Shown here: positions 1 through 64,000 of the stretch, one piece after another
Position numbering within the stretch: the stretch's first letter is position 1
Layout of the letters: every line of letters begins with the position of its first letter
Assembly (NCBI GenBank): GCA_028874215.1
Contig: JAPPLF010000083.1
Coordinates: forward strand, 1 to 64,000
Direction of reading: 5' to 3'
DNA length: 64,000 bases
Source of the DNA: Acidobacteriota bacterium
GTDB taxonomy: Bacteria; Acidobacteriota; UBA6911; RPQK01; JAJDTT01
The notes under the pieces: generated by a model
Database searches by the model: none
Told to the model about the DNA's origin: nothing
What the model saw: the letters and a program-made list of their open reading frames with translations, nothing else
Translations under genes and position numbers: made by a program

Positions 1-52
1 ACCGGCGCTATTTCAATGATTTGCTAGGGCTTGAGGGGCAGTGAAGTTCCGC

Positions 53-1024
53 TTAGAAATCCCCGCTCCCTGCGGCGATGGCGTCCACTTCCTGCACCTG
101 TTCCGGCGAGAGCGTCCAGTCGGCGGCCGCGGCGTTGGCTTCCAGTTGTTCGATGCTGGTGACCGCCACCAGGACCGTGCAGACGTAGGGCTTGTCCCGC
201 AGCCAGGCGATGGCCAGTTCACCCAGCCGGCGGCCGTGATCCCGGGTCCAGGCATCGAGACGCTCGACAATCTCCAGACGCTCGCCGGTCATGTAGCGGG
301 CCAGGACGGGGCTCGGATTCTTCCAGGCCCGGGTGCCGCGCGGGATCAGCGCGCCCCGGCGATACTTGCCCGTCAGGACGCCTTGGGCCAGGGGGGAGTA
401 GGCGGCGATGCTCAGCCCGTGGTGGAGGCAGGAGGGAAGGACCTCGGCTTCCAGCGACCGTTCGAAGAGGTTGTACGGCGACTGGCTGACCAGGAACGGC
501 GCGTATCCGCGCCGCTCGGCAACGCCGCTCGCCGTGGCGATTTCCCAGCCCGCGTAGTTGGAGCATCCGACGTAGCGCACCCTCCCCTGGCGAACCAGGT
601 CGTCGAAGGCGCGGAGCGTCTCTTCGATGGGCGTCTCAGGATCCGGCCGGTGCGCATAGTAGAGGTCGACGTAGTCCGTATCCAGCCGGCGAAGCGTGCC
701 CTCGATGCTGCTCATGATGTGGCCGCGCGAGAGCCCCGCATCGTTGGGGCCGTCGCCCACCCGCAGGCCCACCTTGCTGGCGATGACGAAACGGTCGCGC
801 CGTCCGGCGACGGCCCTTCCGATGTAGGTTTCGGAGACGCCGCGCGAGTACATGTCGGCGGTGTCGATGTGGTTGATGCCCAGGTCGGCCGCCCGGTGGA
901 TAATGGCGGCCGTCTCCCTTTCGTCGCAGTGGTGGGTGAAACTCTCGTGCTGGCCGAATACGTTGGTGCCCAGGCCGAGGATCGAGATTCTGAGGCCGCT
1001 GTTTCCAAGCTGACGGTATTGCAT
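53..1024 (-). CDS. Aldo/keto reductase
   Basis: A cytoplasmic NAD(P)H-dependent oxidoreductase of the aldo/keto reductase superfamily (323 aa, usual length). The catalytic tetrad is visible: D54 and Y59 in the DTADMY segment, K84 in IASKVG and H125 in YYAHRP. The C-terminal part carries the expected SPLAQGVLTGKY segment that contributes to cofactor binding. The start ATG has GGAG about ten bases upstream. It lies downstream of the TonB-dependent receptor on the same strand, with about 230 bases and a hairpin cluster between them, so co-transcription is possible but not shown. The sequence resembles the broad group annotated as voltage-gated-potassium-channel beta-like or L-glyceraldehyde 3-phosphate reductases. 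The substrate cannot be told. The first 52 bases of the window, beyond its stop codon, show nothing recognisable. Confidence 0.93.
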   Translation of the reverse strand: MQYRQLGNSGLRISILGLGTNVFGQHESFTHHCDERETAAIIHRAADLGINHIDTADMYSRGVSETYIGRAVAGRRDRFVIASKVGLRVGDGPNDAGLSRGHIMSSIEGTLRRLDTDYVDLYYAHRPDPETPIEETLRAFDDLVRQGRVRYVGCSNYAGWEIATASGVAERRGYAPFLVSQSPYNLFERSLEAEVLPSCLHHGLSIAAYSPLAQGVLTGKYRRGALIPRGTRAWKNPSPVLARYMTGERLEIVERLDAWTRDHGRRLGELAIAWLRDKPYVCTVLVAVTSIEQLEANAAAADWTLSPEQVQEVDAIAAGSGDF

Positions 1025-1072
1025 CGGGCTTCTCTCCTGGATTGATAGGGGCCTGCGGGGAAGAAATCCGGG

Positions 1073-1141
1073 TCAGACCAAACCCGAAATCGGATTCCCC
1101 TGCTCGTCGCTGGCGCCGATGATCTGTCCCCCCTTCCCCAT
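1073..1141 (-). pseudogene. Possible remnant of a DUF1501-like gene
   Basis: A 22-codon open stretch in the intergenic space reads GKGGQIIGASDEQGNP near its start. This closely recalls the GGxVIGATDE segment near the C-terminus of DUF1501 proteins; the DUF1501 protein at 32794-34230 has FIYGASDELGYKP in the same place. No other part of such a gene is recognisable beside it. It may be a decayed fragment or chance. Confidence 0.15.
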
Positions 1142-1150
1142 CACGAGATC

Positions 1151-1250
1151 AGCGGTTGGAAACCGCCGCTGCGGGAAGGTGATTTCCAATCGTCCGGTTC
1201 CCCTCGTATGCCGATGTCCAAAGAACCGGCGGTTAGGAAACCGCCGCTCC
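1151..1250. repeat. Intergenic hairpin repeat cluster 1 (two units)
   Basis: Two members of the window-wide hairpin family. At 1152-1166, GCGGTT and AACCGC flank the loop GGA. At 1227-1246, an eight-base arm CGGCGGTT and its perfect complement flank AGGA, followed by GCTCC. Read on the minus strand, the second unit starts with GGAGC four bases after the stop of the TonB-receptor gene. No T-run follows, so this is not a classical intrinsic terminator. Confidence 0.8.
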
Positions 1251-1254
1251 AACC

Positions 1255-4200
1255 TCAAAAATTGAGGCGGAGGGAGAATTGGAATTGCCTCGGAGGAAAT
1301 GCCGAGGTGTATGAGAACGGCTCCGTCACCGGTCCCCGGCGCCCCTTGTACGACGACGGAAGTTCCTCCAGCGTGACGTTTCCGACGGTGCCGTTGACGT
1401 TCTTGAAATTGGTGCGGTTGAGCAGGTTGAATCCTTCGGCCACCACATCCACGCTCACGTCCTCCAAGACCGGGATCCGGCGCTTCAGGCGCAGGTCGGC
1501 GCTGAAGAAGTTGGGTCCGATGCCCACGTTGCGCCCCAGGCCCCAGGGCCGGTGCGTGTCGTTGTGCCGGTCCCCCACGTTGTCGTAGCCTGTATTCAGA
1601 TTGAACGGGGCGAATGAGCGTGCGGTGACAATCCCCGAGATGGTGAGGTCTCCGAGCAGGTTGTCCAGGAAGCCCTTTCCCCGGCCGGCCTTCCAGGGAA
1701 GCTGAGCCATGGAGCGGACGACGAACCGGTGACCGCGGTGGTAGGCCGAGAGGGCCATCTCGGCCGCCGCGTCCCATTGCAGGTGCGGCTGGAACGACGT
1801 GTTGTAATCGGTGATCTCGTCCATCGCCTTGCTCCAGGTGTGATGAGCCGAGATCTGGAACCCTTCCGAGAAGCGCTTCTCCAGTTGCAGGATCAGGGCG
1901 TGGTAGAAGGAATTGGACCAGCTTCCGTAAATGTTGTCCTGCAGGACATTTGGATTGCGAAAACCGATGATGGGGCGTCCCAGGGCGTTGGTCCCGGCCT
2001 GGTAAGGGTTGACGTCGAGCGGACGGATGATGTGGACGCCCCGGTTGAAGTTGTATCCGGCCGAAAGGGCGAATCCGGCCGCCTCCCTCTGGATCTCCAG
2101 GCTCGCCTGTTGGGCGTAGGGATTCACGATGTCGTCCGCGATCCGGAACCGCACGTGGAAGGGCAGTCCGGGCTCAGGTACGAATCCATGGACGGCCAGG
2201 TCCTCGGCCGTGACCGGCCGCTTGCCCAGGACGCCGCGGTTCAAGAGTGTATGGTAGATCTCCGCCGAGTTGAGCAGATCTCCGGTCAGTGCGCTGTTGA
2301 CTCCCGGGACGCCGTTCAGGGGAATGAAGACCTGAATGATCTGCTGGGCCTCCTCTCCCAGCAGGTCGTCGATGAACGTGATGTGGCCGTCGATCCGGGC
2401 ATGGAAGATCCCGTACCCGCCCCGGATGACGGTCTTGGCGTCGGGACTCCAGGCGAATCCCACGCGGGGACCGAAGTTGTCGTTGTCCCGGGGGAATTCC
2501 GCCTTGCGAAAGAGTTCGTAGCGCAGCCCGAGGGTGAGCAGGAAGTTTTGGTGAATGCGCCACGAGTCCTCGACGAAGAAGCCGAAATTGTGAGCCCAAC
2601 CGGTGTAGAAGGGGTCGCCGAAACCCTGCTGGTAGACCAGGGGCAGGCCGAGCGCATAGGCCTGCAGTGAGGAGATGGGGGCATCGATCGCTGCGGCCAT
2701 TTGGGCTTGGCCGGCCGAGTGGAACAGGTCCTTGAGCAATGGGGAGACGGTGTACCCGGCCCCCTCGTCGATCAGAACCCAGAGCGGAATGGCCTCTCCG
2801 AAGATGAACTTCCCGCTGAAGAAGGTCTCGGACCGCGCCCGGTCGTAGTATGGATTGTAGTCGGCGCCGAACTTGACCGAATGCCGTCCGGAGACGTAGG
2901 TGAAGTTCTGCCGGGCCTGCCCCGTCCGCTCCACGTTTCGCGTCGGCAGGATGACGTCCCGTCCGAAGTAGCCGAATCCCTCGATGTCGATGGAGGGACC
3001 GTGAGGGTCGGTGGGATAGACGCCGAAGTCGTGATATCCGATCCCCAGCCAGGTTTCGCTGATCCACTCCGGGCTGATCACCGAGGCGTTCCCGACTGCG
3101 AGCGAGAAGTCGTTCAGGTCGTTGTTGCGGCCCCGGTTGCGGGCGATCAGCGAACCGAAGCTGGTGTTCTGGCTGTTCAGTCCCGTCCAGTTTCCCCGCA
3201 GGAAGAGCTTGTGCGCCGACCCGATGGCGTGGTCGACGCGGGCAATGACTTGCTGCCGCTCTTCCGAGAAGGGGAAGGCCCCGCTGTTGCTTTCGAACAT
3301 CTCGACCACGTGGGGATAGTTCCCGGGAACCAGTGCCTCCGCAAGGTAGCCGACCAACGGAGCCAGAGGCGCGAATTCGGGTGGAGCCGAGTCGCTGCTG
3401 ATCCCGTCGGCCAGAGCCTGCTGCGAGGGTGTCAGGTCGTAGAGAAACGACTTGTCACGGAGCAACGGAACGAACGACGACTCGTGCCGGTCGAGGCGTT
3501 CGTAGGCGGTGTAGAAAAACGTCGTGCCGCGGATGATGGGACCGCCGAACGATCCTCCGCTCTGGGCCCGGGTGTAGGCCGACTCGGCCGGATCGAAGTG
3601 GTTGCGGGCCTGGAACCGGCGGTTGCGGAGCACTCCGAAGACCGATCCCCGGAAATCGTTGGTGCCACCCTTGGTGACGATGTTGATGGTTCCGCCCGGC
3701 GCTCCGCCCAATTCCGAGGAAAACGAATTACGGTTGACCTGAAACTCCTGCACCGCGTCCTGGCTGATGGAGGAACGGACGCTGCCGGTGGAGTAGTTGT
3801 TGTTCAGTCCGTCGATGGTGAAGGTGTTGCCCCGGCCGGTCCCCCCTGCGATGCCGAGTCCGGACGCCGGCGTCGGAGCGATTCGGAAGTCGCGGTCGTC
3901 CGCCACGTAGTTCGAGTCCACCACGCCGGGGGTCAGGAGCGCCAGGTCCAGGTAGTCGCGTCGGTTGATGGGAAGGTCCTCGATGCTGGTGGAGTCGATG
4001 TGGTGGGACTGCTGGGTCCTGTCGCGGGCCACGGCGATTCGCGCCGCTTCCGCCGTAATGACGATTTCTTCGGCGGCCACCACGATTTCCGGAGAGAAGG
4101 ACTGGGTCTCTCCCACCAGCACTTCCATGTCCTGGACCACGTAGGGGGCAAACCCCGGCAACTCGAACCGCAGCGAGTAGAGTCCCGGATCCACCCGGCT

Positions 4201-4452
4201 CAGGACGTACTCTCCCAAGTCCGAAGTGAGGGTCTCCCGGATCACGCCCCGGCCCTGGTAGGTGGCGGTGACGGTGACGCCGGGGAGGACGGCCCGGGTC
4301 TTGTCGTAGACGTAACCGCGGATGGTCCCGGTGTCGGTCTGGGCGGGGAGCAGGACGGTGCCGGCCAGCAAAAGCAGGGCCATGGTCCCGGTTCGGCGAA
4401 CAGGGCGCCCGCAGTTACGAAGCAAAGCACGGAAAAGGCTCTTATTCGACAT
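1255..4452 (-). CDS. TonB-dependent receptor with carboxypeptidase-regulatory-like N-terminal domain
   Basis: A large outer-membrane protein (1065 aa) of the Oar-like/acidobacterial TonB-dependent family. A signal peptide spans about residues 20-38 (MALLLLAGTVLLPAQ). A carboxypeptidase-regulatory-like beta-sandwich follows (GTIRGYVYDKTRAVLPGVTV to about residue 125), then a plug-like region containing the LPINRRDYLDLALLTPG and NTFTIDGLNN motifs and NIVTKGGTNDFRG. A long beta-barrel ends in an aromatic C-terminus (FQFSLRLNF) as expected for assembly by the BAM machinery. ATG 4452 is chosen; a GTG directly before it (4455) is also usable, with GGGAG six to nine bases upstream. No classical TonB box was identified. 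Such proteins are usually taken as importers of large organic ligands; the ligand here is unknown. Confidence 0.92.
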   Translation of the reverse strand: MSNKSLFRALLRNCGRPVRRTGTMALLLLAGTVLLPAQTDTGTIRGYVYDKTRAVLPGVTVTATYQGRGVIRETLTSDLGEYVLSRVDPGLYSLRFELPGFAPYVVQDMEVLVGETQSFSPEIVVAAEEIVITAEAARIAVARDRTQQSHHIDSTSIEDLPINRRDYLDLALLTPGVVDSNYVADDRDFRIAPTPASGLGIAGGTGRGNTFTIDGLNNNYSTGSVRSSISQDAVQEFQVNRNSFSSELGGAPGGTINIVTKGGTNDFRGSVFGVLRNRRFQARNHFDPAESAYTRAQSGGSFGGPIIRGTTFFYTAYERLDRHESSFVPLLRDKSFLYDLTPSQQALADGISSDSAPPEFAPLAPLVGYLAEALVPGNYPHVVEMFESNSGAFPFSEERQQVIARVDHAIGSAHKLFLRGNWTGLNSQNTSFGSLIARNRGRNNDLNDFSLAVGNASVISPEWISETWLGIGYHDFGVYPTDPHGPSIDIEGFGYFGRDVILPTRNVERTGQARQNFTYVSGRHSVKFGADYNPYYDRARSETFFSGKFIFGEAIPLWVLIDEGAGYTVSPLLKDLFHSAGQAQMAAAIDAPISSLQAYALGLPLVYQQGFGDPFYTGWAHNFGFFVEDSWRIHQNFLLTLGLRYELFRKAEFPRDNDNFGPRVGFAWSPDAKTVIRGGYGIFHARIDGHITFIDDLLGEEAQQIIQVFIPLNGVPGVNSALTGDLLNSAEIYHTLLNRGVLGKRPVTAEDLAVHGFVPEPGLPFHVRFRIADDIVNPYAQQASLEIQREAAGFALSAGYNFNRGVHIIRPLDVNPYQAGTNALGRPIIGFRNPNVLQDNIYGSWSNSFYHALILQLEKRFSEGFQISAHHTWSKAMDEITDYNTSFQPHLQWDAAAEMALSAYHRGHRFVVRSMAQLPWKAGRGKGFLDNLLGDLTISGIVTARSFAPFNLNTGYDNVGDRHNDTHRPWGLGRNVGIGPNFFSADLRLKRRIPVLEDVSVDVVAEGFNLLNRTNFKNVNGTVGNVTLEELPSSYKGRRGPVTEPFSYTSAFPPRQFQFSLRLNF

Positions 4453-4687
4453 CACCTGATACTCCCGATCGAATCAACCACGCCATCCCGCGTAGCAGGG
4501 CGAAACCGGCCGAATGGATGTGGACTCTGATGGTACGGGGAACCTGGCGGAAATCCCGGATCGATTCGTCCCGGGTTGGCTCCGTGATGCTCATTCGTGG
4601 CGCAATGTCTTGCAAAAAAACTCAGTCTTTCAGAATCGAACCCTGATTTCCAGACCTCCGGGAGGGGGGTTGGCGAGGCGCCTGGAC

Positions 4688-4740
4688 GGGGGACTGTCTC
4701 GTCCCCCAAAACCCCGGAACCGGGGGTTGGAAACCTCCGC
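4688..4740. repeat. Intergenic hairpin repeat cluster 2 (two units)
   Basis: Two different arm types side by side in the 370-base space between the receptor and the MORN protein. At 4688-4707, GGGGGAC and GTCCCCC flank a six-base loop. At 4721-4739, CGGGGGTT and AACCTCCG flank GGA, with one G-T wobble pair. The rest of the space (4453-4687) holds a run of seven or eight A at about 4613-4620 and no other feature I can support; no convincing promoter for the receptor was found. Confidence 0.75.
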
Positions 4741-4822
4741 TACTGTCCGATTTCGATCACTCGGAGCCGGTGAAGGGGCAGCGCTGAAGTTTCTCCCGGC
4801 TGCGTCCGCACTCCGCCCCGGC

Positions 4823-5836
4823 CTACTCGTAATACGCTACGCCGTTCCGGTAATACACGTTGCTCGTGCTTCCGTCCTTGTTGCGGATGAGCCAGTCGCC
4901 GTCCATCTCGCCGTACAGGTACTGACCCTTCCAGAGGCCGCCGTCGGCAAGGCGCCACTCCCAATCGCCGTGCATTTCGTCGTCGAAGTACGGCCCTTCC
5001 CAGACGGTGCCGTCGGCATGGCGGACGACCCAGTCGCCGTTCCTCATGCCGTCCACATAAGGGCCTTCCCAGACACCGCGATAGGCGTCGCGCACGACCC
5101 ATCGGCCCTGCCTCACGCCGGCCACGAAGGGGCCCTTCCAGACGGCGCCGTCGGCCCGGCGTTCGACCCAGAGGCCGTGTTTCAGCCCGGCGACGTAGGG
5201 TCCTTCCGAGACGTCCCCGTTCGCTTCGCGCACCACCCAGTCGCCCTGCCGCTTGCCGTACAGGAGACGTCCGGTTGCTTCCACCGTTGACTTGCCGCCG
5301 TCCCAGACCCGCTTGATGGTCCCGGTCCCCTGGGCGACGCTCCCGGTGCAGATGGCCGACCAGGTGACGGACTCCTCCGGCTGGAGGTCAACGTTCCAGG
5401 CGTAGCATCCCGGCTGCTTTGCCAACTCCATCCAGCAATCGGCGCCCTTGGGCTGGTCCGAGCACGAGTTCTGCGCCGGCAGGCTGGCTTCGATATCGAG
5501 CGACAATTCCAGTGCCTCCCGGTAAAACGGGTCGTCCCTCGCGGCCATCCTCAGATACCGGTTCACGGAGTCCATGGCGATCTGGAACGAGCCGGCCGAA
5601 AAGGCCACCTCCGCAACCTTGAAGTCGTAGTCCTCGGGCAACTCGAGATCGTGATCCATCTTCAGATCGCGGGCCTTCTGCATCGATTCGAGCGCCCGGA
5701 CCGGGTCTCCTTGGGCCAGCAGCCGCTCCGCGTGCAACAGATGGCGGTCCACCATCACTTCCGGTGGAAGTTGGGCCGCCGCGACAGCAGCGCCGAAAAG
5801 GACGGAAATGACGACATTGGGGACGGTTCTCGGCAT
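4823..5836 (-). CDS. Secreted MORN-type repeat protein
   Basis: A 337-aa exported protein with three parts. A signal peptide covers about residues 1-22. A helical region (25-120) has TPR-like character (HAERLLAQGDPVRALESMQKA). A small cysteine-containing segment follows at 125-165 (CSDQPKGADCW, QPGCYAWN), with C125, C134, C144 and C163. From about residue 198 there are five 23-residue repeats of the type GDWVVR-x-A-D-G-x-VWEGPYV and a sixth partial copy to the end. The repeat resembles MORN or bacterial toxin-antidote MORN-like motifs (GxWxx...G..EGPY), which in known proteins serve as binding scaffolds or membrane contacts. No enzyme motif is seen. It is probably periplasmic or surface-exposed; the partner is unknown. 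It stands alone between two non-coding spaces. Confidence 0.8.
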   Translation of the reverse strand: MPRTVPNVVISVLFGAAVAAAQLPPEVMVDRHLLHAERLLAQGDPVRALESMQKARDLKMDHDLELPEDYDFKVAEVAFSAGSFQIAMDSVNRYLRMAARDDPFYREALELSLDIEASLPAQNSCSDQPKGADCWMELAKQPGCYAWNVDLQPEESVTWSAICTGSVAQGTGTIKRVWDGGKSTVEATGRLLYGKRQGDWVVREANGDVSEGPYVAGLKHGLWVERRADGAVWKGPFVAGVRQGRWVVRDAYRGVWEGPYVDGMRNGDWVVRHADGTVWEGPYFDDEMHGDWEWRLADGGLWKGQYLYGEMDGDWLIRNKDGSTSNVYYRNGVAYYE

Positions 5837-5999
5837 GCTGGTCCCTCCTGCGGCTCAGCTCGTGCGGGTGTCGTTGAACTGATGATCATCGTAATGAAAT
5901 CGTTCAGATTTTCCAGGATCGTTTAAGATGGGGACTCCAATGCGTTAGAATTTTCTTTCGAGTGCCCGGACAACCTGGGGAAAGGATGGCGTTGACGAT

Positions 6000-6101
6000 A
6001 TGGCCATAAAGGACTGGAGCAAGACAAAGCAGGTCGTGGTCGGTTTCATATCGGGCATGATCGCGACCTGGTTGGTTTTGTGGGCGCTCGGTTGGCCTTA
6101 G
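6000..6101 (+). CDS. Small single-pass membrane peptide (33 aa), hypothetical
   Basis: A short frame in the 302-base space before the enolase-superfamily gene. It encodes a basic, lysine-containing N-terminus (MAIKDWSKTKQ) followed by one hydrophobic segment of about 20 residues (VVVGFISGMIATWLVLWALG) and ends WP. This is the layout of a one-helix inner-membrane peptide with a cytoplasmic N-terminus. GGAAAGGA lies about 14 bases upstream of the ATG, longer than usual spacing. The space has no other gene. A real small protein is plausible because composition and topology are coherent, but conservation in relatives would be needed to be sure. Confidence 0.4.
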   Translation: MAIKDWSKTKQVVVGFISGMIATWLVLWALGWP

Positions 6102-6138
6102 TCCGAAATCCTTGCCAAGTCGTTGAGAATGTTCAGCA

Positions 6139-7374
6139 ATGCACCGTAGGGAATTCCTAGTGCTCTCGTCGGCCGTTCCATTCGGGTCTCCGGGATTCGC
6201 AGGGGTCGAGGACGATCTGAAGATCACCGGTGTGCGACTCGTCCGCATGAGGCCGAAACGGCCGGTTCCCAGCTACGAACCCGCTCCGGACGCTTGGTCC
6301 GCGACAGGCGTCGAAGTCGCCAATCCCGTCTCCATCTACCCCAAGTACAAGCCGATGCGCAGCTTGTTCATGGCGGACGGCCCCGGAATTTCGAGTTTCT
6401 GGGTCGAGATATCGACCAATAAGGGCGTGACCGGCTACGGGCCGGGAGGACCGGCCGGCGGGGTGATCGTCCAAGACCACCTGGCGAAGCTTCTGATGGG
6501 TGAGAACCCCCTCGACATTGAACGCCTTTGGGACATCATGTGGAGATCCACCATGTACTACGGACGCAAGGGCGTGGTGGTGAACGCGATCTCCGGTGTC
6601 GACATCGCTCTCTGGGACATTGCAGGAAAGGTCTGGGACGCTCCGGTCTGGCGTCTCTTGGGCGGGCGGATCCATCCCCGCATTCCATGCTACTGCACGG
6701 GAAACGACATCGAGCAGCATGTCGAATTCGGCTACACGCGCCTCAAGCTCGCACTGCCCTACGGCCCGGCGGACGGCAGGGAGGGCATCCGCAAGAACGT
6801 GGAGCTCGTCAAGCGGGCCCGCTCTGCCGTGGGCCCGGACGGCGATGTCATGATGGACTGCTGGATGGCCCTCACGGAGCGCTACACCCTGGAACTGGCG
6901 GAAGCGTTCGAGCCGTACAACGTCTATTGGCTTGAAGAGGCGCTGCCGCCTGACGATTTCGAGGGATTCGGCCGCCTGCGCCGCCAGATCACCTCCACGC
7001 GAATCGCCACCGGGGAGCATGTGTACACCCGCTATGGCTTCAGGCAACTGCTGAGAGTCGAGGGGGCCGAGATCTGGCAGCCCGACATCAATTGGTGCGG
7101 GGGGATGAGCGAGCTCGTCAAGATTGGGCATCTGGCAGCGGCCCACGACATTCCGGTGATTCCGCACGGCGGCGGCCAGCGGGATGCGGTGCATTTCATC
7201 TACGCCACGCCCAACTCGCCGTGGGCAGAAATGTTCATGCCTGCTCCAGGCGGCCCGGACGTGGTCTACCAGCGCTACGAGGAGGACAACAACCTGACGC
7301 GCGGGCCCGAAGGAATCTACACCAGACCATCTGACGGGCCGGGATTCGGCTGGGAAGTTGAGCCGGAAGCCTGA
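6139..7374 (+). CDS. Enolase-superfamily sugar-acid dehydratase, L-rhamnonate dehydratase-like
   Basis: A 411-aa member of the mandelate racemase/muconate lactonizing group. The motifs closely follow L-rhamnonate dehydratase: MMDCWM (metal ligand D240), VYWLEEALPPDD (E266), TGEHVYTRYGFR (E293, H294), QPDINWCGG and the catalytic-His segment IPHG (H343). The family removes water from a sugar acid, forming a 2-keto-3-deoxy acid, with Mg2+ bound by the D/E/E set. Unusually for the family it begins with a short twin-arginine-like stretch, MHRREFLVLSSAVPF, which may direct export, although the hydrophobic part is weak. The 3' end overlaps the converging kinase gene by 58 bases. No other rhamnose-pathway gene is nearby, so the substrate assignment is inference. 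Confidence 0.85.
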   Translation: MHRREFLVLSSAVPFGSPGFAGVEDDLKITGVRLVRMRPKRPVPSYEPAPDAWSATGVEVANPVSIYPKYKPMRSLFMADGPGISSFWVEISTNKGVTGYGPGGPAGGVIVQDHLAKLLMGENPLDIERLWDIMWRSTMYYGRKGVVVNAISGVDIALWDIAGKVWDAPVWRLLGGRIHPRIPCYCTGNDIEQHVEFGYTRLKLALPYGPADGREGIRKNVELVKRARSAVGPDGDVMMDCWMALTERYTLELAEAFEPYNVYWLEEALPPDDFEGFGRLRRQITSTRIATGEHVYTRYGFRQLLRVEGAEIWQPDINWCGGMSELVKIGHLAAAHDIPVIPHGGGQRDAVHFIYATPNSPWAEMFMPAPGGPDVVYQRYEEDNNLTRGPEGIYTRPSDGPGFGWEVEPEA

Positions 7375-8327
7375 CGGGCTCCGACAAGGCCGCTGGTCAG
7401 CCCCCTTTTCCTCCCGTCAATGACCAAATCGACTGCCTGCAACAAATCGGTCCTGAAGCTCCCGTTCAAGACGGTCTGCCTGCTTTCTTCGGCCCACTTC
7501 GGGAATGTCGGCATCCTTGTTGCCGACACGAGCGCGTAAAGCGTGGCCAGGGGCCGGTCGAGGGTCTTCTCGCCGGGGTCGACGCTTCCGTAGACCTCGC
7601 GGAACCCGGTGACCGCCTCCCCCGACAAAGATCCCACGACATTCCGGAAGTCGCTGTAGCGGGTTCCGATTCCGAGCAGGTCGTAGTCGAATACGATGGC
7701 CTCCATTCCGGGACCTGACTTCCGGCTCAGGGCCAGGTTCGTCCAGTGGAAGTCGTTGTAGTTCAGGGTCGTCCCGAAACCGGCAAGGCCGAGCTTCAGA
7801 AGCTCGATGTGGTCGGCGGCGAGACGCCACGAGTCCATTCGCAGGAGACCCAGGGCGCGGCCCGCCGATTCGATGGTGGCGGGATCGAGCAGATCCTCTT
7901 CCCGTTTGAGGAACGGGGGCAGGCCCGGGCCGGATGCCGCCAGGGACGAGCCTTTCTGATGGAAGTGCCAATACCAGCGGGCCACCGCCTCTCCCACGCT
8001 GCGTTCCCGCACGTCCGACTCGGTGGCCAAGCGCCACGTATCGCTGCAGGTGAGATCTTCCAGGAGGAGATCGGTCTCGGTTTTGGCAATGACGCTGATG
8101 GTGGGTACGCCGAGCTGCCGGAGGAGACTGTAGCCTCGAATCTCATTACCTGGCGTATTGCGGATGAACGACTTGAGAACATAGGAGCACCTGTGGGTGC
8201 GAATTCTGTAGAGACGATGGCCGGGACGGAAGGAGATCGTTTCCACGCGCCGGACCTCGCCGGCAGGGATGCCCAAGCCTTTGAGGCTGTCGCCGATTTC
8301 ATTTTGGATTCCGTGTCCGCTCATCAT
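7317..8327 (-). CDS. APH-fold small-molecule kinase (aminoglycoside phosphotransferase family)
   Basis: A cytoplasmic kinase-fold protein of 336 aa. The visible signature is N-lobe K52 (SYVLKSF), hinge-like LLLEDL at 88-92, the catalytic loop YNDFHWTN with D192 and N197, and the metal-binding DYD segment with D214 (IVFDYDLLGIGTRYSDF). The usual first histidine of the HxD catalytic loop is replaced by Y190. Relatives phosphorylate aminoglycosides, choline, homoserine or other small alcohols; the substrate is not predictable here. The last roughly 20 codons (LVGARQASGSTSQPNPG) run antisense into the enolase-superfamily gene and look like an unstructured tail that may have been acquired by loss of an earlier stop. 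The start is the first of two adjacent ATGs at 8327; the second is equally possible. Confidence 0.82.
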   Translation of the reverse strand: MMSGHGIQNEIGDSLKGLGIPAGEVRRVETISFRPGHRLYRIRTHRCSYVLKSFIRNTPGNEIRGYSLLRQLGVPTISVIAKTETDLLLEDLTCSDTWRLATESDVRERSVGEAVARWYWHFHQKGSSLAASGPGLPPFLKREEDLLDPATIESAGRALGLLRMDSWRLAADHIELLKLGLAGFGTTLNYNDFHWTNLALSRKSGPGMEAIVFDYDLLGIGTRYSDFRNVVGSLSGEAVTGFREVYGSVDPGEKTLDRPLATLYALVSATRMPTFPKWAEESRQTVLNGSFRTDLLQAVDLVIDGRKRGLTSGLVGARQASGSTSQPNPGPSDGLV

Positions 8328-8429
8328 TCCGTGCGACTGCGTACTCTACCTTATTCGAGGCGTTCCGGAGCGATCCCTGCCGTGTGCCGGCGGCACTGTT
8401 CTGATACACTCTGCGGTCGCGTGATCCTG

Positions 8430-8475
8430 CATGAGTTATTCCTTAAGTTATTGATATATAAATATTTACAACATA
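8430..8475 (+). promoter_or_regulatory. AT-rich upstream patch, probable promoter region
   Basis: About 45 bases of very AT-rich sequence in a GC-rich setting, lying 50-95 bases before the YkvI-like gene. It contains TATAAA at 8457-8462, but no good -35 element at the right distance. The remaining part of the space between the two diverging genes (8328-8524) shows nothing else. Confidence 0.3.
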
Positions 8476-8524
8476 CATCCCAGCCTCTGAAGATGTCTTC
8501 GACGAGCTGTCCCATCAAGAACTT

Positions 8525-9643
8525 GTGACCGTCGTGCAACAAAAGGATTTCACGTCCGCATTCAAGGCCTATGTGCTGCCCGGAATCGTATTCCAGTCGG
8601 TGATCATCGCCGGGGGGTACGGCACCGGACGGGAAATGGTGGAGTACTTCCTCAACTACGGACCCGTCGGCGGACTGGTGGGAATGCTTTTCATCAGTAC
8701 CTTGATGTGGTCGGTGGTTCTGGCCGCCTCCTTCGAATTCGCCAGGGTCTACCGGGCCCATGACTATCGGACCTTCTTCCTGCAACTGCTGGGCCGTTTC
8801 TGGTACAGCTTCGAGGTCCTCTACCTGATTCTGCTGCTCATCGTCCTGGCGGTGATCGGCTCCACTGCGGGAGTTTTGCTGCGCGACAATTTCGGTCTGC
8901 CCTACCTGCTCGGTGTCGCCGTCATGCTGGCTTCCGTGGGATTTCTCACCTTCAAGGGGACGAGCCTGATCGAGAAGTTTCTCTCCGGGTGGTCCTTGCT
9001 CCTCTACGGGATCTATCTGGTCTTCTTCGTCATGTGCTTCCTTCGATTCGGCGACGAGATACGAAACAGCTTGTCCATGGGGATCGATTCCTCCGGCTGG
9101 GTCCTGGGCGCCTTCAAGTACGGCTTCTACAATCTGGGAGCGATTCCGGCGGTCCTGTTCACGACACACCACATCAAGACCCGGAGGCAGGCCGTAGGAG
9201 CGGGTCTCCTCGGCGGCGTGATCGGAATCTTCCCCGGCTTGCTCTTCTACCTCGCTATCGTCGGCCTCTATCCGCAGGTGCTTTCGGCCGAAGTTCCGGC
9301 GGTCTACGCTCTTCGCGCGGCCCAATTGCCCCTGCTTCTCATCGTCTTTCAGGTGGTCTTGCTGGGGACTCTGGTCGAAACCGGGACCGGAATGATCCAC
9401 GCCGTCAACGAACGGTTGCGGTCGGCCCTCAGGGCGCGGGGGAGAGACCTCCCCCGCCGGGTGCGGCCACTGGTGGCCCTGGGTCTTCTCTTGCTGGGAC
9501 TGGCGCTGTCGACATTCGGACTGATCCAACTGGTCGCCAAGGGCTACGGAGCGGTGAGTTGGGGATTCCTGTTCGTCTACATCGTCCCGTTGTTGACCTG
9601 GGGCTTGTACAAGATCTGGAAGAAGGGAAAGAGTCCCGCCTGA
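8525..9643 (+). CDS. YkvI-like inner-membrane transporter
   Basis: A 372-aa integral membrane protein with about ten hydrophobic helices, matching the uncharacterised YkvI family within the APC transporter superfamily. The characteristic first-helix segment is IIAGGYGTGREMVEYFLNYGP, where the broken helix expected of LeuT-fold carriers carries the glycines. The C-terminus is a short basic tail (KIWKKGKSPA). The start is a GTG (8525); a second GTG three codons on is equally possible and neither has a good ribosome-binding site. Family members are presumed secondary transporters, but no substrate is established. It stands alone, diverging from the kinase gene. Confidence 0.85.
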   Translation: MTVVQQKDFTSAFKAYVLPGIVFQSVIIAGGYGTGREMVEYFLNYGPVGGLVGMLFISTLMWSVVLAASFEFARVYRAHDYRTFFLQLLGRFWYSFEVLYLILLLIVLAVIGSTAGVLLRDNFGLPYLLGVAVMLASVGFLTFKGTSLIEKFLSGWSLLLYGIYLVFFVMCFLRFGDEIRNSLSMGIDSSGWVLGAFKYGFYNLGAIPAVLFTTHHIKTRRQAVGAGLLGGVIGIFPGLLFYLAIVGLYPQVLSAEVPAVYALRAAQLPLLLIVFQVVLLGTLVETGTGMIHAVNERLRSALRARGRDLPRRVRPLVALGLLLLGLALSTFGLIQLVAKGYGAVSWGFLFVYIVPLLTWGLYKIWKKGKSPA

Positions 9644-9755
9644 CCAGCATGGCTGGAGCAGAATCGGTCGGTGCGACAACTCACACGGAAACGACCAGTT
9701 CCACCAGGTGCATTGCGCACGCGTAGGGGTTTTCCCATGAACCATGTGGGCACGG

Positions 9756-9792
9756 TTTACAAAAGTCGCTACTAGTTGCTACTTTGTTCTGT
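9756..9792 (+). promoter_or_regulatory. Promoter and operator-like direct repeats of the Phd/VapC pair
   Basis: TTTACA at 9756-9761 and TACTTT at 9780-9785, 18 bases apart, fit a housekeeping promoter. Two adjacent ten-base direct repeats, AGTCGCTACT (9764-9773) and AGTTGCTACT (9774-9783), fill the spacer and touch the -10. At their junction is an imperfect palindrome centred on ACTAGT. The start ATG (9793) lies seven bases after the -10, so the transcript would be leaderless, in line with the absence of a ribosome-binding site. Autoregulation by the antitoxin is the natural inference. Confidence 0.5.
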
Positions 9793-10086
9793 ATGAGATC
9801 AGTAGGGATAAAAATTCTGAACAGCCGTCTGAGCGAATACATACGATTAGCCGCATCGGGGGAAACGGTTCTGGTTACAGACCGTGATCGAGTCGTCGCC
9901 GAAATCGGGCCACCAAGGCCTTCAAGAAGCCCGATGCTCGCCGACGCGCTGCTCGCAGAGGCGGTGCGTAAGGGCTGGTTGACGCCGCCGGCGCTACCAG
10001 CCGAGGGTGAGCCAACGACACCTGAACGAGTGGCGCCACTCCGGGATATTCTCGCCGAATTGGACGAAGACCGGGGCGATCGATGA
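9793..10086 (+). CDS. Phd/YefM-type antitoxin
   Basis: A 97-aa antitoxin. The N-terminal half has the Phd/YefM DNA-binding fold (MRSVGIKILNSRLSEYIRLAASGETVLVTDRDRVVAEIGP). The C-terminal half is proline-rich and acidic (LAELDEDRGD), as expected for a toxin-wrapping tail. The stop overlaps the toxin start by four bases (ATGA), so the two are translationally coupled. ATG 9793 is preferred over the upstream TTG at 9784 because family members begin with this segment. It is likely autoregulated through the direct repeats just upstream. Confidence 0.88.
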   Translation: MRSVGIKILNSRLSEYIRLAASGETVLVTDRDRVVAEIGPPRPSRSPMLADALLAEAVRKGWLTPPALPAEGEPTTPERVAPLRDILAELDEDRGDR

Positions 10087-10478
10087 TCTATCTCGATACC
10101 TCCGTCGCTCTTGCCCAGCTACTTGCCGAAGATCGCCACCCCACTGCCTCGTTTTGGAGCGAGACCCTGGTGTCCAGCCGTTTGATGGAGTACGAGATTT
10201 GGACCCGGTTACACGCGCGCAGACTCGCCGATTCCCACAGTGAGGCGGCCCTCAGGCTCTTAGGACGAGTCGCTTTGATGGACCTTACTCAACCGGTACT
10301 TGCGCGAGCTCTGGATGCCTTTCCCGTGTCTTTGTCGGTACGCACTCTTGATGCCCTGCATCTTGCCTCCTGCGACTTCCTGCGTCAGCAAGGTCAATCA
10401 GTCGCACTTGCGAGCTACGATCGCCGGATGACGGAAACAGCTCGAGCCATGGAGATTCCTATCTGGCATTTGGAATAG
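10083..10478 (+). CDS. vapC: PIN-domain toxin, VapC family
   Basis: A 131-aa PIN-domain ribonuclease. The acidic Mg2+ site is present: D5 in MIYLDTS, E36/E38 in MEYEIW, D90 in RTLDALHLAS and D113 in SYDRRM. VapC toxins cut tRNA or rRNA when freed from the antitoxin. It is coupled by an ATGA overlap to the Phd-type antitoxin, making a complete and apparently intact module. The space after it (10479-10544) carries no hairpin repeat and no other feature. The partner in this window is of the Phd family, whereas the second VapC at 60719 has a CopG-like partner. Confidence 0.9.
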   Translation: MIYLDTSVALAQLLAEDRHPTASFWSETLVSSRLMEYEIWTRLHARRLADSHSEAALRLLGRVALMDLTQPVLARALDAFPVSLSVRTLDALHLASCDFLRQQGQSVALASYDRRMTETARAMEIPIWHLE

Positions 10479-10544
10479 TCCTGAACGACGCACGGAATTC
10501 CAGGGTGGACAGGCCGAAATACGCTCCCCGGTCGGTAGCGCCGG

Positions 10545-12380
10545 TCACTTGAGGTCCGAGCGAATCTTGGCGATGAGGTTCGGCAGGTAGATGCGGAACC
10601 GCCGGTCCATTCCGGGCAACTCCTGGGGCAAGGCGAGGATTCGCTCGAGTGCCGGGGCGGCGCGGTCGTCCAGGTAGTCAAGAGCGTTGAGCGCGATCAT
10701 GGCGACGTGGAGCCCGTGCTTTTCCGCGTCGGCCAGTTCCACCAGCACGGCCAGGGCGCGTGTGGCGTCGGCATCGCTGCCATGGCGTCCGAGCGCTTCG
10801 GCGGCCGCGACGCGCACCGCCGGAGCCTCATCCGATAGCGCTTTCCGGAGCGGTCCGGCCAGGGGCCGAACCCCCTCCCGGCCTCGAATCAGGGCGCCGA
10901 GGGCCGCCCAGTATCGGACCGCGCCGTCAGAAACGTCGAAGCCGGCCCGGAGTTTGTCCTCGACGCCGTTCCGCATGGAGGTGGCCGACTCGGCCATGCC
11001 CATGATCCGCTCCAACGGATACCTCTTGGGATCGGCGCCCATGGTGTGGGGTGCGTCTGAGCCGGAACGTGTGTGGATGGCGTTCTCGGGCAGGAATCCC
11101 AGGTCACGGATCGACAGCGACCACTCGCGGCGCGCGGTGCGCAGGCGGTCCAGAACGGCCTTGTGCCGGGGGCTGCCGGCGAGGTTCTTCGTTTCGTCGG
11201 GATCCTCGGCCAGGTCGTAGAGTTCCTCGGCCGGCTTGGTCTCCCAGAAGCGGGTGCGCGGGGGACTCAGCTTTCCTTCGCGGTAGAGCCGGTGCCACAC
11301 GGCCGTCGTCGGCGTCCGGAACATGTACTCGACGAACTGGCCGTAGATCCGGTGGGGCATGAAGTTGCGAATGTAGATGTAGCGGTGGTTGCGAACGCTG
11401 CGGACCATGTCGTAGCGCTCGTCCATGCGGCCGCGAAAGCCGTAGAGGTAGGGTTGCGGCGAAGCCTCGTATTCTCCCGCGAAGGCGTGGCCCTGGAAAT
11501 GGTCCGGAGGTCGGATGCCGGCGAGGCTGAGCAACGTCGGCGCGAAGTCGATAAAGCCGACGAGTCGGTTGGTTTCCCCGCCCGGCGTGTAGCCGGATGG
11601 CCGCAGGTGCCGGAACTTCTCGGGGATGTAGAGGATCAGCGGCACGTGCAGACCGGAGTTGTAGGTCCAGCGCTTGCTGCGGGGCAGTCCGGAGCCGTGG
11701 TCCGCCCAGTAGAAGACGATGGTGTCCTCTTCCAGGCCTTCTTTTCTCAACTGCTCCAGCACCTTGCCGGCCAGACCATCCATCTCGGTGATCTTGTCGT
11801 GGTACTGGGCCCAGTCCTGCCGGGTTTCCGGGGTGTCGGGGTGGTAGGCGGGGACCCGCACCGCAGCGGGGTCGTGGACGGCCGCATGGGGCCGCTTTCG
11901 GATCTGGGACTCGTGGGTGACCGTGAGATTGAAAACCGAGAAGAAGGGCTGGCCGGGCGCGCGCTTGCGCCAGTGCGCCTGCCGGCTCGACTCGTCCCAG
12001 ACCTTGCCGGGTTTCTCCAGGTTGTAGTCCTCCTTGGAGTTGTTCGAGGTGTAGTAGCCGGCCTCCCGCAGGTACTGGGGGAACATCTTCATCGGCCGCG
12101 GCAGCCGCGTCGACGAGCGCATGTGCTGCGAGCCCGTGGACGGCGGGTACATGCCGCTGATGATGGTGGTGCGCGCCGGTGCGCAAACGGGAGCCGTGGA
12201 CCAGGCGGTGCGGTAGATCATGCCGCGGGCGCCCAGGGCATCCAGGTTCGGGGTGTCGGCGCAGGAGTCGCCGTAGACCCCCAGGTGGGGGCCGTTGTCT
12301 TCCGAGCTGATCCAGAGGATGTTGGGGGCGTTCGCAAGGGCGGTGGTGAGCGATGCCGCGAGGACGAAGATAGCTCGCAT
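10545..12380 (-). CDS. Exported sulfatase with HEAT-like C-terminal region
   Basis: A 611-aa type I sulfatase. The signature CAPAR (C66-x-P-x-R70, within VCAPARTTIISGMYP) is the site converted to formylglycine by a formylglycine-generating enzyme, which must be encoded elsewhere. Metal-site segments SSEDNG (27-28) and YWADHG are present. A short signal peptide occupies residues 1-17 (ends ALANA). After the sulfatase fold, about residues 480-610 form alanine-rich helices typical of HEAT repeats (APAVRVAAAEALGRHG). It likely acts on a sulfated organic compound in the periplasm. It is the last gene of a minus-strand run, 13 bases after the stop of the upstream CocE gene, with GGAG eight bases before its ATG. 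Confidence 0.93.
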   Translation of the reverse strand: MRAIFVLAASLTTALANAPNILWISSEDNGPHLGVYGDSCADTPNLDALGARGMIYRTAWSTAPVCAPARTTIISGMYPPSTGSQHMRSSTRLPRPMKMFPQYLREAGYYTSNNSKEDYNLEKPGKVWDESSRQAHWRKRAPGQPFFSVFNLTVTHESQIRKRPHAAVHDPAAVRVPAYHPDTPETRQDWAQYHDKITEMDGLAGKVLEQLRKEGLEEDTIVFYWADHGSGLPRSKRWTYNSGLHVPLILYIPEKFRHLRPSGYTPGGETNRLVGFIDFAPTLLSLAGIRPPDHFQGHAFAGEYEASPQPYLYGFRGRMDERYDMVRSVRNHRYIYIRNFMPHRIYGQFVEYMFRTPTTAVWHRLYREGKLSPPRTRFWETKPAEELYDLAEDPDETKNLAGSPRHKAVLDRLRTARREWSLSIRDLGFLPENAIHTRSGSDAPHTMGADPKRYPLERIMGMAESATSMRNGVEDKLRAGFDVSDGAVRYWAALGALIRGREGVRPLAGPLRKALSDEAPAVRVAAAEALGRHGSDADATRALAVLVELADAEKHGLHVAMIALNALDYLDDRAAPALERILALPQELPGMDRRFRIYLPNLIAKIRSDLK

Positions 12381-12393
12381 CGGCTTGCTCCGG

Positions 12394-14211
12394 TCAACGT
12401 TTCGGAATGACCGGCAACAGGATGTGGGACGGGTGTTCGGCGTCGTGGTAGACGGTCTGATTGGCGATGACGATTTCCGTGTCGACGCCGAGCTTTCCGC
12501 CGTTGTTCAGGTTGCGGTCGAAACGCGGGAAGTTGCTACTGGAGACCTCGACGCGGATCTTGTGGCCCTTGAGAAAGACGTTGCTGACGACGCCCACTTC
12601 GATGAAGAATTTGTAGATCTTCCCGGGTTGCAACAGTTTGGGGTTTTCGAATTGGCCAGGTGAAGGGACCCCGGCTCTGATGGCCGCGGGGTCCCGGTAA
12701 CGGGCCCGGAGAATGCCGTCCCAGAGGTTCACCGCCTTGCCGTCCGGGTAGACGTCCAGCAGCTTGACGGTCCAGTCCGTGTCCCGAGCGGAGCTGCTGG
12801 CGTAGATGCTGGCCTGGATCGGCCCCGTCACCTCCAGCTCTTCCTCCAGCGCCTCGGTGCTGTAGACCAGCACGTCATCCCGGTGTTCCACGGGCCGGTG
12901 GTCCAGGGGCTCCACCTCGCCGTTGGGGTCCATCCCCAGGGTCGGGACCGGGTCCTCCGGATTGTAGGTGTACCGGTCGGGAGCTTCTCCGGGGGACGGT
13001 TTTCCCGTAGAGAGGGTCCCGTCGCCGAAGAGGGAATTGGCCCGTCCGCTGCTTCGGAGGTAGAAGGGAGTCCACTGGGTCTCCGGGAGCGGCCACATGT
13101 CGGCGGTCCGCCAACGGTTTTTCCCCATCATGAACAGTCTCAGAGGGGGTTCGTTCTCGACTCCGTTCTCGATTCCCTTCAGCCACCGGTCCATCCAGCG
13201 CAGGTAGAGCGCATAGAGGTCGATGATGGAGTCGACTCCGAAATCGAGCACCCCGTACGCCTGCTTGGGCCGGTCGGTGTGGACCCAGGGGCCCACCACC
13301 ACTTTCTGCAGGCGCTTGGCGCGTTCGGTGCCCTCTCGCTGAATCGCTTCGTAATTGGCGAACAGCGACTTGGCGTGCAGGTCGAGCCATCCGCTCACCT
13401 GCAGGATGGGGACGTCCGTCTTGCGGAAGTGCCCATAGTTGCTGGCTTTCTTCCAGAACTCGTCATAGCTGGGGTGCTGGATCCAGTCGCGGTAGAACCC
13501 GATCGGTTTGCCCGTGGCCTCGACGTCGGCCGTCAGGATGGGCAGGTGCCGGAACAGCTTGTCCCAGTCGTACGGTTGCCGTGTCTGCTGGGTCCGCCCG
13601 CGGACGCCGATGGACCAGGGGATGCCGATCTGCAGCAGGAAGGCCCCGCCGGTGTAGTTCATCCCGTACAGGTATTCGTCGGCCGGCCCCATTTGAGGCG
13701 CGATGGCCTTCAGATAGGGAGAGCCGGTCTGGGCCGCCTTCCACTGGGTCAGCCCCATGTGGGACATCCCCATCATGCCCACGTTGCCGTCGGACCAGGA
13801 CCGGGTCCCGCACCAGTCCAGCGTGTCGCGGCCGTCTTCGATCTCCACGATCCATCCGGACCACTTCCCGTCCGAATCGAACCGGCCCCGGCAGTCCTGG
13901 AGCACGTACACGTACCCGCGACGGGCGAAATACAGGGCCCGGTTGACGTACCAGTCGGAGCTGTTGCCGTACGGAGTCCGCTCCAGGATCACCGGCCACC
14001 GGCCTTCCTTCCCGGGGAGATAGACGTCCGCCGACAATGAAACGCCGTCCCGCATGGGCACCCGGACGTCGATCAGCGTGGCGGGCGAGTGTTCCGGCGG
14101 CGAGAGCATGTCCTTCCAGGCCGAACTCTCCGCCAGAGACGGCGAAATGAGTGTGGATTGCAGGCACATGGCGAGAAGTCCTCGGGTCCAGCGGCGAGTC
14201 GATGGGATCAT
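12394..14211 (-). CDS. CocE/NonD-type hydrolase (copy A)
   Basis: A 605-aa exported serine hydrolase of the CocE/NonD family (alpha/beta-hydrolase plus the C-terminal jelly-roll of X-Pro dipeptidyl-peptidases). The triad is readable: S150 in GMSHMG, D277 in SGWLDLH and H311 in GPWVH. VPMRDGVSLSADVYLP opens the catalytic domain; the C-terminal domain ends with HKIRVEVSSSNFPRFDRN. A signal peptide covers about residues 9-28. The start ATG overlaps the stop of copy B by four bases (ATGA), which implies translational coupling, and the sulfatase follows 13 bases on. It is closest within the window to copy G (61424-63238): same length and matching segments such as DTLDWCGTxSWSDGNVGM. The substrate is unknown; known relatives cut esters and amides. 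Confidence 0.93.
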   Translation of the reverse strand: MIPSTRRWTRGLLAMCLQSTLISPSLAESSAWKDMLSPPEHSPATLIDVRVPMRDGVSLSADVYLPGKEGRWPVILERTPYGNSSDWYVNRALYFARRGYVYVLQDCRGRFDSDGKWSGWIVEIEDGRDTLDWCGTRSWSDGNVGMMGMSHMGLTQWKAAQTGSPYLKAIAPQMGPADEYLYGMNYTGGAFLLQIGIPWSIGVRGRTQQTRQPYDWDKLFRHLPILTADVEATGKPIGFYRDWIQHPSYDEFWKKASNYGHFRKTDVPILQVSGWLDLHAKSLFANYEAIQREGTERAKRLQKVVVGPWVHTDRPKQAYGVLDFGVDSIIDLYALYLRWMDRWLKGIENGVENEPPLRLFMMGKNRWRTADMWPLPETQWTPFYLRSSGRANSLFGDGTLSTGKPSPGEAPDRYTYNPEDPVPTLGMDPNGEVEPLDHRPVEHRDDVLVYSTEALEEELEVTGPIQASIYASSSARDTDWTVKLLDVYPDGKAVNLWDGILRARYRDPAAIRAGVPSPGQFENPKLLQPGKIYKFFIEVGVVSNVFLKGHKIRVEVSSSNFPRFDRNLNNGGKLGVDTEIVIANQTVYHDAEHPSHILLPVIPKR

Positions 14212-16124
14212 GGACTCCCCTCCCGGATCGGCAACTCGATGAAGGAGGCGTGTTCGCCCCCGTGGTGGATCGTGTTGTCGGCGATGCGCCACTGCCGGCT
14301 CAACGGGTCGCCGGTGTTCCGGTTGATGTCGAAATTGGGAAAACTGCTGCTGGAGATGTCCACGCGGATGCGATGTCCCGCCTTGAACAGGTTGGCCGCC
14401 GGCTGGACAGGAAGCCGGATCTCGTACACTTGGCCCGGCTCCATCAACTCCGGCTTCCTGAAGCTGTTCCGGTACCGGGCGCGGATGATGCCGTCGGTGA
14501 CGGGGAAGGCGTAGCCTGCCGGGTAGTCTTCGCTGGGCGGATAGACGTCGATGAGCTTGACGAAGAAGTCGGTGTCGGGAGCGTCCGACGACACGTAGAG
14601 GACGGCACGAAGGTTGCCCGCCATGGTCACGTCTCCGGACAGGGGAGGGGTCTGGAAGACCAGGACGTCGGGGCGGGAGGCGGTGGGGAGTCCGGGGATT
14701 CCATGGCCCGGGAGGGTCTCCATCTGAATCTGGTTGTAGGGCCCCATTCCCCGGAACCCGAGGTCCGACGCCGGTCCGTAGGCGATCTCGCAGCGTCCGT
14801 CGCTGTGGACCGTGTTGCGCGGATCGTAGGTGTAGGTGGTGGACTCGGACCCGCCGTCCGGTTCGGCCGCCGACAGAGTACCGTCGCCATGGAAGTAGTA
14901 CTTCCTGGGAGAGGTGCCGGCGGCGGGCCATTGCTCGCCGGTCTGCCAGGTTCCTCCGTGGTTCAAACGGTCCTTTTCGCCGCGCCGCCCGTCGCCGCCG
15001 CCCATCACGAACACCTTCACCGGGTCGCCCAGCTCGGCGTTCTCGTCCCCCTTGAGCCAGCGGTTGAACCATTGCAGCTCGTAGTCGAGGAATTCCAGAT
15101 CGTTGGGTGGAACGACGCCTGCCGCGGCGCCGTAGTTGGCGTCCCCGTTGTAGGGATCCCAGTTGGCGTGGGTCCAGGGGCCGGCCACCAGGTACTGGTC
15201 GCGGCGGCCTCTCTTGAGCATCTCCCGGTAACCGTCCACGATGGATCGCGCGTAGACCTCGTACCACCCCGTGACCCACATGATGGGAATCTCCGGATAG
15301 TTGTCGAAGTATTCGTCCATGGCCAGGCTGGGCCGTTGCCAGAACTCGTTGTAGTCGTTGTTCTCGAAGTAGAACTGGAAGGCGGCGTCCTCATAACGGG
15401 GAGCCACGCTCAACGGCGTCTGCCCGCGCCGCCACGGAATTCGCGACGCCCACCGCAGAAACCCCTTGGACGTCAGCATCGGCTTGATGGCTTCAACGAT
15501 TGAGGGGTTCTCCTTGGCCTCCCAACTGGTGGTGGCCATGTGCAGGTGCCACCGCAACAGGCCCAGAGTCCGGGTCCCGCCCACGTGCATGCTGTAGTAG
15601 TAGGCGTTGTTCGGTCCGGTGTGGGGGATCATGGTGGCCAGGCCGGGCGGGTTCAGCGTGGCCATCTGCAACTGTACCCAGCCCATGTAGGAGACCCCGT
15701 AGGTCCCCACCTTTCCGTTGCTGGAGGGATGGCGCGCCAGCCATTCCACCGTGTCGTATCCGTCCTCCGCCTCGTCCCGCATGGGAAAGAACTCGCCGCC
15801 CGACCGGAAGCGGCCCCGGCAGTCCTGAATGACCGACAGGTAGCCGTGGCTGGCGAAGAAGGTGGCCGGGTCCTTGTAGAACTCGTTCTCCTTGTCGTAG
15901 GGCGTCCGCTGCAGGACGACAGGGAACTTTCCTTCCAGGGGGCGGCCGTCTTGGGCAGGCAGGTACAGGTCCGTCGCCAGTTCGACTCCGTCCCGCATCG
16001 GGATCTTGACATCCTTCAAGACGACGACGTCCATGGATTTCCCCTCCGCCGCCGGTCCGGCGGCCGCTACGCCAAGGCAGGAGAATCCCGTTGCAAACAA
16101 CAGAGTCCACGGCAAACTCCTCAT
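14208..16124 (-). CDS. CocE/NonD-type hydrolase (copy B)
   Basis: A 638-aa exported alpha/beta-hydrolase of the CocE/NonD family. Nucleophile S145 sits in GVSYMG and H319 in GPWTH. At the place where the other six copies have the acid of the triad as Asp (GWxD), this copy has Glu (GWYE, E289). The signal peptide is MRSLPWTLLFATGFSCLGVAAA. ATG 16124 is chosen because GGGAG lies seven bases upstream; the frame stays open further upstream only through the hairpin repeats at 16216-16323, which would not make a sensible leader. It is the first gene of a minus-strand operon: B, then A by ATGA overlap, then the sulfatase. It pairs with copy D (44234-46141) by length and by shared segments such as IQDCRGRF and RIPWRRGQTPL. 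Confidence 0.93.
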   Translation of the reverse strand: MRSLPWTLLFATGFSCLGVAAAGPAAEGKSMDVVVLKDVKIPMRDGVELATDLYLPAQDGRPLEGKFPVVLQRTPYDKENEFYKDPATFFASHGYLSVIQDCRGRFRSGGEFFPMRDEAEDGYDTVEWLARHPSSNGKVGTYGVSYMGWVQLQMATLNPPGLATMIPHTGPNNAYYYSMHVGGTRTLGLLRWHLHMATTSWEAKENPSIVEAIKPMLTSKGFLRWASRIPWRRGQTPLSVAPRYEDAAFQFYFENNDYNEFWQRPSLAMDEYFDNYPEIPIMWVTGWYEVYARSIVDGYREMLKRGRRDQYLVAGPWTHANWDPYNGDANYGAAAGVVPPNDLEFLDYELQWFNRWLKGDENAELGDPVKVFVMGGGDGRRGEKDRLNHGGTWQTGEQWPAAGTSPRKYYFHGDGTLSAAEPDGGSESTTYTYDPRNTVHSDGRCEIAYGPASDLGFRGMGPYNQIQMETLPGHGIPGLPTASRPDVLVFQTPPLSGDVTMAGNLRAVLYVSSDAPDTDFFVKLIDVYPPSEDYPAGYAFPVTDGIIRARYRNSFRKPELMEPGQVYEIRLPVQPAANLFKAGHRIRVDISSSSFPNFDINRNTGDPLSRQWRIADNTIHHGGEHASFIELPIREGSP

Positions 16125-16215
16125 GAGTGATCTCCCGTTCTCGTTGATTGACTGGGCTGGAAGCTGAGTGAGAATTTGCGGCTCAGAATATGGAGGGTGA
16201 GCCCCGATGTCAATT

Positions 16216-16323
16216 GGAGCGTGGGTTTTCAACCCGCGATTAGGAGCGTGGGTTGACAACCCCCGATTCGGAGCGGCGGTTTCCAACCGCCGAATCGGAA
16301 CGGCGGTTTCCAGCCGCCGAATC
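16216..16323. repeat. Intergenic hairpin repeat cluster 3: four tandem 27-bp units
   Basis: Four exact-period units start at 16216, 16243, 16270 and 16297. Each has GGAGC (GGAAC in the last), a seven-base arm, a three-base loop, the pairing arm and five bases GATTA/GATTC/GAATC. The arms change between units (GTGGGTT with AACCCGC, GTGGGTT with AACCCCC, GGCGGTT with AACCGCC, GGCGGTT with AGCCGCC) while most pairing is kept. The cluster lies between divergent genes, so it cannot simply be a terminator. The remaining sequence of this space holds only the -10-like element noted for the GWxTD gene. Confidence 0.88.
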
Positions 16324-16394
16324 TTGCACAGGCTCAAGACTGTCCCCTCTTATGCATTGGAACTGCCTTGCTATCACCAGAGAGGTCCATTCGC

Positions 16395-16400
16395 TATACT
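16395..16400 (+). promoter_or_regulatory. -10-like element before the GWxTD gene
   Basis: TATACT ends 12 bases before the ATG at 16413. No ribosome-binding site precedes that ATG, so a transcript with a leader of only a few bases is likely if this is the promoter. No good -35 is seen at 16-18 bases; TTGCTA lies 21 bases upstream. Confidence 0.3.
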
Positions 16401-16412
16401 CTTCAACAACCC

Positions 16413-17990
16413 ATGAGTCCGGCAATTCCGGGACTTTGTTTCTTTATCTTTGCCGCTTCCGCCGCATTCGGCCAATCCGTCCGGGACGAGGAATCCGAGC
16501 AGCACTTCAGAAACTGGCTGGACGAGGACGTCCGCTTCATCATCAATCCGGAGGAGAAGACCGTCTTCCGGGGTCTCTCCACGCCGGAGGAGAAGGAGCG
16601 GTTCATCGAGCAGTTCTGGCTGCGCCGGGACCCCGATCCCAAGACGTCCATCAACGAGTTCAAGGAGGAGCACTACCGCCGCATCGCCTACGCCAACGAG
16701 CGCTTCAAGGCGGGACGCGACGGCTGGCTCACCGACCGGGGACGGATCTATATCGTCTTCGGTCCGCCGGCCCACATCGAAATGCATCCCATGGGCGGAC
16801 TTCACAACCGTTCGCTTTCCGAAGGGGGCGGATCCACCGTCACGTTCCCCTACGAGGTCTGGACCTACCGTTACATCGAGGGGCTGGGAAACGACATCCT
16901 CTTCGAATTCGTCGACTCCGGCATGAGCGGCAACTACCGGCTCGCCCTCAGCCCGGACGAAAAGGACGCCCTGCTGATGACCGGCTACGGGCTGACCATG
17001 GAGGAGTTCTTCGGATCCAGGACGCGCCTTGACCGGGTCCGGCAGCAGGGGATCCTGCGTCCTCTCGATCACACCGGTCTCGGCATCAACAAGAGCAACC
17101 TCCAACTCATCGAGGACTACTTCAAGGCCCTCACTCCCCCCAACATCAAGTACAAGGACCTGCAGAAACTCGTGGGGACGCGCGTCCACTACGAGGAGTT
17201 GCCCATCGGCACCCGGGCCTCCATCGTCTGGGTCAACGCCGAGCAGTTCATGGTGCCGGCCACGCTCCAGGTCTGGAACCGCCTGCTGACCTATCAGCCG
17301 GAGAACGACATCCGCAGGGCGCGGGTCGAGATCTACGGCGCCGTTCATGACCTCTTGGGAAAGACCGTCTACGAGTTCGAAGACCAGGTCTACGTCGACG
17401 ACACGGGCTACCGTCCCTTCGTGGAACAGGGGAAGTCCCTCTACCAGCACACGATTCCCCTGAGGTCGGGGCGCTACAAGCTGGACTGGGTGGTCCGCGA
17501 CGTTCACTCCGGAAAGATCGGTACTTCGGTCCATTCCATCGTGGTGCCGCCCAAGCCGGAGGCGGAGCTCTTCACCAGCACGCTGATCCTGGCCGACCGG
17601 ATTCGAGTCCAGCAGGAGCCCGATCCGCTGGAGCCCTTCGCCACCCTTTCCGGACTCAAGGTCTATCCCAACCTCCAGAAGAATACGTTCCCGGCCGGAG
17701 AGCGGGTCGGACTCTACTTCGAGATCTACAACTTCTCCGTCGACTCCGCCACCGGGGAAGCGGACCTGAGGATTCCGCTTCGCGTCCTGGACCGAAACGG
17801 ACAGGTGGTCCAGGAGATCCGCCTGGATCACGTGGGCCTGACCTACCTGGGAGAACGGGCTTCGGCCTCGACCCATCTCTATATCGACGGCATCGGGGAC
17901 TACCGGGCCGAGATCTCCATTGAGGACCTGATCTCGGGCCGGAAGAAGGACATGAGCGTCCGATTTCGAATCCAGGACAGTTCGGGTTGA
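16413..17990 (+). CDS. GWxTD domain-containing protein
   Basis: A 525-aa exported protein named for the motif it carries: GWLTDRGRIYIVFGPP near residue 105. A signal peptide covers about 1-21 (PGLCFFIFAASAAFGQ). The N-terminal region before the motif (LSTPEEKERFIEQFWLRRDPDP) is the conserved part of the GWxTD domain, common in Acidobacteriota and Bacteroidota and of unknown function. The later half is beta-rich with repeated sandwich-like segments. ATG 16413 is chosen over an upstream in-frame start because it begins the signal peptide directly. Its stop overlaps the TTG start of the next gene (TTGA), coupling the two; that neighbour is an exported heme lipoprotein, so both probably act in the periplasm. 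Confidence 0.88.
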   Translation: MSPAIPGLCFFIFAASAAFGQSVRDEESEQHFRNWLDEDVRFIINPEEKTVFRGLSTPEEKERFIEQFWLRRDPDPKTSINEFKEEHYRRIAYANERFKAGRDGWLTDRGRIYIVFGPPAHIEMHPMGGLHNRSLSEGGGSTVTFPYEVWTYRYIEGLGNDILFEFVDSGMSGNYRLALSPDEKDALLMTGYGLTMEEFFGSRTRLDRVRQQGILRPLDHTGLGINKSNLQLIEDYFKALTPPNIKYKDLQKLVGTRVHYEELPIGTRASIVWVNAEQFMVPATLQVWNRLLTYQPENDIRRARVEIYGAVHDLLGKTVYEFEDQVYVDDTGYRPFVEQGKSLYQHTIPLRSGRYKLDWVVRDVHSGKIGTSVHSIVVPPKPEAELFTSTLILADRIRVQQEPDPLEPFATLSGLKVYPNLQKNTFPAGERVGLYFEIYNFSVDSATGEADLRIPLRVLDRNGQVVQEIRLDHVGLTYLGERASASTHLYIDGIGDYRAEISIEDLISGRKKDMSVRFRIQDSSG

Positions 17991-20900
17991 AACTGGGACG
18001 GGCCGGGACGAGGCTGACGCAGGCCGTCCGGTTCGCCGCAGTCCTGGCCGCAGTCCTCACCGGCGGCTGCATCGACGCGGGACCTCCCTACTCTCCGGAA
18101 GCCGCTCTCCAATCCTTTCAACTGGCTCCGGGTTTCCGGATCGAGCTGGCGGCCGCCGAACCGCAAGTGGTGGATCCCATCTCCATGGCGTTCGACGAGC
18201 GTGGCCGGCTGTTCGTCGTCGAGATGAGGGACTACCCGATCTCCGACCAGCCGCTCTCCAGGATCAAGCTGCTCGAGGACCGGGACGGCGACGGCCGGTT
18301 CGAGCACGCCAGCGTGTTCGTCGACGGGCTTCACATGGCCCATGGCGTATTGCCCTGGAAGGGCGGGATCCTGGTCGCCTGCGCCCCCGACATCCTCCAT
18401 TTCACCGATACCGACGGCGACGGGCGGGCCGACCGGCGCAAGGTGATCCTGACCGGATTCGCGCTGGTCAATCCACAGCTCCGCATCAACACGCCGCTCT
18501 ATGAGATGGACAACTGGATCTACGCCGCCTATCCGAGATTCGGAGTCGGCCGGCGTTTCAAGCAGTTCAGCGATCAGGGCCAGCCGATCCATTTCCCCGG
18601 TCACCCTGAGGTCGCACCCGTCGATGTCTTCGAGCGACGGTCCGATATTCGCTTCAAACCGGACAAGCTGCGGATCGAGCCGGTCACCGGCAATTCCGAG
18701 TTCGGTCAAGCCTTCAATGCCCGCGGCCACCGGTTCCCCTCCTGGAACAACAATCACCTGAGACATTCCGTCATCGAAATTCGCTACCTGGACCGTAATC
18801 CTCATCTCCAGGTCGAGAATCCCATGCAGACCGTGTCCGACCATGGCCAGCCGGCCCCCGTCTACCCCATCACCGACCATCCGCACCTTCAGAACATTCG
18901 CCAGACCCGCCTGTTGAAGGAACTCGGCCACTTCACTTCCGCCTGCGGCCAGAGCATCTATGCGGGCGGCCGGTTTCCCGAGCCGTACGGCGGGGCCTAT
19001 TTCATCGCGGAGCCGGCCCATAACCTGGTGCACAGCGATATTTTGTCGACGAGGGGGGCGACCTACACCGGTGCCGGCGCCTTCGAAAAATCGGAGTTCC
19101 TGGCTTCCCGGGACAGTTGGTTCATGCCCGTCTTCACCACGACCGGTCCCGACGGGGCCCTGTACGTGGCCGATTTTTACCGCAAGATCGTCGAGCACCC
19201 CGAATGGATTCGCGAGGACTTCGTCGACGATCACGAACTGTTTTACGCGGGTCAGGATCGCGGCCGGATCTACCGGATCGTCCACGGCCAGCCGGAGCCG
19301 GCCGAGGCGCCCCGGCTCGACCGGGCCGACGCTGCGGAACTCGTCGGCCGGCTCTCCCATCCCAACCGGTGGTGGCGGCTCACGGCCCAGCGGCTCCTGG
19401 TCGAGCGCCGGGATCCGTCGGCGATTCCCCGCTTGGTGGAGCTCGCTCGCGGCGGTGCCTCGACCCGGGGCCGAATGCATGCCCTCTGGACGCTGGAGGG
19501 GCTGGATGCCCTGGACGCCGGCCTGGTTGTGGCCGGTTTGGGAGACGAAAGCCCGGAGGTACGGGAGCAGGCGATCCGGATCGGTGAATCCTATCTTTCG
19601 GACCGCCGCGTCGTGGACCGGATGATGGAGATGACCGGGGACCCGGACGATCGGGTTCGTTTCCAGTTGGCCTGCACCCTGGGGGAACTTCCTGCCGGGG
19701 ACTCCTTCGAACCGCTGCTGAAGATCGTCCATGACCACATGGAGGACCCCTGGTTTCAGGTCGCCGCGCTCAGCGCCGCCGGCGAACACACGGTCGGGTG
19801 GTTTCGCGCCGTGGTCGGGAACCGGGACTTCGCGTCCCGGGAGACGGAGGGCCGGCAGCTTTTCCTGCGCCGTCTGGGGGCCATGATCGGAGCCCGCCAG
19901 AAGGCTCGGGAGCTGACGGCGGTGCTGGCGACCGTGGGCAGGGCCGCAGCGGACGCGGACCTTTGGTGGCCCGTTCCGAGCCTGGAAGGGCTGGCGGAGG
20001 GATTGAAACGCGGGACCGAACCGGAGGTCGACCTTTCCCGCCAGGCACAGCGGATCCTGTTGGAGCTGCTGTCCGGACCGAACCGGTTGGGATCGGCGGC
20101 CCTTGAGATGGCGGAAGGAGTCCGGCTGTCGAACACGCTCCAATTCCGGTCATTGATACGGCAGGCTGCGGCGGTGGCCGCCGACGAGGAAGCCGGCTTG
20201 GATTCCCGGGTCCACGCCATCCGGTTGGCGGCCCTGGACCCCACGCGGGCGGACTACGCGCTGTTGGCCGGGCTGCTGCAACCCAGCCAGCCGGAAAAGA
20301 TTCAGATGGCGGCGACCCGCGCTCTGGTCGTCCTGCCCCATCCCAGATCGACCGATGTTCTTCTGGGAGCCTGGCGGTCGTTCACGGCTCCGCTCCGGAA
20401 CGCGGCGCTGGACGGGTTGCTCAGGGAACCGGAGCGGGTGCCCAGCCTGCTGGACGCCGTCGAGGCCGGGAGCGTCCAGCCGTGGACCATCCGGGGCGCC
20501 AGACGGGGCCGCCTGTTTCGGATCTCGGAGGGGGAGACCCTGGAGCGCGCCAGGACTCTACTGCGGAGTTCTCCTCCCGACCTGAGGGTGCTGATGGACC
20601 AGTATGGCGCCGCCGCCCGCACCACCGGGGACGCCGCTTCAGGCCGTGAGGTCTTCAACCGGAATTGCAGCCAGTGTCACAAGGTCGGAGAGACCGGCTC
20701 CGAGGTCGGACCGGATCTGCTGAGCCTTTCAGGCCGGACCAAGTACGAATTCCTGGAGAACATCCTCGACCCCAACTCCAACATCGTCCCCGGTTATGAG
20801 GAGTACCTGGTCGAGACCAACGACGGGCGCGCCCTGACCGGAGTGATGGCCAGCCAGGGACCGGCGACGGTCACCCTGAGGCGGAGCGAGGGAGAGGAGG

Positions 20901-21055
20901 ACACGATCTCCCGAAGCCAGATCGCCAACCTCCGCTCGCTGGGAGTGTCCGCCATGCCGGAGGGTGTCCAGGAGGACATCACCGTCCAGCAGATGACCGA
21001 CCTTCTCGAGTACCTGACCCACCTGGGAGCGGCGACTGGAGCGGCGACTTTCTAG
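17987..21055 (+). CDS. PVC-type heme-binding dehydrogenase-like lipoprotein (copy 1)
   Basis: A 1022-aa protein of the membrane-bound dehydrogenase group known from Planctomycetes, Verrucomicrobia and Acidobacteria. It has a lipobox LTGGC with C28 as the probable lipidated residue, then an N-terminal beta-propeller (FQLAPGFRIELAAAEPQVVDPISMAFDERGRLFVVEM) related to glucose/sorbosone dehydrogenases. HEAT-like helical repeats follow (about 440-850), then a C-terminal cytochrome c domain with heme motif CSQCH (C894, C897, H898) and the LENILDPNSNIVPGYEEY segment. It probably oxidises a sugar-like compound and passes electrons to a c-type carrier. The TTG start overlaps the GWxTD stop by four bases. 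The last nine residues (GAATGAATF) and the stop are encoded by a hairpin repeat. A paralogue lies at 57246-60311. Confidence 0.9.
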   Translation: MKLGRAGTRLTQAVRFAAVLAAVLTGGCIDAGPPYSPEAALQSFQLAPGFRIELAAAEPQVVDPISMAFDERGRLFVVEMRDYPISDQPLSRIKLLEDRDGDGRFEHASVFVDGLHMAHGVLPWKGGILVACAPDILHFTDTDGDGRADRRKVILTGFALVNPQLRINTPLYEMDNWIYAAYPRFGVGRRFKQFSDQGQPIHFPGHPEVAPVDVFERRSDIRFKPDKLRIEPVTGNSEFGQAFNARGHRFPSWNNNHLRHSVIEIRYLDRNPHLQVENPMQTVSDHGQPAPVYPITDHPHLQNIRQTRLLKELGHFTSACGQSIYAGGRFPEPYGGAYFIAEPAHNLVHSDILSTRGATYTGAGAFEKSEFLASRDSWFMPVFTTTGPDGALYVADFYRKIVEHPEWIREDFVDDHELFYAGQDRGRIYRIVHGQPEPAEAPRLDRADAAELVGRLSHPNRWWRLTAQRLLVERRDPSAIPRLVELARGGASTRGRMHALWTLEGLDALDAGLVVAGLGDESPEVREQAIRIGESYLSDRRVVDRMMEMTGDPDDRVRFQLACTLGELPAGDSFEPLLKIVHDHMEDPWFQVAALSAAGEHTVGWFRAVVGNRDFASRETEGRQLFLRRLGAMIGARQKARELTAVLATVGRAAADADLWWPVPSLEGLAEGLKRGTEPEVDLSRQAQRILLELLSGPNRLGSAALEMAEGVRLSNTLQFRSLIRQAAAVAADEEAGLDSRVHAIRLAALDPTRADYALLAGLLQPSQPEKIQMAATRALVVLPHPRSTDVLLGAWRSFTAPLRNAALDGLLREPERVPSLLDAVEAGSVQPWTIRGARRGRLFRISEGETLERARTLLRSSPPDLRVLMDQYGAAARTTGDAASGREVFNRNCSQCHKVGETGSEVGPDLLSLSGRTKYEFLENILDPNSNIVPGYEEYLVETNDGRALTGVMASQGPATVTLRRSEGEEDTISRSQIANLRSLGVSAMPEGVQEDITVQQMTDLLEYLTHLGAATGAATF

Positions 21056-21093
21056 TCGCCGAACAGGAACGGCGGTTTCCCAACCGCCGATCT
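21026..21093. repeat. Intergenic hairpin repeat cluster 4, overlapping a stop codon
   Basis: A partial unit GGAGCGGCGACT (21026-21037) is followed by a full one: GGAGC, arm GGCGACT (21043-21049), loop TTCT, arm AGTCGCC (21054-21060). A second full unit has arms GGCGGTT and AACCGCC (21071-21088). The TAG stop of the upstream gene (21053-21055) uses the last loop base and the first two bases of the return arm. The neighbouring genes converge. The rest of the space to 21178 shows nothing. Confidence 0.85.
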
Positions 21094-21178
21094 CCGGAGT
21101 AACAGCCCACCGAACCCGCACCGGAAGACCGAAAAATCCCCTCCCACCCTTCCCCAAAAGAAAAGGGACCGACCAATT

Positions 21179-22333
21179 TCACTCCTCCACTACCAGCACT
21201 CGATCCCCTTGCTCCCGATCCTCCCGCTCCTGTTTCTGACGAAGCTCCTCAAACCGCATCAGCGACCGCTTCGCCTTCTCGGTCAGGCCCTGCCTGGAAT
21301 AGAGCCGGCCCAACTCGAGATGGGCCTCCTTCAACTCCGGTTCCAGCCGCACTGCGTTGTCCAACGCGGATTCCGCAGCTTCGATTTCCCCGGAATCTGC
21401 CATCGCCTTTCCCAACTGGTAGTGGACTCGAGCGTCGTCGCCCCTCAACTCGAGGCATTTCCTGAGTTGGGACACGGCCTCGGTCTTGCGTCCCAGCCGG
21501 GCGAGCAGCACCGCGTAGAGATAGCGCGAGTCGAAGTCTCCACCGTTGACCTTGAGCGCGCTCAGCAAAACCGGCTCGGCCTCCTCCAACTGTCCACTCT
21601 CCAACAACGAACCGGCCAAGGCCGTGTAGACCCCAGGGAAGTCCGCGTCCTGCCGGATGACTCGCCGGAACTCCTGCTGCGCCTGCCGGCTCTTCAACTG
21701 CTTCTGGTAGCAGACCCCCAGTTCGAAGCGGATCGCCGCCGACCGGGGCAGTTGCCGAAGACCGTAATTGAGAATCTTCTCGGCCCCGGTGTAAGCCTGA
21801 CCCCGCGACAGAACCTGGGCGTATTCCAGATAGAACGACTCGTTTCTCGGCTCCCTGAGCATCGCCTGCTCGAAGTTGGAAACGGCCGCGTCGAATTGCT
21901 GCGCCTCGAACTGCACCCGCCCCAGCAGGAAGCGCACCCGTGCGTTGTCCGGGTCGAGGCTCGCACTCTTCCGCAGCGCGGTGATCGCTTCCCGGAGCTG
22001 TCCCTGGCGCGCCAGGACGAAACCGAGCCCGGCCAGCAACTTTGGGTCGTCCGGCGTCTGACGCAGCGCTTGTTCGTAGGCGTCCCGGGCGGCGGGCCAA
22101 TCCTCGAGTCCGGCGCACACCCCTGCGAGCATGGCCCATAGCTGCGGAGACTGCGGGTTCCCTTGTACGGCCCGGTCGAGCAGAAGGCGGGCCCCGGCCA
22201 GGTCTCCCGAGTTGAGAAGAGCCTGCACGTGCTGGAAATCCACCGTCTGGGACCAGAGGACCGAGTTCAGAACGAAGGTCGCGATCACGACACTCAGGGA
22301 GGGGAACGATACTGGCAGAGGATCTTCAACCAT
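21179..22333 (-). CDS. Exported tetratricopeptide-repeat protein
   Basis: A 384-aa protein made almost entirely of tetratricopeptide repeats after a signal peptide (VVIATFVLNSVLWSQ, about 14-29). Typical repeat cores are visible, such as WPAARDAYEQALRQTPDDPKL, LREAITALRKSASLDPDN and GEIEAAESALDNAVRLEPE, at roughly 34-residue spacing from about residue 32 to 360, followed by a charged tail. There is no catalytic domain, so it is likely a protein-protein scaffold in the periplasm. ATG 22333 is preferred; the GTG just before it is possible, and neither has a clear ribosome-binding site. The CocE gene upstream on the same strand is separated by 170 bases with a hairpin cluster. Confidence 0.88.
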   Translation of the reverse strand: MVEDPLPVSFPSLSVVIATFVLNSVLWSQTVDFQHVQALLNSGDLAGARLLLDRAVQGNPQSPQLWAMLAGVCAGLEDWPAARDAYEQALRQTPDDPKLLAGLGFVLARQGQLREAITALRKSASLDPDNARVRFLLGRVQFEAQQFDAAVSNFEQAMLREPRNESFYLEYAQVLSRGQAYTGAEKILNYGLRQLPRSAAIRFELGVCYQKQLKSRQAQQEFRRVIRQDADFPGVYTALAGSLLESGQLEEAEPVLLSALKVNGGDFDSRYLYAVLLARLGRKTEAVSQLRKCLELRGDDARVHYQLGKAMADSGEIEAAESALDNAVRLEPELKEAHLELGRLYSRQGLTEKAKRSLMRFEELRQKQEREDREQGDRVLVVEE

Positions 22334-22367
22334 CACAGTAGGGGACAGCGTTGCCCCGGTACACTCC

Positions 22368-22490
22368 GGAATCGGCGGTTAGGAAACCGCCGCCCCACCT
22401 TGGAAACGGCGGTTAGGAAACCGCCGCCCCACCTTGGAATCGGCGGTTGGGAAACCGCCGCCCCACATGGGCTGGGAAACCGCCGCTCCA
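22368..22490. repeat. Intergenic hairpin repeat cluster 5: three tandem 34-bp units and a broken fourth
   Basis: Units start at 22368, 22402 and 22436, a constant 34-base period. Each has GGAAT or GGAAA, C, arm GGCGGTT, loop AGGA or GGGA, arm AACCGCC, then GCCCCACCTT or GCCCCACATG. A fourth copy (22469-22490) keeps only GGGAAACCGCCGCTCC. The cluster is in the reverse orientation to cluster 3. On the minus strand it begins about 16 bases after the stop of the CocE gene. Confidence 0.88.
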
Positions 22491-22503
22491 CGCTGACCCG
22501 GAC

Positions 22504-24648
22504 TCAATTCAGTTTCCTGGGCACGCTCACGGACCAGCTCTTGTTGGTGTGACTCTTGCCGTTGACCCGGACCTCCACTTGGCCCATATGGTGGAAAGCC
22601 TTCGAGTCGCTCCTCGTCACCTCGTTCGCCTCCACCCGGACCTCCATGCCGGGACGGTCCATGGACCGTATGGAGCGGGCCTTGAGCACGGCGTTGGCAG
22701 GTTCTTTCGACGACACCGTGAAGCTCGACTCGATGATCCGGCCGTACTCCCGATCGTCAATGGACAATCGGACCGTCGCGGTCTCGTTCACCAGGTCCCG
22801 GGTGACGGAGTACTCCGTGGGCTTGGCGAGGATGTCGGGATCCGCAGGCGGCAGGATCTTCAGATCCGGCGGTGGAAGGCGCGGGCTCTGGCGCCCGATG
22901 ACGGGGAGGATGATCCGGGAAGGGAAGCGCCCCCCTCGATGGATCGTGTTGGTGGCGCTCTGCGCTGTGGGCCAGGCGTTCTGGATATCGGCGCTGGTGA
23001 CGGCCACCCGGATCCGGTGCCCCGGTGCGAAGACGTACGAAATCGTCTTCAACTCGACTTTGATTTCGTAAGTCTTTCCCGGCTCCAGGGGTTTCGGCTC
23101 GAAATGCGAGTCGCGATGCGTCGCATTGAGTCCCCCGTAGCGGACCAGCTTGGAAGTCCCGTCCGGGGCCACGTCGATGAGCTTGACGCGAAAATAGGCG
23201 ACCTCGGCAGTGGAGGAGACGTTGAGCATCGCCGTGGGCGTCCCCGTCACTTCCAGTTCCTCTTCCAGCGGGGGTGTCGTATAGGTCAGGGAGAGGGCTT
23301 CGTCCAGCCGCTGATCGATGGGCATTCCCCAGGGCAGGACGCCGCCGCCCCAGTGAATTCCGGACGTGAGTCCCACTACGGGATCGTATTCATACTCGTC
23401 GCGCCCTTCGGCGGCGTCTTCCTCACGACTTAGCCCGCCGCCGGAGTGGAAGTAAAGCGGTGTCGGCCGGGTGCGGGCGATGGGCCACTCCCGCTCCGAC
23501 CGCCAGGACCCGGGCTCCTCCAGGTACATCCGGGCCGACGGCTTCTTGTACTTCTTGACGAAAATGGTCACCGGCGGTTCGTCCATGACGCCGTTGTCGA
23601 TCTCCTTGAGCCAGTAGTCGAACCACTTCACGTACTCGATGCCGCCCTCGATCCGGGGTCCGGGGACCGCCCGCTCCACTTCCGGCCACCAGTGTCCCCA
23701 GGGACCGATCAGCGCCCGTTTGGGGACTTTCAAATTCGAGTAGGCCCGCAGCAGCGCGGTGGGATAGACGTCCGACCAGCCCCCGATCACGTAGACGGCG
23801 CACTTGACCCGGTTGAAATCCTTCGCCAGCGACCGGTCCTGCCAGTAGGGGCCGTTCTGCTGGTGGGAGATGTAGCCGATGCCCCAGGGCTCGCTCTTTT
23901 CCAACCGCTCCTGCCAGATTTCGCTCCACTTGGGGCCGGCGATATCCGGATTGGGCGGCAGCATATTGGAGGCCGTCATCAAGGGAGAGAAGGTGTCGAA
24001 CATGTAGGGCCGGAGGACGCCGCCGGGATAGGTCCACTCGGTGTAGACGTCGTCGTTGGCGGAGCGGACGATGATGGCCTTGAGGCTGGGAGGCGCCTGC
24101 ACCGCCACCTGCCACTGCACCACGCCTCCGTAGGAGATGCCGATCATGCCCACGTTGCCGTTGCACCACGGTTGGTCGGCGATCCACTCCACCATCTCGT
24201 AGCCGTCCCGCCGCTCGTCGGCGGAATAGATGTCCTTGGTCCAGCCTCCCGAATTTCCGGTCCCGCGGACCTCGTACTGAACGACGGCATAGCCTCTTTC
24301 CGCCAGGTAGGGCGTGGGTCCGACCGGCCAGGGGAAGCCCAGGTCCTCCGAGTCGTTCAGAAAACGGTAGGGGTAGTACATCATCACGCCGGGGAACCGC
24401 CCTTCGGCGTCGGGACGCACGATCTTGGCGGCCAGCTCGACGCCGTCCCGCATGGGAACCCGCACGAATTCCACTTTGAGATTATTTTTATATTTTGGTT
24501 CAGACATCTTTGCTTTCGAATAAACGATTGATGGAGGAAGGGAAAGCAGAAATAGCGCAATAAAAACGAGCCGGCCCCATTCTTCCGGCTTCGATCGAGG
24601 CCTTATTATGCAATCGTCACGATGCAATTCCATAAATCTATTCTCCAT
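22504..24648 (-). CDS. CocE/NonD-type hydrolase (copy C)
   Basis: A 714-aa CocE/NonD-family serine hydrolase with S172 in GISYGG, D293 in GGWSDVYPTALLRAY and H319 in GPWGHWWPE. The RGTGNSGG segment precedes the nucleophile and an X-Pro-peptidase-like C-terminal domain follows. It is longer than copies A, B, D and G by a beta-rich C-terminal extension ending SHTNKSWSVSVPRKLN, shared with copies E and F. The N-terminus is unusual: about 25 charged residues precede the hydrophobic segment LVFIALFLLSLPPSIVY, and the first 60 codons are AT-rich compared with the rest. ATG 24648 or 24633 are both possible. It follows the beta-lactamase-fold gene by 22 bases on the same strand. Confidence 0.91.
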   Translation of the reverse strand: MENRFMELHRDDCIIRPRSKPEEWGRLVFIALFLLSLPPSIVYSKAKMSEPKYKNNLKVEFVRVPMRDGVELAAKIVRPDAEGRFPGVMMYYPYRFLNDSEDLGFPWPVGPTPYLAERGYAVVQYEVRGTGNSGGWTKDIYSADERRDGYEMVEWIADQPWCNGNVGMIGISYGGVVQWQVAVQAPPSLKAIIVRSANDDVYTEWTYPGGVLRPYMFDTFSPLMTASNMLPPNPDIAGPKWSEIWQERLEKSEPWGIGYISHQQNGPYWQDRSLAKDFNRVKCAVYVIGGWSDVYPTALLRAYSNLKVPKRALIGPWGHWWPEVERAVPGPRIEGGIEYVKWFDYWLKEIDNGVMDEPPVTIFVKKYKKPSARMYLEEPGSWRSEREWPIARTRPTPLYFHSGGGLSREEDAAEGRDEYEYDPVVGLTSGIHWGGGVLPWGMPIDQRLDEALSLTYTTPPLEEELEVTGTPTAMLNVSSTAEVAYFRVKLIDVAPDGTSKLVRYGGLNATHRDSHFEPKPLEPGKTYEIKVELKTISYVFAPGHRIRVAVTSADIQNAWPTAQSATNTIHRGGRFPSRIILPVIGRQSPRLPPPDLKILPPADPDILAKPTEYSVTRDLVNETATVRLSIDDREYGRIIESSFTVSSKEPANAVLKARSIRSMDRPGMEVRVEANEVTRSDSKAFHHMGQVEVRVNGKSHTNKSWSVSVPRKLN

Positions 24649-24670
24649 CAATGAAGTTTATCTACTTATG

Positions 24671-25894
24671 TCAGTATGCGCTATATGAAGGCGTCCGGGA
24701 CGGCGAGACCGCACCCGTGATGAGATCCTTCGGAAAGGAGAAATATCCCCGGGCGCCCACCTCCCTCCCGAACGGGAAGTTCTTGGTGTTCGTCTTGCCC
24801 AGCGACACATAGGTTTCGGGGTCGCCGGTTGTCACGTGGATGTCCAGACCGGCATGACCCCGGAGCCACTCGGGGCTGACCAACCGTTTGCCGCGCCAAA
24901 TCCCCCGGGTTGCGATCAACAGGCCGAAGCGGGCCAGATCTTCCGAACTGATCATGAACCAGCCGGGACCGCCCCGAACCACGTTCCCGTTGATCTCGTA
25001 GGGAGGATCGACGTACTCGCCATAGTGGGGAATGGCGGGATAGAAGTCCTTCGTGTCCTGAAGCACCTTGCCGGGCTTCCATTCCCAGCGGTCGGGAGGG
25101 ATTCCCATGGGACCGAACAATCGCTCGTCGATGACATCCTTCAGGTCCCGGTCCCAGAGGGCGGTCAACGCCTGGCCCAGCCGGACATAGCCTCCGCTGC
25201 TGTACCGGGTGACGGTGCCCGGTTCCGTATGGGAGTAGTTGTCGTAGATCGGGTCCCCCGTCCATTCCACCCAATCCGGGATGGTGCCGTGAATCCAATG
25301 CGCCGCCACCTCCGGGTCCCGCTCTCCCGGCTTGTTCCGCCAGTGGTAACCGCTCTCCAGGATGAATCCGCCCCGGTGGTTGACCAGTTTCCGCCAGGTG
25401 AGGGTCTTGTGATGCCCTTCATCCAGGTACTTGTGGGGATGCGACAGCTCGTCCCGCCCGGTCCAGGTCTTCCAGATGGGTTCGTCCGGATCCACCAGGC
25501 CGTCGTCCACGGCCAATCCCAGCAGGGCGCGGACGAGGCATTTCCCCAGTGACGCCGACTGGGTTTTGTAGCTGGGGTCCCCGAATGCGTAGACGAGGTA
25601 GCCCCCGCGGGTCAGGACGGCGCCCCATTCGTCATCGCCGGGTGCCGTGCCGCCGAAGCCTCCGGGGTGGATACCGGCGGCGGCGAAGATGCGATCCATC
25701 CGGCCCGCATCCAGACCCGCGTCGGCCGGATCGATCTTCACCCATTCCTCTTCCGGAAACGCGACCCACTCGGGGACTCCGAGTCCGTCCCGCCGGCATG
25801 CCGGGAGGACCCCCGCCGCGGTTCCGGCGAACGCTCCCAAGGAGAGTGTCTTCAGGCAGTCCCTGCGATTGAGCGGCGGCAGCTTGGAGTCCAT
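24671..25894 (-). CDS. Beta-lactamase-fold serine hydrolase, apparently C-terminally shortened
   Basis: A 407-aa member of the class C beta-lactamase/D-alanyl-D-alanine carboxypeptidase fold. The SxxK motif is S115-LGK118; a tyrosine motif YSSGGY follows. The N-terminus has a twin-arginine signal (NRRDCLKTLSLGAFAG) with a possible lipobox LPAC (C33). The start is fixed by GGAGGG seven bases before ATG 25894. The end is odd: after FSFPKDLITGAVSPSR the protein stops within ten residues, where relatives continue with an xDAFxAxG-x-GQ-type strand and a final helix. In the neighbouring frame the same bases read AVPDAFI and then stop, which suggests a small indel followed by loss of the rest. It may be inactive or altered. 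It heads a pair with CocE copy C. Confidence 0.82.
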   Translation of the reverse strand: MDSKLPPLNRRDCLKTLSLGAFAGTAAGVLPACRRDGLGVPEWVAFPEEEWVKIDPADAGLDAGRMDRIFAAAGIHPGGFGGTAPGDDEWGAVLTRGGYLVYAFGDPSYKTQSASLGKCLVRALLGLAVDDGLVDPDEPIWKTWTGRDELSHPHKYLDEGHHKTLTWRKLVNHRGGFILESGYHWRNKPGERDPEVAAHWIHGTIPDWVEWTGDPIYDNYSHTEPGTVTRYSSGGYVRLGQALTALWDRDLKDVIDERLFGPMGIPPDRWEWKPGKVLQDTKDFYPAIPHYGEYVDPPYEINGNVVRGGPGWFMISSEDLARFGLLIATRGIWRGKRLVSPEWLRGHAGLDIHVTTGDPETYVSLGKTNTKNFPFGREVGARGYFSFPKDLITGAVSPSRTPSYSAY

Positions 25895-25933
25895 TCGGCG
25901 TCCCTCCGGCATGAGGCAAGCATGGCAATGTCG

Positions 25934-25961
25934 TTGTTCGACTGAGTTATGTTGATATATT
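25934..25961 (+). promoter_or_regulatory. Candidate promoter of the SGNH-CRTAC1 pair
   Basis: TTGTTC (25934-25939) and TATATT (25956-25961) are 16 bases apart in an AT-rich patch between divergent genes. The -10 is good, the -35 weak. The same patch could serve the opposite gene. Confidence 0.35.
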
Positions 25962-26009
25962 ACATGGATCGATTGCGATTCGACTCGAGATTCCAACAGA
26001 GGATCGACT

Positions 26010-27302
26010 ATGCCAAGAAAAAGTCTGGCGCCTTCAGGATTGGCCTGCCTTGCGCTCACCCTGGCGGTAGCGGCGCAAGAGGCGCGCCCCGCACAGGAAG
26101 ACGAATCGTGGGAGCGGCAGGCCCGAGCCTACTTGAAGAGTATTCTGTACTCGCCGGAGCTGGTGGAGGACTGGATCCTGGGCAGGGCCAGCCTGGGGGA
26201 AGCCTACGACGGCGAGCTGGGATGGGTGTTTCACGACAGGCGGGTCAAACACGGGGTCGATGGATCGATATCGACCTATCGGTACGCGGGCGCCCGCCGA
26301 ACCATCATGTACGGCGACAACCCTTGCCGGATCAACACCTACGGAGACAGTTTCACCCACTGCGACCAGGTCAGTGACGGCGAGACCTGGCAGGAAGTGC
26401 TCGCCGCCCACCTGTGCGAACCTCTGCGCAACTTCGGAGTCGGGGGGTACTCCGTCTACCAGGCCTACCTGAGAATGCTGCGTGAGGAAACCCGTACTCC
26501 CGCCCGGTACATCATCTTCAACATCTACGACGACGATCACTATCGAAACCTGCATGGCTGGCGCAACGTTCGATTGGGCTATACGACCGGGATGTGGCCG
26601 GCCGTGCTCGGCTCCACCATGCCCTATGTCACAGCGAATCCCGCAACCAGGCAATTCACGGAGTTCAAGAATCCCTGCCCGACTCCCGAATCGGTCCGCA
26701 ACCTCAGCGACTTCGACTGGGTGTTCGAGCGATTCAAGGACGACTTCGTGCTGAAGATCGTCCTGGCGCAAAGGGACCCGGGGGCGGGCTCCCTGCAGCC
26801 GAGCTACGCGGTGATGGAGGAACTGGCCCGGGAACACGGCCTCCAGGCCAGCATCGGGACTCCGGAAGAGCTGAAACGGACGGCAACGGAGATCTACACC
26901 AGAGCCGCGCTGTTCGCCACCATGAGAATCATCGAGAAGATCGAGCGCTATGCATCGGCTCAGGGAAAACAAGTCCTCTTCGTTCTCTCCTACGGGCAAC
27001 GGAACGCGGCAAAGGTGCTGACGACAGGGGAACGTTTCGACCAGAGCCTGCTTGATTTTCTAGAGGAGAAGAGGCTGCCGTATGTCGATCTGATGGAGGC
27101 GCACGGGCGGGATTTTGCCCAGTTCAAAGTGACGGTGGACGAGTACATCAAGCGTTATTGGATCGGCCACTACAATCCCCTGGGCAACTTCTTTCAGGCA
27201 TTTGCCATCAAGGACAAGCTGGTCGAGCTCCTCGACCCGAAGCCCGTCAGCTATTCCACCGATCCATCGCAATACATCGAGATGAAGCCCAATCGGAGAT
27301 GA
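26010..27302 (+). CDS. Exported SGNH/GDSL-type hydrolase-like protein
   Basis: A 430-aa protein with a signal peptide (ACLALTLAVAAQ). It carries a GDS block I (NTYGDSFTHC, S114), a block II glycine in NFGVGGYSVYQAYLRM (G145) and a block III-like IIFNIYDDDHYRN. Near the end HYNPLGNFFQ stands where the usual DxxH block V would be, so the His may be present but the Asp is not in its normal place. Family members are esterases, lipases or carbohydrate deacetylases. The start has AGAGGA six bases upstream. The CRTAC1 gene follows after nine bases, suggesting an operon. Confidence 0.72.
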   Translation: MPRKSLAPSGLACLALTLAVAAQEARPAQEDESWERQARAYLKSILYSPELVEDWILGRASLGEAYDGELGWVFHDRRVKHGVDGSISTYRYAGARRTIMYGDNPCRINTYGDSFTHCDQVSDGETWQEVLAAHLCEPLRNFGVGGYSVYQAYLRMLREETRTPARYIIFNIYDDDHYRNLHGWRNVRLGYTTGMWPAVLGSTMPYVTANPATRQFTEFKNPCPTPESVRNLSDFDWVFERFKDDFVLKIVLAQRDPGAGSLQPSYAVMEELAREHGLQASIGTPEELKRTATEIYTRAALFATMRIIEKIERYASAQGKQVLFVLSYGQRNAAKVLTTGERFDQSLLDFLEEKRLPYVDLMEAHGRDFAQFKVTVDEYIKRYWIGHYNPLGNFFQAFAIKDKLVELLDPKPVSYSTDPSQYIEMKPNRR

Positions 27303-27311
27303 CGAACGCCA

Positions 27312-28943
27312 ATGGGCGTCCTCGCAGGTCTATTCCTCCTGATCGGACTCGGTCCCGGTCCGGAGCCTCGTCTGACCGATGTGACCGACGCCAGCGGCAT
27401 CCTCTGGAAGCACGGCGCCGGTTCACCCGGGAAAACCAACATCCGCGAGCAGATCGGGAGCGGCGTCGCGCTCCTGGACTACGACCGTGACGGTTGGCTC
27501 GACGTCTACCTGCTGACGGGTCCGGCCGCCAATCCGTCCGACTCCCCCGGCAACCGGCTCTATCGCAACAACGGCGACGGTTCGTTCTCCGACGTCACCG
27601 AATCGGCGGAAGTCGGTTTCCGAGGGTGGAGCATGGGCGTCTGCGCGGGAGACTACGACGGCGACGGGAACCTCGACCTCTACGTCACCAATCTGGGCCC
27701 CAATCTGCTCTATCGCAACAACGGGGACGGGACCTTCACCGAGGCCGCAAAGCGGGCCGGAGTTTCGTGTCCCCGGTTCAGCACCGGGAGCGCCTTCGCC
27801 GACTACGACGGCGACGGGGATCTGGACCTCTTCGTGGCCAACTACGTCGCCGTTGAACATACCGATCCCAGCCGGAAGGACCGGGTGTGCAACTACTACG
27901 GGCTGCGCGTGGGTTGCGGGCCCCGGGGACTCAAGGGAGCGCCCGATTTCCTCTACCGGAACAACGGGGACGGGACCTTCACCGACGTTTCGCAAGGGGC
28001 CGGCGTCGCTGACGGGGCGATGTTCTACGGCCTGGGCGTCATCTGGACTGATATCGACAACGACGCGGACCTCGATCTCTTCGTCGCCAATGACCGGAAC
28101 CCCAACTACCTCTACCGGAACGACGGCCGGGGCCGTTTCGAGGAGGCCGGGCTGCTGAGCGGAGTCGCCGTCGGATGGGACGGCCAGACCCAGGCCTGCA
28201 TGGGAGTGGACATCGGCGACGTCGATGCCGACGGGAACCCGGATATCGTGGTGACCAACTTCTCGCGGGAGTACAACGCCGTCTACAAGAGCACGGCCGG
28301 GAACCTCTTTTCCGACATGAGCCCCCAGATGGGCTTGGGGCGGCCCAGTTTTCCGTTCGTGGCCTGGGGCACGCAATTTTTCGACGTCGACTCCGACGGG
28401 GATCTGGACCTCTTCGTCGCCAACGGCCACACCTACCCCCAGGTGGAAGAACGTGAATGGGACGAGCGCTACGCGCAGCGGAACCAGTTGTTCCTCAATA
28501 CGGGGTCGGGACGATTTCGGGAACTGGTCTCCGCGGGTCCGGGCCTGGCATTGGCCAGGTCCAGCCGCGGAGCCGCGTTCGGCGATCTGGACAACGACGG
28601 CGACGTCGACGTGGTGGTCAACAACGTGGACGATTCCCCGACCATTCTGCGAAACGACACGCCTCGAAAGGGCCACTGGCTGTCGGTCCGGCTGGTGGGG
28701 AAGGGCCCCAACGAACCGGCCATCGGCGCCCGGGTCACGGCGGTCGTCCCCGACCGCACGGTGACGCGGGAAGTTCGAAGCGGCGGGAGCTACCTTTCGC
28801 AAAACGACCTGCGCCTGCACTTCGGCTTGGGAACTGCCCAACGTCTCGACCGGCTGCTGGTCCTTTGGCCGGACGGTCGGGAGCAAGTCCTGGTGGACGT
28901 GCCCGTGGATCGCTTCCTCACCGTCACCCGCACTGCGGAGTGA
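27312..28943 (+). CDS. CRTAC1-family protein with FG-GAP repeats and ASPIC/UnbV domain (copy 1)
   Basis: A 543-aa exported protein built of repeated FG-GAP/VCBS blades. Repeats of the form DYDGDGNLDLYVTN ... LYRNNGDGTFTE occur at least six times between residues 50 and 445 and carry Ca2+-binding DxDxDG loops. The C-terminal 90 residues form the ASPIC/UnbV domain (GHWLSVRLVGKGPNEPAIGARVTAVV ... LSQNDLRLHFGLG). The fold is a beta-propeller resembling integrin alpha chains; a role in binding is likely, enzymatic activity is not established. It begins nine bases after the SGNH gene. A larger relative with a TPR front lies at 37402-39852. Confidence 0.9.
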   Translation: MGVLAGLFLLIGLGPGPEPRLTDVTDASGILWKHGAGSPGKTNIREQIGSGVALLDYDRDGWLDVYLLTGPAANPSDSPGNRLYRNNGDGSFSDVTESAEVGFRGWSMGVCAGDYDGDGNLDLYVTNLGPNLLYRNNGDGTFTEAAKRAGVSCPRFSTGSAFADYDGDGDLDLFVANYVAVEHTDPSRKDRVCNYYGLRVGCGPRGLKGAPDFLYRNNGDGTFTDVSQGAGVADGAMFYGLGVIWTDIDNDADLDLFVANDRNPNYLYRNDGRGRFEEAGLLSGVAVGWDGQTQACMGVDIGDVDADGNPDIVVTNFSREYNAVYKSTAGNLFSDMSPQMGLGRPSFPFVAWGTQFFDVDSDGDLDLFVANGHTYPQVEEREWDERYAQRNQLFLNTGSGRFRELVSAGPGLALARSSRGAAFGDLDNDGDVDVVVNNVDDSPTILRNDTPRKGHWLSVRLVGKGPNEPAIGARVTAVVPDRTVTREVRSGGSYLSQNDLRLHFGLGTAQRLDRLLVLWPDGREQVLVDVPVDRFLTVTRTAE

Positions 28944-29066
28944 TCTGCGCAACCGCCATACGCATCCTTCCGGGAGTGTGTAAGGGACCGCACGCGGACA
29001 TCCGGGTAGAGGCGTCTCAATCCAACAAGCTGGACTACTTCGGTGGTCCGGTCCGAAATATTGGAC

Positions 29067-29095
29067 AGTTTCCTGGCCGTGCGCGGCAGGAAACT
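29067..29095. repeat. Nine-base inverted repeat upstream of the second TonB-dependent receptor
   Basis: AGTTTCCTG (29067-29075) and its exact complement CAGGAAACT (29087-29095) are separated by eleven bases. It lies about 60 bases upstream of the promoter at 29157 and about 120 after the CRTAC1 stop, so it could be a regulator site or an RNA hairpin ending the upstream transcript. It does not resemble the window's common hairpin family in arms or flanks. Confidence 0.5.
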
Positions 29096-29156
29096 CGTGG
29101 GCGAGTTCCTAAATCCTTTGCTATCCACGGCTTACCGGAACGATCCGGAGCCTCGC

Positions 29157-29185
29157 TGGACAGTGGAACTTCCATTGCTTACAAT
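29157..29185 (+). promoter_or_regulatory. Strong housekeeping-type promoter of the second TonB-dependent receptor
   Basis: TGGACA (29157-29162) and TACAAT (29180-29185) are separated by exactly 17 bases; each differs from the sigma-70 consensus at one position. A start site near 29192 would leave a leader of about 80 bases, and the ATG at 29271 has AGGAG eight bases upstream. Confidence 0.65.
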
Positions 29186-29221
29186 TCGGGCATCAAGTTC
29201 CACCCTGCCCTAACGTGGAAC
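29163..29221. promoter_or_regulatory. Operator-like repeats GTGGAACTT around the receptor promoter
   Basis: GTGGAACTT (29163-29171) directly follows the -35 box and its perfect complement AAGTTCCAC (29195-29203) lies just after the expected transcription start. A third half-site GTGGAAC is at 29215-29221. The two arms start 32 bases apart, about three helical turns, and enclose the -10. Because the first arm precedes the start site, the pair cannot be an RNA hairpin and reads as a protein-binding operator, most likely for repression. Confidence 0.55.
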
Positions 29222-29270
29222 GCCATCCGATCAGAGGGGTGCAACGCCCCGCCGCCGCAGGAGCCGCACG

Positions 29271-32200
29271 ATGAAGATTCGAAACACCAGATCACTTCGG
29301 GTATTGGCCGTCGCGTTTGCCTTCGGGCTTGCGTTGACCACCGTCACGGTGGCACAGGTCAGCAAGGGTGTCATTCTCGGCACCATTACCGACCAGACCG
29401 GCGCCGTCATGCCGGGCGCCGAGGTGGAGGTCGCCGCCACCGGGACCGGCGTCACCCGGCTCATGGTCACCGGCGAGGATGGCAACTACCGGATCGTGAA
29501 TCTCGATCCCGGAGAGTACTCGGTTCGGGCCCTGCTGCCCGGCTTCAAGCCCAAGACCGTTCAGGGAATCATCCTCCAGGTGGACCAGCGGGCGCGGATC
29601 GACGTGGAGCTGGAGGTGGGCGAGGTCGCCGACGAGGTGACGGTCCAGGGAGTCACTCCCATCATCGCCACCGACCAGGCGACGGTGGGCGAAGTCATCG
29701 AGCGGGAGAAGGTGCTGGAGCTGCCGTTGAACGGGCGCCAGTTCCTTCAGTTGGCGGAACTGACGCCGGGCGTCCAGAGGACCACCGTCGGCTACATGGA
29801 ATACAGCGGCGGCAGCATCTCGGCCAACGGGATGTCCGACCACTCCAACAACACCATGGTCGACGGGGTCATGAATCAGGAGAGCGGCGCCGCCCGCATG
29901 AACTTCTCCCCCAGCATCGACCTGATCCAGGAGTTCAAGATCCAGACCAACGTCTATGACGCCGAGTTCGGCCGCAGCGGCGGAGCCCAGATCAACATCG
30001 TCACCAAGCGCGGGTCGCTCGACTACCATGGCGCCCTCTACATGTTCCACCGAAACGACAACCACGAGGCCCGGAACTTCTTCGCCAGGAGGATTCCCGA
30101 GTTCCGGCGGAGCCAATTCGGAGGCTCGTTCGGCGGACATATTCCGGGCTCGGAGGACGATTTCTTCTTCTTCAACTACGAAGGACAGCGGGCCGCTCGG
30201 GGCTTGACCGTTCCCATCAGCGTGCCCCCGGCGGATATCAGGAACGGTGACTTCTCGAGCCTGCTGGCGCCGGGCACAAACTGCATGGACCACAGCAACA
30301 ACAAGGGTTGCATCTACGACCCGGCCACCCTGGATCCCGCGACCGGCACCCGGCAACCGTTCCCCAACAACATCATTCCCAATGACCGGATCACACAGCA
30401 GGCGAAGTTCATCAACCAGTTCTTCCCCAATCCGACGACTGCGGGATTCTCCGGGAACTACATTGCCAGCCCGGACCGGATTCGAGACAAGGACCAGTAC
30501 TCGATTCGTTACGATCGCGACTTTTCCGACAGTGACTCCATCACCTTCCGCTTCACCTACCAGGACCGCAAATTCCTGGAGCCGCAGCCGCGGGGCAGCA
30601 CGACACCTCTCGTCGGGTTCCGGCAGAATCAGGACCTGAACGGCGAAAATCACAAATTGGGATGGACGCACACGTTCAGCCCCACCACCATCAACTCCTT
30701 CAACTTCGGATTCAGTCAGTACCACCAGATTCGGGACAACGAGACCACGCTGCCGGACCTCTACGTGCAGGGAGGCAGCCGGGGCGCCGTCACCGGACCC
30801 GAATTCTTCGAGGGGGCGGGCATCACGGGAGTGGCCCCCGACCGGCAAAAGGCGGGAATACCGACCATCAACATCAGCGGCTGGAGGACCATTGCCGACG
30901 ACACCTTCGCGCCGTTGGACAATCCCTACAACAACTACGTCTACTCGAACACCTTGAACAAGGTTCAGGGCAACCACTCCTGGAAGGTGGGGATCGAAGT
31001 CATTCGCAACGCCATGGACATGGCGTTCGAGGCCAACAGCCGGGGCATCATCAGCTTCTCGCCCCGCTTCAGCGTCGCCAGCGTCGGAGCCCCCGGCGAT
31101 CAGTTCAATGCCTGGGCCGACTACCTGCTGGGAGCGGTCACCAGTTCCGGCATCAACGGCGCACTGCTGCAGCTCAACACCAAGCAGACCTGGTGGATGT
31201 TCTTCCTCCAGGATGACTGGCACGTGCATCCGGACCTCACTCTGAATCTGGGAGTGCGCTACGAGATCTGGCAGCGCCCCTATGACGCGGAGAACCGGAT
31301 CACCGGCATCGACATCGCGTCCGGCCAATGGGTGTTCGCGGAGTCGATTCCGACCCTGCCCGGCACGCCCCCCAATGCGGTCACCAATGACGAATTTAAC
31401 TACGATCGCAGCCTGCAGAAAGTCGGCGGGGCTGAAATGAACGATTGGGGCCCGCGGGTCGGTTTTGCCTGGCGCCTGTTCGGCGACAACAAGACGGTGC
31501 TCCGGGGTGGATACGGCGTCTTCTACAGTTGGCAGGTTCTGGACATTCCCATCACCATGGGACTGGGCCGGCCCTGGGTGCCGCCGACCAGCATCTCCAG
31601 CGACCGGGACGTTCCCGCCATCAGTTTCGGCAGTCCCTTCGGTACGACTGTCGTTCCCGCCACGGGAGGCCGGGGCCTGATCCGAGACAACCGAACCCCC
31701 TACCTGCAACAGTACTCCCTCAGCCTCGACCGCGAGCTGCTTCCCTCCATGGGAGTCGAAGTCGCCTACGTCGGGAATGCAGGCCGCAAGAACGTATTCA
31801 ATTTCGGCCTCAACAATCCCTATCCGGGTCCCGAGCCCACGGCCGAGCGGAGGGCTCTCTGCCGCAACGCCGGCATCTGCGACCTGTCCGGGATCAGTGG
31901 GCCGGTCAACTGGGGCACCAGCAACTACAACGCGCTTCAGGTCAAGTTGCGCAAAGAGATGGGACCGGATGGACTCATGCTCCTGGGCGCCTACAGTTGG
32001 GGCAAGGTCCTGGGGACCTCCATCGCGGGACCCCAGCTCTGGGAAGGCCAGCCGATTCGCGACTGGAACCGGAACTGGAAGGCGGACACCGGTCCCACCA
32101 GGTACGACACGCGTCACCTCGCGTCCATCAGTTGGGTCTACCAGTTGCCCTTCGGAAGGGGGAGGCCACTGGGCGGCGACATCGGACGAACAGCCGACCT

Positions 32201-32657
32201 GATCTTCGGCGGCTGGAAACTGGGTGGAATCGGCACCTTCCAAACCGGAGCGTTTCTGACCCCCAGAGACATCTTCAATGCCTCCAATGCCGGGGGAACG
32301 CGACCCAACCTGCTGCGCAATCCCAACGACCTGGGTCACTCGTCCCGGGATCAGATGATCAACCAGTTCTTCCACACCGGCGACAGGTACTTCGCACGGA
32401 CCGCCCCGTTCACTTTCGGCAATGCCGGAACGGGGACGATCGTGGGGCCGGGACTGCAGCTTTGGGACATTTCACTTTACAAGGACTTCTACGTGGCTGA
32501 AGAACAGCGGGTGCAGTTCCGCGTCGAGTTCTTCAACGCCTTCAACCATGTGAATTTCGGGAATCCCAATACCAGCTTCGGCTCGGCGGCGTTCGGAACC
32601 ATCCGCAGCGCCGGTGATGCCCGGCAGGTTCAGTTCGGCCTGCGCTACGATTTTTAG
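29271..32657 (+). CDS. TonB-dependent receptor with carboxypeptidase-regulatory-like N-terminal domain (second copy)
   Basis: A 1128-aa outer-membrane receptor of the same type as the one at 1255-4452. A signal peptide (VLAVAFAFGLALTTVTVAQ) is followed by a carboxypeptidase-regulatory-like domain (GTITDQTGAVMPGAEVEV to about residue 115). The plug carries LPLNGRQFLQLAELTPG and NTMVDGVMNQ, then QINIVTKRGSLDYHG and a barrel ending FGLRYDF. AGGAG stands eight bases before the ATG. It has its own promoter and operator-like repeats upstream, unlike the first copy, where I see none. It is transcribed after the SGNH-CRTAC1 pair, but separated from it by 327 bases, so it is probably a separate unit. 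The ligand is unknown. Confidence 0.93.
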   Translation: MKIRNTRSLRVLAVAFAFGLALTTVTVAQVSKGVILGTITDQTGAVMPGAEVEVAATGTGVTRLMVTGEDGNYRIVNLDPGEYSVRALLPGFKPKTVQGIILQVDQRARIDVELEVGEVADEVTVQGVTPIIATDQATVGEVIEREKVLELPLNGRQFLQLAELTPGVQRTTVGYMEYSGGSISANGMSDHSNNTMVDGVMNQESGAARMNFSPSIDLIQEFKIQTNVYDAEFGRSGGAQINIVTKRGSLDYHGALYMFHRNDNHEARNFFARRIPEFRRSQFGGSFGGHIPGSEDDFFFFNYEGQRAARGLTVPISVPPADIRNGDFSSLLAPGTNCMDHSNNKGCIYDPATLDPATGTRQPFPNNIIPNDRITQQAKFINQFFPNPTTAGFSGNYIASPDRIRDKDQYSIRYDRDFSDSDSITFRFTYQDRKFLEPQPRGSTTPLVGFRQNQDLNGENHKLGWTHTFSPTTINSFNFGFSQYHQIRDNETTLPDLYVQGGSRGAVTGPEFFEGAGITGVAPDRQKAGIPTINISGWRTIADDTFAPLDNPYNNYVYSNTLNKVQGNHSWKVGIEVIRNAMDMAFEANSRGIISFSPRFSVASVGAPGDQFNAWADYLLGAVTSSGINGALLQLNTKQTWWMFFLQDDWHVHPDLTLNLGVRYEIWQRPYDAENRITGIDIASGQWVFAESIPTLPGTPPNAVTNDEFNYDRSLQKVGGAEMNDWGPRVGFAWRLFGDNKTVLRGGYGVFYSWQVLDIPITMGLGRPWVPPTSISSDRDVPAISFGSPFGTTVVPATGGRGLIRDNRTPYLQQYSLSLDRELLPSMGVEVAYVGNAGRKNVFNFGLNNPYPGPEPTAERRALCRNAGICDLSGISGPVNWGTSNYNALQVKLRKEMGPDGLMLLGAYSWGKVLGTSIAGPQLWEGQPIRDWNRNWKADTGPTRYDTRHLASISWVYQLPFGRGRPLGGDIGRTADLIFGGWKLGGIGTFQTGAFLTPRDIFNASNAGGTRPNLLRNPNDLGHSSRDQMINQFFHTGDRYFARTAPFTFGNAGTGTIVGPGLQLWDISLYKDFYVAEEQRVQFRVEFFNAFNHVNFGNPNTSFGSAAFGTIRSAGDARQVQFGLRYDF

Positions 32658-32711
32658 GAGGGGCTTTTTTGCTACCGCCCCGTCTCCTCTATTGCGGTCG
32701 GCAAGCGTAGA

Positions 32712-32793
32712 GGGGGGACTGCCGTCCCCCCTCCCCCCCTGTCGGCGGTAGGAAAACCGCCGCCCCAATCGACGACAAGAAAGTCGCCGCTCC
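32712..32793. repeat. Intergenic hairpin repeat cluster 6 (three units) between convergent genes
   Basis: GGGGGGAC and GTCCCCCC flank TGCC (32712-32731, perfect eight-base stem). CGGCGGT and ACCGCCG flank AGGAAA (32743-32762). A weaker unit with a CGAC/GTCG core (32773-32786) ends in GCTCC. On the minus strand this last unit begins directly after the TAG stop of the DUF1501 gene. No other feature is seen in the space. Confidence 0.85.
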
Positions 32794-34230
32794 CTACGCC
32801 ATTATTTCGGTGACGGCGTGTCCGTGGACGTCGGTCAGGCGGCGTTCGATGCCGTTGTGGTAGTAGGTGAGGCGTCTATGGTCGATCCCCAGCAGGTGAA
32901 GGACCGTGGCGTGGTAGTCGTAGATGGTGACCGGGCTCTCTGCCGGCTTGTAGCCCAGCTCGTCTGAAGCTCCATAGATGAACCCCGGCTTGAGGCCGGC
33001 CCCGGCCAGCCAGCAGGTGAAGCACTCGGGGTGATGGTCCCGTCCCAGGGCGCCTCCCTGAGCCACGGGCGTCCGGCCGAACTCGGTGACCCCCAAGACG
33101 AGCGTGTCCTCCAGCATGCCGCGCGAATCCAGGTCCCGGAGCAGGCCGGCGACGGGACGATCGTACTCCAGAGCCATCTTGGTGTGGTTTTTCTCCAGTC
33201 TGCCATGGGCATCCCAGCTATTTCCCGGGCCGCCGTTGTAAACCTGGACGAATCGAACTCCGCGCTCCAGCAGGCGGCGCGCCAGCAGACAGCGGCGGCC
33301 GAACGCTTCGGTTTCTTTCGCGTCCAGGCCGTAGAGTCGGCGGGTGCTCTCGCTTTCCCGCTCGATATCGGCAATTTCAGGGACGCTCAACTGCATCCGC
33401 GCCGCCAGCTCGTACGATTTGAGACGCGCCTCCAGTGAGCTGTCGCCCGGATGCGCTTGCTGGTAGACGCGATTCATGCGTGTCAGCCACTTCAGGCCGG
33501 CGCGCCGCTGGGCGGGCGGGACAGATTCGGGAGTGGTCAGGTCATGCAGCGCATCGCCGGACGTGCGAAACGGCGTTCCCTGGTGGGAAGCGGGCAAGAA
33601 AGAAGCGCCCCACTGCAGAACGCCTCCCCAGGGGTGGTCGGCGGGGTCGGGCAGGACGACGAACGCCGGCAGGTCTTCGTTCTCGGTCCCCAGCCCGTAG
33701 CTGATCCAGGCCCCCATGCTGGGAAAGCCGCTCAGCGGAAAACCGGTGTTCATCTGGGCCACCGCCGGCATGTGGTTGGCGCTTTTGGAGACCATGGATT
33801 GAATGAGCGTGAGATTGTCGGCGCAGCCGGCCAGATGCGGCAGCAGGCTGCTCACCCAGAGTCCACTCTCGCCGCGCCGGCGGAACTCGAACGGACTCCC
33901 GAAAAGGTGGCCGGCCTCTCCGAAGAACGTGGTCATATTGAACGGGGTGCCGTTGCGCCTGGTGAGTTCGGGTTTGTAGTCCAACGTGTCGAGGTGGCTC
34001 ATGCCGCCGAGTGCGAACACCTGGACGACGCGCTTGGCTCTGGGAGTAAAGTGCGGCAGTTGGCTCGACGCGGAGGCTGGGGCGTTCCCGCGCGCCGCAC
34101 CCGCGGCCAACGCTTCCCGATGGGTCAACCACGAGAGCGCCATCCAGCCGAATCCCGCTCCGGCATCGAAGAGCCACCGGCGGCGGGACAGCGGGCTGAA
34201 TCGGCGTTGTATTGCTGAGAGTCCGGCCAT
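32794..34230 (-). CDS. DUF1501 (sulfatase-fold) exported protein
   Basis: A 478-aa DUF1501 protein, a family with an alkaline-phosphatase/sulfatase-like fold that is usually encoded beside PSD1 cytochrome proteins. Recognisable segments are VVQVFALGGMSHLDTLDYKP, NSWDAHGRLEKNH and TEFGRTPVAQGGALGRDHHP, where D and H residues probably bind metal; the end has TDVHGHAVTEIMA. The N-terminus has a twin-arginine-like stretch, SRRRWLFDAGAGFGWMALSWL, consistent with export after folding. The family has no established reaction. ATG 34230 lies 11 bases after the PSD1 stop, so the pair forms an operon. No cysteine or serine stands at the sulfatase nucleophile position in a CxPxR context. Confidence 0.9.
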   Translation of the reverse strand: MAGLSAIQRRFSPLSRRRWLFDAGAGFGWMALSWLTHREALAAGAARGNAPASASSQLPHFTPRAKRVVQVFALGGMSHLDTLDYKPELTRRNGTPFNMTTFFGEAGHLFGSPFEFRRRGESGLWVSSLLPHLAGCADNLTLIQSMVSKSANHMPAVAQMNTGFPLSGFPSMGAWISYGLGTENEDLPAFVVLPDPADHPWGGVLQWGASFLPASHQGTPFRTSGDALHDLTTPESVPPAQRRAGLKWLTRMNRVYQQAHPGDSSLEARLKSYELAARMQLSVPEIADIERESESTRRLYGLDAKETEAFGRRCLLARRLLERGVRFVQVYNGGPGNSWDAHGRLEKNHTKMALEYDRPVAGLLRDLDSRGMLEDTLVLGVTEFGRTPVAQGGALGRDHHPECFTCWLAGAGLKPGFIYGASDELGYKPAESPVTIYDYHATVLHLLGIDHRRLTYYHNGIERRLTDVHGHAVTEIMA

Positions 34231-34241
34231 ACGGCAATCCG

Positions 34242-37200
34242 TCAATTCACGTACAGAAACTCGCTGGTGTTGAAGAGGCCCCAGCAGAGGCTGGACAGCC
34301 CGTGTTCTCCAACCAGATCTTCGCTCCACCTCGACTCCTCCCGTCCCGGGGAACGTCCCAGCGCAATCCGGAAGGCGCGGCGGACCTGGTGTTCCCGGCC
34401 GGACTCCGATTCCCGTTCAACCCGGCCGGCGAACGCCCGGGCTTGCCGCAGGACGAAGGCATTGTTCATGAGGCTCAGCGCCTGCAGGGCGGTCGTCGTG
34501 ACCACGCGCTTGGGGGTCTTCACGTTCGGATTGGGACAATCGAACGAGTCGAGCAACGGACTCGGCGCCGAGACGACGCTCATGCGATACACGGAGCGGC
34601 GGTTGAGCGCCGGTTCATCGGCATCGACCTGCGTATACATCTCGAAGGCGCCCGGTTTCTCTTCCGATCTAAAAGGACGGAAGCTGGGACCCCCCATTTC
34701 CCAGTTCACCTGTCCGCTGGCCAGAAGCATCGCGTCGCGGATGGCCTCTCCTTCGAGGCGTCGCGGAGCGTAACGCCAGAGCAGCCGGTTGCCGGCGTCG
34801 ATTTCCGCGGCGGCCGCTCTCCAGGCCGAGGCTTGACGATAGGTTTGCGACGTCATGATGAGGCGGTGCAGGTTCTTGACGCTCCATCCGCCTCGTATGA
34901 ACTCGCCGGCCAGCCAGTCGAGCAACTCGGGGTGGGTCGGTTGACCGCCATTGAAACCGAGATCATTGGGATTCTCCACCAGGCCCCTTCCGAAGAGGTA
35001 GTGCCAAACGCGGTTCACCATGGTTCTGGCGAAGATGGGATTTCGGGGATTCGCCAGCCACTCCGCCAACCGAATTCGGCGATCCGCTTCGGGAGCGTCT
35101 ACCTCCAGTCCGAACTCGGGCGAACCAGCCGGGATGCAGGACAAGCCCCCGGCCGACACCTTCTCCAATTTCGTGTTCGGGTCGCCGCGTTCCAGCAGCC
35201 AGGTCGAGCCGGGCTGCCGGACGTCGGCGGCATAGATCCTCTGCGGGTCCGGAATCGCCTCCCGCCGCGCCCGCAAATTCTTCAGTTCGGCCCGCAGTTC
35301 GAGCGCCCTCGATCTCTCGGCGGAAGTCATGACCGGGTCCAATTCTTCTTGCCGGACATTGGGAGCCCCGCCCCGGTAGGAGGCCTCCACCTGATCCTCG
35401 GTCAGGGCGACGTCGTAAAGGCGCGCTTCCTCCAGTTCAAGGTCCTTGGAGACGTTGAACGCCACTCTCGCTTCCCCGGCCAGGTAAGTCTGCAGCCGGC
35501 CTTCCGGGATCCTGATGTCGGGAGTGTAGGCCTCGCCGTACGGTTTGCCATCTCGGTAAAGGCGAATGCTGTGGTCGGCCGCGTAGCAGATCGCGATATG
35601 GATCAACCGGGCGGCCTCGCCGGTTTCCGCTGTCCCGTTCCCATCCGCGGTGCGGAAGGAGCTGCTGCTGGAATTCACCCACTCCTTGGAGTCCCCGCCG
35701 GAGAACATGATGCCGTCCTTGACGGCGCCGAGCAAAGCTTCCGTGTTGTGGATTTGAACGGCGGTGATCAACTCTTCCGGAAGCCGGTTCAACCAGAACC
35801 AGGCTTCGATCGTCTTTTCCCGCAATTCCCGGGGGAGCGGGACCGTCTTGACGGCCGCCGACACCTTGGCGTCTGTGCCGGCGGCCACCCGCAGGCGCCC
35901 TTCGGCCAGGACCACTTTCTCCGACATCTCGATGTGCAGGGACCCCGCCGAGTCGCGGCTGTTGAGATCGAAGGTCCACCGGGCGATGGGAGAGGGCGCG
36001 GTGACGTTCGCCGGACCGCCTGACCTCCGTGACAGCACACGCCGACGAGCGGGAAGCTCGATGGAGGCCAGACGGTCCTCAAGCTCCGCGATCCGACCCT
36101 CGAGCGATTGCACCTGTTCCCCTCGCGCCTGCTGCTCTCCGGGCGTCAGCAGGTCCCGGTCTCCCTGCCAGACGCCGTCGAAGGCGGCCTTCATCCGGTA
36201 ATACTCGCGCTGCGGGATGGGGTCGTACTTGTGGTCGTGGCAGCGCGCGCAGTTCACGGTCAGGCCCAGGAAGGTCTGCGAGACCGTCCCGATCATCTCC
36301 TCCATCTGTTCCTGCCGGACCATCTCGCGCTGCACGGGTACGCTGGACATGAGTCCCACGGTGTCGGAGGGTCCGGACACCAGAAACCCGGTGGCGACGA
36401 CACCGTCACGGGTGACCGGCGCCAACACGTCGCCGGCGATCTGTTCCCGCGCGAAATCCAGGTAGGGTTTGTCCTGGTTGAAGCTCCCGATGACGTAGTC
36501 GCGATAGGGCCAGGCGTTTTCCCGGAGCGTGTCCCGTTCGAACCCCTCGCTCTCGGCGAAACGCACCACGTCGAGCCAATGCCGCCCCCAGCGTTCCCCG
36601 TAGCGGGGGGACGCCAGAAGCCGGTCGATCAGCTTTTCGTACGCCGCAGGCGAGGAGTCGTCCAGGAAGGCCGAGATCTCCTCGAAACTGGGCGGTAGTC
36701 CGATGAGGTCGTAGCCGGCTCGGCGAATGAGCGTACGGCGGCCGGCCGGTGGACTGGGGTCCAAACCCGCTTCCCGCATCCGGGCGTAAACGAACCGGTC
36801 GATGGGCGAGGACTGCCAGTGCTCCGGCGTGGTATCCGGCGATGGCGGCTGAGGTTTGCGCAAGGGCTGGAAGGACCACCAGTTGGAGTCGCTGCGCTTG
36901 ATTGGCGATTTTGACCCGATCGGACGGTCCCACGCCGCGCCGGCTGCAATCCAATCCCTGAAAACCTCGCGATCCGCCGCAGACAGGGGACTCCCCGGAG
37001 GCATCTCCCCGGAGGAGACCCTGGACCACAGCAGGCTTGACTCGGGATGGCCGGGGACCAGAGCCGGCCCGTGGTCTCCACCGCGAAGGGCGGTTTCGAG
37101 CTGCGTCAGGTCCAGTCCGGAAGTCGCCAATTCGGAGTTGTGACAGCCGAGACATTCGGCCGCGATCAGTTCGGTGGCCCGCGACTCCGGGTCTGATGGA

Positions 37201-37280
37201 CCGACCTCCGAACGAGCCCGGCTCGCCAACGCCAGCCCGGCGATCGAAAGGAAGACGATGATGGTTCTGTTTCTCTTCAA
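34242..37280 (-). CDS. PSCyt1-PSCyt2-LamG-PSD1 exported cytochrome protein (DUF1549/DUF1553)
   Basis: A 1012-aa multidomain protein of the planctomycete cytochrome type. A signal peptide (TIIVFLSIAGLALAS) is followed by a PSCyt1 heme domain with CLGCH (C43, C46, H47) and GEMPPGSPLS. DUF1549/PSCyt2 follows (SPIDRFVYARMREAGLDPSPPAGRRTLIRRA in shortened form) with a second motif, CARCHDHKYDP (C344, C347, H348). A LamG-like carbohydrate-binding insert occupies about 435-645 (ARWTFDLNSRDSAGS). DUF1553/PSD1 follows (NPIFARTMVNRVWHYLFGRGLVENPNDLG) to the end. The start is a TTG; no ATG is available before the signal peptide and no good ribosome-binding site is seen. It is paired with the DUF1501 gene. 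Electron transfer coupled to polysaccharide or sulfated-compound breakdown is the usual suggestion, not shown. Confidence 0.9.
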   Translation of the reverse strand: MKRNRTIIVFLSIAGLALASRARSEVGPSDPESRATELIAAECLGCHNSELATSGLDLTQLETALRGGDHGPALVPGHPESSLLWSRVSSGEMPPGSPLSAADREVFRDWIAAGAAWDRPIGSKSPIKRSDSNWWSFQPLRKPQPPSPDTTPEHWQSSPIDRFVYARMREAGLDPSPPAGRRTLIRRAGYDLIGLPPSFEEISAFLDDSSPAAYEKLIDRLLASPRYGERWGRHWLDVVRFAESEGFERDTLRENAWPYRDYVIGSFNQDKPYLDFAREQIAGDVLAPVTRDGVVATGFLVSGPSDTVGLMSSVPVQREMVRQEQMEEMIGTVSQTFLGLTVNCARCHDHKYDPIPQREYYRMKAAFDGVWQGDRDLLTPGEQQARGEQVQSLEGRIAELEDRLASIELPARRRVLSRRSGGPANVTAPSPIARWTFDLNSRDSAGSLHIEMSEKVVLAEGRLRVAAGTDAKVSAAVKTVPLPRELREKTIEAWFWLNRLPEELITAVQIHNTEALLGAVKDGIMFSGGDSKEWVNSSSSSFRTADGNGTAETGEAARLIHIAICYAADHSIRLYRDGKPYGEAYTPDIRIPEGRLQTYLAGEARVAFNVSKDLELEEARLYDVALTEDQVEASYRGGAPNVRQEELDPVMTSAERSRALELRAELKNLRARREAIPDPQRIYAADVRQPGSTWLLERGDPNTKLEKVSAGGLSCIPAGSPEFGLEVDAPEADRRIRLAEWLANPRNPIFARTMVNRVWHYLFGRGLVENPNDLGFNGGQPTHPELLDWLAGEFIRGGWSVKNLHRLIMTSQTYRQASAWRAAAAEIDAGNRLLWRYAPRRLEGEAIRDAMLLASGQVNWEMGGPSFRPFRSEEKPGAFEMYTQVDADEPALNRRSVYRMSVVSAPSPLLDSFDCPNPNVKTPKRVVTTTALQALSLMNNAFVLRQARAFAGRVERESESGREHQVRRAFRIALGRSPGREESRWSEDLVGEHGLSSLCWGLFNTSEFLYVN

Positions 37281-37334
37281 GAGAGGGACCTGCGGGCAAT
37301 TTTACACCAACCGCGGCTCTTGTCTCGAACGGTA

Positions 37335-37396
37335 GGAGCGGGGGTTTTCCAACCCCCGGTTCCGGGGAGTGGGGGACTGACAGTCCCCCCTCCCAG
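37335..37396. repeat. Intergenic hairpin repeat cluster 7 (two units)
   Basis: GGAGC then GGGGGTT, loop TTCC, AACCCCC (37340-37357), followed by GGGGGACT, loop GAC, AGTCCCCC (37371-37389). Both stems are perfect. The second ends about 12 bases from the stop of the CRTAC1 gene on the minus strand. Confidence 0.85.
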
Positions 37397-37401
37397 GGAT
37401 T

Positions 37402-39852
37402 CTATTCGCCTTCCGTCACGGCGATCACCCGGTCGGCGGGCAGGTCATGGAGGGTCTGTTTCTCCCCGCCCGGCCAATTGACTTCGAGCGAATCCACGCG
37501 GGTCCTGCGTCCCAACCCGAAGCTCACCCGATAGGGGTTGGTGGACCCGAATCCCTCGCTGCCCTTCACTTCGCGGTGCACGGTCAAGCCGCCGGCCCGG
37601 GCCACCAGCACGGCCCCCACGCCGTGGCGGTTGCTTCGGGTTCCGGCGAGATCGACCTGGAGCCAGTGGTTCCGGTTCCCCTTCTCGTTCCTGTAGAAGG
37701 CGTTTTCCCACATGTCCCCGGGATCGGCCGCTCCGATCTGGGCGTAGATGTCCAGGTCGCCGTCGCCGTCGTAGTCGATGAAGGTTACTCCGTGCCCCTT
37801 TCCGATGTGGCCCAGCCCCGAGGCCATGGTCAGGTCCGAGAAGGTCCCGTCGCCGTTGTTGCGGAAGAAACGGTTGGGCTCCAGGCGGGAGAGCTGCGGG
37901 TCCCCCGTGCCGAAGAAGATGTCCATGTAACCGTCGTTGTCCACGTCGGCCACGCCGGCGCCCATGCTGCCCACCGGATAGTAGAGCCTGGCCTCCCAGG
38001 TCGCATCGGTGAAGGTGCCGTCCCGGTTGTTTCGGAACAGCCGGGGTGCGTTGCGATCGACCGCCTCCAGGTTGGGGACGGAGTAGGCTCGCTGCAAGCC
38101 GGCCAGCACCGCCGGCCAGGTCCCCAGGCTGGTGGCCAGGATGTCGGGATAGCCGTCGTTGTCGTAGTCGAAGAAGAAACAGACGTAGCCGGCATGGGCG
38201 GGCTGCACGGCCCCCGCCTGCCGGGCCACCTCGGTGAATGTGAGGTTGCCGTCGTTGCGGTAGAGGCGGTTGGGAGCGGGGTCCCAGCCGTTGATGAACA
38301 GATCCAGGTCGCCGTCCCGGTCGTAGTCTCCCAGGGCGATCCCGATGGTTCCGAATTCGGGAGGCTCCGCCAAGCCGGCTTGCCGAGTCGAGTTGGCGAA
38401 GGTCCCGTCGCCGTTGTTCCGGTAGATCTGAGTGGTCGATCCGTCCCTCAGCACCCCGTTGCCCACCACCAGGTCCAGGTCGCCGTCATTGTCGAGATCT
38501 CCCCAGAGGGAGACGAACCCGGAGCCCGGATCGGCCACGCCCGCCTGTCGCGAAACGTCTTCGAAGGTCCCGTCCCCCCGGTTTCGGAAGAGCCGGCTGG
38601 CCATGGGACCGCTCCAGCCGTTGAGGCAGAGGTAGATGTCGATGGCTCCGTCGTTGTCGTAGTCGACGAAGTTGAGACTGTAGCCCGACGGGACCCCCGA
38701 CAGGCCCGCCCGGTCCGTGACCTCGACGAACCGGCGCCCGTCATTGCGGTAGAGCGCGACGAAAGTGTCCCTCCCGCCCAGGAGCAGGTCCAGGTCGCCG
38801 TCGCCGTCATAGTCGCCCCAGGCGCAGGTCCCGTGGCCGTCCCGCCGGTTGACGCCGAGACTGGCGGCCACGTCGGTGAACTCCAGGAGCGGCGGATTCA
38901 GCCGGCCGGCCGGTTCCGAACGAAGCGGAAAAAGCAGTTCGGGAGGGAAATCGACCGGAAGACTTCCCAACCGGTCCAGGACCACCTTGAACAGCCACTG
39001 GCTGAATGGATCGACTCGTATCTGCAACGCATTGAGAATGGACTTCCCGGCCGCCGGGTAGTTCCCCAGGTGAATATGGCTGGTGCCGACTCCGCGGAAG
39101 GCTTCGATCCGCTGGGCGGGCGTCAGGCGGCGAAGGAGCGCGGACTGATAGGTCGCGATGGCCTGGAGGTGCCGGCCGCTCTTGGCCTGGACCTTGCCCA
39201 GCAGGAGGAGCGCCGATTCCTCGTCCGGCGTGAAGGGCGCCGTTTCACCGAGCATCCGCTCCAGGAGGGAAGCGGCGCGGTCGAGTCCGATCATGGAATC
39301 GTGCGGCACCCGGTCTTCGCTCTCGACGTAGAACCGGACCCCGCTGAGTCCCAGCCACTCGGCGACGTTCAGCAGAAAGGGGTGGGACGAGGGCTGAAGA
39401 GCCATGACCTTCCGGGCCAGTTCGTAGGCCCTCCCGGGGTCGTAGTAGATGCTCCCCTTGCCCCGGTGGATCGGGTATTTCAGCCGCAGTGCATTGAGAT
39501 GTTCGGGATCGATGGCGAGCGCCCGGTCCAACTCTCGAACGGCCTGCCCCAGGGATTCCCGTCCCGCGGCGGCGGTGCGCGACTGGTTGAAGTCGACGAT
39601 GTGGGTGCGTGCGAGCTGATAGTGCAGGTCGGCGTTGGCCGGGCCGGTGGCCACGCACCCCCGGAGCTTGTCCCTGGCCTCCACCGTTCGAGTCTGGAGA
39701 ATCAGTGACAGGGCTTCGTCGTAATTCCCCCGGCAGGCGGATTCCTGTCCGCCCGCCCGGATTCCTTCCCCCAACCCCAGCAGAATCGGGAGCGAAAGAA
39801 GGGTCCTCAGAGTCAGTGCCGAAAGACCCGGGAGCGGGGCGGAATTCAGCAT
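37402..39852 (-). CDS. TPR-CRTAC1 protein with FG-GAP repeats and ASPIC/UnbV domain (copy 2)
   Basis: An 816-aa exported protein. A signal peptide (LTLRTLLSLPILLGLGEG) is followed by a TPR-like helical region of about 280 residues (LGQAVRELDRALAIDPEHLNAL, GRHLQAIATYQSALLRRL). FG-GAP/VCBS propeller repeats with DYDGDGDLDLLLGG, DNDGDLDLVVGN and LYRNDGN segments come next, and an ASPIC/UnbV domain ends the chain (NHWLQVDLAGTRSNRHGVGAVLVARAG in shortened form, then FGLGRRTRVDSLEVNWPGG). The start codon at 39852 overlaps the aminotransferase stop by seven bases (ATGCTGA), so translation is coupled. The combination with a cytoplasmic PLP enzyme in one unit is unexplained. Confidence 0.88.
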   Translation of the reverse strand: MLNSAPLPGLSALTLRTLLSLPILLGLGEGIRAGGQESACRGNYDEALSLILQTRTVEARDKLRGCVATGPANADLHYQLARTHIVDFNQSRTAAAGRESLGQAVRELDRALAIDPEHLNALRLKYPIHRGKGSIYYDPGRAYELARKVMALQPSSHPFLLNVAEWLGLSGVRFYVESEDRVPHDSMIGLDRAASLLERMLGETAPFTPDEESALLLLGKVQAKSGRHLQAIATYQSALLRRLTPAQRIEAFRGVGTSHIHLGNYPAAGKSILNALQIRVDPFSQWLFKVVLDRLGSLPVDFPPELLFPLRSEPAGRLNPPLLEFTDVAASLGVNRRDGHGTCAWGDYDGDGDLDLLLGGRDTFVALYRNDGRRFVEVTDRAGLSGVPSGYSLNFVDYDNDGAIDIYLCLNGWSGPMASRLFRNRGDGTFEDVSRQAGVADPGSGFVSLWGDLDNDGDLDLVVGNGVLRDGSTTQIYRNNGDGTFANSTRQAGLAEPPEFGTIGIALGDYDRDGDLDLFINGWDPAPNRLYRNDGNLTFTEVARQAGAVQPAHAGYVCFFFDYDNDGYPDILATSLGTWPAVLAGLQRAYSVPNLEAVDRNAPRLFRNNRDGTFTDATWEARLYYPVGSMGAGVADVDNDGYMDIFFGTGDPQLSRLEPNRFFRNNGDGTFSDLTMASGLGHIGKGHGVTFIDYDGDGDLDIYAQIGAADPGDMWENAFYRNEKGNRNHWLQVDLAGTRSNRHGVGAVLVARAGGLTVHREVKGSEGFGSTNPYRVSFGLGRRTRVDSLEVNWPGGEKQTLHDLPADRVIAVTEGE

Positions 39853-41147
39853 AGCCGTTGGAATACCAGTGACATCTTGTCCAGCGTCTCGGCAATGTCC
39901 TCCTCGCCGTGGACGGCCGAGACGTACCATCTGCCGTCGGGCAGGAGGTAAATGCCTTCTCTCAAGGCCTCCATGACGAACCGGCTCAGACGGTCCGTGT
40001 CGTCTTCCAAAGTATCCCGATAGTCGACCAAGTCGTCCTTTTCCGTGAAGTGCACGCTGAACGCCGTTCCCAGACCGGTGATCTTCACCGGGAACGGCCG
40101 GTCCGCCGCAAGGGTCCGCAAGCCACCCATCAGCCTCTCTCCCATGGCCAGGGCATGAGCCAGAGGCGCGCCGCCGTCTTTCTCGAGTGCAGCCAGGGTG
40201 GCGTCGGCGGCCGCTACGGACAGGGGGTTGCCGTTGTAGGTCCCGCCGAAGGCGACGCCGTCCATCAATTGCTCCATGATGGCGCGCCGGCCGGCCACCG
40301 CGCTGAAGGGCAGGCCGCCCCCGATGGCTTTTCCAAGGGTGCACAGATCCGGGGTGAGTCCGAAGTGCTCCTGAGCGCCGCCCAGGGCGATCCGGAAGCC
40401 GGTGATGACCTCGTCGAAGATCAAGAGGGCGCCGTGTTGCGCGCAGATCTCCTGGATGCTGCGCAAGTAACCCTCCCGCGGCAGCAGGCAACCGCTGTTG
40501 CACAAGACCGGCTCCATGATCACCGCGGCGATCTCGCCGCCGTGCCGCCGGAAGAGGCCTTCAACCAGATCCGTTCGATTCCAGGCGCAGACCAGCAGAT
40601 CGTCCAGCGCGGCCGGGAGCTGACCCCGGGTGCCGGGTGCGGTCCGGGGATGCTCGACGGTTCCGATTTCCTCCAGCGCGGGATGGTAGCTGGCCAGGAT
40701 CGAATCCATCCAGCCGTGGTAGTGGCCTTCGAACTTGACCACGAGCTTCCGCCCGGTGAAGGCTCGTGAGAGGCGCAGGGCCAGTTGCACCGCTTCGCTT
40801 CCACTGGAAGTGAACGCGACCCGTTCGGCGCACGGAACCAGCCGTTGCACTCGCTCGGAAAGTCGGGACTCCAGCTCGTGCTGAGCGCCGTAGTGAAAGG
40901 GACTCTCCACTTGGGCCCGAAGTGTCTCCAGAAGGGCCGGGTGGCGATGGCCCAGGATCAGAGGACCCCAGCCCAGTCCGTAATCGATGTAGCGGTTCCC
41001 GTCCACGTCTTCCAGGCGGCAACCCGAGCCATCCCGAAAGAAAAGCGGCACCGGAGATTTGCGCCGGAAAGGACTGCTCACGCCGCCGGCCAGGGATCCT
41101 TCGGCCCGAACCAGGAACTCCCTTGATTTCTTCCATTTATCTTCCAT
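39846..41147 (-). CDS. Class III aminotransferase, glutamate-1-semialdehyde aminomutase-like
   Basis: A 433-aa PLP enzyme of the class III (ornithine/GSA) aminotransferase family. The PLP lysine is K273 in CTLGKAIGGGLP, with D245 in IFDEVITGFR pairing to the pyridine nitrogen, TSSGSEAVQLALRLSRA as phosphate-binding loop and HYHGW. ATG 41147 is chosen because it starts the conserved N-terminus (EFLVRAEGSLAGGV) and has GAGAG about six bases upstream. It resembles glutamate-1-semialdehyde 2,1-aminomutase, but the context (coupled to a secreted CRTAC1 protein, no tetrapyrrole genes) does not support heme biosynthesis, so a different amino substrate is likely. It diverges from the ceramidase-like gene with about 60 bases between. 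Confidence 0.88.
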   Translation of the reverse strand: MEDKWKKSREFLVRAEGSLAGGVSSPFRRKSPVPLFFRDGSGCRLEDVDGNRYIDYGLGWGPLILGHRHPALLETLRAQVESPFHYGAQHELESRLSERVQRLVPCAERVAFTSSGSEAVQLALRLSRAFTGRKLVVKFEGHYHGWMDSILASYHPALEEIGTVEHPRTAPGTRGQLPAALDDLLVCAWNRTDLVEGLFRRHGGEIAAVIMEPVLCNSGCLLPREGYLRSIQEICAQHGALLIFDEVITGFRIALGGAQEHFGLTPDLCTLGKAIGGGLPFSAVAGRRAIMEQLMDGVAFGGTYNGNPLSVAAADATLAALEKDGGAPLAHALAMGERLMGGLRTLAADRPFPVKITGLGTAFSVHFTEKDDLVDYRDTLEDDTDRLSRFVMEALREGIYLLPDGRWYVSAVHGEEDIAETLDKMSLVFQRLC

Positions 41148-41207
41148 GGGACTCTCGAAGGCCGCCGGTTCACTGTGTATCTTATGACTAACTCGCGGAG
41201 AATCATA

Positions 41208-42569
41208 ATGAAACGATTCCCGGCGTCCGCGCCATGCCAACTCATTGTTGCCGTCACTCTGTCAGCGTTCTCGGCTCCCGGCTTGGCCTCCGAGGGGACG
41301 CTCCATGTGGGCTGGGCCGCGGTGGAGATCACGCCGCCCCGGGAAGTGGCGCTGGTGGGTCAAATGCACCCACGCATCGCCGGCCGGGCCCGGGATCCGC
41401 TGACGGCGACGGTCCTGGCGCTTGAGACCAAGCAGGACGGCCGTTCCCTGGAACAGGCCGTCATGATCTCCTGCGATCTCGGCTACATCCGGCAGGTCAC
41501 CGAAGAGGGACTGCGGCGTTCGGCCGCACGGGAGCTGAAGGATCTCGACCCGGAGAAGGTGTTTCTTCACGCCACGCACACCCACACCGCTCCGGGTCAG
41601 GTCGACGGCACCTTCAGCGTCTGGTGGGGCGACGAGCCGCCGGCGGTGGCCATGAGCTCGACCGAGTACGGACAGTGGTTGGTGGACCGGTTGTCCGAAG
41701 GTCTGGTCAACGCCTGGCAGAGCCGCAAGCCGGCCGGCATGAGCTGGGGACTGGGACAAGCCGTGGTCGGACACAACCGGCGCGCCGTCTACCGCAGCGG
41801 CGAGTCGGTGATGTACGGGGACACCAGCCGGGGTGACTTCATCGGGATCGAAGGGTTCGAGGACCCCGGGGTGCCGATGCTCTTCTTCTGGAATGACCGG
41901 GAGGAGCTTACCGGCGTCGTGATCAATCTGGCCGCCCCCTCGCAGGAGACGGAAGGCCTTTCGGAGGTCTCCGCCGATTTCTGGCACGAGGTCCGGCAGG
42001 AAGTCCGAAAACGTCATCAACCCGGCTGGTTCATCTTTCCTCAATGCGCCGCTTCAGGCGACATCTCGCCTCACCTGATGTTTCGCAAACGCGCCGAGCA
42101 GATCATGCTGGAGCGCAAGGGCGTTTCCAGCCGCCAGGAGATCGCCCTCCGCATCGCCGACGCTCTGGACGCCGTTCTGCCTTACGCCGAGGCCGGACTC
42201 AAGAAGAGATTGCCCCTCCGGCACAAGGTCCTGCATCTCGACCTTCCCAGAGCCAGTCCGTCGAGGGAGCCGCCCTATCCCATTGACGGCGGCGGAAAGT
42301 TCCGCGTCCACGTGATCCGGCTGGGCGACGTCGCATTGGTGAGCGTCCCTTTTGAGCTCTACCTGGAATATTCCATCCGCATCCAGGCGCGAAGCCCGGC
42401 CGTGTTGACCTTCACGGTGCAATTGGCCAGTCAGTTGGCCGGTTATCTCCCGACGACGGAAGCCGTCGCCGGTGGCGGATACAGCGCAGACCGGTTCCTG
42501 GTCGGGCCCGAAGGGGGAGACGTGCTGGTGGACGAAGTCCTGAAGGCCATCCACTCGCTGTTTCGATAG
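41208..42569 (+). CDS. Neutral/alkaline ceramidase-like exported hydrolase
   Basis: A 453-aa protein related to the N-terminal domain of neutral/alkaline non-lysosomal ceramidases. The metal-binding segment FLHATHTHTAPG (H121, H124, H126) matches the family's ATHTHSGPG motif, and EITPPREVALVGQMHPR matches the conserved N-terminal ITPP...GY-like stretch. A signal peptide covers about 1-28. True ceramidases are longer and have a C-terminal immunoglobulin-like domain that is absent here, so the substrate may be another amide. ATG 41208 has GGAG eight bases upstream and is preferred over the in-frame ATG at 41184. The APC permease follows on the same strand after the hairpin cluster. Confidence 0.8.
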   Translation: MKRFPASAPCQLIVAVTLSAFSAPGLASEGTLHVGWAAVEITPPREVALVGQMHPRIAGRARDPLTATVLALETKQDGRSLEQAVMISCDLGYIRQVTEEGLRRSAARELKDLDPEKVFLHATHTHTAPGQVDGTFSVWWGDEPPAVAMSSTEYGQWLVDRLSEGLVNAWQSRKPAGMSWGLGQAVVGHNRRAVYRSGESVMYGDTSRGDFIGIEGFEDPGVPMLFFWNDREELTGVVINLAAPSQETEGLSEVSADFWHEVRQEVRKRHQPGWFIFPQCAASGDISPHLMFRKRAEQIMLERKGVSSRQEIALRIADALDAVLPYAEAGLKKRLPLRHKVLHLDLPRASPSREPPYPIDGGGKFRVHVIRLGDVALVSVPFELYLEYSIRIQARSPAVLTFTVQLASQLAGYLPTTEAVAGGGYSADRFLVGPEGGDVLVDEVLKAIHSLFR

Positions 42570-42581
42570 GTGGAGAGGAGA

Positions 42582-42663
42582 GGGGACAGTAATGTCACCG
42601 CAAGAATCGGCGGTTCGAAACCGCCGCTCCAATCAGGAATCGGCGGTTGACAACCCTCGCTCC
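42582..42663. repeat. Intergenic hairpin repeat cluster 8 (three units) next to a start codon
   Basis: GGGGACA and TGTCACC flank GTAA (42582-42599, one mismatch). GGCGGTT and AACCGCC flank CGA (42609-42625). GGCGGTT and AACCCTC flank GAC (42642-42658), partly decayed. The latter two sit 33 bases apart and end GCTCC. A purine-rich GGAGAGGAGAGGGG (42572-42585) runs into the first hairpin, whose loop holds the ATG at 42592. Confidence 0.82.
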
Positions 42664-42669
42664 AAGCAC

Positions 42670-44109
42670 ATGACCAAACCGATTCCACGCTTCCAATTGA
42701 AGAGAGCGGTCAGTGCCCGCCAGTTTTTCATGCTGGCCTACGGCACGGTGGTCGGAGTGGGGTGGCTCGTCTACCCCGGCGTCTGGCTCTCCACCTCCGG
42801 CCCTCTCGGGGCCATCGCCGGTTTCACGGGGGGCGGGGTGATCATGCTCGTGATCGCTCTCTGCTATGCGGAAATGGCGGGAATGTTCCCCGTCTCCGGC
42901 GGAGAGGTTGCGTACACCTACGAAGTCTACGGTCTCCGCTTCTCCTTCCTGTGCGGATGGCTGCTGGCCTTCGAGTATATTGCGGTGACCAGTTGGGAAG
43001 CGATCTTGCTGGCCTTGATCGCGGACGCCCTCTTCCCAGGCATCTCGGGGCCGGAGCTGTATTCCGTGGGCGGCCATCCGGTGCGCCTGGGAAGCCTTCT
43101 CATCGCCCTTGTCGGAATGGTTCTGATGACGTGGGTGATCTATCGCGGAATGAAGCTGGCGGCCCGCTTTCAGGAATTGCTCACGGCCGTATTTATTGCG
43201 GCATGTGCCGTCTTCATCGTTGCCGGGATCGCCTTCGGGGAAACGGGAAACCTGGAACCGTTATTCCACCGCGACCAGGTGGGTTCGGTCTGGCCCGGAA
43301 TATTGGCGGCCTTGATGACGGCTCCGTTCTTCATGGCGGGTTTCGACACCATTCCCCAGGTCATGGAGGAGAAATCGCCGGGAACCCCCATGCGGAGGGC
43401 CGCACTGATGATGGCGGCCTCCATCGCCGCGGGCGGGACCTTCTACTGCCTGCTGATTCTCTCGGTGTCCATGGCCGCACCGTGGCAGGAGGCGGTCCGA
43501 TTGGAGGGTCTGACCACCGCCGCCACCTACGAATCCAGTTTCGATTCGCCGCTGTTCGGAAGAATCATCGTGTTCACGGGGCTGCTGGGCCTCATCACGA
43601 CGCTCAATCCCATCTTCATTGCGGCGTCGCGCCTGGTCTTCGCATTGGGCCGGGCCCGCATGATCCCGGCCGGATTCGCCGCGGTCCACCCCCTTTTCGG
43701 ATCTCCCGGACGAGCGGTCCTCCTGGTCGGCCTGATCGGCGCGTTGGGCAGTTTCCTGGGCCGCGGTGGCCTCGCTCCCATCGTCGGCATGGCTGTCATG
43801 TGCCTGGCCACGGTCTTCTTTTTTGTCTGCCTCGGGGTCCTGATCCTGCGGGTGAAACGGCCGAATGCCCCTCGTCCCTTCCGCGTGCCGGGCGGCGTCT
43901 GCACCGCCGGCCTGGGGGTCGCCGGCACCCTGTTCTTCTTGGCTGTTGCGGTCTACGAGCCGTTCGCAAACTCCGACGGTTTTCCCCTGGAGTGGAGCCT
44001 CTTCATCGGCGGCTTGCTGCTGGGCCTGTTCTTCTGGCTCATCGCCGGCAAGGTTCGGACTGGCGTCAGCGACAAGGACCGCCGAAGACTGATCCTGGGC
44101 AAAGATTAA
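42670..44109 (+). CDS. APC-superfamily amino-acid permease
   Basis: A 479-aa inner-membrane transporter with about twelve hydrophobic helices. The first-helix motif YGTVVGVGWLVYPG and the MAGMFPVSGGEVAYTYEVYG segment are typical of the amino acid-polyamine-organocation superfamily. The exact substrate is not predictable. The start is uncertain. ATG 42670 gives the normal N-terminus (MTKPIPRFQLKRAVSARQFF) but has no ribosome-binding site. ATG 42592 has an excellent one (GGAGAGGAGAGGGG, six bases away) and would add 26 residues encoded by hairpin repeats, with the internal duplication QESAVRNRRSN / QESAVDNPRSK. If 42592 is used, the hairpins are translated. It follows the ceramidase-like gene by 100 bases and may share its transcript. 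Confidence 0.85.
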   Translation: MTKPIPRFQLKRAVSARQFFMLAYGTVVGVGWLVYPGVWLSTSGPLGAIAGFTGGGVIMLVIALCYAEMAGMFPVSGGEVAYTYEVYGLRFSFLCGWLLAFEYIAVTSWEAILLALIADALFPGISGPELYSVGGHPVRLGSLLIALVGMVLMTWVIYRGMKLAARFQELLTAVFIAACAVFIVAGIAFGETGNLEPLFHRDQVGSVWPGILAALMTAPFFMAGFDTIPQVMEEKSPGTPMRRAALMMAASIAAGGTFYCLLILSVSMAAPWQEAVRLEGLTTAATYESSFDSPLFGRIIVFTGLLGLITTLNPIFIAASRLVFALGRARMIPAGFAAVHPLFGSPGRAVLLVGLIGALGSFLGRGGLAPIVGMAVMCLATVFFFVCLGVLILRVKRPNAPRPFRVPGGVCTAGLGVAGTLFFLAVAVYEPFANSDGFPLEWSLFIGGLLLGLFFWLIAGKVRTGVSDKDRRRLILGKD

Positions 44110-44114
44110 GTGAA

Positions 44115-44230
44115 GCGGCGACTTTCCTGTCGCCGATCTCCGGAATAACAAAACCCCGAGACCAAGCGGGAAAGCTCGGAGTGGGCGACAAGAAAGTCAC
44201 CCTCCCCAGTGGGGGACTAACAGTCCCCCC
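44115..44230. repeat. Intergenic hairpin repeat cluster 9 (three units) between convergent genes
   Basis: The first unit starts five bases after the permease stop: GGCGAC and GTCGCC flank TTTCCT (44117-44134). The second has GGGCGAC and GTCACCC with one mismatch (44183-44202). The third, GGGGGACT and AGTCCCCC with loop AAC (44211-44229), ends four bases before the stop of CocE copy D. So both flanking genes are closed by a unit of this family. Confidence 0.85.
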
Positions 44231-44233
44231 TCC

Positions 44234-46141
44234 TCACTTCACCGGGTAGAGCGGCAATTCGATGAAGGACGCGTTTTCCGACTGGTGATAGACCGTATTG
44301 TTGGCAATGCGCCATCCCCGGTCGTGCGGATCGCCGGTATTCCGATTGATGTCGAAGTTGGGAAAGTTGCTGCTGGCGACGTGGATCTGAATCCGGTGGT
44401 TCGCCTTGAAGACGTTGGCCGCCGGCTGCAGCGGAAATTCGAGCCGGTAGTTCTTCCCCTCCTCCATGAGGACCGATTTTTCGAAACTCTCCCGGTACCG
44501 CGCGCGCAAGATCCCCTCCGACACGGGCACGCCATATCCGGCCGGGTAGTCCGCACTGGGCGGATAGAGGTCGACCAGCTTGACGTAGAAGTCGGTGTCG
44601 GGGGCATCGGAGGAGACCCAGAGCACCGCCTTGACGTTGCCCGCGATCCGAACGTCCCCGGCCAGGGGCGCGGTCTGGTAGACGAGAACGTCCGGGCGCG
44701 AGGAGATGGGCAAACCCGGAATGCCGTGTCCCGGCAGGCTCTCCAGCTCGATCTGGTCGCGGGGGCCCATGCCCCGAAAGCCCAGCTTGAGCGCCGGACC
44801 GTAGGAGATGATGCAGCGGCCGTTGCTGGAGACCGTATCGTTGGGATCGTAAGTGTAGGTGGTGGATGAGCCTGAGGCAGCCGGCTTCTCATCCGACAGG
44901 CTGCCGTTCGCGTGCAGAAAGAACTTCGTGGGCCGGACTCCCCCCGGAGGCCACTGGTCCGTGTAGTGCCATTCGCCGCCGTGATTCAGCCGGCCGTCCG
45001 GAGCCTTTCGGCCATCTCCGCCGCCCATGACGAACACCTGGATCGGCTTCCCCAGGTCGACGCTCTCGTCGTCCTTCATCCAGCGGTCGAACCATTTCAG
45101 CTCCAACTGTCGGAACTTGTCGTAGGTGTCGATGCCGTCCCCCCGGTTGCCGAAATTGAGGTCTCCCTGGGAGGTGTCGAAGTTGTTGTGGGTCCAGGGT
45201 CCGATCAGCAGGTACTGGTTCTCGCGTCCCAGTTGGACCATCTTCTGGTAGCCGTCGCTGATGGTTCTCGGGTACCAGTCGTACCAGCCGACCACCCACA
45301 GGATGGGCATCTTGGGGTAGTCCTCGAAGTACTCGTCCATTCCCAGGCCCGGCTGGCGCCAGAAGTCGGTGTATTCGTTGTTGTCGAAATAGAGCTTGAA
45401 CGCCGCGTCCTCATACTGCGGTGTCAGGCCGAGGGGAGTCTGTCCCCGCCGCCAGGGGATGCGGGAGGCCCAGTCCAGGAAGTTCTGCCCGGTCCTCATG
45501 GTCATGATGGGTTCGGCGATGAAGGGCTTGTCCTTCGCTTCCTGGCTGCTGGCGGCCACCGCCACGATCCACTGCAGGAGCCCCAGGTGCAGGGCGCCGC
45601 CTGAGCGCATGCTGTAGTGGTAGGCGTTGATGGGACCCTCCATGGGGATCATGGTCACCAGGCTGGGTGGATTCAGAGCGGCCAGATGGAATTGGACCCA
45701 GGCCATGTAGGAGACTCCGTAGGTGCCGACCTTGCCGTTGCTGGACGGATGCTTCGCCATCCATTCCACCGTGTCGTAGCCGTCCTCGGGGTCGTCGACG
45801 AAGGGAAAGAACACCCCCTCGGACTGGAAACGGCCGCGGCAGTCCTGGATCACCGAGACATAGCCGTTGCGGGCATAGAACTCGGCCGCCTCCTTGAAGA
45901 AATTTCCTTCCTTGTCGTAGGGAGTCCTCTGCATGACCACCGGGAACTTCTCGTCGGCGGGTTGCCCGTTTTCGGCCGGCAGGTAGATGTCGGTGGCCAG
46001 CTTCACGCCGTCCCGCATGGGGATCATGACGTTTTTCAATACGGCCACGTCCCAGGTCTTTCCGGTCTTGGCGCCCTGCGAAAATGCCGAACTGACGACA
46101 CAGAGCGCGATCATCGAAAACACAATCGTTGGCTCTTTCAT
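44234..46141 (-). CDS. CocE/NonD-type hydrolase (copy D)
   Basis: A 635-aa CocE/NonD-family exported hydrolase. S144 sits in GVSYMA, where the last small residue is Ala instead of the usual Gly. D288 is in GWYDWYP and H318 in GPWTH. The signal peptide is TIVFSMIALCVVSSAFSQ. The start is fixed by GGAGGAG (46150-46156 on the minus strand) eight bases upstream. It pairs with copy B by shared segments such as IQDCRGRF, RIPWRRGQTPL and PFSTSNFPNFDINRNTGDP-like C-terminus (SSNFPNFDINRNTGDP). It lies 64 bases after the DUF3604 gene and is probably co-transcribed with it. Confidence 0.93.
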   Translation of the reverse strand: MKEPTIVFSMIALCVVSSAFSQGAKTGKTWDVAVLKNVMIPMRDGVKLATDIYLPAENGQPADEKFPVVMQRTPYDKEGNFFKEAAEFYARNGYVSVIQDCRGRFQSEGVFFPFVDDPEDGYDTVEWMAKHPSSNGKVGTYGVSYMAWVQFHLAALNPPSLVTMIPMEGPINAYHYSMRSGGALHLGLLQWIVAVAASSQEAKDKPFIAEPIMTMRTGQNFLDWASRIPWRRGQTPLGLTPQYEDAAFKLYFDNNEYTDFWRQPGLGMDEYFEDYPKMPILWVVGWYDWYPRTISDGYQKMVQLGRENQYLLIGPWTHNNFDTSQGDLNFGNRGDGIDTYDKFRQLELKWFDRWMKDDESVDLGKPIQVFVMGGGDGRKAPDGRLNHGGEWHYTDQWPPGGVRPTKFFLHANGSLSDEKPAASGSSTTYTYDPNDTVSSNGRCIISYGPALKLGFRGMGPRDQIELESLPGHGIPGLPISSRPDVLVYQTAPLAGDVRIAGNVKAVLWVSSDAPDTDFYVKLVDLYPPSADYPAGYGVPVSEGILRARYRESFEKSVLMEEGKNYRLEFPLQPAANVFKANHRIQIHVASSNFPNFDINRNTGDPHDRGWRIANNTVYHQSENASFIELPLYPVK

Positions 46142-46205
46142 GTTGAGGTCTCCTCCGGGTCCGCAAGTCCTTCCATAACAATTCCATTCGGTTTTCTTCG
46201 CCGGC

Positions 46206-48224
46206 TCAGGGGCCACTCTCGATCCAGATGGGACTGGACCAGGCCATGACGGCCCGGTGCTCCACCAGCCCGCGCTGCCGCACCCGGACGTAATAGAACG
46301 CCCGGTCCGAATATCCCTCGTCGGTCAAGGATTCCCGCAGGCGGGAGCCGCGGGGTGTCCATCTCTTCACCAGGGAATACGCTTCCCGGCGGCGGTCGAA
46401 GGCGGCCAGCTCGACCCAGGCGATGTCATCCGTGCCGTGGACCTCGAGGTCAATCCGGGGCGGTCCGCCGGTCGTGACCATCGTTCCGGGCATCCCGCCG
46501 TTGATTCGAAAGTCCAGGTAGATCCGCTGGCCGGTCGTGGCGTAGGTCTGCCGCTTCGCGAGCGCCTGGAAGATGGTTTCGCGGTCCAGCCGCTCCGCCC
46601 AGACGGCCGCGAGTCCCCAATAGGGCTGACCCGGACGAGCGGTGTGATCGTCGGAAGCCGCGATCGTCCCCAGTTTCAAACCGGCGGCCCAGGCGTCCCG
46701 GGCATAGTGAGGGCCTTGGGCGCTGTTGGAGATGGGGACCATGCCCCGATGCTCTTCGGGAACCAGCTCGCTGCCGATGGGATAGGTCCCGTACGGCGCC
46801 ATGCCGACCAGTTGATCGTAGCTCAGCGGATGTTCCGGTTCGAAGAGTTCGCTCTGTCCATGAACCGAGAAGATCTCGAAGAGGGGACGCAGGGAGTGGT
46901 CCCGGTCCCAGACCGCGGCGGCCCAGTGGACGCCGGTATGATGAGGAACCGTGAACGCGCGGTGCGAGGAAAGCCGGCGCCACAACTCCTCCAGTGTATT
47001 CACCTCCAGCTTCCGATAGAGGGGAGCCTCGTCATCCGCGAAATAGACGTTGTGATGACCGAACGGAGCGGGCAGGGAACACTCGTAGCCCAGCAGCGTC
47101 ACGAAACGTCCCGGATCGTAGAAGGACCGGACGCTCGCCTGGATCGCCCGCCATTCCGAGTCGGTGATTCCCTCGTCCCGCCGGTCTCCCGAGGAGTGCT
47201 CCGAAGAGGCGAAGAAGTCCAGGTTCGCCTGATCCCGGGCGAAGGTGAACGGGTCGACTCCCAGGGCGTCCTTGCTCATTGTGGAGTGGGAATGCAGATC
47301 GCCCCAGTAGAGTTTCAGGGGCGCGTCTTCTTCGGTCACCCGAATCGGATTGGACCGATGGAGCCCGACGGCGCCGTTGCCCACCTCCAGCGCCTGGAAC
47401 CCGGGAGTCGTGAAGCGAGCCTGTCCCTTCCAGACGGCGCCCTCCGTGTTGAGGCTCAAGGGCTGCATTCCGGGGTCGGAGGAACGGAGTTCAAGACCAC
47501 TCGGCAACTCGGCTGAATTGCCGAGCCGGTCCCGCGCCGTGACATGGACGTCGACCGGTTGGCCCACGGTCCCCACCGAGTCCGCCGTGACGAGAATGGT
47601 ATGGAAGGCGCCGGCGAACGTCGTCAACCGAGGGGGATCGTGGAGCTCGCGCCATTGGCCGTCGCCGAGGTCGAACCGGACCGGGATCGGGACGGTCTCG
47701 GCCAGGCGCGAGGTCCGTATCGGACGGGCGGCGCTGCCGTACTGGAGCGTGATCTCCTGGCCGGCCCCAAGTTCGCCCGCAAGGCACGTCAGCACCAACC
47801 GGCGGTCGAAGCGGTGATAGGTCCCGTCGTGGTGCTCCTCAAGGACTTCCAGCCGCCACCGATCCGCTCTCCCCGTAGGCAGCAGAGCGAAGTATTCCAT
47901 CAACTCCTGGCTTGGAACCCGCAGGGTCGGCCCCAGTTTGCCGTCCTCTCTCCGGGTGGGGCGGATGGTGTGCCATGTCCAACTCCCCGGCAGAGCCAGG
48001 CTGATGCGGGAACCGGACGACAGCTTGCCCTCCTTGACCCGGATGCGAAAAAGCAAACGGCCTTCGTCGTCTACCCGAAAACGATCCGGACTCACTTCGG
48101 CGGAAAGGGTCGTCGGCGGGTGGGGCCGACATCCTGCGAAAAAAATCAGAAGCAGGCATGCCGGCAGGAGAAGTCCGGCTGCGAAGATACATCGGCGATG
48201 GACCGATGATTGAAATCTTTCCAT
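46206..48224 (-). CDS. DUF3604 lipoprotein with PHP-type metal site
   Basis: A 672-aa lipoprotein (lipobox FFAGC, C32). After a roughly 270-residue region with beta-sandwich character comes the DUF3604/PHP-like domain, opening with LYWGDLHSHSTMSKDALG (near residues 305-320). Downstream are SSEHSSGDRRDEG, TVPHHTG, FEIFSVHG and ASDDHTARPG, the scattered His/Asp ligands expected of a PHP-fold metal centre. The family has no proven reaction; PHP enzymes are phosphoesterases or metal-dependent hydrolases. Relatives often lack the N-terminal sandwich. The ATG has no strong ribosome-binding site. It is upstream of CocE copy D on the same strand and diverges from copy E across a hairpin cluster. Confidence 0.87.
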   Translation of the reverse strand: MERFQSSVHRRCIFAAGLLLPACLLLIFFAGCRPHPPTTLSAEVSPDRFRVDDEGRLLFRIRVKEGKLSSGSRISLALPGSWTWHTIRPTRREDGKLGPTLRVPSQELMEYFALLPTGRADRWRLEVLEEHHDGTYHRFDRRLVLTCLAGELGAGQEITLQYGSAARPIRTSRLAETVPIPVRFDLGDGQWRELHDPPRLTTFAGAFHTILVTADSVGTVGQPVDVHVTARDRLGNSAELPSGLELRSSDPGMQPLSLNTEGAVWKGQARFTTPGFQALEVGNGAVGLHRSNPIRVTEEDAPLKLYWGDLHSHSTMSKDALGVDPFTFARDQANLDFFASSEHSSGDRRDEGITDSEWRAIQASVRSFYDPGRFVTLLGYECSLPAPFGHHNVYFADDEAPLYRKLEVNTLEELWRRLSSHRAFTVPHHTGVHWAAAVWDRDHSLRPLFEIFSVHGQSELFEPEHPLSYDQLVGMAPYGTYPIGSELVPEEHRGMVPISNSAQGPHYARDAWAAGLKLGTIAASDDHTARPGQPYWGLAAVWAERLDRETIFQALAKRQTYATTGQRIYLDFRINGGMPGTMVTTGGPPRIDLEVHGTDDIAWVELAAFDRRREAYSLVKRWTPRGSRLRESLTDEGYSDRAFYYVRVRQRGLVEHRAVMAWSSPIWIESGP

Positions 48225-48303
48225 CGTTCGATCAGCGTCCCGGCGAGATATGTGGACTTGTCGTTTGAGGGAATGCTAGCAAGGATGCCCCGGCAACGCG
48301 AAC

Positions 48304-48395
48304 TGGAGGAGGGACTGTCGGTCCCCTCCGGACCCCGGACGCGGGGATTAACAGCCCCGTCTCCTGTTGCGGCGGCTGGAGAGCCGCCGCTCCCC
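48304..48395. repeat. Intergenic hairpin repeat cluster 10 (three units) between divergent genes
   Basis: GGGAC and GTCCC within longer GGAGG and CTCC flanks (48305-48329), CGGGG and CCCCG around ATTAACAG (48342-48359), and a perfect nine-base stem GCGGCGGCT/AGCCGCCGC with loop GGAG (48369-48390) followed by TCCCC. Both neighbours start here, so the cluster sits in a promoter region and not after a stop. Confidence 0.8.
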
Positions 48396-48490
48396 GGGTT
48401 GACCGGCGTCGGGGCAGGGCATAGACTCGCGAAATCCTTTTCCCTCTGGTCGAAACCCCGCAAACCAGCCGTTAACGGAGGGGCACCGAA

Positions 48491-50569
48491 ATGTTCTTTC
48501 TTCTCCTGTTCGCGACCCTCGCTGCGGTGAGCCTTTCCGCCGAACCCTCCGGCGACCCCATGGCCGGCACCCCATACGGCGACAAGCTCAAGGTGAGCTA
48601 CGAGCGCGTCGCCATGCGGGACGGCGTGGAGCTGGCGGTCCGCATCATTCGCCCCGATGCCGAGGGCCGGTTTCCGGCCGTCATGATCTATTACCCCTAC
48701 CGTTTCCTGAAGCAGGGCGCCCTGGAGTACGACGACGAGCCGTGGCCGTTTCAGCCCATGCTCTACCTGGCCGGGCAGGGCTACGCCATCGTTCAGTACG
48801 ATACCCGCGGGACCGGCAACTCCGGCGGTTCCACCCGGGACATGTACAACCAGGACGAGCAACGGGACGGCTACGAAATGGTGGAGTGGATCGCCGCCCG
48901 ACCCTGGTGCAACCGTAAGGTCGGGATGATGGGGATTTCCTATGGGGGAGTGGTGCAGTGGCAGGTGGCCAAGCAGGCGCCCCCGCACCTGAAGGCCATC
49001 ATCGTCCGCTCCGGAAACGACGACAACTACACCGAGTTCATCTATCCCGGCGGAGTGCTCCGGCCCTTCGTCATGTGGCGGTATGCGCCCCAGATGACCG
49101 CCATGAACTTTGCTCCCCCGGACCCGGAACTGACCGGGGAGAAGTGGAGCGCGATCTGGGAGGAGCATCTCCAGAACAACCGGCCCTGGGGCTACGGCTA
49201 CGTCAAGCACATGCTGGATGGTCCCTACTGGCGCGGCCAGTCCCTGGCGCCCGGCTACGACCGGGTCAAGTGCGCCGTGTTCGTGATCGGCGGCTGGGCC
49301 GACTGGTACCCGACCGCCCTGCTTCGCGCCTTCTCCAAGCTGAAGGTGCCCAAGCGGGCCCTCGTCGGCCCCTGGGGACACTGGTGGCCGGAAGTCCACA
49401 ACACCGTTCCCGGACCCCGGATCGACGGGCGCCTGGAATACCTGAAGTGGTTCGACTACTGGCTCAAGGGAATCGACAACGGAGTGATGGACGAACCCCC
49501 GGTGACCCTCTTCAAGCGGCAGTACAAAGAACCCTCGGCGAGGATGTACCTGGAGGAGCCGGGCTTCTGGCAGTCGGAGATGGATTGGCCGGTTCCCAGA
49601 ACCCAATACACGCCCATGTACTTTCACGACGGCGGCCGGCTCGGCCGGGAACGGCCGTCGGGAACGGAGTCCGGATCCGACCGTTACGAATACGACCCGG
49701 CCGTCGGCATCACCTCGGGCATCCATGCCGGAGGGAGCATCAATCCCTGGGGGATGCCCGTGGACCAACGCTTGGACGAGGCCCATTCCCTCGTCTACAC
49801 GTCCGAGCCGTTGGAGGAGGACCTGGAGGTCACCGGAAATCCCACCGCGGTGCTCCACGTCTCATCGACTGCCGAGGTGGCTTATTTCCGGGTCAAGCTC
49901 ATCGACGTGGCCCCGGACAAAACGTCCAAACTGGTCCGCTACGGGGGACTCAACGCCACTCATCGGAACTCGCACTCCCGTCCGGAACCGCTGGAGACGG
50001 GCGCCGTCCACGAACTGAGGTTCGATCTGAAGGCCATGTCCTACGTGTTCGCGAAGGGGCACCGGATCCGGGTCGCCGTCGCCGGCGGCGACATGCCGAA
50101 TGCCTGGCCCACGCCCAAGCCGGCGGTGATCACACTGCACCGGGACAGCGGTCGTCCGTCCCACCTGGTGATTCCGGTGGTGCCTGCGCAGAACCCGGAG
50201 TTGCCCGCGCCCGGACTGAAGCGCCTTGCCAATGCCGATCCGGACGACCTGTCCCAGCCCAAGGAGTACTCCATTACCCGCGATCTGGTGAACAAGACCA
50301 CGACGCTCCGGCTCCACGTGGTGAGAGGCACTTTCCTTATCGATTCCCGCTTCACGGTCTCGTCGGAGAATCCGGCCCGGGCCACGGTCAACGCCAGGGC
50401 GGTCTATACCGTGGATCGGCCGGAATCGAAGATTCGGGTGGAATCCAACGAGCTGACGACCAGCAACGAGACCTCGTTTCGCTACGTGGCGGACGTGGAG
50501 GTCACCGTCAATGGAGCCCGCCACTTCAACAAGAGCTGGTCGATCACGGTTCCCCGCCAGTTGAACTAA
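48491..50569 (+). CDS. CocE/NonD-type hydrolase (copy E)
   Basis: A 692-aa CocE/NonD-family exported hydrolase: S150 in GISYGG, D271 in GGWADWYPTALLRAF, H297 in GPWGHWWPE. The RGTGNSGG segment is at 106-113. The short signal peptide is FFLLLFATLAAVSLSAE. The C-terminal extension ends HFNKSWSITVPRQLN, shared with copies C and F. GGAGGGG stands about nine bases before the ATG. It heads a plus-strand run: E, Gfo/Idh oxidoreductase (157 bases on), copy F, aminotransferase. The Gfo/Idh gene thus sits between two paralogous hydrolases. Confidence 0.93.
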   Translation: MFFLLLFATLAAVSLSAEPSGDPMAGTPYGDKLKVSYERVAMRDGVELAVRIIRPDAEGRFPAVMIYYPYRFLKQGALEYDDEPWPFQPMLYLAGQGYAIVQYDTRGTGNSGGSTRDMYNQDEQRDGYEMVEWIAARPWCNRKVGMMGISYGGVVQWQVAKQAPPHLKAIIVRSGNDDNYTEFIYPGGVLRPFVMWRYAPQMTAMNFAPPDPELTGEKWSAIWEEHLQNNRPWGYGYVKHMLDGPYWRGQSLAPGYDRVKCAVFVIGGWADWYPTALLRAFSKLKVPKRALVGPWGHWWPEVHNTVPGPRIDGRLEYLKWFDYWLKGIDNGVMDEPPVTLFKRQYKEPSARMYLEEPGFWQSEMDWPVPRTQYTPMYFHDGGRLGRERPSGTESGSDRYEYDPAVGITSGIHAGGSINPWGMPVDQRLDEAHSLVYTSEPLEEDLEVTGNPTAVLHVSSTAEVAYFRVKLIDVAPDKTSKLVRYGGLNATHRNSHSRPEPLETGAVHELRFDLKAMSYVFAKGHRIRVAVAGGDMPNAWPTPKPAVITLHRDSGRPSHLVIPVVPAQNPELPAPGLKRLANADPDDLSQPKEYSITRDLVNKTTTLRLHVVRGTFLIDSRFTVSSENPARATVNARAVYTVDRPESKIRVESNELTTSNETSFRYVADVEVTVNGARHFNKSWSITVPRQLN

Positions 50570-50621
50570 TGTTGCCGGTGAGGATTGGGAGATTGGTGAT
50601 CTGGAGCCGGCCGGGATGGGG

Positions 50622-50677
50622 GCGGGGGTTCTCGAGCCCCGGCGCATGGCATCGGGGGGACCGGAAAGTCCCACCTC
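50622..50677. repeat. Intergenic hairpin repeat cluster 11, decayed
   Basis: An imperfect stem GCGGGGGTT with AGCCCCGGC around CTCG (50622-50643) and GGGAC/GTCCC around CGGAAA (50657-50672), followed by ACCTCC. Pairing is weaker than in other clusters. Nothing else is seen between copy E and the Gfo/Idh gene. Confidence 0.5.
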
Positions 50678-50726
50678 CACATCCCCCCTCCGGGTCTTCC
50701 CCCCGACAACAGGAAGGTCATTCGCG

Positions 50727-52049
50727 ATGAAGAAACTGAACCGCCGGGAATTTGTCCAAACCGGGAGCGGCACCGCATTGGTGGCCTCCGTGGCTCCGGC
50801 CGCCCTCGGGGCAGCGCCGCCGGCCGTCTCCGGCAAGCACGGCTCCAAGAAGTTCAAGATCGCCATCATCGGCGTTGGGAGCCGGGGCACGCTCTTCCTC
50901 AAGGCGTCCCTCGACCGGTTCAACGTCGACGTTCCGGCGCTGTGCGACTTCCGGGAGGAGGCGGCTCAACGGGGAGTCGAGATGGTGCGGGAAAAGCTCG
51001 GGTACGAGCCCGACACCTACACCGACGGTCCCAACGACTACCGGCGCTTGCTCGAGCGCGACGACGTCGACGCCGTCTTCATCACTACGCCCACCTGGTG
51101 GCACGGACCCATGGCCATCGACAGCTTGCGGGCGCACAAGCACGTCTTCAGCGAGGTGCCCGCCTGCAACACCATTCAGGAAGGCTGGGACCTGGTGCGG
51201 GCGGCTCAGGAGACCGACGCCAAGTATTTCATGGCGGAGAACCTGTGCTTCACCCGCAGCAACATGATGATCCTGAACGCGGTCGAGAAGGGGGTCTTCG
51301 GAACCCTCACCTTCGCCGAGTGCGGCTATATCCACGAAGCCCGGAACCTGCAGTTCGATGAGGACGGATCGCTGAACTGGCGCGGATCGCTCAACAGCCG
51401 GACGGACCTGATCGCCAACACCTATCCCACCCATGCCCTCGGCCCCACCTCCATGTGGTTCGGAATCCCGCGGGGCGATCAACTCCGGCAATGCGTGAGC
51501 ATGATGACGCCGGCCTACAGCTTTCGCGAATACGCCATCCGGCGATTCGGTCCGGACAGTCCGGGAGCTACGGCCACCTGGAACGGGGACAACACCGTGA
51601 GCCTGATTCGGACCGAGAGCGGAGCCGTGATCTTCCTCCGCTTCGACATCTGTTCCCCGCGGCCGCACCACATCGACTACTACACGCTTCAGGGCACCAA
51701 GGCCTCGTATGACGACGAAGCGGGGATGTTCGTTGACGGGAAGTCGAAGGACTGGGACCCCGTCCCGGACTACTACGAGCGTTACGATCACCCCTTCTGG
51801 ACTCGGCACGGGGAGGCGGCATTGCGGACCGGGCATGGCGGCGGCGACTATTTCGTCGTCGAGCATTTCTACAAGTGCCTGACGGAAGACAGGACTCCGG
51901 GGATCGACGTCTACGACGCCGTTACCTGGAGTTCCCTCATCCCCCTCTCTGCGAAATCCGTCCGTGAGAACGGGGCCACCCAGGAGGTGCCTGACTATAC
52001 GGAAGGCCAGTGGAAGAACCGCCGCCGTTACGATTGGAGCAACGGCTGA
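50727..52049 (+). CDS. Gfo/Idh/MocA-family oxidoreductase, GH109-like, Tat-exported
   Basis: A 440-aa NAD(P)-dependent enzyme with a twin-arginine signal (NRREFVQTGSGTALVAS) and a Rossmann motif IIGVGSRG (48-55). The C-terminal part resembles family GH109, whose members use NAD+ to cleave N-acetylgalactosaminides: YDHPFWTRHGEAA, RTGHGGGDYFVVEHF and VPDYTEGQW. The EKP motif that normally carries the catalytic Lys reads EVP here (SEVPACNTI), so the usual Lys is missing and the chemistry may differ. ATG 50727 has AGGAAGG about nine bases upstream; a longer frame before it runs through the hairpin region and is not credible. It lies in the run between CocE copies E and F (26 bases before F). Confidence 0.88.
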   Translation: MKKLNRREFVQTGSGTALVASVAPAALGAAPPAVSGKHGSKKFKIAIIGVGSRGTLFLKASLDRFNVDVPALCDFREEAAQRGVEMVREKLGYEPDTYTDGPNDYRRLLERDDVDAVFITTPTWWHGPMAIDSLRAHKHVFSEVPACNTIQEGWDLVRAAQETDAKYFMAENLCFTRSNMMILNAVEKGVFGTLTFAECGYIHEARNLQFDEDGSLNWRGSLNSRTDLIANTYPTHALGPTSMWFGIPRGDQLRQCVSMMTPAYSFREYAIRRFGPDSPGATATWNGDNTVSLIRTESGAVIFLRFDICSPRPHHIDYYTLQGTKASYDDEAGMFVDGKSKDWDPVPDYYERYDHPFWTRHGEAALRTGHGGGDYFVVEHFYKCLTEDRTPGIDVYDAVTWSSLIPLSAKSVRENGATQEVPDYTEGQWKNRRRYDWSNG

Positions 52050-52075
52050 CGACAGCGTTGATCCGGCAGAAGACG

Positions 52076-54172
52076 ATGATTTGTTTCATTCTCCTGACGA
52101 TCGGACTTTCCGCCAACGTTTTCGGCCAATCCGCGGCAAGCCTTTCCCAGCCCGTGTACGAGGGAAAGGTCAAGGTGACCCACCGGTATGTCCCCATGCG
52201 GGACGGCGTGGAGCTGGCGTTGAGGATCACCCGGCCTGACGCCGAGGGGAAATATCCCGCCATCATGGAATACAACCCCTACCGGCGGGTGAAACCTGCC
52301 CTGCCGGACTACCGGGACGAATATCCGCCCGCCGTTCCCTATCTGGCGGAGCGGGGCTACGTGGTGGTGCAGTACGACGTGCGCGGCACGGGCAACTCCG
52401 GCGGATGGAGCCGGGACATTTACGCCGCCGCCGAGCGGCGCGACGCCTACGAAATGGTGGAGTGGATCGCCGCCCAGCCCTGGTGCAACGGCAACGTGGG
52501 CATGCTGGGGAAATCCTACAGCGGGGTGGTCCAATGGCAGGTGGCCGTCCAGAACCCTCCCCACCTCAAGACCATCATCGTCCGCTCGGCCAACGACAGC
52601 GTCTACACCGAGTGGACCTATCCCGGGGGCGTCCTTCGCCCCTACATGTTCGACAGCTACTCTCCTCTCATGACCGCCTTCAATTTCGCCCCTCCCGATC
52701 CCGAGATCGCCGGCGTGAGATGGAGCGAGATCTGGCAGCATCGGCTGGAGAACAATCGCCCCTGGGGGATCGGCTACATCTCGCACCCGACCGAGGGACC
52801 CTATTGGCAGGACCGCTCCCTGTCCGCCGGCTACAGCCGGGTCAAGTGTCCGGTCTTCGTGGTGGCGGGCTGGTCCGACGTCTACCCCACCGCTCTGCTG
52901 CGCGCCTTCGACCGGCTGGACGTCCCCTTCAAGAAGGCCTTGGTCGGTCCCTGGGGACACTGGTACGGAGTGGAGAAGCACGCCGTCCCGGGGCCCCGCG
53001 TCGACACCCGCCCCATCTATCTGGAATGGTTCGACTACTGGCTCAAGGGCATTGACAACGGCGTGGTGGACGAGCCGCCGGTCACCGTGTATGTCCGGAA
53101 ATACGCGCCTCCGGCATCCCGGATGCCGCTGGAAGAGCCGGGATTCTGGCGTTCCGAGGCGGAGTGGCCCATCGCCCGGGCCATGCCCACCAGGCTTTAC
53201 TTCCGCGAGGACGGCAAGCTGAGCCGGGAGCCGTCCCCCGCGTCCGGGGAAGCCGCGGACAGTTACGGCTACAAGCCCACCGTCGGCGTCACCTCGGGCA
53301 TGCATTGGGGCGGGGGCATTCTGCCCTGGGCCATGCCCATCGATCAGCGCCCCGACGAGGCCTACTCCCTGACCTACACCACGCCTCCCCTGGAAGAGGA
53401 CATGGAGGTGTCGGGCGCCCCACGGGCCACGTTGCATGTCTCCTCCACGGCGGAAGTGGCTTATTTCCGAGTCAAGCTCATCGACGTGGCGCCGGACGGA
53501 ACCTCCAAGCTGGTGCGCTACGGCGGTCTCAACGGAACTCACCGGAACTCGCATTTCGAGCCGGAAGCGATGGCGCCCGGCGAGGTCTACGAGCTGGGAG
53601 TGGACGTGAAGGAGATGTCCTACGTCTTCGCCGCCGGGCACCGGATTCGCGTGGCCATCGCCGGCTCCGACATTCAAAACGCCTGGCCTACGGGGCAGGC
53701 GGCGGTGAACACGCTGCACCGCAGCCGCCGTTATCCGTCGCATATCCTGCTGCCGGTGATTCCGGAGCAGAGTCCGAAACTCCCGAAACCGGACCTTGTG
53801 GAACTCCCCACGGCCGACCCCAAGCTGCTGAGGAGGCCCCTGGAATATTCGATCACCCACGATCTCACGGGAAACGCGGTGACCGTACGGCTTGGCCGCG
53901 AGACGAAAGGCGCCCGGGGAGAGGGATCGGAACGCACGGTGACCCGCTCCAGATTCACCGTGTCGGAAGCGGAACCCGCCAATGCCGTTCTGGCGGCGAC
54001 TTCCGATTACGTGGTCAAGCGTCCGGACTCCGAAATCGAAGTCAGGGCAAACGAGGTCACCTCCAGCGACAAAGCGGCCTTTCATCATGTGGTGGATGTG
54101 GAAGTGACCGTCAACGGTGCGCGGCACTTCCAGAAGAGCTGGTCGGTCACGGTCCCCAGGAAACTGAACTGA
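52076..54172 (+). CDS. CocE/NonD-type hydrolase (copy F)
   Basis: A 698-aa CocE/NonD-family exported hydrolase. S147 is in GKSYSG, which departs from the GxSYGG of copies C and E. D268 is in AGWSDVYPTALLRAF and H295 in GPWGHWYGVE. The RGTGNSGG segment is present. The signal peptide is CFILLTIGLSANVFGQS. The last region (RHFQKSWSVTVPRKLN-like end) is shared with copies C and E. ATG 52076 is chosen, as it starts the signal peptide; the ribosome-binding site (AGAAG) is weak. Translation of the Gfo/Idh gene ends 26 bases before. The aminotransferase begins seven bases after its stop. Confidence 0.93.
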   Translation: MICFILLTIGLSANVFGQSAASLSQPVYEGKVKVTHRYVPMRDGVELALRITRPDAEGKYPAIMEYNPYRRVKPALPDYRDEYPPAVPYLAERGYVVVQYDVRGTGNSGGWSRDIYAAAERRDAYEMVEWIAAQPWCNGNVGMLGKSYSGVVQWQVAVQNPPHLKTIIVRSANDSVYTEWTYPGGVLRPYMFDSYSPLMTAFNFAPPDPEIAGVRWSEIWQHRLENNRPWGIGYISHPTEGPYWQDRSLSAGYSRVKCPVFVVAGWSDVYPTALLRAFDRLDVPFKKALVGPWGHWYGVEKHAVPGPRVDTRPIYLEWFDYWLKGIDNGVVDEPPVTVYVRKYAPPASRMPLEEPGFWRSEAEWPIARAMPTRLYFREDGKLSREPSPASGEAADSYGYKPTVGVTSGMHWGGGILPWAMPIDQRPDEAYSLTYTTPPLEEDMEVSGAPRATLHVSSTAEVAYFRVKLIDVAPDGTSKLVRYGGLNGTHRNSHFEPEAMAPGEVYELGVDVKEMSYVFAAGHRIRVAIAGSDIQNAWPTGQAAVNTLHRSRRYPSHILLPVIPEQSPKLPKPDLVELPTADPKLLRRPLEYSITHDLTGNAVTVRLGRETKGARGEGSERTVTRSRFTVSEAEPANAVLAATSDYVVKRPDSEIEVRANEVTSSDKAAFHHVVDVEVTVNGARHFQKSWSVTVPRKLN

Positions 54173-54179
54173 GGCGGGG

Positions 54180-55358
54180 ATGGGAGAGTCGATACCGGCG
54201 CGGAAGTCTTTGGACATCGCCAAGCGGGCCAGACTGCCGCGCGTGCCCTCCAGCGAAGCGGCCGATCATGCGCAGGCGCTCATCGCGGACGGCAAGGACG
54301 TCATCATTCTCAAGGGCGCCCCCTTCTGGGCCCCGCCCGGGCACGTCATCGAAGCGGCCACGAGGGCGGCTCAGAGCAACCGGCAGCCTCCCTCCAGCGG
54401 CTTCCCGGGACTTCGCCGGGCCATCGCCGGACGCTTGGAGGACCGGGACGGGATCTCCTTCGACCCGGCGGCCGAGATCCTGGTGACGGCGGGCGCCATG
54501 CACGCGCTGGACGTCGTCTTCACCACGCTGCTGGACCCGGGAGACGAGGCGGTCATCTTCAGTCCCAGCTTTTTCTTCTTCGGCCTGGTCGAGTTGGCGG
54601 GGGCCGTCCCGGTTTACGCAAGAACCCGGGAGGAGGACGACTGGCAGTGGACGCCGGAGGCGCTGGAGGCCGTGATCACCCCCAGGACCAAGGCCATCGT
54701 GGTGAGCTCTCCGGCCAACCCCACCGGGTTCGTGGCCGGCGAAGAGGACCTGCGGGCTATCGTGGAAGTGGCGGCCCGGCACGATCTCTACGTGGTGTCG
54801 GACGAATGTTACGACAACATGCTCTACGACGGCGCCCGCCATGTCCGTTTCGCCTCGGTTGCGGAAGACCGGGACCGGATCGTCACCATCTGCAGCTTCA
54901 CCAAGACCTTCGCCCTGCAGCCCTGGAGGCTGGGGTTCATCGCCGCGTCGCCTCGCCTGATCCGGTACATGCGGAAGATCCTGGAGTGGGGCGTCCTCAA
55001 GTGCGGGCACGTCGCTCAGCGCGCCGGCCAGGCCGCCATCGAGGGGCCCCAGGAATGGATCGACGAGATTTCCCCGAGATACCAGCGAAGCCGCGACTTG
55101 ATGCTGGCCGGACTGGAGCCGGCCGCCGGCCTTTCCCATGTCGTTCCCAGAGGCGCTCCCTTCCTGTTCGTCAACAGCAGCGGACTGGGGCTGACGGGAG
55201 CGGAGTTCGCGCGAACGCTCCTCTTCGACTGGGGCGTCCTGGCGGAACCGGGCGACCTTTTCGGGTCCGTAAATCATATCCGGCTGCTGTTCGGCGGGAC
55301 CGACGAGGAGGTGACGGGAGCAGCCCGAAGGATCTGCGCGGCAGCGGCGCAACGGTAA
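54180..55358 (+). CDS. Class I/II aminotransferase
   Basis: A 392-aa cytoplasmic fold-type I PLP aminotransferase. It has the substrate-side segment SSPANPTG, the D208/Y211 pair in VSDECYDNMLYDG, the PLP lysine K242 in SFTKTFALQPWRLG with R250 of the phosphate site, and PRGAPFLF near the C-terminus. It belongs to the aspartate-aminotransferase-like group; the amino donor cannot be told. It lies seven bases after copy F in the same run, the only clearly cytoplasmic enzyme there, so it may process the product of the exported hydrolases (inference). Confidence 0.9.
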   Translation: MGESIPARKSLDIAKRARLPRVPSSEAADHAQALIADGKDVIILKGAPFWAPPGHVIEAATRAAQSNRQPPSSGFPGLRRAIAGRLEDRDGISFDPAAEILVTAGAMHALDVVFTTLLDPGDEAVIFSPSFFFFGLVELAGAVPVYARTREEDDWQWTPEALEAVITPRTKAIVVSSPANPTGFVAGEEDLRAIVEVAARHDLYVVSDECYDNMLYDGARHVRFASVAEDRDRIVTICSFTKTFALQPWRLGFIAASPRLIRYMRKILEWGVLKCGHVAQRAGQAAIEGPQEWIDEISPRYQRSRDLMLAGLEPAAGLSHVVPRGAPFLFVNSSGLGLTGAEFARTLLFDWGVLAEPGDLFGSVNHIRLLFGGTDEEVTGAARRICAAAAQR

Positions 55359-55409
55359 ACGAAGCGCCGAATCGTGCCTGTCGCCGGCTGATAAAATGAG
55401 GCCATGAAT

Positions 55410-55679
55410 ATGGAGAGATTCCCCGGAGTCGAGATTGTCCGCGAGGGAATCGAGGACCTCCGGCGCGGGGAGACGACGGTGTCTGCGCTTTTGGTCTCGA
55501 TAGGCGCGCCCCGATTGCGCGAAATCGGGCTTCCGATTCCCAGACGGGTCATCCGTTCACCGGAAATCAAACTGTATCTGCACCTCGCTCAATCCGACCC
55601 TGACGGGGCTCATTCGAAATACAACGCGCTGATCCGGCGGCTTGTCAGCTTCGAGCGGGCGGCGGAATGCGCAAACTAG
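55410..55679 (+). CDS. Small protein paired with a nucleotidyltransferase, probable antitoxin
   Basis: An 89-aa protein of no recognised family. It is helical and charged (GVEIVREGIEDLRRGETTVSALLVSIGAPRLREIG). It overlaps the start of the nucleotidyltransferase-like gene by 13 bases, an arrangement typical of two-gene systems in which the first protein counteracts the second. ATG 55410 has GAGG eight bases upstream; ATG 55404 is only two bases from it, but would lie seven bases after the -10-like TAAAAT (55392-55397) and could be used on a leaderless transcript. DNA binding cannot be judged from the sequence. Confidence 0.6.
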   Translation: MERFPGVEIVREGIEDLRRGETTVSALLVSIGAPRLREIGLPIPRRVIRSPEIKLYLHLAQSDPDGAHSKYNALIRRLVSFERAAECAN

Positions 55680-56233
55680 CAGACCTGGACCGTATCCGCC
55701 GTTTCATGCGCGCGGTCGGTCGAGCGGCGCCGGTCGAGACCCGGTTGTACTTCACCGGCGGCGCGACTGCGGTTCTGCTGGGCTGGCGCTCGACCACAGT
55801 CGACGTCGATATCCGGTTTTTTCCCGAAACCGATCAGGTTTTCAGGTCGGTCCCGCGGCTGAAAGAGGATCTGAAAATAAACATCGAGCTGGCGTCACCG
55901 TCCGACTTCATCCCCGAACTGCCCGGGTGGAGGGAACGAAGCCTGTTCGCTGCCCGTGAGGGAAGGGTGTCCTTCTATCATTACGATCCCTATTCTCAAG
56001 CGCTCGCGAAGATTGAGCGGCGCCATGCCCAGGATCTGAAGGACGTGGAAGCGCTGGGTCGGGGCGGATGGATCGAGCCGGAGAATCTGATGCGTCTTTT
56101 TGCCGCCATCGAGTCCAGGCTGTATCGGTATCCAGCCATCGATCCGAAATCATTTCGACAGGCCGTGGAGCGAGTCGCCGATTCCCTGGAACATGGTGAT
56201 GCCGGGACCGGAACCGAACCGTTGGAAGGGTGA
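55667..56233 (+). CDS. DUF6036-like nucleotidyltransferase-fold protein, probable toxin
   Basis: A 188-aa protein with the minimal nucleotidyltransferase signature: G31-G32 in YFTGGATAVLLGW followed by D46-x-D48 in TVDVDIRF. A later region (HYDPYSQALAKIERRHAQDLKDVEAL) has the KIxR...D-x-x-D pattern of AbiEii/MenT-like enzymes. Such proteins transfer a nucleotide to a target (for example tRNA) and are often the toxic half of two-gene systems. The 13-base overlap with the small protein upstream supports that. The end TGA overlaps the possible start at 56233 of the dehydrogenase gene. The pair interrupts the plus-strand metabolic run and may have been inserted there. Confidence 0.75.
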   Translation: MRKLADLDRIRRFMRAVGRAAPVETRLYFTGGATAVLLGWRSTTVDVDIRFFPETDQVFRSVPRLKEDLKINIELASPSDFIPELPGWRERSLFAAREGRVSFYHYDPYSQALAKIERRHAQDLKDVEALGRGGWIEPENLMRLFAAIESRLYRYPAIDPKSFRQAVERVADSLEHGDAGTGTEPLEG

Positions 56234-56268
56234 TGCGTGTCATTTCCCGACCGTTGTGGGGCAAGTCC

Positions 56269-57249
56269 ATGAAGCGAATATTGGTCACAGGCGCGGCCGG
56301 TCAGATCGGCCAGGATCTGGTTCCCGCGTTGAGAGCGCGTTACGGGGGCGAGATGGTCGTGGCGGCCGGCCACAGGACGGCCCTGCCCGATTCCGTGATC
56401 AGAGGCGGCCCCGCCACCGTGGTCGACGTCACCGACTACAGCCAGGTCGTCGACACGATCCGGAAATACGAGATCGGCGCCATCCATCACCTGAGCACCA
56501 TCCTCTCCGCACTGGCGGAGCAGGAGCGGCAGCGTGGGCATGAGGTCAACATCAACGGCCTCTACAACGTTCTGGAGGCCGCCCACGCCTGCGGAGTGGA
56601 GAAGGTCGTCGCTCCCAGCTCCATCGCGGCGTTCGGTCCGGAGACGCCCCGCGAACCCACCCCCAACGACACCATCCAGAAGCCGAACACCCTCTACGGA
56701 ATCGCCAAGGTGTTCGGCGAGCTGCTGGGAAACTACTACTCGACGAAAGTGGGCCTGGACGTCCGTGGACTGCGGCTGCCCGGAATCGTCAGCTGCATGG
56801 ACCAGGAACCGACCGCCGGCACCACGGACTACGCCGTCCTGATCTTCTTCGGGGCCATTCGGGAGAAGCGGTACACCTGCTTCCTCAAGCCGGACACACG
56901 CCTGCCCATGATGTACATGCCCGATGCCATCAAGGCCGTCATCGACCTGGCGGACGCCGATTTCGCCCGGCTCAGGCACCATGCCGACTTCAACGTCGCC
57001 GCCATGAGCTTCACGCCCGCCGAACTGGCCGGCGCCATTCGCAAGAGAATCCCCGAATTCGAGATGGACTACGAGATCGACCCGCTCCGCCAGGCCATCG
57101 CCGATTCCTGGCCCCGCTCGCTCGACGACAGCGCCGCGCGGCGGGAATGGGGTTGGGAACCCGGGTACGACATGGACGGCATGGTCGACGACATGCTCGA
57201 CAAGATGAGGAAAAAGCTTCAGAAGGCGGACCAGAATCTGCACTCGTGA
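56269..57249 (+). CDS. L-threonine 3-dehydrogenase, epimerase (SDR) type
   Basis: A 326-aa extended short-chain dehydrogenase. Beyond the Rossmann motif VTGAAGQIG (6-14) and Y143-x3-K147 (YGIAK), it carries the segments specific to the epimerase-type threonine dehydrogenase: IHHLSTILSA, APSSIAAFGPETPREPTPNDTI in parts, TLYGIAKVFGELLGNYY, DVRGLRLPGIVS and DTRLPMMYMPDAIKAVI. The enzyme oxidises L-threonine to 2-amino-3-ketobutyrate with NAD+. The partner glycine C-acetyltransferase is not in this window. The start ATG 56269 fits the family; ATG 56233, overlapping the preceding stop (TGATG), with GGAAGGG just before it, would add 12 residues. Its stop overlaps the GTG start of the next gene (GTGA). 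Confidence 0.87.
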   Translation: MKRILVTGAAGQIGQDLVPALRARYGGEMVVAAGHRTALPDSVIRGGPATVVDVTDYSQVVDTIRKYEIGAIHHLSTILSALAEQERQRGHEVNINGLYNVLEAAHACGVEKVVAPSSIAAFGPETPREPTPNDTIQKPNTLYGIAKVFGELLGNYYSTKVGLDVRGLRLPGIVSCMDQEPTAGTTDYAVLIFFGAIREKRYTCFLKPDTRLPMMYMPDAIKAVIDLADADFARLRHHADFNVAAMSFTPAELAGAIRKRIPEFEMDYEIDPLRQAIADSWPRSLDDSAARREWGWEPGYDMDGMVDDMLDKMRKKLQKADQNLHS

Positions 57250-60200
57250 CGACTCAATTCAACGTCCACGACCAACTCGTTCGGAGAATAGTTCCGCCGG
57301 CGTGGCGGCGTGCGCTCCATTCCCTTCTGGGAACCACGCTGCTGTTCGCCGGATGCACCCGGTCCGGCCCGCCATTCAGCCCGCAACAGGCGCTTGAGAC
57401 TTTCGTGCTGGAAGAGGGCTTCCGGATCGAGGTCTTCGCCGCGGAACCTCTGATTCGAGATCCGGTCGCCATGGAGATCGACGAGCAGGGCCGCGTCTAC
57501 GTGGTGGAGATGATCGGCTACCCGTTGGATACGGGACGGAACGGGCAGGTCAAGTTGCTGGAGGACACCGACGGCGACGGATGGCCCGACCGCAGCACGG
57601 TCTTTGCCGACGACCTCATGCTGCCCACCGGGGTCCTGCGCTGGAAGCAGGGCGTGCTGGTCACCGACGCTCCCGACATCTGGTATCTGGAGGACACCGA
57701 CGGCGACAACCGGGCCGACGTCAAGATTGCCGTTCTGACCGGTTTTGCCCTGACCAACCCCCAGCACACGGTCAGCAACCCGCGCTACGGCCTGGACAAC
57801 TGGATCTACCTGGCTCACGAGCCCCCCATCCGGACCGTCATCTTCCAGGAAAAGTTCGGCGACGAGGGCTCCAAGATCCGGTTCCCCGGCCGGGACGAGG
57901 GCGCTCGCCTGGAGAACCGAATCGGCAATCTCCGTTTCCGGCCCGATACGCACCAACTGGAGGCCGTTTCCGGAAGCAGCGGGTTCGGCTTGAGTTTCGA
58001 CCGCTGGGGACGGCTGTTGACTCTGAACAGCGTCCGGCATATCCGCCAGCAGGTCCTGGCCGCCCCGTACCTGAGCCGTAACCCGGCGCTGGGAGCCGCC
58101 TCCACCTCCAAGGACGTTTCCGATCATCCACCTCGCGTCTATCCGGTCACGCTGAATCCGAAGCATCGGATCCTGACCGATATCGGGAACTTCACGTCGG
58201 CCTGTGGAATCGCTGCCTACGCGGGCGGCCTCTTTCCCGCTCCTTACGATCAGGCCTCCTTCGTGGCCGACCCGGCGCACAACCTGGTCCATTGCGACCT
58301 TCTCAAGGAGGGCGGGGTCGTGCTGAGGGCCAGCCGGATTCGGGACGAGGCGGAGTTCCTGGCCTCCACGGACCATTGGTTCCGTCCCGTCTTCGTCTAC
58401 GCGGGACCGGACGGAGCTCTTTACGTCGTCGACTACTACCGGCGAATCATCGAGCACCCGGAATGGATGTCGGACGAGTACCACGATCCCGGACCGGGGC
58501 CGGAGGCCCTCTACGAGGGCGGGCGGCACGGGCGGATCTACCGGATCACTCCGGAATCGGAGAATCCGGCGCCATGGAATCCGAAGCTGGCATTGGGTCC
58601 GGCTTCGGACCGGGAACTGGTGGAGTCACTGGACCATCCCAACGGCTGGTGGAGGACTCACGCGCAGCGATTGCTGGTGGACCGCCGGAGTCGAGAGGCT
58701 GTCGAACCTCTAAGGGAGATGTTCGGTTCGAGTTCCAGTCCCGACACGCGGCTGCACGCCCTCTGGACGCTCGAGGGTCTGGGAGCGCTGGGAACTTCCG
58801 ACATCCAGGTTGCTCTCCAAGACGCGGAGCCCGGAGTCCGGGAAAATGCGATCCGTCTCGCCGAGTCGAGATTGGATCAGGCGCCCGCTCTGGTGCAGGA
58901 CCTGTTGGCGATGACCGGGGACGCCCATCCCGCGGTGCGCTTCCAGCTGCTCTGCGCGCTGGGATGTCTGGATTCGCCTTCCGCCCGCCGGGCGCGCCGC
59001 CAGTTGCTGCTGCAGGACATGGAAGACCCCTGGGTTCAGCTCGCGGCGCTGAGCGCCTCCGCGCCCCGCCCGCTCGAGCTGCTCGAACTGGCCGTATCCG
59101 AGTTCTCCGGATCGGCATCGAAACAGAGGGTCGAATTTTTTCGGCAGATCGGGACGCTTGTCGGCGCGGCGGGCGATCCTTCGGCCTTGCGGCGGCTCTT
59201 CGAAAGGGTCTCCGGGAGGGGCAGGCCGGCTTCGGACTGGTGGCGCGCCGCCGGCCTGGAGGGGCTGGCCCGGGGACTTCGCCGGGAATCGCGCGACGAT
59301 GGCACACCAGGCATCTCGACCGGCCGTCTGTTGAAGCTGGCCGAATCGTCCTCACCGTTGCTGCGCAGCGCGGCGCTGCAGTTGTTGGATCTGGCGCCGA
59401 AGCCGCTGAGCCGGGTCGGGAAATCCCTCCCGGATCGGGTCCTCTCCAGGATCGGGGACCGGACGTTGTCCCCCGCTCTGAGGGCCGATTCGGTGCGTCT
59501 CCTGGCGCTCCTGGACGCGAAGTCCAGGTTCGACCTGTTGGCCGGACTCCTGGACACCCGGGAACCGGAGCAAGTCCAGGTCGCGGCGGTCCGGGCGTTG
59601 GCGCGGACGGAAGGCGACGGGGCGGGGAAACTGCTGATTTCCAAGTGGAGGGAAATGACGACCGACGTGCGGTTGGGAGCCACCGCGACGCTGCTTTCCA
59701 GACCGGAGACCGTCGAGCTCCTGCTGACGTCCATCGAAAACGGGGACATCCCCTTCTGGACCGTCAGCCAGAGGCACAAGTCGCGCTTGGTGATGCACAC
59801 GGACCCGTCGATCCGGGCTCGGGTCCATGACCTGATGCGCAAGCTGGAAGGACGGCGCCTCGCCGCCCTGGAACGCTATCGGGCTGCGCTGGGTGTCGCG
59901 GGGAACCCGGCTCAGGGCGCCGCGGTTTTCGAGAAGAACTGCGAGAAATGCCACGAGATCGAGGGCGCCGACACCGGCTTCGGACCCGATCTGGGGGCTG
60001 TCCGGCATCGATCGCGGCAGGAGCTGCTGTCGGACATCATGCTGCCGAGCCGGGCGATTGCGGACAACTACCAACTGTACGTGGTGGAACTGAACAACGG
60101 GGTTCTTCAGGAAGGAGTGATCGCCTCCCGGACTCCGGTCTCGGTGACCCTCCGCAGGGAAGACGGTTCGGAGACCGCGATTCCCCGGGAGAACATCCGG

Positions 60201-60311
60201 GCCATGTTCGTCTCCAGTGTGTCCGGCATGCCGGAGGGGCTGGAAGAGGAGATCAGTGTTACGGAGATGGCCGACCTGTTGAGCTTTCTCACCGGACCGG
60301 CGAAAGATTGA
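57246..60311 (+). CDS. PVC-type heme-binding dehydrogenase-like lipoprotein (copy 2)
   Basis: A 1021-aa lipoprotein, one residue different in length from its paralogue at 17987-21055 and with the same order of parts. The lipobox is LFAGC (C37), followed by a beta-propeller with FVLEEGFRIEVFAAEPLIRDPVAMEIDEQG in parts. DTDGDGWPDR and DTDGDNRAD are calcium-type loops. HEAT-like helices follow, and a C-terminal cytochrome c domain with CEKCH (C899, C902, H903) and MLPSRAIADNYQLY. The start is a GTG that overlaps the threonine dehydrogenase stop by four bases. Copy 1 is likewise coupled through a four-base overlap, with a TTG start, but to a different partner. The substrate is unknown, presumably a sugar or alcohol in the periplasm. 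Confidence 0.89.
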   Translation: MTTQFNVHDQLVRRIVPPAWRRALHSLLGTTLLFAGCTRSGPPFSPQQALETFVLEEGFRIEVFAAEPLIRDPVAMEIDEQGRVYVVEMIGYPLDTGRNGQVKLLEDTDGDGWPDRSTVFADDLMLPTGVLRWKQGVLVTDAPDIWYLEDTDGDNRADVKIAVLTGFALTNPQHTVSNPRYGLDNWIYLAHEPPIRTVIFQEKFGDEGSKIRFPGRDEGARLENRIGNLRFRPDTHQLEAVSGSSGFGLSFDRWGRLLTLNSVRHIRQQVLAAPYLSRNPALGAASTSKDVSDHPPRVYPVTLNPKHRILTDIGNFTSACGIAAYAGGLFPAPYDQASFVADPAHNLVHCDLLKEGGVVLRASRIRDEAEFLASTDHWFRPVFVYAGPDGALYVVDYYRRIIEHPEWMSDEYHDPGPGPEALYEGGRHGRIYRITPESENPAPWNPKLALGPASDRELVESLDHPNGWWRTHAQRLLVDRRSREAVEPLREMFGSSSSPDTRLHALWTLEGLGALGTSDIQVALQDAEPGVRENAIRLAESRLDQAPALVQDLLAMTGDAHPAVRFQLLCALGCLDSPSARRARRQLLLQDMEDPWVQLAALSASAPRPLELLELAVSEFSGSASKQRVEFFRQIGTLVGAAGDPSALRRLFERVSGRGRPASDWWRAAGLEGLARGLRRESRDDGTPGISTGRLLKLAESSSPLLRSAALQLLDLAPKPLSRVGKSLPDRVLSRIGDRTLSPALRADSVRLLALLDAKSRFDLLAGLLDTREPEQVQVAAVRALARTEGDGAGKLLISKWREMTTDVRLGATATLLSRPETVELLLTSIENGDIPFWTVSQRHKSRLVMHTDPSIRARVHDLMRKLEGRRLAALERYRAALGVAGNPAQGAAVFEKNCEKCHEIEGADTGFGPDLGAVRHRSRQELLSDIMLPSRAIADNYQLYVVELNNGVLQEGVIASRTPVSVTLRREDGSETAIPRENIRAMFVSSVSGMPEGLEEEISVTEMADLLSFLTGPAKD

Positions 60312-60415
60312 GGGCCGGGAGTGGACTTTGCTGTGCCCCCTTTCTGTTCCTGCGTTTCCCCTGAGTCGGCGCCTGAACGACGACGCCCCAAGCCCCTGGA
60401 AGGGGACATTCCTGC

Positions 60416-60460
60416 CCTCTCACTCCCCCGGGATCGCCGGTTGGACAATCGCCGCTTGTC
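60416..60460. repeat. Decayed hairpin repeat before the CopG/VapC pair (cluster 12)
   Basis: ATCGCCGGTTGGACAATCGC followed by CGCTTG aligns with the common unit (GAATC, GGCGGTT, GGA, AACCGCC, GCTCC), but both arms carry substitutions and pairing is poor. I see no other feature in 60312-60455. Confidence 0.35.
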
Positions 60461-60466
60461 TTCTCG

Positions 60467-60497
60467 ACACGAATTTCGTGTTACACTAACTTCGTGT
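60467..60497. promoter_or_regulatory. Tandem palindromic operator of the CopG/VapC pair
   Basis: A perfect 15-base palindrome ACACGAA-T-TTCGTGT (60467-60481) is followed one base later by a second, ACACTAA-C-TTCGTGT (60483-60497), with one mismatch. The period is 16 bases. A -10-like TACACT (60482-60487) lies at the junction, and the antitoxin ATG at 60499 follows directly, with no ribosome-binding site, implying a nearly leaderless transcript. This is the classical arrangement for cooperative binding of ribbon-helix-helix dimers. Confidence 0.7.
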
Positions 60498-60498
60498 C

Positions 60499-60741
60499 AT
60501 GAAGAACGTCACTGTGACCATGCCGGAGGAGTTGGCCCGCTGGGTACGGGTCCGCGCTGCCGAGGAGGGCCGCAGCGTCTCCCGGTGGCTCGCGGAGTTG
60601 CTGGAGGGGATGCGGCGCCATGAGGACGACTATGAAATCGCCATGAAGCGTTTTCTGGCGAGACAACCTCGAAAGCTAAGCTGGATCGACGATCGCAAGC
60701 CGAATCGCGAGGAACTCCATGACCGAGCCGGTATTCGTTGA
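60499..60741 (+). CDS. CopG/ribbon-helix-helix-type antitoxin
   Basis: An 80-aa antitoxin. The N-terminal segment VTVTMPEELARWVRVRAAEEGRSVSRWLAELL has the strand-helix-helix pattern of ribbon-helix-helix DNA-binding proteins; the remainder is charged and probably neutralises the toxin. It overlaps the downstream VapC gene by 23 bases. The two palindromes just before its ATG are the likely autoregulatory sites. It is unrelated to the Phd-type antitoxin at 9793. Confidence 0.85.
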   Translation: MKNVTVTMPEELARWVRVRAAEEGRSVSRWLAELLEGMRRHEDDYEIAMKRFLARQPRKLSWIDDRKPNREELHDRAGIR

Positions 60742-61174
60742 CACCAACGTCCTCGTCTACCGGCACGACAGCTCGGACCGGGGGAAGCAGTCTCGTGCCG
60801 ACCAGTGGATCCGGTTGCTTGTCCAACGTCGATCGGCTCGGACCAGCTTCCAGGTCTTGCAAGAGTTATACGTGACCCTCACCCGTAAGCTGAAGCCGGG
60901 GTTCGATGTGGGCGAAGCTCAAGAGATCGTGCGGGACCTTTCCGTGTGGCGGCCGGTGGCCATCGACTTCGCCGTCATGGACCGATCCTGGCTTCTCCAA
61001 CAGCGCTATTCCCTTTCGTGGTGGGACTCCCTCATCGTTGCGGCTGCACACGTTTGCGAGTGTCCTGTCCTGCTCACCGAAGATCTTCAGCACGATCAGT
61101 TCTTCGGTGAAGTCCGAACCATCAATCCCTTCTCGTCTTCGGGACTCTCGCCTCAAGAGATACTGGATGAGTGA
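60719..61174 (+). CDS. vapC: PIN-domain toxin, VapC family (second copy)
   Basis: A 151-aa PIN-domain ribonuclease with its acidic site complete: D8 in FVDTNVLVY, E49 in LQELYVT, D103 in WWDSLIVAAA and D122 in TEDLQHDQFF. The start overlaps the antitoxin gene by 23 bases. It belongs to a different PIN subgroup than the VapC at 10083: longer, with the WWDSLIVAAA motif, and a CopG-like partner. The module appears intact. Confidence 0.9.
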   Translation: MTEPVFVDTNVLVYRHDSSDRGKQSRADQWIRLLVQRRSARTSFQVLQELYVTLTRKLKPGFDVGEAQEIVRDLSVWRPVAIDFAVMDRSWLLQQRYSLSWWDSLIVAAAHVCECPVLLTEDLQHDQFFGEVRTINPFSSSGLSPQEILDE

Positions 61175-61211
61175 GATCTTCCCGCGCCGTTCCACGGCTA
61201 CGATGGCCAGC

Positions 61212-61337
61212 AGGGGACAGTCTTGTCTCCCACCCGCCGGGAGGGGGACTTTCCTGTCCCACCTATTTGTGTCCTCGCGTCCCGCGTCGGCGCGTGAAAC
61301 ACGCCGCTCCAGGACGACGCGTAAAACACGCCGTTCC
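61212..61337. repeat. Intergenic hairpin repeat cluster 13 (four units)
   Basis: GGGGACA and TGTCTCC around GTCT (61213-61230). GGGAC and GTCCC around TTTCCT (61245-61260). Then two units 27 bases apart with a new arm: GCGTG/CACGC around AAA (61292-61304), ending CGCTCC, and GCGT/ACGC (61319-61331), ending CGTTCC. The 27-base period is the same as in cluster 3 although the arm sequence differs. The rest of 61175-61411 shows nothing else. Confidence 0.82.
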
Positions 61338-61411
61338 TCCGATTGACCGAAGACCCCCCAGCCGTTAGTCTCTGGCGTACATTTCCTCCGGCTCTTGGCG
61401 GACATTTCGCA

Positions 61412-61420
61412 GGGGAGGAG
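61412..61420 (+). promoter_or_regulatory. Ribosome-binding site fixing a TTG start
   Basis: GGGGAGGAG lies three to eight bases before TTG 61424, and the frame from that TTG begins with a coherent signal peptide. No ATG with comparable support exists in this frame between 61343 and the conserved domain. Confidence 0.7.
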
Positions 61421-61423
61421 CGA

Positions 61424-63238
61424 TTGAGTTCCCGGCCGACTTCCCGAACAACGTCGAGAATTGATCTGAAACGCCATATTCTTCTCCTGGGACTCCTCGC
61501 ATTCGTTTCGGCTTCGGCCCTGTCGGGTGAATCTCACAGTTGGCAAAACCGCCTGTCCCAGCCCGACCACGAGGTAGCGGTCCGGATCGACGTCCGGGTT
61601 CCCATGCGGGACGGCGTCGAGCTGTCCGCGGACGTTTATCTTCCCGACAAGGGGGGGAAATGGCCGGTCATCCTGGAACGGACCCCCTACGACAACAGTA
61701 GAAACTTCTACGTGAACCGGGCGCGGTACTTCGCCCGCCGGGGTTACGCCTACGTGGTTCAGGATTGCCGCGGGCGGAACGACTCCGACGGCAGGTGGTA
61801 CGCCTGGTCCCATGAGATCAACGACGGAAGGGACACACTCGACTGGTGCGGGACCCAATCCTGGTCGGACGGCAACGTCGGCATGAACGGGATGTCCTAC
61901 ATGGGCCTGGTCCAATGGATGGCGGCCCCCACCGGATCTCCCTACCTCAAAACCATCATTCCCCAGATGGCGCCGGCGGACTTCTACCTCTACGGGATGA
62001 ACTACACGGGAGGCGCCTTTCAACTGCACATCAACCTGCCCTGGGCCATGGCCAACAGCTCCAGGACCCGGCAGCCGCTCAGCTTCTACGACTGGGACCG
62101 GCTCTTCCGCCACGTGCCGATCCTGACCGCGGACGAGGAGGCCACCGGCCGGGCCATCGATTTCTACCGGGACTGGGTGCGCCATTCGAGTTGGGACGAC
62201 TTCTGGAAGAAGATCGGCAACTACGGCAAGTTCGGCAGGATGGACCTGCCCATCCTGCAGATCGCCGGCTGGTGGGACATCCACGGCGTGTCCCTGTTCG
62301 CCAACTACGAAGGCATCCGGACCGAAGGAACCGAGCGGGCGAAGCGGCTCCAGAAGGTCGTCATGGGGCCGTGGGTCCACACCGAGAAGCCGGAGCAAAA
62401 GACCGGCATCGTCGACTTCGGCGAAGAATCGGTCGTCGATCTTTACGAACTCTGGCTGGGGTGGATGGATCGCTGGCTCAAGGGGATCGGTAACGGCATC
62501 GAAGGCCTGCCGCCGCTGCAGCTCTTCATCATGGGCAGGAACGAGTGGAGGGAGGCCCAAGAGTGGCCGCTGCCCGAGACCCGCTGGACACCCTACTACC
62601 TTCAAAGCGAGGGCCGCGCCAACACCTTGTTCGGGGACGGAGCTCTGGATGTCCGGAAACCGGACGGCGAGCAGCCGGCGGACTCCTACGTCTACGACCC
62701 CGAAGACCCGGTCCCCCTGGTGACCGGAATCCGGGACGGATCCCATCCCCCCGCCGATCACCGGCCCATCGAGCGCAGGGACGACGTGCTCGTCTATACG
62801 AGTCGGCCGATGGGGAAGGAACTGGAGGTTACGGGACCGGTGAACGCCAAGATTTACGCCAGCAGCTCTGCGTTGGACACCGACTGGACCGTCCGGCTGC
62901 TCGACGTCTTTCCCGATGGCCGGTCGGTCAACCTGTGCGAGGGGATCCTGCGCGCCCGCTTTCGGGAGTCCTTCGAAAAGCCGGTCCTGATGACGCCGGG
63001 CACGGTCTACGAGTTCAACGTCAAGATGGGTGTGACGGGCCACGCCTTCCTGCCGGGCCACCGCATCCGCATCCAGGTCTCCAGCAGCAACTTCCCCCGT
63101 TTCGACCGCAACCTCAACAACGGCGGGGCCCCCGGAATCGATCCGGAGATCGTGGTGGCCACCCAGAGGGTCTACCACGACCGACGCCACCCCTCCCATA
63201 TTCTGCTGCCGGTCATCCCACCCGAGGACCCGGAATGA
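61424..63238 (+). CDS. CocE/NonD-type hydrolase (copy G)
   Basis: A 604-aa CocE/NonD-family exported hydrolase. S158 is in GMSYMG, D285 in AGWWDIH and H319 in GPWVH. The signal peptide follows a basic leader (RIDLKRHILLLGLLAFVSASALSG). The start is TTG, supported by GGGGAGGAG. It is nearly collinear with copy A (605 aa): VPMRDGVxLSADVYLP, DTLDWCGTQSWSDGNVGM and GTERAKRLQKVV occur in both, and the C-terminus SSSNFPRFDRNLNNGG is shared. Its stop overlaps the hydantoinase B start by four bases (ATGA), so the exported hydrolase and the cytoplasmic enzyme are translationally coupled. Confidence 0.93.
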   Translation: MSSRPTSRTTSRIDLKRHILLLGLLAFVSASALSGESHSWQNRLSQPDHEVAVRIDVRVPMRDGVELSADVYLPDKGGKWPVILERTPYDNSRNFYVNRARYFARRGYAYVVQDCRGRNDSDGRWYAWSHEINDGRDTLDWCGTQSWSDGNVGMNGMSYMGLVQWMAAPTGSPYLKTIIPQMAPADFYLYGMNYTGGAFQLHINLPWAMANSSRTRQPLSFYDWDRLFRHVPILTADEEATGRAIDFYRDWVRHSSWDDFWKKIGNYGKFGRMDLPILQIAGWWDIHGVSLFANYEGIRTEGTERAKRLQKVVMGPWVHTEKPEQKTGIVDFGEESVVDLYELWLGWMDRWLKGIGNGIEGLPPLQLFIMGRNEWREAQEWPLPETRWTPYYLQSEGRANTLFGDGALDVRKPDGEQPADSYVYDPEDPVPLVTGIRDGSHPPADHRPIERRDDVLVYTSRPMGKELEVTGPVNAKIYASSSALDTDWTVRLLDVFPDGRSVNLCEGILRARFRESFEKPVLMTPGTVYEFNVKMGVTGHAFLPGHRIRIQVSSSNFPRFDRNLNNGGAPGIDPEIVVATQRVYHDRRHPSHILLPVIPPEDPE

Positions 63239-64000
63239 TCCGTAAGGAAGAAGAGGGCTCAACACCCGGCAACCGAAGATTCGATCCGATCCTCTTCGAG
63301 GTGATTCGAAACGCGCTGGTGGAGGCCACGGAGGAAATGTCGGTCTCCATTCAGCGCAGCGCCTTCTCCACCAACGTCAAGACCCGGCTCGACTATTCCT
63401 GCGCCTTCGTGGACTCGCAGGGCCGGATGGTGGCCCAGGCCTTTTGCCAACCGGCCCACCTGGTCACCATCGGCCGCCTGGTGCCGCGCGCGATCCGGGA
63501 ATACGGAGCCGGGAACCTGGAGCCGGGCGACATGCTGGTGGTCAACGACCCTCACCGGCAGGCGAGCCACCTGAACGACATTTTCCTCATCGCTCCGTTT
63601 TTCCACCGGGGGGAGCTGGTGGGTTACCTGAGCAACTGCTGCCACCACGTGGACGTGGGCGGCGGAGCTCCCGCCAGCATCGGAGCCTTTCGGGAGATCT
63701 ACCAGGAGGGAATCATCCTCCCCGTGGTGAAGCTGGTTTCCCGGGGCGAAGTCCATCCCGGGCTCTGGAAGATGATCCTGGCCAACGTGAGGGCCGCCAA
63801 GGAAGTGGCCGGCGACCTCCGGGCCCAGATCGCCGCCAACAACATGGGAATGCGGCGGCTGACCGCCCTGCTGGACCGGTACGGAAAAGAGACCCTCGAC
63901 TTCTACATCGAACGGCTGCTGGAGTACACGGCGCGGAGAATCGAAGGGGAATTGGAAAACCTGCCCCAGGGCACGTACGAAGCGGAAGGATGTCTGGATG
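63235..64000 (+). CDS. Hydantoinase B/oxoprolinase family protein, 3' end outside the window
   Basis: The first 255 residues of a hydantoinase B (HyuB)-type protein; the gene runs off the window. Family motifs are clear: RFDPILFEVIRNALVEATEEM at the start (shown here in part), SIQRSAFSTNVK, NDPHRQASHLNDIFLIAPFF, HHVDVGGGAPAS and YQEGIILPVVKL. Together with hydantoinase A, HyuB forms an ATP-dependent amidohydrolase acting on N-methylhydantoin or 5-oxoproline-like cyclic amides, or a carboxylase in related systems. The ATG overlaps the stop of CocE copy G by four bases. The A subunit is not in the window; it may follow downstream. Confidence 0.9.
   Translation, partial: MIRKEEEGSTPGNRRFDPILFEVIRNALVEATEEMSVSIQRSAFSTNVKTRLDYSCAFVDSQGRMVAQAFCQPAHLVTIGRLVPRAIREYGAGNLEPGDMLVVNDPHRQASHLNDIFLIAPFFHRGELVGYLSNCCHHVDVGGGAPASIGAFREIYQEGIILPVVKLVSRGEVHPGLWKMILANVRAAKEVAGDLRAQIAANNMGMRRLTALLDRYGKETLDFYIERLLEYTARRIEGELENLPQGTYEAEGCLD

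Follow-up and report, generated by a model that had tools for sequence, protein, structure and literature searches.

The four head-to-tail hairpins at positions 16216-16323 of the window, the 64,000-nucleotide stretch analyzed here, are very probably REP-like elements that were mobilized by cognate RAYT transposases, with arms that differ by RAYT lineage and with successive populations layered in the same intergenic regions. The array is best regarded as a variant of this system and not as a new copying process, because copies belonging to different RAYT versions appear to have been laid side by side.

Anatomy of the four-unit array

The array lies in the divergent intergenic region common to a hydrolase gene and a GWxTD gene. 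The features of this region are as follows.

14208-16124, - strand: S15-type peptidase/CocE-NonD family hydrolase gene (PF02129, PF08530), divergent from the GWxTD gene
16216-16242, + strand: REP-like unit 1, foot GGAG, arm CGTGGGTT / AACCCGCG, tail ATTA
16243-16269, + strand: REP-like unit 2, foot GGAG, arm CGTGGGTT / AACCCCCG, tail ATTC
16270-16296, + strand: REP-like unit 3, foot GGAG, arm CGGCGGTT / AACCGCCG, tail AATC
16297-16323, + strand: REP-like unit 4, foot GGAA, arm CGGCGGTT / AGCCGCCG (type A), tail AATC
16413-17990, + strand: GWxTD-domain protein gene (PF20094)

In each unit, a 4-nt foot leads into a hairpin with arms of 8 nt and a loop of 3 nt, closed off by a tail of 4 nt, and all four units are read head-to-tail on the + strand. 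The strict 27-base period described in the first-pass annotation was recovered (starts at 16216, 16243, 16270 and 16297; TRF score 112), as was the switch of arm from GTGGGTT in units 1 and 2 to GGCGGTT in units 3 and 4. The flanks, given there as constant GGAGC and GATTC, are in fact variable: the fourth foot is GGAA, three different tails occur, and GATTC is exact in unit 2 only. The arm of unit 3 is of type A, the same as the arm flanking the RAYT gene of the window's own species. Tandem A-A pairs with a GGAG and then a GGAA foot were also found elsewhere in this genome, for example at G000:C74:6309 and 6336.

Folding as ssDNA was compared with that of shuffled sequences. Units 1, 3 and 4 beat almost all shuffles (z of -3.0, -3.9 and -3.4), and unit 2 did not fold better than its shuffles (z of -1.1), because its stem carries a T-C mismatch at position 3. 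The array itself is not a REPIN, and with all units on the + strand it lacks the alternating REP orientations of a BIME. A sigma-70-like promoter match (10/12) for the hydrolase gene is located at 16185-16213 on the - strand, 3 bases before the first unit.

A family of REP-like hairpins across the genus

The 5.7-Mb draft genome containing the window (G000) was compared with the other three genomes of the genus (G001, G002 and G003); all are MAG-like drafts, one of which is 8% contaminated. The same hairpin recurs in hundreds of copies per genome, with a GGAG foot, an 8-bp covarying stem and a TTCC-like loop of 3-4 nt. In about 0.9 Mb of G000, 86 GGAG-footed units obeyed the arm grammar, vs 0 in a control read backwards, and genome-wide counts of the arm patterns likewise gave 0 control matches for all classes. 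Distinct arm pairs numbered 75. The arm classes used below are these.

Class A: GGCGGTT
Class B: GGCGATT
Class C: GGCGACw
Class D: GGCGGCw
Class E: GGCGGT with a longer loop
Class F: GGGGACw
Class G: GGCGTGT
Class H: GGCGTCw
Class I: GGGGGTt

Among 12 distinct 27-mers, 99% of stem cells were paired and two-sided changes were seen in 5 of 8 pairs. The stem covariation score of this set was 0.619, vs 0.143 for shuffled sequences and at most 0.091 for slid stems, to be read with caution because pairing was a requirement of the search that supplied most of the set. Classes G and H (window 61288-61337; G001:C22; G002:C15) consistently keep a T.G mismatch at position 6 of the stem (GGCGTSW / WSGCGCC), which may serve in recognition as does the bulge in REPs of E. 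coli.

Several properties of REPs were found: the stem directly follows the foot and has variable arms, copies are numerous and mostly intergenic, and a RAYT gene is flanked by hairpins of its own kind. Feet-out doublets of GGCGGTT and GGGCGATT, about 75 bp long, recur elsewhere as in REPINs. The foot in this genus is GGAG, also GGAA or GGGG, and not the canonical GT(A/G)G (PMC3686654). That the elements work like REPs is well supported; we call them REP-like with a variant foot because the published defining foot is not present.

Besides the array, the window contains the following units.

1227-1250, - strand: single type A unit
21038-21089, + strand: mixed-arm tandem pair, CGGCGACT then CGGCGGTT, 28-bp spacing
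22373-22464, - strand: three type A units with foot GGGG, 34-bp period
32712-32793, - strand: mixed-arm tandem of CGGCGACT, CGGCGGTT (long loop) and then a GGGGGAC hairpin
37335-37393: type I unit CGGGGGTT (+ strand) opposite type F unit GGGGGACT (- strand), feet outwards
42608-42630, - strand: type A unit adjoining a second, degenerate unit
44183-44233, - strand: mixed-arm tandem pair, GGGGGACT then GGGTGACT, 28-bp spacing
61288-61337, - strand: two type G units, 27 bp apart, arm CGGCGTGT

The last entry (units 61288-61310 and 61315-61337) bears out an earlier remark that the 27-bp period returns with a third arm type near the end of the window; exact G/H-class units number only 3 in the whole of G000. 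Two clusters with a spacing of 33-34 bases had also been mentioned, without coordinates. The 34-bp period is real at 22373-22464, which is presumably one of them.

With crude gene calls, under which about 80% of the sequence was coding, 107 of 131 units with foot GG[AG][AG] were intergenic. Their density was 1.32 per kb in convergent intergenic regions, vs 0.51 in codirectional and 0.42 in divergent ones. Such a preference for convergent genes speaks for terminators or mRNA-stabilizing structures kept in place by selection. However, the window array sits between divergent genes, none of its four units was scored as terminator-like (a GC-rich hairpin followed by a T run, which is absent here), an Rfam search of the window gave no match, and congeners lack the units at orthologous positions. 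We therefore consider this explanation very improbable, though the host may make secondary use of some units.

RAYT genes and the arm classes they accompany

An intact Y1 transposase gene was found on contig C53 of G000, with hairpins of the same family, arms A and B, on both sides. The protein scored 28.5 bits against PF01797, above the cut-off of 23, and 74.6 bits (E 7e-21) against NF047646 (REP-associated tyrosine transposase), below the curated cut-off of 80. Its only PDB match was E. coli TnpAREP (4ER8), and its Y1 domain carries the HuH and catalytic Tyr motifs PNHVHVLF and YIRENP. Judged by these matches, it appears to be a RAYT/TnpAREP of the Y1/HuH family. Further RAYT genes were found in the congeners.

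G001:C22: RAYT, flanking arms mainly H, with F
G001:C110: RAYT, flanking arms F, with I
G002:C15 (36.7 kb): RAYT, flanking arms G/H
G002:C15 (79.5 kb; 79521-80179): RAYT, broken, flanking arms D/C
G003:C477: RAYT, flanking arms mainly E, with C
G003:C444: RAYT, flanking arms F

The genes of G000:C53, G001:C22, G002:C15 (36.7 kb) and G003:C477 occupy one syntenic locus, with flanking genes in common on at least one side. DNA identity at this locus was 76-85% for the RAYT gene and 83-90% for the flanks. In a tree of the RAYT proteins, which has few rows, one of them a fragment, the sequences clustered by arm class, with support of 97/96 for G/H, 91/86 for C/D/E and 93/95 for F. Both GTAG and GGAG feet occur with RAYT relatives of the same taxonomic class; with the more distant relatives from Verrucomicrobia the foot is GTAG.

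The number of exact units of each class (control 0 throughout) was then set against the resident RAYT genes.

Class A: 117 in G000, 31 in G001, 16 in G002, 32 in G003
Class G/H: 3 in G000, 194 in G001, 52 in G002, 6 in G003
Class C/D/E: 61 in G000, 1 in G001, 159 in G002, 166 in G003
Class F: 60 in G000, 196 in G001, 52 in G002, 56 in G003

Arm class depended strongly on genome (chi-square 737, 9 degrees of freedom). A dominates in G000 and H and F dominate in G001, while C/D/E leads in both G002 (G/H at 52) and G003 (F at 56). In every genome, the commonest counted class thus belongs to a RAYT residing there, which is intact except in G002, where it is recently broken. The broken gene at G002:C15:79521-80179 has the C/D class as its flanking arms, which is still the commonest there with 159 exact C/D/E units; it is perhaps a recently silenced spreader. 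For its 61 C/D/E units and its 60 F units, G000 has no intact cognate RAYT, and these units must be relics or have been spread by another enzyme. Ageing by mismatches, in which matches with 2-3 mismatches mix the classes, gave 15% exact C/D/E units in G000 and 51% in G002. This is only suggestive of a retirement of the C/D/E class in G000.

Gain and loss of units at orthologous sites

The comparison of close relatives proposed in the first-pass annotation was carried out with the congeneric genomes. Whole units, pairs and arrays were gained or lost as blocks. In the old pair of the window array (units 1 and 2), no matched change of both arms was seen. Three sites around G000:C42:180-189 kb were aligned across the congeners. 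A REPIN insertion of about 106 bp was present in G000 only, the site being empty in the three others. The array of 7-8 units at G000:C42:181.2 kb was absent from the orthologous site of G001 and G002. At the third site, G002 has a REPIN, G001 a nested composite, and G000 and G003 nothing. In the 7-8-unit array (about 1160-1380 of locus L020), head-to-tail units with GGAA feet follow one another every 28 bp, joined by the linker AACA.

At the site of the window array, all four species have the left boundary TGTCAA(A)T(T) and a trace of one GGGGGTT-arm unit. The contig of G003 ends inside unit 1 of the orthologous array, and up to there it has GGAGCGGGGGTTTTCAACCC at the position of unit 1 and shares the left boundary TGTCAATT with the window. 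G001 has a shortened unit ending AACCCCCGGTTC, and G002 has the remnant AACCCCCG; GGCGGTT (type A) units were absent from this site in both genomes.

The GTGGGTT arm was at one time considered as a separate family, and this was rejected because G003 has GGGGGTT at the same place, indicating a decayed type I arm. Read from the alignment, unit 1 is thus a decayed GGGGGTT-arm unit, and GTGGGTT would most simply be the old arm after a G-to-T change common to units 1 and 2. Unit 2 is probably a 27-bp local duplicate of unit 1; such a duplication is the simplest reading of the pair and a likely one, most simply followed by one further change in unit 1 after GTGGGTT had arisen. The mutations in these old units are single-sided, leaving a T.G wobble in unit 1 and the T-C mismatch in unit 2, vs GGGGG in G003.

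These alignments bear on the suggestion that a copying process renews the arms. Copying was borne out by the gain and loss of blocks. Renewal was not, since the old arms changed by one-sided point mutations and new arms arrived as whole units from a different REP population that is tied to a RAYT. If slippage, gene conversion or template switching renewed arms within an array while foot and period were kept, arms could change under a fixed period as they do here, and the GTGGGTT left arm common to units 1 and 2 does suggest one local 27-bp duplication. However, the arm types are not invented locally but belong to classes that are scattered over the genome and go with particular RAYTs, the one-sided changes in the old units break pairing, and mixed-arm and same-arm neighbors alike have linkers of 3-4 nt. 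Renewal within the array is therefore highly unlikely. Simple tandem duplication alone was also rejected, as it cannot yield mixed arms with the same linker.

Spacing and orientation of neighboring units

In the four genomes, 47 of 62 tandem pairs had a linker of 3-4 nt (18/23 same-arm and 29/39 mixed-arm pairs). The 27-28 bp period therefore arises because a unit of 23 or 24 nt is followed by a 3-4 nt linker, whatever the arms. Spacings of 24-28 bp resulted, and 31-34 bp occurred too. By orientation, 84 pairs were head-to-tail, 45 feet-out and 8 feet-in.

Helical phasing had been offered as the other reason for the fixed period. The strict period of the window array might then reflect selection for binding of gyrase, IHF or a nucleoid protein, and E. 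coli REPs and BIMEs do bind gyrase and IHF (PMC2817692). But 27 bp is 2.57 turns, which would place neighbors on opposite faces of the helix, and the various spacings, 31-34 bp included, are set by unit length plus linker, with largely no preference for whole helical turns across the arrays. There is next to no likelihood that phasing explains the array.

The RAYT-based reading accommodates these data as follows. Each RAYT lineage would spread its own arm type as an ssDNA hairpin with a 5′ GGAG foot, with the RAYT presumably cleaving and pasting units of 27-28 nt (4-nt foot, 8-bp stem, 3-4 nt loop and 3-4 nt tail). Successive REP populations would settle in the same stretches between genes, often directly against a unit already there. 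For 16216-16323, we infer that a GGGGGTT-arm unit of old standing, passed down throughout the genus, acquired mutations and was duplicated, and that it was then joined in register by two units with GGCGGTT, the arm that dominates now. No target-site or cleavage-site signature was established for the units. The GGAG foot, the NF047646 score below the cut-off, the dominance of head-to-tail pairs and the C/D/E and F units of G000 that lack an intact RAYT of their own speak against this reading.

On this reading, each new unit would insert beside an older one, in preference to a joint movement of pairs or a joining by local recombination. Movement of mixed-arm tandems as ready-made composites instead of stepwise single insertions is nevertheless a serious possibility, to which we give somewhat less than even chances. 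Class C followed by E, 26 bp apart, recurs at about 8 sites in G003, G followed by H at 24-28 bp recurs in G002, F followed by I is found in G001 always in that order, and ordered pairs of this kind stand next to the RAYT genes of G001:C110 and G002:C15 as well. For the recurrent C-E pairs of G003 and F-I pairs of G001, this favors movement as ready-made pairs. However, the order is not always fixed (D-C and C-D are both common), and some combinations occur in a single copy (J-A was seen once). A more specific proposal, tentative and rather unlikely as it stands, is that RAYTs insert a unit in register beside any GGAG-footed unit, recognizing foot and hairpin shape but not the arm. If true, mixed-arm arrays would grow stepwise and form a layered record of successive RAYT/REP regimes, like strata.

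Relation to known REP systems

REPINs have been described (PMC3116915), as have the class-wide anatomy of REPtrons (PMC6006769), foot and loop recognition (PMC8266576), and the coevolution of RAYTs and REPs, in which RAYTs evolve faster than their neighbors and REP abundance tracks the transposase (PMC2817692). The present elements resemble REPtrons (PMC2817692, PMC3116915, PMC6006769) in being 5′-footed hairpins with hundreds of intergenic copies and inverted feet-out doublets, and in having a RAYT that is flanked by its own hairpin type, evolves faster than its neighbors and co-diverges with the REP arms. They differ in that the foot is GGAG and not GT(A/G)G, head-to-tail pairs with 3-4 nt linkers are the commonest, and arm types are mixed within an array.

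The "orthoswitch" of Pseudomonas and Stenotrophomonas, in which syntenic RAYTs go with different REPs and old classes are left over (PMC3686654), is matched here by orthologous syntenic RAYTs with different REP classes between relatives and by the persistence of old classes. Unlike that case, the switch is found in another lineage, four arm classes change abundance across four genomes, and old and new classes stand in one tandem array. The GTAG-tagged palindromic repeat superfamily (PMC3733652) shares the 5′ tetranucleotide, stems of 6-9 bp with complementary changes, mostly short loops and feet-out dimers, but not the GGAG foot. Published feet are GT(A/G)G or a close variant, with the degenerate forms GYAG, GYRG, GTRG and GTMG, and head-tail dimers are rare in the described families (PMC3733652). 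A GGAG foot was not found in the text of the REP/RAYT papers searched. E. coli BIME-2 is likewise a regularly spaced cluster in which more than one REP subtype (Y, Z) takes part (PMC2817692, PMC6006769); BIMEs, however, are alternating inverted REPs, while the repeats here are direct. The system thus differs from published RAYT/REP and orthoswitch cases in its GGAG foot and in how common mixed-arm arrays of head-to-tail units are.

For the unsolved questions of REP spread and of the joint change of palindromes and transposase, this genus provides four relatives with syntenic RAYTs of different cognate arms and with empty and filled sites that can be compared. The variant GGAG foot can serve as a test of the guide-sequence model, and the mixed-arm tandem arrays give junctions at single-unit resolution.

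Other repeats

A second tyrosine (Y1) transposase gene, at G000:C11:16328-16603, is flanked by a different repeat, GGGGACAGTCTGTTTCTGCG / GGGGACAG, of GGGGWSAS type. This agrees with GGGGWSAS, the motif described for TIRYT genes, which include a group from Acidobacteria (PMC3733652), and about 7 full-length copies of this kind of transposase were found in G002. In 864 kb, GGGGACAG was counted 72 times, vs 26 for the reversed word, and often adjoins GGAG hairpins, for example at window positions 22341, 42582, 61213 and, right after the array, 16347. Within two overlapping opposite-strand ORFs without a Pfam match, a 69-bp tandem repeat occupies window positions 4883-5250.
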